Source: a virus. Taken from it: a DNA stretch of 36,371 nt. Every line of letters starts with the position of its first letter. The first letter of the stretch is position 1. Positions 1 to 36,371 of this stretch are shown here, in pieces. Under the pieces are notes generated by a model. The model was not told the origin of the DNA. It searched no databases and saw nothing but the letters and a program-made list of their open reading frames with translations. The DNA is taken from the IMG/VR virus record IMGVR_UViG_3300035687_000014, positions 1 through 36,371 of that record; one strand, written 5' to 3'. The position numbers were made by a program, and so were the translations under genes.

Positions 1-118
1 CGAGCCGCGGGGCGCATGAAGGGATGTGGCGGCCCACCTGTACCGGGTCCATACGCTTGACGGAATCGACGGTGCCTGAGATAATCGTGTGCAGAAAGAC
101 GACCGCCCAAGTTAACAT
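1..118 (-). CDS. Possible N-terminus of a small membrane protein, cut by the window edge
   Basis: A minus-strand reading frame starts at an ATG at 118 and stays open to the window edge (about 39 codons). It opens with a hydrophobic run (M-L-T-W-A-V-V-F-L-H-T-I-I) that could be a membrane anchor. I see no convincing Shine-Dalgarno sequence. A + strand frame is also open through the same bases until a TGA at 135-137, and a sigma70-like promoter faces the other way inside it. The reading is therefore ambiguous. No family is recognised. Confidence 0.25.
   Translation of the reverse strand, partial: MLTWAVVFLHTIISGTVDSVKRMDPVQVGRHIPSCAPRL
57..85 (+). promoter_or_regulatory. Sigma70-like promoter
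   Basis: TTGACG at 57-62 is followed, after exactly 17 bases, by GATAAT at 80-85. This is the best -35/-10 match I noticed in the window, and start of transcription would be near 92. It would read through the hairpin at 128-153 towards the small ORF at 178. It overlaps a possible minus-strand ORF, so one of the two is probably not real. Confidence 0.45.
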
Positions 119-127
119 GACCGCAAT

Positions 128-156
128 CGCCCGCTGAGCACCGCTCGCGGGCGTTT
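128..156 (+). terminator. Small hairpin followed by TTT
   Basis: CGCCCGC at 128-134 pairs with GCGGGCG at 147-153 (7 bp, 12-base loop), and TTT follows. It sits about 20 bases before the Shine-Dalgarno of the ORF at 178. It could attenuate transcription from the promoter at 57-85. The T-run is short, so the terminator call is weak. Confidence 0.35.
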
Positions 157-177
157 GCATTTCCCGCCGAGGTGCTG

Positions 178-417
178 ATGCCGCGACGTGCGCTCCGCCA
201 GGCCGAGCGGTCCGCCCTCTACGGCGCGATCGTCACCCCGCCGCCGCCGCCACCGATCGTGCTGGCCGAAGCGCGGGGCCCGAAGGCCCAGACCGCGCTC
301 GAGCGCGAGGGGCGGGAAGCGCGCCGCACGACGACTCCAGCGCCCAAGGCCCGTCGCCGAGGGCCGCGCGGACGATTCGACCAGGTCGAGATCGCGACGC
401 CCGACGCGCGCGAATAG
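178..417 (+). CDS. Small basic protein of unknown function
   Basis: The 79-codon ORF starts at ATG 178 with GCCGAGG as a plausible ribosome site just upstream; in-frame GTG at 172 is an alternative. The product carries a run of prolines near residues 22-27 and a strongly basic C-terminal half rich in Arg and Lys, as might suit a nucleic-acid binding protein. I recognise no family. Other frames are also open here, so this could be a chance ORF; the ribosome site and upstream promoter are the main support. Confidence 0.4.
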   Translation: MPRRALRQAERSALYGAIVTPPPPPPIVLAEARGPKAQTALEREGREARRTTTPAPKARRRGPRGRFDQVEIATPDARE

Positions 418-552
418 CTGGCCCGAAAAGCAGCACAGAATTCTCGTTTAGTGCACTTCAGCTCGTCGCGTTCTATCACTAAATCGCGCGAGTGCGCGGG
501 CGCGCCCGGGTGCGTATGCGAGCTGGACCGGCCCCGCGAGCGCCCGCCGCGG

Positions 553-614
553 CTATGCACGATTCTACCCGGATTCGCGCATAGTGTGACGTAACCGCCG
601 GAGTAACACGTAAC
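553..614. other. Imperfect dyad and GTAAC repeats upstream of the integrase (candidate attP core or operator)
   Basis: Bases 553-562 and 575-584 form inverted arms pairing at 9 of 10 positions (outer CTATGC/GCATAG perfect) around a 12-base centre. Three GTAAC direct repeats follow at 591-595, 603-607 and 610-614, just before the integrase start. Inverted core arms with nearby short direct repeats are what a tyrosine integrase core and arm sites can look like, but repressor or excisionase sites would look similar. This is inference from pattern and position only. Confidence 0.35.
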
Positions 615-633
615 TCGCGGTGCGGAGGCGACG

Positions 634-1569
634 ATGAACGACGCCGCTGCACCGCTCGCACTCCCGGCCGTGCGCTCCGCGCCGCTCTCCGTGATCGACG
701 CCGCGTTCGTCGAGACGACGGAGCGGCCGATCAGTGAGGACGACGACCGTCTCGTCTCGCTCTGGCTGCACGGTCGACCGGCCAGCACGGCGGCGACCTA
801 CCGGCGTGACGCCCGCCGTCTGCGCGCGTTCGCACGCAAGCCGATCGCGCGGCTCTCGCTCGAGGACCTGCAGCGGTACGCCGACCACCTCGCCGGCCGG
901 GACCTCGCCCCGCGCACGCGGACCAGGATGCTGGCCGCGGCGAAGTCCATGCTGGCCTTCCTGGCCAAGGCGCGGGCGATCCCGGCCGACGTCGGTGTCG
1001 CGCTGCGCACGCCAAAGATCGCCTCGGACCTCACGGCCCGGACGCTGACCCGCGCCGAGATCCGCAAGCTGCTCAAGGCGCCGCGCTCGACGCGGGACCA
1101 AGCGCTGCTGGCGGTGCTCTACTACGGCGGCTTCCGCCGGGCGGAGCTGGCGTCGCTGCGCTGGGCCTCAGCCTCGCTCGACGAGGAGTCCTCGGACGCC
1201 TTCGTGACCGTGGTGGGCAAGGGCGGCAAGACGCGCACCGTGCGCATCCCAGCACCTGTTTGGTCCCTCGTCGCGGCGCTCCGGCGCCCCGGGGTGGCCG
1301 ACGACGCGCCGATCTTCGCCGGCCGCGGCGGCCGCGTGCTCTCGTTCTCGCGTTTGCGCGGGATCGTGAGCGCGGCCGCCAAGCGGGCGAAGCTCGGCAA
1401 GCCGGTCTCCCCGCACTGGCTGCGTCACGCGCACGCGTCGCACGCGCTCGACCGCGGTGCGCCGATTCACCTCGTCCGCGACACCCTGGGCCACGCGTCC
1501 CTGGCGACGACGGGGCTGTACGCGCATTCCCGCCCAAAGGACTCTTCAGGCAAGTATCTTGGGTTCTGA
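634..1569 (+). CDS. int: Tyrosine recombinase / phage integrase
   Basis: This 311-residue protein is a XerC/D-type tyrosine recombinase that would catalyse integration and excision through a 3' phosphotyrosyl DNA intermediate. An N-terminal SAM-like core-binding domain spans about residues 38-130. The catalytic domain follows, with Arg168 (in GGFRRAEL), Lys196 or Lys199 in the beta-hairpin (VGKGGKTR), His261 and Arg264 (HWLRHAHASH), His287 (LGHASLATT) and the nucleophile Tyr296. All six signature positions are present, so the enzyme looks intact. The ATG at 634 has a strong GCGGAGG site upstream. A candidate dyad at 553-584 lies just before it. No excisionase was recognised nearby. Confidence 0.97.
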   Translation: MNDAAAPLALPAVRSAPLSVIDAAFVETTERPISEDDDRLVSLWLHGRPASTAATYRRDARRLRAFARKPIARLSLEDLQRYADHLAGRDLAPRTRTRMLAAAKSMLAFLAKARAIPADVGVALRTPKIASDLTARTLTRAEIRKLLKAPRSTRDQALLAVLYYGGFRRAELASLRWASASLDEESSDAFVTVVGKGGKTRTVRIPAPVWSLVAALRRPGVADDAPIFAGRGGRVLSFSRLRGIVSAAAKRAKLGKPVSPHWLRHAHASHALDRGAPIHLVRDTLGHASLATTGLYAHSRPKDSSGKYLGF

Positions 1570-1616
1570 CCGCTGCACGCACGGCCAGGCGAGTCGAGCG
1601 GGAAGTGCCTCGTACT

Positions 1617-1937
1617 CTAATTCAGCGTTGGCCGGCCGCGGGCGTCGATCATGACGACCTTTCGGCCAGCCGGGTCCTGGATCGCCGTCATGACTTGAGC
1701 CACGACCCTGGCGACGCTCGCGCGCGGTTGACTGGGAGCAGAGAGCGCAGCGATGACCCGGGCCCGCCGGTCAGCGTGATGCTCGCCCGGTCGACGGTCA
1801 GCCGCCTGGCGGCGGCCCTCCTCGTATCCCATGCCGGAGCGTTTCGTCAAGCTACGGCGCTGAACCCCGTCCGTCGGCGCGCCGAACGCGCCCCGCAGCG
1901 CTGCCCGCGCATGGCCGAAAGGCTCGGGCGCCGTCAT
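1617..1937 (-). CDS. Possible small protein on the minus strand, unknown
   Basis: The 1570-1981 gap holds one minus-strand frame of 106 codons that converges on the integrase and diverges from the gene at 1982. The C-terminal 30 residues (ending RKVVMIDARGRPTLN) look protein-like, with alternating hydrophobic positions. The position would suit a lysogeny regulator, but I see no helix-turn-helix pattern. A GAGG-rich stretch lies about 15 bases upstream of the ATG. If this ORF is spurious, the 411-base gap is non-coding and I see no other structure in it. Confidence 0.3.
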   Translation of the reverse strand: MTAPEPFGHARAALRGAFGAPTDGVQRRSLTKRSGMGYEEGRRQAADRRPGEHHADRRARVIAALSAPSQPRASVARVVAQVMTAIQDPAGRKVVMIDARGRPTLN

Positions 1938-1981
1938 GGCCGCCGGCGGTCAACCTCACCTCGCCCCGGAGGGCTCGCCCG

Positions 1982-2284
1982 ATGGATATGCCCCGCGACG
2001 TCGACGCGCTGCTGCACGGAATCCTCAATGAAGGCCGCGTTGCGTCTAGTCAGGGCGTCCACGTGGAGACCGTAAAGCTCGAGCCCGAGAACCGGGCTTT
2101 CGTCGAGCATCTCCTGCGTACAATCGCGGATGGATCGGTCGGAATCTTCATCGCCCTGCACCCGAAGACCGATACGACCGATCGCCTCCAGTACGCTGTC
2201 TTCGGCAGCGACGCCGGTGACGCGATCCCAATCATGATTACCGTCCTGAAGCGCCTGGTCGACGTGAGCCAGGGGCTCGCGTAG
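1982..2284 (+). CDS. Hypothetical protein, 100 aa
   Basis: It starts at ATG 1982 behind a good CGGAGGG ribosome site. The 100-residue product is acidic and mixed alpha/beta in appearance (for example VGIFIALHPKTDT and AIPIMITVLKRLVDV). I recognise no domain. It opens the long + strand run of small genes and ends two bases before the next start, so it is probably co-transcribed with it. Confidence 0.7.
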   Translation: MDMPRDVDALLHGILNEGRVASSQGVHVETVKLEPENRAFVEHLLRTIADGSVGIFIALHPKTDTTDRLQYAVFGSDAGDAIPIMITVLKRLVDVSQGLA

Positions 2285-2285
2285 C

Positions 2286-2549
2286 ATGGGAAAGCCGGCC
2301 GGCTACTGGCAGTGGAGCGCCGAGCGGCGAGCCGCGTACGATCGCGACGTCGCCGAGAACGAGGCGCTCGGGAAGGCGCTACGAGAGGCGCGCGAGCGCA
2401 AGGCTGGCCCGGAGTGCGCGCACTGCGGTGATCCCGCAGCGACGGTCGACGCGGACGGCCGCTGTCGATTCTGCGCGGCCACGCGCGTTTTCCACATCGG
2501 CGCGACCGACGACCGCGAGCGCTTCGTCGCCAGGGGGACCGGCCTGTGA
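2286..2549 (+). CDS. Small zinc-ribbon-like protein
   Basis: The 87-residue product has a charged helical N-terminal half (Trp-rich start, then many Arg and Glu) and a C-terminal pair of CxxC knuckles, CAHC near residue 44 and CRFC near residue 60, as in short zinc ribbons. The spacing suggests one bound zinc. Function is unknown; DNA, RNA or protein binding are all possible. It starts right after the previous stop and overlaps the next start as TGATG. Confidence 0.75.
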   Translation: MGKPAGYWQWSAERRAAYDRDVAENEALGKALREARERKAGPECAHCGDPAATVDADGRCRFCAATRVFHIGATDDRERFVARGTGL

Positions 2550-2785
2550 TGCCCACCGTGGTCGCGCACGTCCTTCACCTCGACCACACGCCCGCCGTCG
2601 CCGCCGTGCGCGCGATCGGCCGCGCTGGCGTCGACCCGCTCGTGATCACCCAGGGAACCCAAGCACGCGTGATCCTCGGCCTCGACCCGTGCAAGCTGTG
2701 CAACGGCTTGCGCCGCTGCCCGGACTGCGGCGGCCCGTGCGAGGTCTGCTCGGTTCCCGCCAGCAGAACGGACGGCGTTCGATGA
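2549..2785 (+). CDS. Small CxxC-rich protein
   Basis: ATG 2549 overlaps the previous TGA by one base (TGATG), which indicates translational coupling. The 78-residue product ends in a cysteine cluster of three CxxC pairs (CKLC, CPDC, CEVC) within about 25 residues, resembling a compact DnaJ-like or treble-clef zinc site. The N-terminal half looks like a small alpha/beta unit. The family is unknown. It is one of the several cysteine-rich mini-proteins of this phage. Confidence 0.7.
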   Translation: MPTVVAHVLHLDHTPAVAAVRAIGRAGVDPLVITQGTQARVILGLDPCKLCNGLRRCPDCGGPCEVCSVPASRTDGVR

Positions 2786-2883
2786 TCGACGCTGCGACGC
2801 TGCGCGAGCTGGCCGCGCTCCTGGCCGGTGGCGCGCTCGGCGCGCTGCTCCTGGGGGCCTTCCGCGCGAGCCGCGCCCGATGA
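2782..2883 (+). CDS. 33-residue single-pass membrane peptide
   Basis: The start overlaps the previous stop as ATGA at 2782-2785. The product has a short polar N-terminus, then a hydrophobic Ala/Leu/Gly helix (about residues 9-26), and ends with several arginines, giving one predicted membrane span. It is too short for family assignment. It lies in a tightly coupled row of genes, which supports it being real. Confidence 0.5.
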   Translation: MIDAATLRELAALLAGGALGALLLGAFRASRAR

Positions 2884-2987
2884 GCTACTTCGACGATGAG
2901 CCCCTCGGCCCGCTTGGCGCGCCGCCCGACTTCCCCGTTCCCAACGATGCTGACGACGACGAGGGCCTTCTCCGTGATGACGACTGA
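2880..2987 (+). CDS. 35-residue acidic peptide
   Basis: The start overlaps the previous stop as ATGA. The peptide is proline-rich in the middle and very acidic, with Asp/Glu clusters near residues 5-7 and at the C-terminus (DDDEGLLRDDD). Acidic phage mini-proteins sometimes mimic DNA, but nothing here proves that. Evidence is mainly the overlap on both sides with its neighbours. Confidence 0.45.
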   Translation: MSYFDDEPLGPLGAPPDFPVPNDADDDEGLLRDDD

Positions 2988-3120
2988 CCGGACCGTGGCC
3001 GTGCCGCACGTGTTGGCGCCCGGCTTCCGCGACTGCGACAGCTGCAGCGGGCCGACGTCGCTCTCGGGGCTGTGCGGGATCTGCGCCGCGATGGCCACGT
3101 TGGGGCTGGATAGCCGATGA
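2977..3120 (+). CDS. Small two-knuckle CxxC protein
   Basis: The 47-residue product starts at ATG 2977 inside the end of the previous gene; in-frame GTG 2974 is an alternative. It contains CDSC near residue 20 and CGIC near residue 33, a minimal zinc-ribbon pattern. It overlaps the next gene as ATGA at 3117. Function is unknown. Confidence 0.55.
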   Translation: MTTDRTVAVPHVLAPGFRDCDSCSGPTSLSGLCGICAAMATLGLDSR

Positions 3121-3563
3121 TCGCGCCCTCGCAGCCGGCGGGCAAGATTGCCCGCATTCAACCCGGCGTGGTGCGCGTGGCGGGCCGGTTGGTGGAGTAT
3201 GCCGTCGGCCGCAGCATCGGCGGCGCGACCGCCGTGTGGGTGGTCGGCGTGTCCGAGCCGACCGACGAGCGGGCGCTGCTGCTGCTCGCGGCCCCGCCCG
3301 ACCTGGGCGAGGCGGACCTCAAGCTCGCCATCGACGCCGCGGTCTACCGCCGGGTAGTCGCAGCGCAGGCGGGCATCCCCGAGGTTGAGGTGGCGATCCC
3401 CGGCCCGATCGGCACCTGGCCGCTCGGCACCACCGAGGCCGACATCGCGGCCGAGCGCGCCGCACAGATCGAGCTTCCCGAGCATCCCGGCGTCGTCTCG
3501 ATGGACCGGTTCCGTGGCGTGCCTCCGCTTGAGATGCGCGATCGAGCGCGAGGTTGCCGATGA
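3117..3563 (+). CDS. Hypothetical protein, 148 aa
   Basis: Coupled to the previous gene by ATGA. The product has a beta-rich N-terminal half (ARIQPGVVRVAGRLVEYAVG, then AVWVVGVSEP) and a helical centre (ADLKLAIDAAVYRRVVAAQAG). It carries no cysteine motif, unlike its neighbours. The family is not recognised. Its position just before the packaging genes suggests an early or accessory role. Confidence 0.7.
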   Translation: MIAPSQPAGKIARIQPGVVRVAGRLVEYAVGRSIGGATAVWVVGVSEPTDERALLLLAAPPDLGEADLKLAIDAAVYRRVVAAQAGIPEVEVAIPGPIGTWPLGTTEADIAAERAAQIELPEHPGVVSMDRFRGVPPLEMRDRARGCR

Positions 3564-4162
3564 CGCGAAAGAAGCTGCTGACGGAGCGACGTCGCATCGA
3601 GTGCGCACGCTTCTTCGAGGCCTTGGGGCGCGGCGCGTCCAGCCCCGCCATGCGAAGCGCGATCCCGCGCATGCGTGCGATGGCCGATCGCTGCGGGTAC
3701 GCCGCGCGAGCCGACCGGCCCGGGCACCGGGTTTGCCACAAGTCGCAATCCAAGGCGATGCGTCGCTTCAAGTCCCGTACGGCGTTCTACCTGGCCTTCG
3801 CGCCGGCGGACTGCCCGTACGATCAGATGCGCGCGGCCTTTCTGGCACGCCCGGCGTACGATGAAACGGTCTCCACGCCGTTGCCGTACTGGGACCTGTT
3901 CGACGAGCGGACCGGCGCAGCGAGCGTCGGCGAGCCGCGATTCGTTCTGCCGGCCGGCTACATCGAGTGGCGGGTCCGCGGGGTCGTCTGGCTGATCCCG
4001 GTGACGCGCGCACAGCGCGAAGTTGCCGTGCAGATGCTGCGCGAGCGTCGTGCGACCCGGGTGCGGCCGTTCGTCGCCGTCGCCGAGCTGTTTGGCGCCG
4101 TCTTGGACGCTGATCGGGCCGTCGTAGCCACCTCCGCCCCAAACGGGGAAAGCCCCCGGTGA
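3560..4162 (+). CDS. Hypothetical basic protein, 200 aa
   Basis: ATG 3560 overlaps the previous stop (ATGA); in-frame TTG 3554 is possible but less likely. The N-terminal 75 residues are strongly basic (MTRKKLLTERRRIECARFF), which may bind nucleic acid. The middle has an aromatic acidic stretch (PLPYWDLFDERTG) and the C-terminus alternates beta and helix. I recognise no catalytic motif. It overlaps the ParB-like gene as GTGA. Confidence 0.65.
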   Translation: MTRKKLLTERRRIECARFFEALGRGASSPAMRSAIPRMRAMADRCGYAARADRPGHRVCHKSQSKAMRRFKSRTAFYLAFAPADCPYDQMRAAFLARPAYDETVSTPLPYWDLFDERTGAASVGEPRFVLPAGYIEWRVRGVVWLIPVTRAQREVAVQMLRERRATRVRPFVAVAELFGAVLDADRAVVATSAPNGESPR

Positions 4163-4776
4163 GCACGATCGTACGCCGAGAGCGCCGGCGGATCGCCGAC
4201 CTGATCCCGGCGCCGTACAACCCGCGCCGGATCACCGAGGCCGCGCTGAACGGCCTGATGGACTCGATCGGCCGGTTCGGCCAGGTCCAGGACATCGTCG
4301 TAAACGAGCGCTCGGGCTACGTAATAGGCGGCCACCAGCGGGCCGTCGCGATGGCGACGATGGGCCATACCGAGTGCTGGGTCACGTTCGTCGATCTGGA
4401 CGAAACGGCCGAGAAGCAGCTCAACGTCGCGCTCAACAGCCCGCACCTCGCGGGGCAGTTCACCGACGGGCTGGCCAGCCTGCTCAGCGAGATCCGCGGC
4501 ATCGACCCCGACGCATTCGGCGAGCTGCGGTTCGACGCGCTCATGCCCAAGGGCGGCAAGTCCGCTGACGAGCCACCGGCGGAACCCAGCGACAAGCCCG
4601 AGGCGCTGAAGTTCCTGGTCACCGAGCGCCAGCGGCTCACGATCGACCAGGCGCTGGATACGATGCGCAATGAGATCGACAAGCCCGGCCCGGGCAAGAG
4701 GGGCGACCACCTGCGCAACGGGCTGATGCTCGAGGCGCTGTGCGCGGCGTACCTGCAGGCGCGCGCCCAGAGCTAG
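4159..4776 (+). CDS. ParB/Srx-domain protein
   Basis: Starts at GTG 4159 overlapping the previous stop (GTGA). Residues about 10-100 match the ParB N-terminal nuclease-like fold: a start of the form IADLIPAPYNPRR, then LMDSIGRFGQVQDIVV, then the hallmark GGHQR at 57-61. Phages often carry such stand-alone ParB-like proteins next to terminase or methylase genes, where a DNA-binding or CTP-dependent switch role is presumed. The C-terminal half is helical with no HTH I can identify. A role in DNA packaging or modification is inferred from its place directly before the terminase. Confidence 0.85.
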   Translation: MSTIVRRERRRIADLIPAPYNPRRITEAALNGLMDSIGRFGQVQDIVVNERSGYVIGGHQRAVAMATMGHTECWVTFVDLDETAEKQLNVALNSPHLAGQFTDGLASLLSEIRGIDPDAFGELRFDALMPKGGKSADEPPAEPSDKPEALKFLVTERQRLTIDQALDTMRNEIDKPGPGKRGDHLRNGLMLEALCAAYLQARAQS

Positions 4777-4786
4777 GAGAGCCGCC

Positions 4787-5368
4787 ATGGCCCGCACGCG
4801 GGACGAACACGAGCGCGTCATCGACCTGGTCGAAGACAAGATGCTGCTCGGTTTCAAGCGTCCGAACCAGATCATGAAGCTGGTCAACGCCGACCTGGTC
4901 GAGGCGCACCAAGCGCACCTCGCGATCGGTGACAAGCGCACCGTGCAGAAGATGATCGACGCAGTCTACAGCCGCTGGCAGAAGCGCGGCGGGGACAGTG
5001 AGGCGGCGCGGCGCGAGCTGCTCGAGCAGGCAGAAGAGGGCGTCCGCCAGAGCTACACGCTGCTCGCCAAAGCGCGCCAGGAACACAACGTGAACGGCGC
5101 GGTCGGCGCGCTGCGCTCCGTCGAGCGCTTTCAGCAGCGCCGCGCGCGGCTGCTCGGCCTGGACAAGGTGGTGCTCGACGTCGGCTTGACCCCGGAGGCA
5201 ATCGATGAGCTCCGTGACAAGCGATTCGCCGAGGCCCTGGCCGGCGTCGCGCCAGATCCCATCCGAGAGCTATACGGCCTTCCAGCGCATCCGGGACAAA
5301 GCGACCGGCCGGATCATCCCGTTCAGCCTGCGCCCCGAGCAAAGGAAGCTCTCGCGAGCGAAAGCTGA
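4787..5368 (+). CDS. terS: Putative small terminase subunit
   Basis: The 193-residue product begins at ATG 4787 behind TAGGAGAG. It is largely helical: an N-terminal region with an HTH-like arrangement (about residues 10-65), then a long helical part (QAEEGVRQSYTLLAKARQEHN, ALRSVERFQQRRARLLGL) typical of the oligomerisation region of small terminases. The assignment rests mainly on position immediately before the large subunit. Its last 54 codons overlap the large terminase start in another frame, an unusually long overlap (164 bases). Confidence 0.7.
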   Translation: MARTRDEHERVIDLVEDKMLLGFKRPNQIMKLVNADLVEAHQAHLAIGDKRTVQKMIDAVYSRWQKRGGDSEAARRELLEQAEEGVRQSYTLLAKARQEHNVNGAVGALRSVERFQQRRARLLGLDKVVLDVGLTPEAIDELRDKRFAEALAGVAPDPIRELYGLPAHPGQSDRPDHPVQPAPRAKEALASES

Positions 5369-6860
5369 GGCAATCCTCGCCGGCAAGCTGCGCCGGTTCC
5401 TGATCGTCAAGTTCCGCCAGTGGGGCTGCACGACCCAAGAGGTCTGCGCGAACGACTTCCTGACCGGGACGTTCAAAGGCCAGTACGCCGTCACGATGGC
5501 GCACGATCTGCCGACCACGATGGTGCTCTTCCAGATGGCCACCCGGCTGTACGAGCACCACTCGACGGCCGACATGTGCATCCCTGGCACGAAGCAGCCG
5601 CTGTTCCACTGGAAGCGCGCGACGCAGAACCGGCGCGAGTTGTACTACCCCGACGCCGACAGCCGCTACTTCATCGGCACGGCCGGTAACCGCAGCTTCG
5701 GCCACGGCATGACCATCAACCGGCTGCACCTCTCCGAGGCATCCCGGTATCCGTCGCTGTCGGACGTCCTGACGTCGGCGGAAGGCGTGCCGACCGAGTC
5801 TGGCGAGATCACGATCGAGTCGACCCCGTTCGGCGCGACCGGCGAGTTCTACGACCTCGCCCAGGAAGCGCACCTCGGCCAGAATGAGTGGACGCTGATC
5901 TTCTTTCGCTGGTTCGAGTTTGGGATGTACCGGCTGCCGGTCACGCCCGACGAGGCCAAGCAGATCGCTGCAGAGGTCGCAACGGGGTCCCATCCGCGGT
6001 ACGGAAACGAGGAAAAGGCGCTCGGGCAGGCTCTGGCGCGTGAGGGCATCGTCCTCGACGCGGGCATGTGGAAGTGGCGCCGGATGAAGCGCGCATCCCT
6101 CAAGGACCGCTTCTTCGAGCAGTACCCCGAGGACTTCGTGTCGTGCTGGCTCGCTTCGGGGCGGTCGCTGTTCGACCAGCAGCTTCTTCGCGAGACGGGC
6201 CTGCGGCTCGGCGACAACCAGGCGATCTCCAAGCACGAGGGCGAGACGCTGTGGATCTACGAGGACCCGCTGCCGGGCCGCGACTACGTGCTCTGGGCGG
6301 ACCCTGCTGAGGGCATCGAGCGCGGCACCGAGGACGGCGAGGCGAACGGCTCCACCGTCGCCAGTGCCAACGCCGGCAAGACGGACTACACGGCCTGGGG
6401 CATCCTGGACCGCGAGACCAACGAGGACGTGGCCGTCTCGCTCTCCCGGATCACGGTTGACGAGTTGGCTCGCCAAATCGACCGCTGGGGCCGGGCGTAC
6501 AACAACGCGCTGGCCGTCGTCGAGCGCAACAACCACGGGCACGCCGTGATCGCGCTGCTCGAGCGGGACGAGTCGCGGTACCCAAATGTGTTCGTCAGCC
6601 CCGAGGACGACCGAGCCGGCTGGCACACCTCGAGCGCCAACCGCACTCCGATGCTCGACGCGCTCGACTTGTCTTTCCGGGACGGGGACTTCGTTCCGGT
6701 CGACCCGCGCATGCGCGAGCAGATGAAGACCTTCATCATCACCGCCAAAGGCCGAGCAGAGGCCGCTCCGCTCAAGCACGACGACCTCGTGACCGGCCGC
6801 GCGATCGGCAACCAAGTGCGGCAGATGCCGCGCACCTACACGATGAGCGGGCTGCTGTAG
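5205..6860 (+). CDS. terL: Large terminase subunit (ATPase-nuclease)
   Basis: This 551-residue motor packages DNA into the prohead and cuts it. The ATPase part shows a Walker A-like KFRQWGCTT (69-77), the hydrophobic strand with acidic residue LHLSEAS (174-180) as Walker B, and the coupling motif STPFG (206-210). The RNase H-like nuclease part shows Asp366 (LWADPAEG), Glu440 (VVERNNHG) and the acidic pair Asp526-Asp527 (HDDLVTG). All parts appear intact. The ATG at 5205 is favoured by GGAGG eight bases upstream even though it lies deep inside the small subunit gene. The headful or cos mode cannot be told from sequence alone. Confidence 0.96.
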   Translation: MSSVTSDSPRPWPASRQIPSESYTAFQRIRDKATGRIIPFSLRPEQRKLSRAKAEAILAGKLRRFLIVKFRQWGCTTQEVCANDFLTGTFKGQYAVTMAHDLPTTMVLFQMATRLYEHHSTADMCIPGTKQPLFHWKRATQNRRELYYPDADSRYFIGTAGNRSFGHGMTINRLHLSEASRYPSLSDVLTSAEGVPTESGEITIESTPFGATGEFYDLAQEAHLGQNEWTLIFFRWFEFGMYRLPVTPDEAKQIAAEVATGSHPRYGNEEKALGQALAREGIVLDAGMWKWRRMKRASLKDRFFEQYPEDFVSCWLASGRSLFDQQLLRETGLRLGDNQAISKHEGETLWIYEDPLPGRDYVLWADPAEGIERGTEDGEANGSTVASANAGKTDYTAWGILDRETNEDVAVSLSRITVDELARQIDRWGRAYNNALAVVERNNHGHAVIALLERDESRYPNVFVSPEDDRAGWHTSSANRTPMLDALDLSFRDGDFVPVDPRMREQMKTFIITAKGRAEAAPLKHDDLVTGRAIGNQVRQMPRTYTMSGLL

Positions 6861-6883
6861 CCCCCAGGAGGACCGACGTCCCG

Positions 6884-7078
6884 ATGACGACCGAAGCGGA
6901 CATCCGCGCCGACCACCACGCGCTCCAGGACGCTGCCGTTGGCGGGCACGGCTCGGTCTGCCGGTGCTCGTGCGGCGCGACCTGGTACGACGGCGACCTC
7001 GATTGCCCGGTGCTCGACGCCGCGCTCGAGGCGCTGGCGCACGCCCGCATGGATGACGACGGCTGGCCGGCGCGATGA
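6884..7078 (+). CDS. Small Cys-rich protein, 64 aa
   Basis: Starts behind a strong CCAGGAGG site after the terminase. The short acidic product has a cysteine cluster CRCSCG near residues 27-31 and another Cys at about residue 47, with a Trp-Tyr pair between, suggesting a small metal-binding unit. Function is unknown. It overlaps the following gene as ATGA at 7075. Confidence 0.7.
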   Translation: MTTEADIRADHHALQDAAVGGHGSVCRCSCGATWYDGDLDCPVLDAALEALAHARMDDDGWPAR

Positions 7079-7353
7079 GCTGGCAGCATCTTGAACTCTG
7101 CCCAGCCTGTTTGCACGGCATCGTCAAGGTGCCGACCATGTGCGCGATGATCCGGTGCTCGATGTGCCCGTTCCAGGTGACCGACTCGGATTTCATGCGG
7201 CACGGCGACGAGGCCATCCAGCGCGCCGTGGGCCGCATCCGGCTCACGATCGGCTTCGGCCACCTCGGGTCGCACCCGGAGGACGTCGTCCACGATTGGC
7301 GGCGGGCCAAGGCGGTCGACTACAACACCGGCACCTACGCGAGGCACCCGTGA
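7075..7353 (+). CDS. Zinc-ribbon-like protein, 92 aa
   Basis: The N-terminal 35 residues contain CPAC near residue 9 and CSMC near residue 28 with typical zinc-ribbon spacing; the rest is a mixed helical tail (DEAIQRAVGRIRLTIGF). It is translationally coupled by ATGA to the gene before and by GTGA to the one after. The family is not recognised. Confidence 0.7.
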   Translation: MSWQHLELCPACLHGIVKVPTMCAMIRCSMCPFQVTDSDFMRHGDEAIQRAVGRIRLTIGFGHLGSHPEDVVHDWRRAKAVDYNTGTYARHP

Positions 7354-7967
7354 CGAAGATCGCTTGCCCGGTCCCCGGCGCGCACGACGCGGGTTGCGTC
7401 TGCAACGGCACGCGCGAACTGCGGGTGTCCCCAGTCGGCTCGCTCTGCTCGACGTGCGGCGATCCCGACACGCAGAAGAACCTCGGCTTCGTGTCGCGCA
7501 GCGGCAGTCAGGTCATCGGTACGCCGTGCACGACGTGCGGGACCGTCGGCGACCCCGGTGAGTACCAGCGGCGAGCAGAGACCGTCAGCGCGCCCGGCGC
7601 CGAGGCGGTGGCGCTCGACCCGCCCAAGGCGCCATCGTTCACTGGAGCCGCCGACGTGGCGGCGAGGGCCCAGCCGTTTCCCGAACCGCCGCCTGCTTCA
7701 ACGCGGACACGCGAGCTGCGTGTCGTGTGCTACCGGAAGCCCGGGCGCGATCCGCGCTACAGCATCGTCCATTTCGAGACCGACGCCGGCGAACTTGTCG
7801 AGCGGTCGTACGACGATCCGGACTTCGCCGGGTCGTTCGAGGCCGCGCAGCTCGCGGCGATCGTTGTGGGCATCGCGGCGGCGCTTGAAAAGCCCCTGGT
7901 CGAGCAGCTAGCCCACAACGCGTTCCGCGAGACGGACGTACCCGCACATACGGTGTTCGCCGGATAG
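7350..7967 (+). CDS. Two-part protein: N-terminal zinc ribbons, C-terminal unknown domain
   Basis: The GTG at 7350 overlaps the previous stop (GTGA); longer in-frame starts upstream would overlap the neighbour deeply. The 205-residue product has an N-terminal Cys/His-rich part (CPVPGAHDAGCVC, CSTC, CTTC; about residues 6-65). A Pro/Ala-rich linker follows, then a compact alpha/beta domain (about 118-200). Function is unknown. The linker suggests a fusion of a zinc-binding module to a separate domain. It lies directly before the portal. Confidence 0.75.
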   Translation: MTKIACPVPGAHDAGCVCNGTRELRVSPVGSLCSTCGDPDTQKNLGFVSRSGSQVIGTPCTTCGTVGDPGEYQRRAETVSAPGAEAVALDPPKAPSFTGAADVAARAQPFPEPPPASTRTRELRVVCYRKPGRDPRYSIVHFETDAGELVERSYDDPDFAGSFEAAQLAAIVVGIAAALEKPLVEQLAHNAFRETDVPAHTVFAG

Positions 7968-8015
7968 CCCCCTAGCGCACCGGAGCCCAACCCGCCGCCG
8001 CCCTCAGGAGGCCCG

Positions 8016-9458
8016 ATGCCCGTCGAACACGAGCCGGCCGCCGTCGAGGCAGCGTCGGCGTACCTGGCAGCGGTCAAGGGCGGCCAGACGACTAGCATCG
8101 GTGACTACGCCGCCAAGGGCGGCCTGGACACCGCCTCTACGACCATTGCGGGCTTCCTCGGCGCCTCGAGCGATGACGTCGTGACGGCCCGGGCGCTCTC
8201 GCAGGCCGAACTCTACTGGTACTTCGCCAACCACCACCCTTGGATCGGCGCCGGAACGTCGCTGATTGCGCAGACCATCGCCGGTGCCGGCTACGACATC
8301 GTCGCTCCCGGTGCGGACCGCGATCAAGATGCCGTCGATTCGGACCCGATTGTGATCGCGCTGCGCATGCTGCTTGACCAGGTCAACGAGCAGCAGTCCA
8401 TCGAGGACCTCGTTGAAGAGATCGCGCTCGACCGCGATGTCGTCGGCAAGTTCTACGTCCACATTTTGCGACTGCCGAGCACCGGCAAGATGGTGGGCCT
8501 CGAGCGCCTAGATTCGCGCACGACGGCGCCGGTTCTCGCCGACGACGGCCGTTCGATCCGAGCGTACATCCAGAAGACGCGGGTCGGCACGCGCGTCATC
8601 ACCACCACGTACGCGACCGAGGACGTCATCTTCGGCAAGCGAGCCGGTGGAGCGGACCTGCTCGGGCGTGGATCGCCAATCGAGCAGATCGACCTTACGC
8701 TGGGCATCGACTGGGCCGCGCGTCGTGCCGAGGCTGCCAAGTTCCGGAACGGCCTGCGGGCTGGTGCGGTGCTGGTGAACAAGACCATCAGCAAAGACCA
8801 GCTCGAGCACAACAAGAAGGAAATCGAGCTGACGCGGACTGGCGTCGACAACGCGCAGCGGCCGCTCATGCTTGGCGGCGATTGGGACATCAAGTTCCCG
8901 CCCGCGCAGGACGAGGAGAACGGCGCCTCTCAGGACCGCGCCCGCCAAGAGGTCTGCGCGACCTACCACATCCCCGAGTCCAAACTGATGACCATCACCG
9001 GGGCGCTCGGCGGCAACGGCAAGGAGAGCGACGACCAGACGTTTCACGAGGAGTGCGTCATGCCGCGCGCGCGGTACATCTGGCGTACGATCTCGCGCGC
9101 GATCATGCGCGAGTTCGGGATCACGAACCTGGCGATCCAGCCCAAGGCGAAGTACAGCATCCGGCTTTCGGCGATCCCGTTTGCGGTGCAGATGCTGCAG
9201 GCCGGCGCAACGATCAGCGAGGCGCGTGCGATCGCGGAGCTGCCCAAGCTGGCGCGAACCGACCTCGACCTCGACATGCCGCTCGTCGGCGGGCTGCTGA
9301 AGGCGGCGCGCAACGTCCTCGCCCCGCCGGCGCAGCCGCTCGCGCTTCCGGCTGCCGCTGCGGTCACGCCCGATGGTCAGCCGCCCGAAGAGGTGGCCCA
9401 GAAGGGCGGCGCGCGATTTCGCCACGCACGCGAAGGACACGCGCACCCTCGTTACTGA
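8016..9458 (+). CDS. Portal protein
   Basis: The 480-residue protein has the layout of an HK97-type portal: an alpha/beta wing start with WIGAGTSLIAQTIAG, a beta region with KFYVHILRLPSTG, the stretch GRGSPIEQIDLTLGIDWAARRAEAAKF, and the long helical stem and crown towards the C-terminus. It forms the dodecameric ring through which DNA enters and on which the tail is mounted. ATG 8016 has CAGGAGG upstream. It follows the terminase with three mini-genes between, and its end overlaps the Mu F-like gene. Confidence 0.88.
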   Translation: MPVEHEPAAVEAASAYLAAVKGGQTTSIGDYAAKGGLDTASTTIAGFLGASSDDVVTARALSQAELYWYFANHHPWIGAGTSLIAQTIAGAGYDIVAPGADRDQDAVDSDPIVIALRMLLDQVNEQQSIEDLVEEIALDRDVVGKFYVHILRLPSTGKMVGLERLDSRTTAPVLADDGRSIRAYIQKTRVGTRVITTTYATEDVIFGKRAGGADLLGRGSPIEQIDLTLGIDWAARRAEAAKFRNGLRAGAVLVNKTISKDQLEHNKKEIELTRTGVDNAQRPLMLGGDWDIKFPPAQDEENGASQDRARQEVCATYHIPESKLMTITGALGGNGKESDDQTFHEECVMPRARYIWRTISRAIMREFGITNLAIQPKAKYSIRLSAIPFAVQMLQAGATISEARAIAELPKLARTDLDLDMPLVGGLLKAARNVLAPPAQPLALPAAAAVTPDGQPPEEVAQKGGARFRHAREGHAHPRY

Positions 9459-10272
9459 CGCCGCCGACCAGCTGGTCTCACGTCTCAGCCAGGCCCGCAA
9501 CGACGCCCGCGACGCTTTCCTGAGTGCGTGCGACGTCGAGTCGCTCCTTGCCAAGAAATCCAGCGCCAAGCAGAAGCCCGGCGAGCCCGGCGACCCGCTG
9601 ACCGGGCACGAGGCCGCGATGATTCGCGCCGCGATCGACGACCTGGACGGCAGCGCCTACGTCTCGACCCTCTACGACGCGACGTCCGCGCTCGTGCACG
9701 TCGCATACCGCTCGACGGCCGATCTCCTGGCCCTGGGCACCAGCTTCGACGTTCCGCCGGCCTGGGCGCTCGAGAAGGTCAAGAGCGCCGCGCAGAATAT
9801 CGGCTCGCTCGTCGACGAGCGCGATCGCGACGCTCTTACCACGATCCTGGAGAACGTTCTCTCCGAGGGACTGAGCGCCCGGGATGCGGCCGTGCAGCTG
9901 CACGACGCCTTCGACACCATTCGCTCGACCAGCGACACCGGCGCTGTGCGCGAGATGCCGTCTGACTCCTGGTTTCAGATGGTCGCCCGGACCGAGCTGC
10001 AGCGTGCAGCCGTCAACGGCCAGCTCGCGCTCTACGAGACGGCCGGGATCAAGAAGCTCCGGTGGCAGGCCGCGGACCCCTGCGACATCTGCGCCACGTA
10101 CGACGACCATGTCTTCCTGACCGACGACCTGCCCGACGACGAGCCCGGCTCGGTCCACCCGAACTGCTGCTGTGTCTGGGTGCCGGCCGACGAGGACCTG
10201 GGCGATTGGCGCGGGACCGAAGCGGACCGCGCGGCGGCCCAGAGCGGCAACCAGCCGGACGACGGCGAGTAG
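9373..10272 (+). CDS. Phage minor head protein (Mu F-like)
   Basis: The 299-residue product carries the Mu gpF-like C-terminal signature: Cys237-x-x-Cys240 (CDICATYDDH), then HPNC at 262-265 with the CCC run, in the order CxxC ... HPNCxC typical of the family. The preceding helical part (about 100-230) fits too. These proteins are injected or internal head-assembly components beside the portal. The ATG at 9373 has no clear ribosome site and overlaps the portal end by 86 bases, so translation is probably coupled; the true start could be somewhat later. Confidence 0.88.
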   Translation: MVSRPKRWPRRAARDFATHAKDTRTLVTDAADQLVSRLSQARNDARDAFLSACDVESLLAKKSSAKQKPGEPGDPLTGHEAAMIRAAIDDLDGSAYVSTLYDATSALVHVAYRSTADLLALGTSFDVPPAWALEKVKSAAQNIGSLVDERDRDALTTILENVLSEGLSARDAAVQLHDAFDTIRSTSDTGAVREMPSDSWFQMVARTELQRAAVNGQLALYETAGIKKLRWQAADPCDICATYDDHVFLTDDLPDDEPGSVHPNCCCVWVPADEDLGDWRGTEADRAAAQSGNQPDDGE

Positions 10273-10312
10273 CGGTTCGCCCGTTGGGCGCCCGGTGTGG
10301 TAGCCTAGCGTT

Positions 10313-10489
10313 GTGAATCAGGATGACGCCGGAGCGCTACCCGCGTTAGAAGAAACCTGCCCCGAGTGCTTGGGGTCGGGGTCGTACTGCGAGTGGTGCA
10401 ACGGAAATCGCGTAGTGCCAACCGAGTTCGGGGACCGCGTACTTCAGCTCGTCCGGCATGCCTTTCCCGTGCTTCGCCGAGACGGCTAA
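10313..10489 (+). CDS. Small DnaJ-type zinc-finger protein, 58 aa
   Basis: A GTG start at 10313 opens a 58-residue frame with CPEC and CEWC knuckles around residues 17-31, each followed by Gly as in the DnaJ CxxCxGxG motif. The ribosome site is weak. It follows the Mu F-like gene by 40 bases. The cysteine pattern and coding-like composition support it; the exact start is uncertain. Confidence 0.55.
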   Translation: MNQDDAGALPALEETCPECLGSGSYCEWCNGNRVVPTEFGDRVLQLVRHAFPVLRRDG

Positions 10490-10498
10490 GGGCCGGCG

Positions 10499-10636
10499 AT
10501 GGTGAACACCGCGAGCCCCGTGCTCTATATGGAAAACGTCCGGATTTCGACCCAGCGCGAGTTTCTCGTCGCACGTCCCCGGACGATCCGCAGGTACATC
10601 ATCGACCGCGACTTCTGCCCGTACGGGCGCCGCTGA
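10499..10636 (+). CDS. Small basic protein, 45 aa
   Basis: Runs from ATG 10499 to a TGA that overlaps the next ATG (TGATG at 10634-10638). The product is basic, with RRYIIDRDFCPYGRR at the C-terminus. No domain is recognised. Support is the coupling to the next gene and the close spacing to the one before. Confidence 0.45.
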   Translation: MVNTASPVLYMENVRISTQREFLVARPRTIRRYIIDRDFCPYGRR

Positions 10637-10881
10637 TGGTTACGATGAACGAGTGGGTAGAGCGGCGCCTTTACGGTGGCCCGCTGGACGGCAGGGTCGA
10701 TTGCGGCCGGCCAGACTTCCAGATCATGTTCTACTCGCACGTGCTTACAATGGTCGGGCTGGGCGAACCGTTGCACTGGTCAGCGTGCCGCCGCGACGTC
10801 TACCAGATCGCGCTCGCCGAGATCGACCTCCCTACCGGCAAGCCGCTGTGGATCGCCTACGAGTTCGTGCGGACCGAATAG
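10636..10881 (+). CDS. Hypothetical protein, 81 aa
   Basis: Coupled to the previous gene as TGATG and to the following as TAGTG at 10879-10883. The 81-residue product has RRLYGGPLDGRV near the start and FYSHVLTMVGLGEPLHWSA in the middle. The first phrase is reminiscent of small phage or actinobacterial proteins with an LxGGPLDG opening, whose function is unknown. No catalytic motif is seen. Confidence 0.65.
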   Translation: MVTMNEWVERRLYGGPLDGRVDCGRPDFQIMFYSHVLTMVGLGEPLHWSACRRDVYQIALAEIDLPTGKPLWIAYEFVRTE

Positions 10882-11084
10882 TGGCTCCGCACGATCCGCT
10901 CGCGATGCAACGCTACCGCGCGAAGAAGAAGCTGCTGGACGAGCACCTTGCGGACGGTACGGTGCAGCCATGGCAGGCGAAGGCCGAGCTGACCGCACTC
11001 GCCGAGCAACTGCTCAAAAAGCGCGGCGCGGCCAAGCAGTTCCCGCCGCCCGAGCCCGACCCTGATGGGTCATCCTCCGGCTGA
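10881..11084 (+). CDS. Small basic helical protein, 67 aa
   Basis: GTG 10881 shares its first base with the previous TAG. The protein is a charged helix pair (MQRYRAKKKLLDEHLADGTV, QAKAELTALAEQLLKKRGA) with a Pro/Asp/Ser tail, plausible as a short coiled coil. Function is unknown. A strong terminator lies about 45 bases after the stop. Confidence 0.55.
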   Translation: MAPHDPLAMQRYRAKKKLLDEHLADGTVQPWQAKAELTALAEQLLKKRGAAKQFPPPEPDPDGSSSG

Positions 11085-11127
11085 GGACCTCGGACTCCAA
11101 AACACCTCGACGGCCCGCCAGAGAACC

Positions 11128-11155
11128 AAAGCCGACGCCTGCGCGCCGGCTTTTT
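11128..11155 (+). terminator. Rho-independent terminator
   Basis: AAAGCCG at 11128-11134 pairs with CGGCTTT at 11147-11153 and the T-run continues to 11155. This is a standard intrinsic terminator and ends the packaging/portal operon. The next gene starts only 27 bases further, so its expression needs readthrough or a local promoter. Confidence 0.75.
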
Positions 11156-11181
11156 GATTGCCCGCCCGCCTGTGAGGTCCC

Positions 11182-11613
11182 ATGATCGACGTCGCCGATG
11201 CTGCCCCGCGCAACCAGCGCCTGCGTCCCGAGGCGTTCGCGGACCTGATGGGCTTCAAGCGCAGCCTGGTGCGCCGGTACAAGCTCGGCGTCATCAGCGG
11301 CGACAACGTCAACCGCGCCTTCGCCGAGGCCGTCGCGCAGCTCGTCAGCAACCCAGCCGCGCAGATACTGGACGACCGCGAGTGGACCCCGGTCCGGTGC
11401 CGCGGCTGCGGCTACACGACGTCGGTCCTCAGGAACGTCTCGTCCTGGGCCTGCCGCTGCTTCCCGGCGCTCAAGCGGGAAGCGTTCGTCGACGCCATCG
11501 GCCCCGACGGCCTGTATCTGCTCGACGCGCACGCCATGGTCAACTGCCCCAACGCGTCCGACTACCACCATGATGCCGGCGAGCCCGACCCGGCGGGCGT
11601 GGCGGCGCTCTAG
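11182..11613 (+). CDS. Cys-rich hypothetical protein, 143 aa
   Basis: Starts at ATG 11182 with TGAGG upstream. The N-terminal 70 residues are helical (RPEAFADLMGFKRSLVRRYKLG) and could bind nucleic acid. A Cys cluster (CRGC near residue 73, CRC near 90) forms a likely zinc site in the middle. The C-terminus is polar and rich in His/Asp. The family is not recognised. It stands between a terminator and the structured leader of the capsid protease. Confidence 0.7.
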   Translation: MIDVADAAPRNQRLRPEAFADLMGFKRSLVRRYKLGVISGDNVNRAFAEAVAQLVSNPAAQILDDREWTPVRCRGCGYTTSVLRNVSSWACRCFPALKREAFVDAIGPDGLYLLDAHAMVNCPNASDYHHDAGEPDPAGVAAL

Positions 11614-11695
11614 GCGCACGCCCGGGGCCGTTTCGAGTCGCTGGTCACCGCGTTTCCGGGTGACCCCACAACTCTAGCGACTGAAACCGCGCTAG
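11594..11695 (+). promoter_or_regulatory. Structured leader with alternative helices before the capsid protease
   Basis: Three perfect inverted repeats follow each other: CGGGCGTG/CACGCCCG (11594-11601 with 11617-11624), AGTCGCT/AGCGACT (11636-11642 with 11676-11682) enclosing GGTCACC/GGTGACC (11643-11649 with 11659-11665). GTTTC/GAAAC (11630-11634 with 11683-11687) lengthens the outer stem past one bulged G. A competing hairpin CTAGCG/CGCTAG (11674-11679 with 11690-11695) reuses the 3' arm of that stem, so both cannot form together. The ribosome site GAGGAGG of the protease follows within 10 bases. The layout is switch-like; function is inference. Confidence 0.5.
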
Positions 11696-11716
11696 AAGAT
11701 CGAGGAGGGCAAGGCG

Positions 11717-12148
11717 ATGTCGCAGCCCACCTTCAGCGACGCGGTCAAGGCCGCGGTCGCACCGGCGCCCCGCTCCGTCGCGCCGGCCAACACGACGACT
11801 CTCGCGGTCAAAGCGGACTCGTTCAACGACGAGGACGGCATTATCATCGTCAAGGTATCCGTCGCCGATGTCCGAGACCGAGAGAAAGAGCGCGCCCCGC
11901 TTGACGTGCTCAAGGACGCCACGCACGAGCTGGCCATGAAGGGCCGTCCGGTCGACGTCGATCTCAACCACGACGTCGTGATCGGGTGCGACATCGTCGG
12001 CGTCTGGATCGGCGATCCAATGCCCGACCCCAACGCGGCGTACGTGCAGCTCCGCCCCCATGACCGCGCCATCTACGAGGACGCCAAGGCTGGCGAAATC
12101 TGCGGCATGTCGTGGTCGGGCCCGTACCGTCTGAGCGAGGATACGTGA
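11717..12148 (+). CDS. XkdF-like capsid maturation protease (catalytic part)
   Basis: The 143-residue product ends with the pattern seen in XkdF-like phage serine proteases: VDLNHD (His about residue 85), an IVGVWIGDP strand, then AKAGEICGMSWSG, where the Ser of GMSWSG is the likely nucleophile. The role would be cleavage of scaffold and capsid during maturation. In many phages the segment after GxSxxG, including an ExxxVxxPAN-like strand, is on the same chain; here that segment is encoded by the next gene, overlapping as GTGA. Start ATG 11717 follows GAGGAGG. Confidence 0.7.
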   Translation: MSQPTFSDAVKAAVAPAPRSVAPANTTTLAVKADSFNDEDGIIIVKVSVADVRDREKERAPLDVLKDATHELAMKGRPVDVDLNHDVVIGCDIVGVWIGDPMPDPNAAYVQLRPHDRAIYEDAKAGEICGMSWSGPYRLSEDT

Positions 12149-13287
12149 AGCAGAACGACACGCCCAAGCGCATCGACGAGATGCACTTCGACCGGCTCAC
12201 GCTGGTCTACAGCGAGTACGCCGGCAAGGCGCACATCCCAGTCAACCCCGCGGCGGTGATCGTCGCGTGCAAAGGAGGCCCCGTGGATAACCCGATCAAC
12301 TCCGCGCTGGTCGGAGCGTTCGAGCGCCTCGGCATCGCGCGCAAGAGCAAGCCCGCCGCCGGTGCGGCCGCTGCTCCCGCCGTCGCGCACAAGGACGCCG
12401 TCACCGACGCAGGCGTCGCCGAATCGATCGCCGAGGCGCTCGAGGACACCGCCATCTCCAACCTGTACGGCGCGCTGTACGACATGGAGTACGCCGTCAG
12501 TCAGGTGCTCAGCGCGCCGGGCTTCGAGGACGCGGCTCGCCGCGCCGCGGTCGACGCAATCCTCGAGACCTACTGCGCCCAGATCGCCGCGCTCGTCGCC
12601 ATGGTGTTCGCCGAGAAGGCGACCGTCATCGCCGAGAACGCGACCAAGGCGGGTCGACGCCACAATACCGAGGACCTGGCCGCGATCCAGGCCGCGAGCG
12701 ACAGCGTCAACAAGATCGTCGACGCCGCCAAGGCCGCGCAGGACGCCACCGGCAAGCTGCTCAGCGACGCCAGCGCGACCGAGGGCGAGAAGTCGACCTC
12801 GACTTCGGCCCCGGCGCTCGTCGCCGCGAACGAACCCACCGTCGCCGGGAACCCGGCCGCCGCGGACGCGACGAAGGCGGCGATCGATGGCGTGGCCGCT
12901 TCGGTGACGGCGCTCCGGGAACTCGTGCAGACGGCGCTGGACCCGGCCGCGCTCAAGGCGCTCATCGATCCGGCCGTCAAGTCGGCCGTCGAGCCGCTCC
13001 AGGCCGACATCGTCAGCGCGAACCAGCGCGCGACCGACGCGGAGGCTCGTGCCACCGCCGCTGAAGCGGCCAAGAGCGCGGCCGAGACCACGGCCACCAA
13101 GGCGCAGGAGGACGCGCTCGCCGCGGCCCGCCAGCGCAGCGCTCCCGGCGGTCACGTCGATCCCAAGGAGGCGCGTCAAGCGCAGGTCGACGCGAACAAG
13201 GCGAGCATCGAGGCCGCGCCCGCGGTTCCCAAGACGTTCGCCGAGGCGATCAGAGTCCTCCACGCGGTCACCCCGCCCGCCACCTAG
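12145..13287 (+). CDS. Capsid scaffold-like protein (continuation of protease module)
   Basis: GTG 12145 overlaps the protease TGA. The first 45 residues (HFDRLTLVYSEYAGKAHIPVNPAAVIVACKGG) resemble the closing strand of XkdF-like proteases. The rest (about 50-380) is Ala-rich and helical with likely coiled coils (ANQRATDAEARATAAEAAKS), as expected of an internal scaffold that is removed during head maturation. A 391-codon version from ATG 12112 in the same frame is open, but the coupled GTG is preferred. Composition is very Ala-rich, so domain boundaries are uncertain. Confidence 0.7.
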   Translation: MKQNDTPKRIDEMHFDRLTLVYSEYAGKAHIPVNPAAVIVACKGGPVDNPINSALVGAFERLGIARKSKPAAGAAAAPAVAHKDAVTDAGVAESIAEALEDTAISNLYGALYDMEYAVSQVLSAPGFEDAARRAAVDAILETYCAQIAALVAMVFAEKATVIAENATKAGRRHNTEDLAAIQAASDSVNKIVDAAKAAQDATGKLLSDASATEGEKSTSTSAPALVAANEPTVAGNPAAADATKAAIDGVAASVTALRELVQTALDPAALKALIDPAVKSAVEPLQADIVSANQRATDAEARATAAEAAKSAAETTATKAQEDALAAARQRSAPGGHVDPKEARQAQVDANKASIEAAPAVPKTFAEAIRVLHAVTPPAT

Positions 13288-13341
13288 CCCGAACCAGAAA
13301 GTCAAGCACCGCGACGCGCGTATACGACGCCGTCGCTGATC

Positions 13342-13405
13342 CGCGCGCTTGCGCGCGTCAACCGCCCCGCCGCGGCGCTTCGCCGCGCGCCCGGGCGCGA
13401 TTTTT
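13342..13405 (+). terminator. Row of GC hairpins and a terminator before the capsid gene
   Basis: CGCGCGC/GCGCGCG (13342-13348 with 13351-13357) and GCGGCG/CGCCGC (13372-13377 with 13381-13386) precede a perfect palindrome CGCGCCCGGGCGCG (13386-13399) that is followed by ATTTTT. The last looks like an intrinsic terminator only a few bases before the ribosome site of the major capsid gene. It could separate scaffold from capsid transcripts or protect the capsid mRNA 5' end after processing. Confidence 0.55.
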
Positions 13406-13415
13406 GGAGCCCTGC

Positions 13416-14444
13416 GTGGACTACGCGCTCAAAGCCATGGACAGCGTCACCAACGCCAACTACGAGCAGAAGGACCTGTCCAACCTCATCACCCGCCAGG
13501 ACGGCCCCCCGCGGCCCTTCCTGCAAACCATCGGCATCGCCCAGGCGAAGGGCAAGACACACTACTGGGACGAGGTCCCGCTGAACCAAGTCGGTCGCGG
13601 CCTGAGTTCGTACGCCGAAGGCGGCAAGCCCGGTTCGCAGACCAACCCGCCGGTGCAGCTCTCGAACATCGTGTGCCGCGTCGGTCAGGTGGCGAAGGTC
13701 ACCGACACGGAGGCCGCGATCTGGACGGCCGGCGGCACCCGCCGCCTCGCCGACGGCGAGCTCGAGCGGCTCATCCAAGAGGCCATCGATCTCGACACCG
13801 AGCTGAAAATGGAAGAGCAGCTCAACGAGATGGAGTGGATGCTCCTCAACGGCAACAAGACCAACACCGAGGCGTGGGCCGGCGGCCAGTGCGACGGCGT
13901 CGTGCAGGTGCTGACCACCAACAACATCCTCGCCGACGGCGGCAGCGGCGCAGCGATGCCCGTCACGCGCGCCAACGCGGTCAACTTCGAGCCCGTCGTC
14001 ATGCAGCTCGCCGCGAACATCCGCGCGACGTACGCGCCCGCCGTGCCGGACCTGTTCCTGTGCACGACGGCCACGAAGGGCTGCGTCAACGGCTTCATCG
14101 GCGGCGGCGCCGGCCGGCCGATCGTCCAGCTCGTCAACGCCGACTCCGCCGGCTTCGTCGCCGGTCAGGAAGTCGACGAGTACCAGACCGGGTACTTCAA
14201 GGTTCGCGTCGTGCAGGAGCCGCAGATCGAGATCGCCGCCCTCGGCGGCAAGGCGACGCCGCCCACCACGGCGCGCGCGCTGATGCTCTCGACCAAGCGC
14301 TTCAAACGTGCGGACCTCATCCCGCTGCGTTCCGAGCCGCTCGCGCGCATCAACACCTCGGTCGAGCGCATGATCACCTGGGAGGGTACCCTCGAGTTCC
14401 GCAACCAGAAGGAATCGGGCCAGATCCGCAACCTGGTTGCCTGA
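13416..14444 (+). CDS. Major capsid protein (SU10/DUF5309-like)
   Basis: The 342-residue protein resembles the DUF5309/SU10 major capsid group: a start with NYEQKDLSNLITRQDGPPRPFL, a THYWDEVPL strand, a long middle helix (LIQEAIDLDTELKMEEQLNEMEWMLLNG), and a C-terminal part ending in ITWEGTLEF. These form HK97-fold icosahedral shells. The start GTG 13416 is chosen for TGGAG 8 bases upstream; in-frame TTG 13404 lacks one. The gene follows protease and scaffold, as expected. A tRNA-like sequence follows 55 bases after the TGA stop. Confidence 0.88.
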   Translation: MDYALKAMDSVTNANYEQKDLSNLITRQDGPPRPFLQTIGIAQAKGKTHYWDEVPLNQVGRGLSSYAEGGKPGSQTNPPVQLSNIVCRVGQVAKVTDTEAAIWTAGGTRRLADGELERLIQEAIDLDTELKMEEQLNEMEWMLLNGNKTNTEAWAGGQCDGVVQVLTTNNILADGGSGAAMPVTRANAVNFEPVVMQLAANIRATYAPAVPDLFLCTTATKGCVNGFIGGGAGRPIVQLVNADSAGFVAGQEVDEYQTGYFKVRVVQEPQIEIAALGGKATPPTTARALMLSTKRFKRADLIPLRSEPLARINTSVERMITWEGTLEFRNQKESGQIRNLVA

Positions 14445-14499
14445 TCGGTTCCCTCGCCCCACCGGATCGTCGGCGCGTTCGCGCGCTGGCGGTCTCGTC

Positions 14500-14572
14500 G
14501 TGCGCCCACGTTCGATTGGTCGATGGCTGGCCTTCAAAGCCGGCGATGCGGGTTCGAGCCCCGCGGCGCGCG
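14500..14572 (+). tRNA. tRNA-like cloverleaf with UCA anticodon (opal-reading or Sec-type)
   Basis: Acceptor stem 14500-14506 with 14565-14571 (7 bp, one G-U), extendable to 10 bp with 14497-14499/14572-14574. The anticodon stem is 14527-14531 with 14539-14543, with a canonical loop CTTCAAA that puts TCA at 14534-14536. The T stem is 14548-14552 with 14560-14564, loop TTCGAGC. The D arm is weak (14509-14512 with 14522-14525, two G-U) but has GG at 14518-14519. The variable loop is 4 bases and no CCA is encoded. Position 8 is C and the usual A14 is missing, so it may be degenerate. It lacks the long variable arm of SelC. Confidence 0.65.
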
Positions 14573-14602
14573 ACACATCACCCAAGCCAACCGGGAGCCG
14601 AG

Positions 14603-15292
14603 ATGCCGATCCTGTTTCAATCGCACATCGAGTCGCTCAGCGTCATGCGCGCCGACGGGACGGCGATCACCTTTCGGGATGGCCGGTTCCTCGCCGAGCG
14701 CGAGGACGACATCGCGCAGTTGCGCTGCCATCCGCGCTACACCAGGGAAGCCGGCCAGGCCGGATCAGCACCGGCCGCCGCACCGACCCGCACGCCGGTC
14801 GTTGCGGCGACCAGCACAGCGGCCGATCTGGCCGCGTTCCCGTTCGAGCGCCGTACGTACGGCCGCGGCAACGAGCCGTTCGTCGTGCTGCACCTCAGTC
14901 AGAATCTCGGACACGTTCGCGAAGACGCCGCGGCGATCGCCCTGGCGTTCGACCGCGCGCTGCCGGCGAGCGCAAAGGCCGAACTCCGCTTCGTCACAGC
15001 CGCGCGCGGTGACATCCAGGCTGGTCCGCGCGCGTCAGTCGTCGAGCGCGAGCTCGGTCTGGCGGGGCGCCTGACGCTGTACCGCGAGGCTCACCTGATC
15101 GTGCGCTCGGCGTCCGACGCGGCCGCAGCATTCGCAGCAGATGCGACTGCAGCTGGGACGCCGGTCGTCGTCCTCACCGACGGCGACGTCGACGAGCTGG
15201 CTCGGGCCATCGCGGACGCCGAGGCGTCGTACCCGCGCGTATCGGCTCAGGCAGCCAAGGCCGAGAAGCAGCTACGCGCCGCGCGGCGCTGA
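14603..15292 (+). CDS. Structural-region protein with possible GT-B-like C-terminal domain
   Basis: ATG 14603 has GGGAG 6 bases upstream. The first 50 residues look like a small beta domain (MPILFQSHIESLSVMRADGTA), then an Ala/Pro linker. Residues about 80-225 read as an alternating alpha/beta unit. LGLAGRLTLYREAHLIVRSA, then AAGTPVVVLTDGDVDELARAI, resembles the C-terminal half of GT4-type glycosyltransferases, where that stretch binds the sugar nucleotide. The usual E-x7-E motif is not evident. It could be a head-decoration or connector protein instead. No family is confirmed. Confidence 0.6.
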   Translation: MPILFQSHIESLSVMRADGTAITFRDGRFLAEREDDIAQLRCHPRYTREAGQAGSAPAAAPTRTPVVAATSTAADLAAFPFERRTYGRGNEPFVVLHLSQNLGHVREDAAAIALAFDRALPASAKAELRFVTAARGDIQAGPRASVVERELGLAGRLTLYREAHLIVRSASDAAAAFAADATAAGTPVVVLTDGDVDELARAIADAEASYPRVSAQAAKAEKQLRAARR

Positions 15293-15314
15293 TCCCAACG
15301 CCGGGAGGCCCGCC

Positions 15315-16316
15315 GTGTTCCTGTCCAGCCCTGCGTCGTACCTGACGCTCGCACAGATCAAGGCCGACGAGACGCTCGACCTCACCACGCGCACCGGCGC
15401 CGCGATCTCGGACGCGACCCTGGCCGACTGGCTCGAGGAGACCAGCGGGGAGATCGACGCCATCATCGGCCAGTCGTTCCTGCCGCGCGAAGAGACCGTC
15501 CCCTGCTGGGGCAACGGCTCGGAGTTCCTGAGCGTCGCCCGCTCCCCGCTGATCTACCTGCGCCAGGTCAAGATCGTGCTGCCCAACACCGTGGGCTTCG
15601 ACGTCCCGACCCAGTCGCTGCTGGTCGACTACGACGCCGGTCGCCTGCAGAACATGACGCCGCTGACCTACCAGGGTGTTGGCGTCACCACCCTGTTCCC
15701 GCGCGGCCTACGCATCGACGTGACCTGCGGCTGGGGCGTCAACTACGCCGTCCCGCCGCCCACCTTCATCGCCACTCCCCACGGTGGCCTGGGTGTCACG
15801 CCCCTCGCCTCAGGGGACCACACCGTTCGGGTCGCCTCGATGACGTACTGCGGCGAGAGCCTGCCGTCCGCGCCGACGACCGTGACTCTGGGTGCGCCGG
15901 GCGCGATCGACGTGACGATCACCAACGCGCCGGGCGCGCTGCGCTACCTCATCTACGTCGACGGCCTGTGCGCGGCCGAGATCGCCACCATCTCGATGGG
16001 CAACGGCCTGCTCGCGGTGACCGTCGACGCCTCGCTGCCCAGCTCGCCGGCGTGCTACACCGTAGCTGGAGCGCGCCGAACGCCCGCGACGACGGACTCG
16101 AGTGCGGCGCCACTCCAGGGCAAGTACGCGGCGCTTCGCGCGGCGCAGAAGAAGCTCGTCCAGTCGCGCGCCTGGGAGATGAAGAACAAGTCCAACCAGG
16201 GCCTCTCCGGCCAGCGGTCGGGCGACAAGGAAATCCGCTACCGCGATAACACCCGCTCGACGTTCAACTCCCAGCTCGACACACTGCTGGCCGCGCTGAA
16301 ATTCCAGGGGTGCTGA
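15315..16316 (+). CDS. Head-tail connector with inserted FN3/Ig-like domain
   Basis: GTG 15315 follows GGGAGG. Residues 1-150 match phage gp6-like connectors: YLTLAQIKADETL, DATLADWLEETSGEIDAIIGQ and the SPLIYLRQV strand. Residues about 160-258 are a beta-sandwich-like insertion (HTVRVASMTYCGESLPSAPTTVTLG, YLIYVDGL), similar to fibronectin type III repeats. The last 65 residues return to the helical connector tail (KYAALRAAQKKLVQSRAWEM, STFNSQLDTLLAALKF). It would sit under the portal and could display the extra domain outwards. Confidence 0.75.
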   Translation: MFLSSPASYLTLAQIKADETLDLTTRTGAAISDATLADWLEETSGEIDAIIGQSFLPREETVPCWGNGSEFLSVARSPLIYLRQVKIVLPNTVGFDVPTQSLLVDYDAGRLQNMTPLTYQGVGVTTLFPRGLRIDVTCGWGVNYAVPPPTFIATPHGGLGVTPLASGDHTVRVASMTYCGESLPSAPTTVTLGAPGAIDVTITNAPGALRYLIYVDGLCAAEIATISMGNGLLAVTVDASLPSSPACYTVAGARRTPATTDSSAAPLQGKYAALRAAQKKLVQSRAWEMKNKSNQGLSGQRSGDKEIRYRDNTRSTFNSQLDTLLAALKFQGC

Positions 16317-16320
16317 GCCG

Positions 16321-16689
16321 ATGAGCGTTGACTGGAGCGACTTCGACACCGATACGGTGTCGATCACGAGCGAGACCACGCACGCCGACGGCACCACGTC
16401 CGCGCTGGCAATCTACAACGGGCTAGCAGACTTCCAGCCACGGACCGGTTCGACCATCACAGACCCTGCCGGACAGCTGCAGATGGTCGATGCGCTGCTG
16501 CTGATCGATCCGGATGCGAGCAACGCGCTCCCCGCGATCCAGATCGTCGACGGTGGCCCGACCTTCGTCGCGACCGTCAACGGCATGCGCTATGACGTCA
16601 TCTTCGCCGTGACGCGGCAGATGGCGCCACGCCACATGACGCTGCACCTCAAGCGCGGCCCGCAACGCTTCACGGAGACGCGCCCATGA
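16321..16689 (+). CDS. Putative head closure / connector protein, 122 aa
   Basis: The 122-residue product is beta-rich (ALAIYNGLADFQPRTG, ALLLIDPDA, RYDVIFAVTRQMAPRHMTLHLKR), a pattern common to phage head-closure or stopper proteins. Position between the gp6-like connector and the gpG-like protein fits. The ribosome site is weak (AGGGGTG upstream). It overlaps the next start as ATGA. Confidence 0.6.
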   Translation: MSVDWSDFDTDTVSITSETTHADGTTSALAIYNGLADFQPRTGSTITDPAGQLQMVDALLLIDPDASNALPAIQIVDGGPTFVATVNGMRYDVIFAVTRQMAPRHMTLHLKRGPQRFTETRP

Positions 16690-17162
16690 TCGAGATCGAG
16701 GGCCTGGGCGAGCTCCGCGCGCGTATCGCGGCGATGAAGGCCGCGACCGAGCACCTCGAGCCGGCCCTCCTACGCGCGGGCATCAGCGTGCTGCGAGCCG
16801 CCCAGGACCGCATCGACGCCGGCGGCCCGGGCTGGCCGCCCAACAAGACGGGAACGCCGCTGCTGCACCGCACGGGCCGGCTCCTGGGCTCGCTCACCGT
16901 GGGCGCGGCGGCGAACATCAGCCGTCTCGTGGACGGCAACGAGATCATCGTTGGCACGAACGTCCGCTACGCGCGCTGGCTCCAGGACGGCACCAAGGCA
17001 CACGGCCGCGGGTCCCCGCTAGCCCAGCGCCATGGTCCACGCGCGCGGGCGTCCGGCGGCATCCCGGCCCGCAAGTTCCTCGTGATCGACTCGCAGGGCG
17101 AGCGCGTGATCTCCAAGATCTTCGCCGACCACATCATGGGCGCTTCGGCGCCGGGAGCGTAG
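16686..17162 (+). CDS. Phage virion morphogenesis / neck protein (Mu gpG- or HK97 gp10-like)
   Basis: Coupled to the previous gene by ATGA. The 158-residue product shows the usual features of this family: a helical start (ARIAAMKAATEHLEPALLRAG), GWPPNKTGTPLLHRTGRLLGSL in the middle, NVRYARWLQDGTKA, and IPARKFL near the C-terminus. Members act at the neck or in tail completion. The match is good although the middle is short. Confidence 0.82.
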   Translation: MIEIEGLGELRARIAAMKAATEHLEPALLRAGISVLRAAQDRIDAGGPGWPPNKTGTPLLHRTGRLLGSLTVGAAANISRLVDGNEIIVGTNVRYARWLQDGTKAHGRGSPLAQRHGPRARASGGIPARKFLVIDSQGERVISKIFADHIMGASAPGA

Positions 17163-17165
17163 TGC

Positions 17166-17711
17166 ATGGCCTCATCCGCAAGCGTGCTGGGGTTCGAGAT
17201 GCACGACGCGCTCCACGCGATCCTCAGCGCCGAGATGCATCCGGGGGGCAAGCTGCCGACGCTGCGCAGCCTGCGCAAGAGCAACCAGCTCGCGCAGAAC
17301 GCCGTGGTCGGCCCGACCGACGTCGTCGGCGGCGTGAAGCTGCACGGGCACTCGGACCCGCGCCCGTACGGTACCGGGGCGCGCGAGGTCGACGTCCACC
17401 TCGAGATCATCCTGGCCGCGCGTGCGCAGCGCGTCGCTGCCGCACCGGGTGTGTCGGGCAAGGTCGCCCTGCTCGAGGACGCTCTCAGCGCCTTGAAGTC
17501 GGCGATCGACGATGGCCAGGGCGGCGGGGTGATCGCCGTGCTCAACGCGCCGTCGACGTACGGGCTGCGCGTTGACGGTCAGCCGCTCGCCGCAGCCAGC
17601 CGCCTGGGCGCGGGGCAGTTCTACGAAGACCTCGACGGGGAGGGCGCCGACCAGTCGGTCTGGGCGCTCTACACCGTGGACTACATCGCCACCGGCTACT
17701 TCAGCTTCTGA
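17166..17711 (+). CDS. Putative tail terminator / tail completion protein
   Basis: The 181-residue product begins with a helical stretch (MHDALHAILSAEMH) and has beta-strands (VDVHLEIILAARAQ, QSVWALYTVDYIATGYFSF) typical of tail terminator proteins that cap the tube. It lies between the neck protein and the tube protein, where a terminator is expected. There is no diagnostic motif, so position is most of the evidence. Confidence 0.5.
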   Translation: MASSASVLGFEMHDALHAILSAEMHPGGKLPTLRSLRKSNQLAQNAVVGPTDVVGGVKLHGHSDPRPYGTGAREVDVHLEIILAARAQRVAAAPGVSGKVALLEDALSALKSAIDDGQGGGVIAVLNAPSTYGLRVDGQPLAAASRLGAGQFYEDLDGEGADQSVWALYTVDYIATGYFSF

Positions 17712-17724
17712 GGAGAATCCCTAC

Positions 17725-18021
17725 ATGAAGATCACCTACGACGCCGACGCGCTGGTCGCGGACTGCACCATCCTGGGCTACCGCTTCCGCGCGGGCGAGA
17801 CGCTGGACCTGCGCGAGGACCTCGCCGCAGCGATCCTGCGCAACCCCAACTTCACCGACCAGAACGGCCGCAACGCGTACTCGCCGCCGCTCGAACCCGA
17901 ACCCGCGCACGAACCGGAACCCGCGCCGGCCTCCGCCCCCGCCAAGCCGAACGCCAAGTCGAGCGCACCGCCCGCTGCGGTCGTCGACAAGTCCGCACAA
18001 GCGGACGCCGTCCAGAAGTAG
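17725..18021 (+). CDS. Hypothetical protein with Pro/Glu/Ala-rich tail, 98 aa
   Basis: ATG 17725 follows AGGAG. The first 50 residues form a compact unit (MKITYDADALVADCTILGYRF, then LREDLAAAILRNP), and the rest is a Pro/Glu/Ala low-complexity tail. Small proteins of this kind sit beside tail tube genes in other phages; the role is unknown. Two terminator-like hairpins follow its stop. Confidence 0.65.
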   Translation: MKITYDADALVADCTILGYRFRAGETLDLREDLAAAILRNPNFTDQNGRNAYSPPLEPEPAHEPEPAPASAPAKPNAKSSAPPAAVVDKSAQADAVQK

Positions 18022-18028
18022 GCTGACC

Positions 18029-18095
18029 GCCCGCACGTAGCGGGCTCGTTTCACCACCGCAGCCGCCACCCGATCCGGGCGCGGCTCTTCGTTTT
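18029..18095 (+). terminator. Two terminator hairpins in tandem
   Basis: GCCCGC/GCGGGC (18029-18034 with 18040-18045, 5-base loop) is followed by TCGTTTC. A second, longer one pairs AGCCGC/GCGGCT (18061-18066 with 18081-18086), with inner CCCG/CGGG, and is followed by CTTCGTTTT. They isolate the HNH gene from the upstream capsid transcripts. Confidence 0.65.
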
Positions 18096-18119
18096 GGAGC
18101 AAACGGCCTCGCGTTGTAG

Positions 18120-18125
18120 TACAAT
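18120..18125 (+). promoter_or_regulatory. -10 element of the HNH gene (nearly leaderless)
   Basis: TACAAT at 18120-18125 lies 9 bases before the ATG of the HNH gene, so transcription would begin about 3 bases before the start codon. No clear -35 at 17 bases is seen; TTGGAG lies 20 bases upstream. The AT-rich stretch contrasts with the surrounding GC-rich DNA. Confidence 0.4.
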
Positions 18126-18134
18126 AATAGCGGT

Positions 18135-18698
18135 ATGCGTTGCGCGTTTTGCGGTACTGCGATCGACCTGAAACAGCGCTCGGCCAAGTTCTGCAGCAGG
18201 CGCTGCAAAGACAAGGCGTGGCGCCGTGCGAACCCCGGATACCAGGCCGAGTGGCTGGAGTCCCATCGACAAGACGGCGTGAGCTACACAACGGCTTGGC
18301 AACGCGCTAAACAAGCACGCGACCAGACGGGAAAACGATTCGACTGGGCATTGTGGTACAAGAACCATCGCGACCAGGAAGTCGAGCGGCAGAGAAAATG
18401 GCGCAGCGATAATCCAGAGTCCGCCCGCGCTTGCGACCGGCGAAAGCGAGCCAAGCGGGCGCGAGCAGTCGGCTCGCTTAGCGCACGAGAATGGCGCGCT
18501 ATCGTGCTTAAGCAGCGCGGACGCTGCGCGGACTGCCGCAAACGAACCAAACTGACCATTGATCACGTCGTTCCGCTCGCTGCCGGTGGATCCCACTACG
18601 CATTCAATATCCAAGGCTTATGCGGCAAGTGTAACACCGTCAAGCGTGACCGCATTGCAGTCGGTACGCAGTATACGCTATTTGATCGTATAGCGTAA
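18135..18698 (+). CDS. HNH endonuclease (possible homing/moron insert)
   Basis: The 187-residue protein has an N-terminal Cys cluster (Cys3, Cys6, Cys20, Cys24) that looks like a zinc finger, a basic helical middle, and a C-terminal HNH domain. The HNH domain has Cys131 and Cys134, Asp143-His144 as the first catalytic positions, Asn158, then Cys163, Cys166 and Asn167. It cuts DNA with a metal ion. The gene lies between tail genes, is flanked by terminators upstream and a stop-overlapping hairpin, has its own -10 box, and uses many more A/T-ending codons than its neighbours. This is consistent with a late arrival. It may also assist packaging, but that is less likely away from the terminase. 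Confidence 0.9.
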   Translation: MRCAFCGTAIDLKQRSAKFCSRRCKDKAWRRANPGYQAEWLESHRQDGVSYTTAWQRAKQARDQTGKRFDWALWYKNHRDQEVERQRKWRSDNPESARACDRRKRAKRARAVGSLSAREWRAIVLKQRGRCADCRKRTKLTIDHVVPLAAGGSHYAFNIQGLCGKCNTVKRDRIAVGTQYTLFDRIA

Positions 18699-18727
18699 GA
18701 GCGCGGTTCCGCCGGAGCGCGCGGAAC
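18674..18727 (+). other. Two hairpins at the 3' end of the HNH gene
   Basis: TACGCTA/TAGCGTA (18674-18680 with 18691-18697) overlaps the HNH stop codon. GTTCCGC/GCGGAAC (18706-18712 with 18721-18727) follows it. Neither is followed by a strong T-run. They may mark the end of the inserted segment or end its mRNA. Confidence 0.4.
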
Positions 18728-18792
18728 AGGTCCACGATCGCGAGCAAGGGGCACCTATTGTAAGGGGCCCTTCTTTCATTTAGGAGGGGCCT

Positions 18793-20028
18793 ATGCCCAA
18801 TCCCGTCACCGGCCATCAAACCTGGATCGGGGCCAAGAAGGAGACGACGTTCGGCGTCGCCGCCACGCCCGTCACCATCTTCCCGGGCACCGCAGCCTTC
18901 ACGTCGACGGCGGCCAACGCCGAAGTGCCGCGCGATAACGGCAAGATGCGCTACGGCCAGTCGCTCTCGCCCGCCAGCCAGTTCACCGATTCGATCGCGA
19001 TGAGCCCGACGCCCGATCCGGACACGCTGTTCCCGTTCTTGGCCTGGGCGTTCGGCGCCCAGAGCGCCACCAGCGGCGCGGTCTACGCGACCACGGCGCT
19101 GACCGGCCCGGTCGTAGCGGGCGCCGGGGCGACCCTGCCCGTCACCGCCGGCACCGGAACGCGGTTCACGAACGGCGACAGCATCCAGGTCGGTTTCGGA
19201 ACGGCGAACGTCGAGACCGTCACCATCACCGGCGTGTCGGCCAACAGCCTGACCGCGACGACCACGAAGAATCATGCCAGCGCTGACCTGGTGCAGGGCC
19301 TGTCGGCGACCGCGTTTCAGTCGGTCCTTTCGTACGGCGCCACCCTGCCGTCGTTCACGATCGAAGAGTACCGGTACGCCGATGCCCTCGACCACCTCGG
19401 CTGCACGGTCGACTCCCTCAAGCTCACGGGCAACCCCGGCTCGCTGCTGAAGGTCGACCTCGGGATCAAGGCGGCGAGCCTGCAGATCAACGCGTCGCCG
19501 GCCACGCCGTCGTTCTCGAACGTGATGCCGTTCCACATCGACACGGCGACGCCCACGCAGGTGCTCTACAAAGGCGTCGCCCTGCCGGCCGGAACCATCC
19601 TCAAAGGCTGGGACGTCGCCCTCGCCAACAGCCTGGAGACGACCTACATCGGCGTCGGCTCGCGCTACGCCGCAGCTTTCCCGGTCGGTCAGCGCAAGGG
19701 CGCGGTGAACGCCAAACTCTCCTGGGTCACCAACGCGCTGTACCAGGACTTCCTCGGTGCCGTCGGCGCGACGAGCCCGCAGTCGACGATCGCCGGCCTG
19801 CAGCTGGCCATCCCGGTCGCGAGCCCCAGCTACGCCGACGCGACCCGCCTGGTGCCGTACCAGCTGATCGTCAACCTGCCCAACATCTACCCCAAGGGCA
19901 ACGTGGTTGCGAACAAGCAGTACGGCTCGCTCGAGCAGGCCTTCTCCGGGAGCGCCAACGAGACGGTCGCGGGAATGAACAACGACCTGTCGCTGACGAT
20001 CGTCGGCACCGTCGCGAGCGCGTACTGA
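18793..20028 (+). CDS. Major tail tube protein
   Basis: The 411-residue protein is beta-rich throughout and starts behind TAGGAGG. Its N-terminus (HQTWIGAKKETTFGVAATP) is typical of long tail tube proteins. Residues about 109-168 form an added beta domain (VTAGTGTRFTNGDSIQVGFG, VETVTITGVSANSLTATTT) of a type often inserted into tail proteins. The C-terminal part (LSLTIVGTVASAY) closes the tube fold. Position before the gpG/gpGT chaperones and tape measure supports the assignment. The ATG of the next gene overlaps as TGATG. Confidence 0.8.
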   Translation: MPNPVTGHQTWIGAKKETTFGVAATPVTIFPGTAAFTSTAANAEVPRDNGKMRYGQSLSPASQFTDSIAMSPTPDPDTLFPFLAWAFGAQSATSGAVYATTALTGPVVAGAGATLPVTAGTGTRFTNGDSIQVGFGTANVETVTITGVSANSLTATTTKNHASADLVQGLSATAFQSVLSYGATLPSFTIEEYRYADALDHLGCTVDSLKLTGNPGSLLKVDLGIKAASLQINASPATPSFSNVMPFHIDTATPTQVLYKGVALPAGTILKGWDVALANSLETTYIGVGSRYAAAFPVGQRKGAVNAKLSWVTNALYQDFLGAVGATSPQSTIAGLQLAIPVASPSYADATRLVPYQLIVNLPNIYPKGNVVANKQYGSLEQAFSGSANETVAGMNNDLSLTIVGTVASAY

Positions 20029-20606
20029 TGACGCCCAAGCAGATCGCCAAAGCGCAGGCCGAGCTCGCCAAGAAGCAGGGGGCCGAGGCGCCAGCGGTGA
20101 GCGAGCCGGAGGTCGACGTCGCACCCGAGCGCGACCTCGACGATCCGGCGACCCAGGAGGCGATCCTGGATCCCCAGCCGGTCCCGATCACGGTCGGCCG
20201 AGAGGCGTCCGGCATGTTCCCCTTGCCGGCTAACGAGCAACGCAACTTGGCGTTCTCGTTCATGCCGCGGCTGATGCAAGCCGCGATCGAGATCGGGTCC
20301 TTCAGCTTGGCGGGTGCAACCGAGGGCCAGAAGATCGGCGCCGTGGTCGGTCGGTACGCCCAGGTTCTCGCCGAGAACCAGCCGCTGATGACCCGATTCT
20401 CCCGCTACGTCGCGCGCGCGGAGCAGCACCCCAACGAAGAGCCTGATGCGGCCATGATCGAGCTGCGAGCGAAGCTGATCGACCGCACGATGCGCAACGA
20501 CGAGTTGGTCATGGCGCTCACGCACCTGCTCGTGGTCAACGAGGTCTTCGGGTCGGGAAAACCGGCAGCGCCGCCGGCGACGGCGACGGCGACGCCGACG
20601 AACTAA
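20028..20606 (+). CDS. Tail assembly chaperone gpG-like
   Basis: The 192-residue protein has a disordered start and a helical body (RNLAFSFMPRLMQAAIEIGSF, AVVGRYAQVLAENQPLMTRFSRYVA, LIDRTMRNDELVMALTHLLVVNEVFG). Near the C-terminus a -1 slippery site at 20555-20561 allows extension into the next frame. It lies between the tail tube and tape measure, where gpG-like chaperones that coat the tape measure are always found. Without frameshifting it ends after an Ala/Pro/Thr tail. Confidence 0.88.
   Translation: MTPKQIAKAQAELAKKQGAEAPAVSEPEVDVAPERDLDDPATQEAILDPQPVPITVGREASGMFPLPANEQRNLAFSFMPRLMQAAIEIGSFSLAGATEGQKIGAVVGRYAQVLAENQPLMTRFSRYVARAEQHPNEEPDAAMIELRAKLIDRTMRNDELVMALTHLLVVNEVFGSGKPAAPPATATATPTN
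20555..20561 (+). promoter_or_regulatory. Programmed -1 ribosomal frameshift site (G GGA AAA)
   Basis: In the gpG frame the bases read G GGA AAA, i.e. the X XXY YYZ form for -1 slippage to GGG AAA, as in lambda gpG/gpGT. The -1 frame is open from here to the TAA at 20801-20803. No downstream pseudoknot was assessed in detail; the following sequence is very GC-rich. Confidence 0.85.
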
Positions 20607-20803
20607 GACCGTCGTACTTCGAGCTGCTGCGGCTGGTCGGACGATTCGTCGATAAGTCGGCGGCGCTCGTCGAGCGCACCATGACGCGCCAGCAGATCAC
20701 CCTGGAATTCTACTGGTATCAGCGTGAGCGCGCGCGACAGCAGCGTATCGACGAGGCGTCGGTGCTGCAAGCAATCGCTAAGGCGTTTGGCGCCCAGCCC
20801 TAA
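20561..20803 (+). CDS. -1 frame extension of the tail chaperone (gpT part of gpGT)
   Basis: Reading in the -1 frame after the slippery site gives an 80-residue extension. It begins with a short Gly/Asp/Ala stretch and then a helical protein segment (PSYFELLRLVGRFVDKSAALVERTM, then ITLEFYWYQRERARQQRIDEA) that ends QP-stop. The combined product is 258 residues. It lacks a good start of its own apart from an internal ATG at 20681, so frameshift expression is favoured. The sequence is coding-like and lies exactly between gpG and the tape measure. Confidence 0.85.
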   Translation, partial: TGSAAGDGDGDADELRPSYFELLRLVGRFVDKSAALVERTMTRQQITLEFYWYQRERARQQRIDEASVLQAIAKAFGAQP

Positions 20804-20821
20804 TCGCTACGGAGGCGCACC

Positions 20822-23800
20822 ATGGACCAGAGCGTCACCGTACGGGTCAAGGGCGACACCCACAGCGCGACCGCTGAGCTGGGCACGCTGTCCAGCGGGG
20901 TCAGCGCCTTAGAGCATCGCCTGACCGCATTGGAGCAGGCATACATCAAGTCCGCCGCCGAGGGCGCGGCTGCGACGCATGGCGTCCACGCGCACGGTGC
21001 GGCCCACGCAGCGTCAAGGCACCACGTCGAGGAGCACGGGAACGCGCTCGAACGCTTCGCTAAGGGGCTTAATGCCTTCGCCTCGCACTCTCGCATAGCT
21101 GCGATCGGGCTGGAGCAACTGGGGCTCGAAGCGACCGCTGGAGCCGCCAAGCTCGCAGGCTTGGCCGAGGCGCTGGAGCTGGCCGCGGCCGCCGCGCCAG
21201 CGCTGCTAGCGATCGGGACCGTCATCGCAGTCGGCTCAGCAGCGTTCGGGTTCCTTAAGGAAGCGGTCGATGACGCCGCGCGCTCGGAACGCGAACTCAT
21301 CACGATCGGCGCGCTGCTGCGCAACCAGGGCGACGAGGGCTGGAAAGAACAAGCGCACGCGGTCGACGAGTACGCCTCGTCGCTCGCGCGCACCAGCGTG
21401 TTCGCGAAAACCGACTTCCTGGCTGGCATGCAGGCCATGCTCACGGCCGGCGTGTCATACAACGACATGATCCGTTCGCAGAACGCTGCGATGGACCTAG
21501 CGGTAGCGAAAACCATTAGTGTCGCTGATGCCGAGCATGAGCTGGCCGACGCTTACGACGGCCGCTTCCGAGGCCTCATCAAACTTGGCATCATCACGCG
21601 TGAAGAAGCCAATGCGGGGATCGAATACGAGACGATTCTGCAGCGTATCGAAGGCCGGATGTCGGGGACTGCTGCTGGGGCCTTGGACACGTACTCCGGC
21701 AAAGTCGAGAACCTCAAGAATCTCGTCGGTCTGGTTAAGGAAGAGTTTGGTACGGCGCTGCTCCCGGTACTTGGAGCATTCGAGGATGCACTCCGCACCG
21801 GCGTTGATGGCATGCATCCGCTTTCCGACGAATTCAAGGCGTGGGCGAAGGAGCACCTTCCCGAGCTCCGCGCTGGCGGCGATGGGTTCGGCAAGTTGCT
21901 CGTCGGGATCGCCGAACATGCGCTCCCTGCGGTGGAACGAGGCGTTGAGAAGGCGATGAACGCGCTCGCCGAGCTCGGCAAAGCGTGGTCCACCGACGGA
22001 GACGCGGCGGCGGGATTCGCAGACCACCTCAAGCGGGTCGCGAGGTCATTTTCGGACGCAAAGCGCGACATCGACGAATTAAAGGAAGCCCTCAAGCCGG
22101 TAGCTGGTCTATTCAATCTTACCAACGACGCGTCAAGCGACGCAGGGAAGTCTCTGCATGACTTCGCGTTCCAGGTGGACGCCCTGCAGAAGCCCCTGCG
22201 CGACTCGGTGTTTCAGGTCTTCGTCGACGAGTTCCGCATGCTTGCGGAGTGGATCGAGAAGGCCGTCCACGCGCTCAAGGAGTGGAACACCCTCACAACG
22301 AGCCACGTGCTCGTCAGCGGAGCGCCGGCCGGCATTCCGGTCGACCCACGGCTCGTGAACGGGGCCAATTACGGGGCGCCGAAGCCGCCGACCGCTGAGG
22401 CTGGCGGCGGACTTCTCGATCAAGCCATTTCGCAAGCCGCGTCGCAATACGCGCAAGCTGGCGTCACCGCCTCGCTGCTGCGGGCTGTTGGAATTGCCGA
22501 AAGCAACCTCGGGGCGGCCCTGGACGCGAGCGGCCGCGGGGACAACGGCCACGGCTACGGCCCGTTCCAGCTCGACGATCAGCGCGGGCGTGGCATGACC
22601 GGACCGGGCCGCCCGCAAGAGCTGCTCGACGCCGTCGTGGCCGACCCGTTCAAGGCGGCCGGCGTGGCGGCTAAGATGCTCGCCGCCGCCTTGGCAGAGG
22701 CGCATGGCGACCTGCGCACGGCGCTGGCGATCTACAACGTGGGCCCGCGCGGTGCTCTGCACGGACTGGGCTTCGACTACGCCGACAAAGTGCTCAAGAG
22801 TATGGATGGAAACGGGCCGACGCTCGCCGCGGCCGCTCAGTTGCCGTCCCATCGCGAGCATGCCGCTCATCAGCAGCATCATCCCGAGAAGCCCAAGACC
22901 CATCGGTCGACTCATTTCATCGAAGGCCCCGGCAGCACGCCCGGCGGCTACAATCCCGGCGTCATCGACGAGATCAAGACCGACAAGATCGACCCGTTCG
23001 TCCGCTCCGCCAAGGAGCTGAAGGCTACGCTCGACGCAATCGCTCGCTCCGAGGAGATCTACGCCGAGCACGTGCGCATGGCGACCACCTCGGATCAGGC
23101 CGCGGCAGCGACCTTGGTGCAGAAGAAGGCGCTCCAGCGGGACGCTGGCCTGGAAATCGCGATCCTCAACGGCCACATCGCAACCGAATTGGAGATGGGC
23201 CCGCGCCTGACCGCGCAGCTCGCCCAGGAAGACGCCGCCCGACGGGCGCTCCATGCCCGAATGATCGCCCAGAAGGAAGCGATCGGGGATGGTTCCAAGG
23301 CGACGCACGAACAGCTGAATGAGGTCCGTGACACCGAGCTTGCCTACCGGCACGCTGAAGCGACCTACGCGCGGACCAACAAGTACATCACGGAGAACAC
23401 TGACGCGATCGAGGCCAACCGCCAGAAGGTCGCCGCGCTCGTACCGCATCTGCACGACTATGATGCGGCGATTCGCGCCCTTGACCGTCAGCTTGCCGAC
23501 CACGCGCAACAGTTGTCCGAGCAGAGCGCGATCAGCGGTAAGTCCCTTGTGGGCGAGATCGCCTACTACGAGCGGCAGCTGGCCGCTGCACGCACGGGCG
23601 GCGCCGATCACTACACCGAGGTGGTGAAGTGGCTCAACAAGATCGCCGACGCCCGCCAGACGATCGCCGAAGCAGAGCGCTCCCTGGTGAAGACCAACGC
23701 GGACAAGAACCGCTCGGACGCTGACGAGCTGGCTACTTTCGGTCAGAGCCTGGAAGCCCAGCGGGCGTACTTCGAGCAGCGACTGGCTGCGCTCAAGAAG

Positions 23801-25504
23801 TCCGACGTCGATTACTACGCCGAAGCGGCCTCACTTCACGCCAAGATCAAGGACCTGGAGAAACAGGCGTACGAATCGTACTACTCGCGGGTCGAAGGGT
23901 ACGAGACCACGTTCATGGACGGGGTGCTCAAGAAGCACCAGTCACTCCGCCAGTCGGTCAAAGACGTGTTCGACCAGATGCTGAACGACTGGGTGAACCA
24001 CCTGGAGCAGATGGTCCTCAAGTCCGCGATGCTAAACGTCCTCAACTCGCCGAGCGGACCGTTTGGCAAGCTGCTTCAGTCGCTCGGGCTTGGTGCCGCC
24101 ATCGGCGTGGGGGCAATGGGCCCGGCCGGCGCAGCATCGGGGAATCCTCAGCTCGACGCGGCCATCACCGCGCACATCACCGCAGAGCAGCGCGCGGCAG
24201 CAACGACGGCGACCCTGTCGACTGCCTTCACGACCGCCACCACCGCGACGAGCACGGGCGCCACGGCAACGAACACGGCGACTCAGGCGCTTGGCGCGTT
24301 CACCGCAGCGCTGCAGACCGCCGCGCATGCGGCCGCGACGCCGCGCTCCGGCGGTCCCGGCGCTGGAGTCGGCGGGCTCGACGGGCTGCTGGGAGCCGGC
24401 TCGGGCGGCTCGTTCAACGTAGGCAACGGCCAAGGGCCGTGGACCGACAACTCCGGTACGCTGATTCCTCCGGGTTGGGACCCCAACAACCTCTCGGTCG
24501 ACGTGCAGAGCGTCGGCGGGGTGACCGTCCCTTCCGGGGGCGCGTTGCCCACCGACGTCGCGAAGGTCGGCGGGTCGACGAGCGCGGCGTCTTCGCTGGC
24601 CGGCGGCGCCATGTCCGGCCTGATGATCGCCCAGCTCGTCAACGGCATCACCGGCGGCAACGCGACGTGGTCGAGCGTCGGCGGCGCGGTGGGCGGGGCG
24701 TTCTTCGGTCCCATCGGTGCTGCGGTAGGCTCCGCGATCGGCGGCCAGTTCGGGAACCACAAGCTGGGCCCGAGCTTCCAGCCCGACATGTACAACCCGG
24801 CGTGGGGCCAGGCGGACGTCGACTGGAACGGCGCGGCGGGCGCGCAGACCTTCGGCGACAAGCAGTTCACCGCGGCCAACCAGTACAACGTCGGCGCCGG
24901 CGGCACGCCGCTCTACAAGCTCATGGAGCAGTGGGCCAACAGCGCGACCGCCACGACCGACAACCAGAAGGCGCTGCAGGCCCAGATCAAGGCGCTCGAG
25001 GCCGGCAACCCCAACGCCGACCTGGGAGTCGTGCGCCAGGCCGACAACATCGCGTATCTCGCGAACGGCAAGACCATCAAGGTCCCCGACCTGATCGCGC
25101 TCGAGCAGCAGTACGCGACCAACGTCGCGTCCGGCGGGCTCAACGCCTCGGCGGTGTTTCAGCTCACGCGCAGCTACCTCGACTTCAACATCGGGTCTCT
25201 CACGCGTACGGGCACCTACACGCCGACGCCGATCACGATCCCGACCGGCGGCACCGCGGGCGCCGGCTCGATCGTCGGCACGGGCGGTGGCGGCGATGGC
25301 GGCGGCACGCTGGTCAGCGTGGGCCAGGGCGGCGGGCCGGACATCCACTTCCACATCGGCACGCTGATTGGATCGCCCGACGGGCTGCGGGACCTCGCCA
25401 ACCGCATCTCGCCGCTGATCGGGACGAACCAAGGCCGGCAGTTCCGCGGCCTGACCGCGCGCAACCCCAGCGGGTGGGGAGCGCCGAACCGCTACTCCAG
25501 CTGA
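20822..25504 (+). CDS. Tape measure protein with lytic transglycosylase domain
   Basis: The 1560-residue protein sets tail length and is ejected into the host envelope. Start ATG has ACGGAGG upstream. A hydrophobic stretch lies at about 117-147 (LELAAAAAPALLAIGTVIAV). A lysozyme-like transglycosylase domain spans about 545-665, with likely catalytic Glu560 (GIAESNLGA) followed by GYGPFQLD and a later AIYNVGPRGA. Long coiled-coil regions follow (about 680-1080), and the C-terminal third is Gly/Ala/Thr-rich. By the usual 0.15 nm per residue the tail would be about 230 nm, which is only an estimate. The last 13 bases overlap the minus-strand gene. Confidence 0.92.
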   Translation: MDQSVTVRVKGDTHSATAELGTLSSGVSALEHRLTALEQAYIKSAAEGAAATHGVHAHGAAHAASRHHVEEHGNALERFAKGLNAFASHSRIAAIGLEQLGLEATAGAAKLAGLAEALELAAAAAPALLAIGTVIAVGSAAFGFLKEAVDDAARSERELITIGALLRNQGDEGWKEQAHAVDEYASSLARTSVFAKTDFLAGMQAMLTAGVSYNDMIRSQNAAMDLAVAKTISVADAEHELADAYDGRFRGLIKLGIITREEANAGIEYETILQRIEGRMSGTAAGALDTYSGKVENLKNLVGLVKEEFGTALLPVLGAFEDALRTGVDGMHPLSDEFKAWAKEHLPELRAGGDGFGKLLVGIAEHALPAVERGVEKAMNALAELGKAWSTDGDAAAGFADHLKRVARSFSDAKRDIDELKEALKPVAGLFNLTNDASSDAGKSLHDFAFQVDALQKPLRDSVFQVFVDEFRMLAEWIEKAVHALKEWNTLTTSHVLVSGAPAGIPVDPRLVNGANYGAPKPPTAEAGGGLLDQAISQAASQYAQAGVTASLLRAVGIAESNLGAALDASGRGDNGHGYGPFQLDDQRGRGMTGPGRPQELLDAVVADPFKAAGVAAKMLAAALAEAHGDLRTALAIYNVGPRGALHGLGFDYADKVLKSMDGNGPTLAAAAQLPSHREHAAHQQHHPEKPKTHRSTHFIEGPGSTPGGYNPGVIDEIKTDKIDPFVRSAKELKATLDAIARSEEIYAEHVRMATTSDQAAAATLVQKKALQRDAGLEIAILNGHIATELEMGPRLTAQLAQEDAARRALHARMIAQKEAIGDGSKATHEQLNEVRDTELAYRHAEATYARTNKYITENTDAIEANRQKVAALVPHLHDYDAAIRALDRQLADHAQQLSEQSAISGKSLVGEIAYYERQLAAARTGGADHYTEVVKWLNKIADARQTIAEAERSLVKTNADKNRSDADELATFGQSLEAQRAYFEQRLAALKKSDVDYYAEAASLHAKIKDLEKQAYESYYSRVEGYETTFMDGVLKKHQSLRQSVKDVFDQMLNDWVNHLEQMVLKSAMLNVLNSPSGPFGKLLQSLGLGAAIGVGAMGPAGAASGNPQLDAAITAHITAEQRAAATTATLSTAFTTATTATSTGATATNTATQALGAFTAALQTAAHAAATPRSGGPGAGVGGLDGLLGAGSGGSFNVGNGQGPWTDNSGTLIPPGWDPNNLSVDVQSVGGVTVPSGGALPTDVAKVGGSTSAASSLAGGAMSGLMIAQLVNGITGGNATWSSVGGAVGGAFFGPIGAAVGSAIGGQFGNHKLGPSFQPDMYNPAWGQADVDWNGAAGAQTFGDKQFTAANQYNVGAGGTPLYKLMEQWANSATATTDNQKALQAQIKALEAGNPNADLGVVRQADNIAYLANGKTIKVPDLIALEQQYATNVASGGLNASAVFQLTRSYLDFNIGSLTRTGTYTPTPITIPTGGTAGAGSIVGTGGGGDGGGTLVSVGQGGGPDIHFHIGTLIGSPDGLRDLANRISPLIGTNQGRQFRGLTARNPSGWGAPNRYSS

Positions 25505-25779
25505 ACGACGCCCACGACCCGCTTCCCGCACGGGCACGTCCGGCGTGGCGGGTCGGCGTTCACGATCGGGTGGCCGTCCTCGCACCGTAGGCGCGGGCGC
25601 CAGGCGTCGAGCAGCCGCACCAGGTCCTCACGCCGGAAGCATCCGTCCAGGACGATTTCGAGGTCGTCGGGCGACCGCAGGCTGACCGTCGTGTCCCAGC
25701 CGGCGTTCTCCAGCGCGTCAATCGCCGCCGTCAGCGCCGGCGAGAACTTCGGCCGCGTCGCGGCCACGTCGTCGTTCAT
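25492..25779 (-). CDS. Minus-strand moron: small Cys-containing protein, 95 aa
   Basis: The frame runs against the tail operon and overlaps the tape measure end by 13 bases. The 95-residue product has a helical start (LTAAIDALENAGWD), a beta/alpha middle (DDLEIVLDGCFRREDLVRLLDAW), and a C-terminal CPCG near residue 83. An extended -10 box on the minus strand at 25786-25794 places the transcription start about at the ATG, suggesting leaderless expression. Such a gene could be expressed in the lysogen. The family is not recognised. Confidence 0.7.
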   Translation of the reverse strand: MNDDVAATRPKFSPALTAAIDALENAGWDTTVSLRSPDDLEIVLDGCFRREDLVRLLDAWRPRLRCEDGHPIVNADPPRRTCPCGKRVVGVVQLE

Positions 25780-25785
25780 GCGACG

Positions 25786-25794
25786 AGCATAGCA
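25786..25794 (-). promoter_or_regulatory. Extended -10 promoter for the minus-strand gene
   Basis: Read on the minus strand the bases are TGC TATGCT, i.e. an extended -10 (TGn + TATGCT). Six bases separate it from the ATG at 25779, so transcription starts near the start codon. No good -35 is visible, as is usual for extended -10 promoters. Confidence 0.5.
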
Positions 25795-25800
25795 CCCCTA

Positions 25801-25825
25801 CGGGCTCCTCACCACGAGGGGCCCG
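25801..25825. terminator. Strong hairpin between the divergent genes
   Basis: Bases 25801-25810 pair with 25816-25825 over 10 bp (one T-G wobble) with a 5-base loop ACCAC. No T-run follows on either strand. It lies upstream of the ribosome site GCGGAGG of the tail-tip gene and upstream of the minus-strand promoter, so it may insulate the two. Confidence 0.5.
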
Positions 25826-25846
25826 CTTCGTGTCGCGGAGGCGCTG

Positions 25847-31599
<5,753 letters not shown>

Positions 31600-31600
<1 letters not shown>

Positions 31601-31944
31601 TGCTCGTGTACTGCCATTCCGCCCTCGACTACGACGCGTTCTACACCGCGGTGCGAGACGTCAGCGCGCGCGTTCAGTTCCTCGGAGCACGCGGTGGAAC
31701 CGAAACGCGCGTGTACGCTATCGACGCCTTGGGGAACGACCTGCTCGCCGTGCTCGATGCGCACCCTGAGATCACACTGCTCCCGCGATCGACGAGCCCA
31801 ACGCCGCTATCGCATAAGACGCACAAGCTCAAAGTGCTGCAAAGGCATGCGCCGAAGATCAAGGAGGGTGACACGATGTACGCGGCCCTCAGCGCGCTGC
31901 ACGAGGCCTCGGGATGCAACGCGTTCCATCCCGAGGCGCACTAG
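31600..31944 (+). CDS. Hypothetical protein after the tail-tip gene, 114 aa
   Basis: The ATG shares its first base with the tail-tip TAA (TAATG), showing coupling. The first 60 residues form an alpha/beta unit (MLVYCHSALDYDAFYTAVRDV, then RVYAIDALGNDLLAVLDAHPEITLLP). The C-terminal part is basic (HKTHKLKVLQRHAPKIK) and then short helices. It may be a chaperone or binding partner of the tail protein, by position only. Codon use is less GC-rich at the C-terminal end. Its stop TAG abuts the stop of the next, opposing gene. Confidence 0.65.
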
Positions 31945-32160
31945 CTAGTAGTACGGACGCCTGAGTTCTTCGACGATCCAGCCAACCACGAACCAGTCCT
32001 CGCGATCGCGCACCTGGAGATACGGCCCACCTTCGAACCACCGCAACGTGGCGCCCGGGGTATGCTCCAGCACGTGAGCCTCGATGTCGTTGCGCGAGGT
32101 TGCGGTGAAGCTCGTGCGGTGGTCGTTGTAGTACCGGAAGGTCAGCGGTGCGGCAGTCAC
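31945..32160 (-). CDS. Small minus-strand hypothetical protein, 71 aa
   Basis: On the minus strand a GTG at 32160 overlaps the lipoprotein TGA as GTGA, the coupling style used throughout the phage; an upstream in-frame ATG at 32190 gives 81 residues. The product (LTFRYYNDHRTSFTATSRNDIEAHVLEH ... WFEGGPYLQVRDREDWFVVGWIVEELRR) looks like a compact beta-rich domain. Function is unknown. It forms a two-gene operon with the lipoprotein. Confidence 0.65.
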   Translation of the reverse strand: MTAAPLTFRYYNDHRTSFTATSRNDIEAHVLEHTPGATLRWFEGGPYLQVRDREDWFVVGWIVEELRRPYY

Positions 32161-33104
32161 GTGCCGTCCACGCACGACCCCAACACGCATGTAGCGCCTT
32201 CCAGGAAGCCCGGCCCCACTGCCGATCCAGGCTGGATGCTGCCGAGCGCGATCTTCACCGTCCCCGGCGCGGCCTGGGTCACCGTTCGGATGATGTACTC
32301 GAAGCTGGTCGCGCCGTTGGCGATCATCGACGCCAAGGTGTTCGACGTCTGCACGTTGGACCAAGCCGCCGCGGTGATCGTGTTGAGCGCCGTCGGGTAG
32401 GGGATGATCTTCCCGCCGCCCGGGTAGTGCAGCGTGTTCTCGGCCTCTGCGGAGTGGAACTTTCCCGGGCAGTTCGGTCCGCTGATCCAGATATCGCTGG
32501 TCGCGGGGTCGCTCTGCGGGGTCACGACGCCGTTCACGAACGCGACGCCGCCCGAGTAGGTCGAGCTGTTTGGATCGCACGCCAAGCTCAGGCGGGGATA
32601 CACGTAGACCTGCGGGTTCGCCGAGGCGTTCAACTCGGGAATCGAGATCGTCAGCGTGCCGCTCGTCGGCGAGGTGCTGCTGGTCGTCACCTGCTGGTCA
32701 TAGACGCCCGGCTGCGGCGAGGGCGGCGTCGCGAGCGGCGCGGTCTGCACGCCGTTGACCCCGGACGACCACACCGGCGCGGGCGTGCCGGACGGCACGG
32801 GGTTGACGACCGCCTCGACGACCGACGACGTGTCGATCCGGGTGTAGATCGTCAGCGGGTCCGACGCGGTGAGCAGCACGACGTTCGAGCCCACCGTAGC
32901 GAGCGGCACGCGTCGCACCGCCGCTGACGCCGAGCCGTTGGCGCCGCCGGCCACCTGCCGCACCGTGATCGAATAGCTTACCTTCGGCGCCGGAGTCGGC
33001 GTCGCGACCGGCGGAACGGACGTCGAGCCGCCGCCGCCACCACCCGAGCACGCGGCCAGTGCCGCAGCCGCGGCGAGCACGGCGATCCCGATGACCTGCT
33101 TCAT
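32157..33104 (-). CDS. Lipoprotein with Gly-rich and Pro-rich spacer
   Basis: The 315-residue protein starts at ATG 33104, behind GAGAAGG on the minus strand. It has a signal peptide and a clear lipobox Leu16-Ala17-Ala18-Cys19, followed by a run of glycines and a Pro/Thr stretch (VPPVATPTPAP), then a beta-rich secreted domain (SYSITVRQVAGG, GTLTISIPEL, QVYVYPRLSL). It should be anchored in the outer surface of a membrane. On a prophage such a protein may be a lysogenic conversion or superinfection exclusion factor, or a host-derived cargo; the sequence does not decide. Longer in-frame starts upstream would bury the signal peptide. Confidence 0.85.
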   Translation of the reverse strand: MKQVIGIAVLAAAAALAACSGGGGGGSTSVPPVATPTPAPKVSYSITVRQVAGGANGSASAAVRRVPLATVGSNVVLLTASDPLTIYTRIDTSSVVEAVVNPVPSGTPAPVWSSGVNGVQTAPLATPPSPQPGVYDQQVTTSSTSPTSGTLTISIPELNASANPQVYVYPRLSLACDPNSSTYSGGVAFVNGVVTPQSDPATSDIWISGPNCPGKFHSAEAENTLHYPGGGKIIPYPTALNTITAAAWSNVQTSNTLASMIANGATSFEYIIRTVTQAAPGTVKIALGSIQPGSAVGPGFLEGATCVLGSCVDGT

Positions 33105-33145
33105 GCGATGAACCTTCTCGGCGCCGAGCGCCGCGCTTTCCCGGA

Positions 33146-33151
33146 AGTATA
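33146..33151 (-). promoter_or_regulatory. -10-like box for the lipoprotein operon
   Basis: On the minus strand the bases read TATACT, about 42 bases upstream of the lipoprotein ATG. No matching -35 was found at 17 bases. A second candidate -10 (TACAAT, minus strand) lies at 33192-33197. Confidence 0.3.
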
Positions 33152-33191
33152 CGGCGGCGGCGATTACGAGCCGCTTACCGATCCGCCCTAA

Positions 33192-33208
33192 ATTGTACGC
33201 GATCGTAC
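33192..33208. promoter_or_regulatory. Palindrome overlapping a -10 box (candidate operator)
   Basis: GTACG at 33195-33199 and CGTAC at 33204-33208 are inverted around CGAT. The left arm overlaps a minus-strand -10-like TACAAT at 33192-33197. A protein bound there would block transcription of the lipoprotein operon. The 208-base gap 33105-33312 between divergent genes contains this site, the -10-like box at 33146 and the small terminator at 33233. Confidence 0.4.
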
Positions 33209-33232
33209 GACCCCGCGGACAACCGCGCACGA

Positions 33233-33250
33233 AGTGGCGCCACTATTTTT
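33233..33250 (+). terminator. Short terminator-like hairpin
   Basis: The palindrome AGTGGCGCCACT at 33233-33244 is followed by ATTTTT. The stem is short (4 bp with a 4-base loop), so termination would be weak. It precedes the lysis cassette. Confidence 0.35.
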
Positions 33251-33312
33251 GCTCGATCCGGCGGAGCAACGCCGACGACCCCGCGGCTGGGTGCCGCAGA
33301 TCGGAGGCGTGC

Positions 33313-33939
33313 ATGCTGCTCGCTAACCTCTTCGCTTCGTTCGTTGCCGCCGGGGGCGCGGTCGTCGGCTACGCCCAGGGCATCGCCTCCGCGCAGGGCG
33401 CTGCGGACGTGGCGATCGGGGCGTCGGCCCTCGCGGTCGCCATCGGCCGACGCATCCTGGCCAAAGGCAAGCCCTTGGAGATCGCCGAGGCCTGCGATGC
33501 CCGCTCGATTGCCCTGAAGGACCACCTTGCCTCGTTGCCGCCGCGGGAGGCGCAGGACAAGCTGGTCGACTACACGCGCCTGGCGCTGGACGAGGCCAAC
33601 GAGGCCGTCCGGCGGATCAGCGAGATCGCCGGCCGCCAGCGGCGCGAGAGCGAGCAGCGCGAGAAGCAGCTGCTCAAGCGGATCGACGACCTGGAGCGCC
33701 AGGTCGCCGCGCTGCTCGCCGGCGCGGACGAGTTCGAGGGCTTGCGCATGGCGTTCCTCGCCCGCATCGACGACCTCGAAGCGCAGGTCCGCTCGCAGGA
33801 GACCGCCGCGTCGGAGCTGGCCGAGGCGCGCGACCGCATCGCGGCGCTCGAGACGCGTCTGGCCGATGCCCGCACGGCCGCGCAGTCGGCCACTCCGCTT
33901 GCCGCCTTGGTCTCCGTGGAGGTCGCCCATGCTGGATAG
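33313..33939 (+). CDS. Membrane-anchored coiled-coil protein (spanin- or chaperone-like)
   Basis: ATG 33313 follows CGGAGG. The 208-residue protein begins with a hydrophobic N-terminal segment (LLANLFASFVAAGGAVVGYA, then ASALAVAIG) and then a long charged coiled coil (ISEIAGRQRRESEQREKQLLKRIDDLERQ, ELAEARDRIAALETRLADARTAA). The architecture fits an inner-membrane protein with a periplasmic coil, such as an i-spanin, but the coil is long for that and the family is not recognised. It overlaps the next gene by 11 bases. Confidence 0.7.
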   Translation: MLLANLFASFVAAGGAVVGYAQGIASAQGAADVAIGASALAVAIGRRILAKGKPLEIAEACDARSIALKDHLASLPPREAQDKLVDYTRLALDEANEAVRRISEIAGRQRRESEQREKQLLKRIDDLERQVAALLAGADEFEGLRMAFLARIDDLEAQVRSQETAASELAEARDRIAALETRLADARTAAQSATPLAALVSVEVAHAG

Positions 33940-34237
33940 CATCGTGCACGCCGTGTCCGCGATCGCGGCCGGCCTGGTCTTCGGGCTCGCGCTCGGGGGG
34001 ACCAAGCTGATCCCGCGCAGAGGGGAGGCCGAGGTGTTCTGGCTGCTCTTCCTGACCAACGTCGCGTTCGCGGCGGTCTACGGCGGCTTTGACCGCGACG
34101 CGATGGATTTCCGGGCGACGTACTACCTGTTCGCGGTGGCGGTCGCTCTGGGCGCCTATCTCCGGCGCATCGTCGTCGCGCGCAGGCGCCTTCGGCGCCG
34201 GGCCGCGAACGTCGTTCCCTTCCGGAGTCGCACGTGA
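33929..34237 (+). CDS. Holin-like protein with three membrane spans
   Basis: The 102-residue product starts at ATG 33929 with TGGAGG 7 bases before it, inside the end of the previous gene. Three hydrophobic stretches (SIVHAVSAIAAGLVFGLALGG, VFWLLFLTNVAFAAVYGG, YYLFAVAVALGAYL) are followed by a very basic tail (RRIVVARRRLRRRAAN). Size, topology and basic tail match class I holins, which time host lysis by making membrane holes. Other small membrane proteins could look the same. Confidence 0.65.
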   Translation: MLDSIVHAVSAIAAGLVFGLALGGTKLIPRRGEAEVFWLLFLTNVAFAAVYGGFDRDAMDFRATYYLFAVAVALGAYLRRIVVARRRLRRRAANVVPFRSRT

Positions 34238-34506
34238 AGCGCCGCCTTCGGCAACCGCTGCCCGTGCGCATCTCGCTGGTGCTGCCGGAGGGCTCGCACG
34301 CGGCGGGCCGACTGCGCGACCATGCCCCGCTGGCGGGCGAGTCGATCGGCGAGTGCCTCGACCGCGCGCTCAAGCAGGTGCTGCCGCCGGGCGCCCTCGC
34401 CGCCGTGCTCAACGGCCCGCACGGCCTGCACGTGCGGATCCTGCCCGCCGAGGGCTACCGCGCCCGCGTTCGCGAGCGGCTGGTGTTCGTCGAGGACCGG
34501 CCATGA
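34234..34506 (+). CDS. Hypothetical protein, 90 aa
   Basis: GTG 34234 overlaps the holin-like gene stop (GTGA). The product has a basic start (MKRRLRQPLPVRISLVLPEG), a helix (IGECLDRALKQVLPPGALAAVL), and a beta-hairpin-like end (GLHVRILPAEGYRARVRERLVFVED). No known domain is recognised. Its place in the lysis/envelope cassette is the only hint to function. Confidence 0.6.
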   Translation: MKRRLRQPLPVRISLVLPEGSHAAGRLRDHAPLAGESIGECLDRALKQVLPPGALAAVLNGPHGLHVRILPAEGYRARVRERLVFVEDRP

Positions 34507-34805
34507 CGGCCGCACGGCCTTCGGCCGTTTCGCATCCGATCGCGTTACCGCACCTCGTCGCGCTGACCGCCGCGCTCGCGTTCGCAGCATCCGCGCCCGC
34601 GGCGCTGGCCGCGCGCGACGTCGCCGCGGTGGAGTCGCACGCCGGCGCCTGGCGCTCGAGCTTCTGGGTCCAGACCGGCGGATCGGCGGCGCCGGTCACT
34701 GCCGCGGTGTACCGCGCGCTCGTCGACGGCGGCGCTTGCCGGGCCGGCTCCCACGTCGAGGTCTGGCCCGCACGTCACGAGGTCGTGTTCCTGTGCCGCA
34801 CGTAG
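34503..34805 (+). CDS. Small secreted protein, 100 aa
   Basis: Coupled by ATGA. The first 38 residues look like a signal peptide (hydrophobic LVALTAALAFAASAPAALAA with a possible AxA cleavage). The mature part (about 60 residues) contains two cysteines and a Trp-rich segment (GAWRSSFWVQTGG), possibly a small periplasmic domain with a disulfide. It could be a spanin-like or anti-host envelope protein; nothing decides this. Confidence 0.6.
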   Translation: MTAARPSAVSHPIALPHLVALTAALAFAASAPAALAARDVAAVESHAGAWRSSFWVQTGGSAAPVTAAVYRALVDGGACRAGSHVEVWPARHEVVFLCRT

Positions 34806-35062
34806 ACCTTGGCGCGCTCGTACGGCGCCTGAACAGCCACCGAGTCGGCGGCATCGGCGGCGGGCTGGCGGCCGCGTCCGCTGCGACCCTGCTCGGCCAG
34901 GGACTGGCGCGCGGCTTCGTCGCCAGTACGATCGCGCCGCTGGTCGGCCCCGACGCCGCGCACTCGATCTACGCCGTGATCGACGCCGCGGTACAGGGCG
35001 CGTCGGCCACGCTCGTGCCCGCGATCGCCGCCGCCTACGCGGGTCGGCCCGCCGGGGTCTAG
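34793..35062 (+). CDS. Small hydrophobic protein, 89 aa
   Basis: A GTG at 34793 lies 13 bases before the end of the previous gene. The 89-residue product is Gly/Ala-rich and hydrophobic (VGGIGGGLAAASAATLLGQGL, then FVASTIAPLVG and ASATLVPAIAAAYAG), as in small membrane-active proteins. It could be a second holin-like or pinholin-like product. There is no independent support for the start. Confidence 0.5.
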   Translation: MPHVDLGALVRRLNSHRVGGIGGGLAAASAATLLGQGLARGFVASTIAPLVGPDAAHSIYAVIDAAVQGASATLVPAIAAAYAGRPAGV

Positions 35063-35090
35063 ACGCATCTGGACGCATCTAGACGCAGAG
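35061..35090 (+). repeat. Three 10-base tandem repeats
   Basis: The unit RGACGCATCT occurs at 35061-35070 and 35071-35080, and a diverged copy AGACGCAGAG follows at 35081-35090. It starts at the stop codon of the 34793 gene. The 10-base period places the copies on one face of the helix, as for protein-binding repeats, but the array is short and may be chance slippage. Confidence 0.5.
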
Positions 35091-35091
35091 A

Positions 35092-35119
35092 CGCCCTCGG
35101 GATGTGGACCCCGAGGGCG
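35092..35119. terminator. Strong 10-bp hairpin
   Basis: Bases 35092-35101 pair perfectly with 35110-35119 around an 8-base loop. Only a weak T-rich tail follows on the minus strand and none on the plus strand. It would end the + strand lysis-cassette transcript or serve the minus-strand RNA between 35120 and 35257. Confidence 0.5.
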
Positions 35120-35250
35120 CGCCGGCCAATCCCGGCTCTTGAACGCTCCGTGAGCTCCCGCGTCCGCACACTCCGGACGCCCCCGCTTGCGCAAGGCCGC
35201 TCTCCCGGCGCTCACGCGCCGACGGGGACTCGAACCCCGACCTCTGCCCG
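35120..35250 (-). ncRNA. Structured minus-strand RNA with a tRNA-like T-arm near its 5' end
   Basis: Read on the minus strand, a TACAAT -10-like box (35252-35257) is followed by a segment ending in a tRNA-like variable-plus-T-arm. The T stem CGGGG/CCCCG is at 35235-35239 and 35223-35227, with loop TTCGAGT. The acceptor-like TCGGCGC (35216-35222) pairs, through a GTGA tetraloop, with GCGCCGG (35205-35211). A further hairpin GCGTCCG/CGGACGC lies at about 35160-35180. No anticodon arm or complete cloverleaf can be built. It could be a tRNA remnant at an attachment site, a small RNA, or a chance mimic. Confidence 0.35.
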
Positions 35251-35303
35251 CATTGTAGCACGGCGCCCGCCGCGCGAGCGCGGCCGTCCCAAGGAGCCCC
35301 ACC

Positions 35304-36371
35304 ATGATCATCACCGCGGCGCGCGTACGCGCCCTGGCCGCTTTCGCGTGCCTTGCTCTCGCCAGCTGCGCCGCCGGCGCCGGCGCCCTTCCTGCGCGCC
35401 CCCTGCTCGCCGTCGCGCCGGCCGCGCTCGAGCAGCCGCGCGCGGCGCTCGTCAGCGCCGGCGCCGGCGCCACACCGACGGCGGTCCAGTCCGTGATTGC
35501 CGGGACCACGGGCAACGCCTCGGCGCTCGCCGTGACGCTCCCGGGACCCGCGCAGGCCGGCAGCCTGCTGCTCGCGTTCATCGGCACGGGGGACGCTTCG
35601 AGCGCCGCCACGGCACCCGGCTGGAGCTCGGCCGTCGACGCGGCGGGCCACGCGTGTTCGGCGATGAACGCCCCGGCCGGCGCGCAGGGCGAGTTGGTGC
35701 TGATCCACCGCGTCGTCGCCGGAGAGGGGCCGACGTACGCCTTCCGGTTCTCGAGCGCCTCGCCGACGGCGTACGCGATCGTGATGGGCGAGATTCGCGG
35801 CGCCAGCGCGACAGCGCCGATCGACCGTTGCGCCGGCGTCAACCCGGAAAAGCTGCGCGCGACCGCCGTCCTGGCCGCGCCGTCGCTGACCGCAAGCGCC
35901 GCGGGCGAGCTGCCGCTGGTCGGCTACGCACCCTCCACGTCGGGTCTGACGTTCGTCCCGCGAGCGGGTTGGCCGGGCGTCGCGTACGCCAACCGCGCGA
36001 CGCCGTGGCTGAGCCTGGAGGCCGAAGCCGGGCCGCTGACGGCAGCGGCCGGAAGCATCGTCTCGCCGACAACCACCGTCGGCAATCTCGCCGGCGCGGC
36101 CATCGTCTACGCCCCGGCGGTCGCCCTGCTGATCGCGGGGGCCGACGCGCCTTCGCCGAGTCCGTCGCCGTCGCCGTCGCCCACGCCGACGCCGCGCCCG
36201 ACCCTCGCGCCGAGCCCCAGTCCCGCGCCAACCCCCGCCGCGATCGCGCTGCGCAACGGCGTCGAGTGGCCGACCGGGTTCCGGCCCTTCGGCCCGAGCT
36301 CGCCCTGGAACCGGCCCCTGACGAACACCACCAGCCCGCGCCTGCTGCCCAACTCCGACGCGATGGTCTCG
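35304..36371 (+). CDS. Large lipoprotein, 3' end beyond the window
   Basis: The frame is open from ATG 35304 (AAGGAG upstream) to the window end, at least 356 residues. It has a signal peptide and lipobox Leu19-Ala20-Ser21-Cys22, then a beta-rich domain (about residues 55-280). A Pro/Ser/Thr-rich spacer follows at about 283-315, and then a new domain beginning NGVEWPTGFRPFGPSSPWN, which resembles the start of secreted proteins of unknown function. The protein would be exported and anchored. Whether it is phage or host encoded is not shown; it follows the tRNA-like element, so host origin is possible. Confidence 0.8.
   Translation, partial: MIITAARVRALAAFACLALASCAAGAGALPARPLLAVAPAALEQPRAALVSAGAGATPTAVQSVIAGTTGNASALAVTLPGPAQAGSLLLAFIGTGDASSAATAPGWSSAVDAAGHACSAMNAPAGAQGELVLIHRVVAGEGPTYAFRFSSASPTAYAIVMGEIRGASATAPIDRCAGVNPEKLRATAVLAAPSLTASAAGELPLVGYAPSTSGLTFVPRAGWPGVAYANRATPWLSLEAEAGPLTAAAGSIVSPTTTVGNLAGAAIVYAPAVALLIAGADAPSPSPSPSPSPTPTPRPTLAPSPSPAPTPAAIALRNGVEWPTGFRPFGPSSPWNRPLTNTTSPRLLPNSDAMVS

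Follow-up and report, generated by a model that had tools for sequence, protein, structure and literature searches.

A tRNA-like fold between the capsid gene and the next late gene of a tailed phage: a probable captured tRNA gene that may now serve the late mRNA

A cloverleaf carrying UCA at its anticodon position and lying directly after the major capsid protein gene of a tailed phage raises the question of whether such an RNA reads UGA, serves the transcript in which it lies or is the leftover of a former tRNA gene. The window analyzed is the whole IMG/VR virus record of 36,371 bases (G+C 69%). It contains integrase, terminase, portal, SU10-type capsid protein and tape-measure genes, together with a probable tail tube gene whose score is just below the Pfam cut-off. 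The element is located between two co-directional late genes (Table 1), and no promoter-like or terminator-like match was found between them. The start of the capsid gene, a GTG, was inferred from a GGAG motif and from a related phage, L002, in which the gene likewise begins with GTG; its TGA stop is at 14442-14444. The downstream gene, p1, has no PHROG or Pfam match.

Table 1. Features of the capsid-p1 region, in window coordinates.
Feature	Position	Strand	Basis or remark
Hairpin-rich leader of capsid gene (context; not shown to be part of the element)	13288..13415	+	
Major capsid protein gene, SU10-type	13416..14444	+	PF17236 SU10_MCP 88.7 bits; phrog_1328
Possible closing helix P1, 5' strand (UCGGUUCCC)	14445..14453	+	pairs with 14593-14601, mean probability 0.68
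P2, GC-rich hairpin of 13-14 bp with UUCG loop, directly 5' of the tRNA-like fold	14464..14495	+	
tRNA-like cloverleaf, acceptor extendable to 10 bp	14497..14574	+	sequence; Rfam scores; L002 homologue
UCA at anticodon position	14534..14536	+	sequence; ARAGORN
Possible P1, 3' strand (GGGAGCCGA)	14593..14601	+	holds presumed p1 ribosome-binding site
Gene p1, unknown function, downstream of element	14603..15292	+	orthologues in L002 and L003

The acceptor stem (14500-14506/14565-14571) has 7 bp and can be lengthened to 8 bp from 14499/14572 or to 10 bp (14497-14506/14565-14574). The D stem (14509-14512/14522-14525) comprises 4 bp including two G-U pairs, the anticodon stem (14527-14531/14539-14543) closes the loop CUUCAAA, the variable loop is 4 nt long and the T arm (14548-14564) presents the canonical UUCGA. 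Positions 8, 14 and 21 are all C, and no CCA is encoded. The first-pass annotation had described a cloverleaf after the capsid gene with paired acceptor, anticodon and T arms, a canonical anticodon loop with UCA, a weak D arm, an acceptor extendable to 10 bp, departures from the canonical bases at positions 8 and 14 and no long variable arm of the SelC kind; each of these points was recovered from the sequence. It had also named a poor covariance score as evidence against the gene, and against the general Rfam tRNA model the score is indeed poor, at 25.1 bits (E = 9.5e-5), where the cut-off is 29. On this scale the 34 tRNAs of one Chloroflexota genome score 51-74 bits, all above the window element.

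ARAGORN reported a tRNA-SeC(tca) at 14505-14574, with the acceptor stem mis-registered. The program also returned 6 matches in 100 dinucleotide shuffles of the G+C-rich window, and its call is by itself weak evidence, insufficient alone. A SelC identity was rejected, as the variable arm is absent and the Rfam tRNA-Sec model (RF01852) gave 35.7 bits against a gathering cut-off of 47. A tmRNA was rejected because the match was confined to the T arm, and an intrinsic terminator because a U run is absent. An attachment site at the element is thought unlikely, since the integrase lies 13 kb away. By nearest-neighbour energy the window cloverleaf is computed at -33.4 kcal/mol, versus -41.2 for an alternative fold without the T arm.

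Relatives were sought in IMG/VR with the capsid protein, alone and as two alignments, with the terminase, alone and as an alignment, and with the portal, the adaptor and a DNA pattern of the D arm. All queries together yielded two phages of this lineage, L002 and L003, and one Alicyclobacillus prophage. The operon is common to L002 and L003, whose capsid proteins are 77% and 70% identical to that of the window and whose p1 orthologues are 52% and 40% identical, respectively. Genome contigs provided matches in an Alicyclobacillus prophage and a Chloroflexota prophage, INPHARED gave no match to the capsid or portal, and a close terminase was absent among 400 Chloroflexota genomes. A prophage in a Chloroflexota MAG (L005) shares with the window phage its integrase (47%; L005 184-1008) and capsid protein (39%; L005 8001-9068), hinting at a Chloroflexota-like host. 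In the more distant relatives the capsid gene and its downstream neighbour are separated by little or nothing, and no tRNA-like element lies there. Within the tail gene cluster of the window, an HNH endonuclease gene (18135-18698; PF14279, PF01844) has no match in L002 or L003 and is possibly a homing endonuclease insertion.

L002 carries, in the corresponding gap, an element that ARAGORN labels "tRNA-Asn". It is a homologue of the one in the window, with a local alignment score of 76, where 1000 shuffles reached at most 45. It is this homologous cloverleaf at the same position that is decisive, confirming that the tRNA-like fold between the capsid gene and p1 is real and beyond chance. The L002 element scores 19.4 bits with the Rfam tRNA model. 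Both elements possess the D-loop GG, the T-loop UUCGA and the cloverleaf, with acceptor and T arms kept. All 22 of 22 stem pairs are retained despite 9 substitutions in the 44 paired columns, two pairs carrying changes in both partners and five in one partner. A pair-shuffle control on these two sequences had no power (128 of 500), and simulated substitutions were therefore relied on; the chance of all pairs surviving random substitution was 0 to 4.7e-3, depending on transition bias. Stem columns differ by 20%, compared with 35% for unpaired columns and 34% for four-fold sites of the capsid gene.

The anticodon loop is the region that changed most, from CUUCAAA in the window to CCGUUGG in L002 (6 of 7 bases). 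With C33 in place of U33, and UCA lost, the L002 loop closes to three bases. Because the stems were kept by compensatory change while this loop diverged, selection appears to have held the fold rather than decoding, as judged from two sequences. In L003 the same place shows a borderline resemblance: the Rfam tRNA model gives no score, a covariance model gives 14.5 bits, and 15 and 18 of 1000 shuffles are as good. For L003, a tRNA-like fold reduced in length but complete in its acceptor and T arms was considered and dropped, both model score and alignment being borderline. The trace may be a remnant of the element. Conservation in related phages, to which the first-pass annotation had looked, is found in one of the two relatives, L002. 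The lineage as a whole can do without the element, as L003 keeps a borderline trace only.

A covariance model of the window and L002 elements found matches in 172 of 201 Chloroflexota genomes (E <= 0.001), and the fifteen best, when checked, were ordinary tRNAs. Since a model of the two elements finds ordinary tRNAs, the element is descended from a tRNA. Of 43 tRNAs compared, tRNA-Trp(CCA) is the closest to the window copy, with about 70% identity to a Chloroflexota tRNA-Trp that had itself been picked by the two-element model search. A weak phage match was also a tRNA-Trp, and the L002 copy showed no preference among the compared tRNAs. The window element has the acceptor core GCGCC/GGCGC, the D-loop AUUGG, the T arm and the G73 of the Chloroflexota tRNA-Trp. 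It differs in UCA, C8, C14, C21 and the D stem, and scores 25 bits with the Rfam tRNA model versus 66 for the compared tRNA-Trp. Its G73, G5-C68 and A9 are reported TrpRS identity elements. Given a tRNA-Trp origin, UCA would be a C34-to-U change of the anticodon.

Comparison with other known systems placed the element in no defined class among those compared. In common with tRNA-Sec it has UCA, the loop CUUCAAA, an acceptor of more than 7 bp and a D arm that can form more than 4 bp, but it does not have the variable arm and its score is below the cut-off. Irregular tRNA-like genes with unusual anticodons, including polycistronic ones, are known from forest and peat soil metagenomes (PMC7609411). 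The element resembles these and the allo-tRNAs in being an odd tRNA-like gene with an unusual anticodon; nevertheless, in allo-tRNAs the acceptor branch totals 12 bp, arranged as 8/4 or 9/3, and the variable arm is longer, whereas the window element is 7-8/5 with a 4-nt variable loop. A tRNA-like fold within a longer transcript, as proposed for the element, is a property of MALAT1/MEN-beta, of the phage M3 and C4 RNAs and of operon mRNAs (PMC4919922, PMC11143913). Here the fold is a near-complete cloverleaf descended from a tRNA gene and stands after a capsid gene, and cutting is a proposal. In the open-licence literature no element of this kind was found described downstream of the capsid gene of a phage.

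The flanks of the element are structured as well. A strong hairpin just before it occurs in all three phages (z = -2.55, -5.71 and -3.32). The window sequence of this hairpin shares little with that of L002 and a short similar stretch with that of L003. Pairing between the presumed p1 ribosome-binding site and the bases that follow the capsid stop can be drawn for all three phages, and a P1 closing helix is possible in the window RNA. This pairing is not clearly above chance, as 227, 62 and 66 per 1000 shuffles of the three phages were as good. The whole region of L002 folds with z = -4.95. Upstream, the hairpins of the capsid leader are comparable in L002 and L003 (z = -1.08, -2.02 and -1.77 for window, L002 and L003), with shuffle support in L002 and L003 only.

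The explanation preferred here, which is put forward tentatively, is that a tRNA gene, in the window most like tRNA-Trp, was captured by the phage lineage and now acts in cis, as a structure within the polycistronic late mRNA. Counted in its support are the L002 homologue, the 22 of 22 retained pairs, the changed anticodon loop and the hairpin in all three phages. The most likely function would be that of an RNase P-type cutting signal or a 3'-end-protecting signal in the late mRNA. Bacterial RNase P contacts the acceptor arm, the T arm and the D-loop GG, all of them kept in window and L002, and mitochondrial transcripts are punctuated by tRNAs. In the phage, host tRNA-processing enzymes, RNase P first, would recognize the tRNA-like fold and the mRNA would be cut immediately upstream of the acceptor stem. 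This would leave hairpin P2 at the 3' end of the capsid message, as protection, and give the p1 message a start of its own, so that a very abundant message is separated from a less abundant one. The proposed end of the capsid message can be likened to that of MALAT1, whose tRNA-like element makes an RNA 3' end. Known substrates of RNase P include phage RNAs, polycistronic mRNAs and tRNA-like folds (PMC11143913, PMC4919922). Because the acceptor extends to 10 bp and CCA is not encoded, the element may nevertheless be a poor RNase P substrate. Cutting is made less likely by the length of the acceptor stem, by the alternative fold computed for the window RNA and by the near-loss in L003. The full punctuation proposal, in which a captured tRNA-Trp and the hairpin together make host enzymes cut and cap the capsid message and split it from the rest of the late operon, is rather doubtful.

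A decaying relic of a captured tRNA gene, now non-functional and unequally decayed in the three phages, is nearly as likely as a cis-acting role, although on its own still on the unlikely side. The low tRNA scores of 25.1 and 19.4 bits, the lost anticodon loop of L002, the near-loss in L003 and the non-canonical C8/C14/C21 core are all consistent with decay. Nevertheless, every stem substitution preserves pairing, which would be rare if decay were free, and the stems have diverged less than unpaired columns and four-fold sites. The first-pass annotation had offered both a non-functional remnant and an RNA mimic. The remnant keeps a real chance, since L003 holds only a borderline trace; the tRNA-like mimic is supported, since the stems are held by compensatory changes and the anticodon loop is free to vary. 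Unlikely, although still to be reckoned with, is an intergenic structure that acts without being cut, either shielding the capsid message from 3' exonucleases or restraining p1 translation via P1. The hairpin of the three phages, their possible pairing at the p1 ribosome-binding site and the L002 regional fold would suit such a structure, but P1 is not clearly above chance, and the kept tRNA identity (T loop, D-loop GG) would be left unexplained.

Decoding of UGA, for which the anticodon loop of the window is canonical, was assessed from the stop codons. The portal, capsid and tape-measure genes do end in TGA, as the first-pass annotation had stated. However, in each of the three phages UGA is the stop codon used most often (13 of 23, 12 of 21 and 9 of 18 genes), no UGA was seen inside a conserved sense-strand gene, and the many stops encountered fall, as far as checked, upstream of gene starts or in frames that are antisense or shifted. 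Genome-wide opal decoding is excluded. Because UGA is the most frequent normal stop and UAG closes the capsid genes of both L002 and L003, decoding by the element is also unlikely, and the weak or conditional suppression suggested earlier is disfavored, L002 having lost U33 and UCA. A functional UGA-reading tRNA of the tRNA-Trp(UCA) type with weak or conditional readthrough in the window phage is thus improbable: apart from the anticodon loop and the likeness to tRNA-Trp, with its G73, G5-C68 and A9, nothing supports weak suppression, the L002 copy cannot read UGA, the L003 copy is degenerate and the window element scores below every tRNA of the comparison genome. Slightly less probable still is a trans-acting decoy that occupies a host tRNA-acting enzyme, be it RNase P, a synthetase or an anticodon nuclease. 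Countermeasures of phages against anticodon nucleases are known, and a tRNA fold kept without a decoding loop would fit such a decoy, but the anticodon loop that these nucleases read is not conserved and the location inside the capsid operon is better explained in cis.

If the preferred cis-acting role is correct, tRNA genes of phages can take on a new use, as signals for RNA processing in place of decoding, and odd phage tRNA calls (here selenocysteine and Asn) should be read as recoding with caution. It would also make tRNA punctuation testable in a bacterial virus, and at the gene for which most message is needed.

Two further features were observed in the window. On the minus strand at 35216-35273, just after the promoter-like TGCTACAAT, a second tRNA-derived-looking piece has a perfect T arm (GGGGTTCGAGTCCCC) between GCGCCG and CGGCGC. 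It scores 23.5 bits with the mascRNA model (cut-off 42.5) and 16.3 bits with the R1 model, the latter no better than background. This piece may be what is left of a tRNA gene at an attachment site, with an orientation that does not simply fit. An antisense ORF of 427 aa (13302-14585, minus strand) starts in the tRNA-like element and encodes a "GLEPASPALK"-type peptide, typical of antisense tRNA genes; it is likely spurious and an annotation trap.
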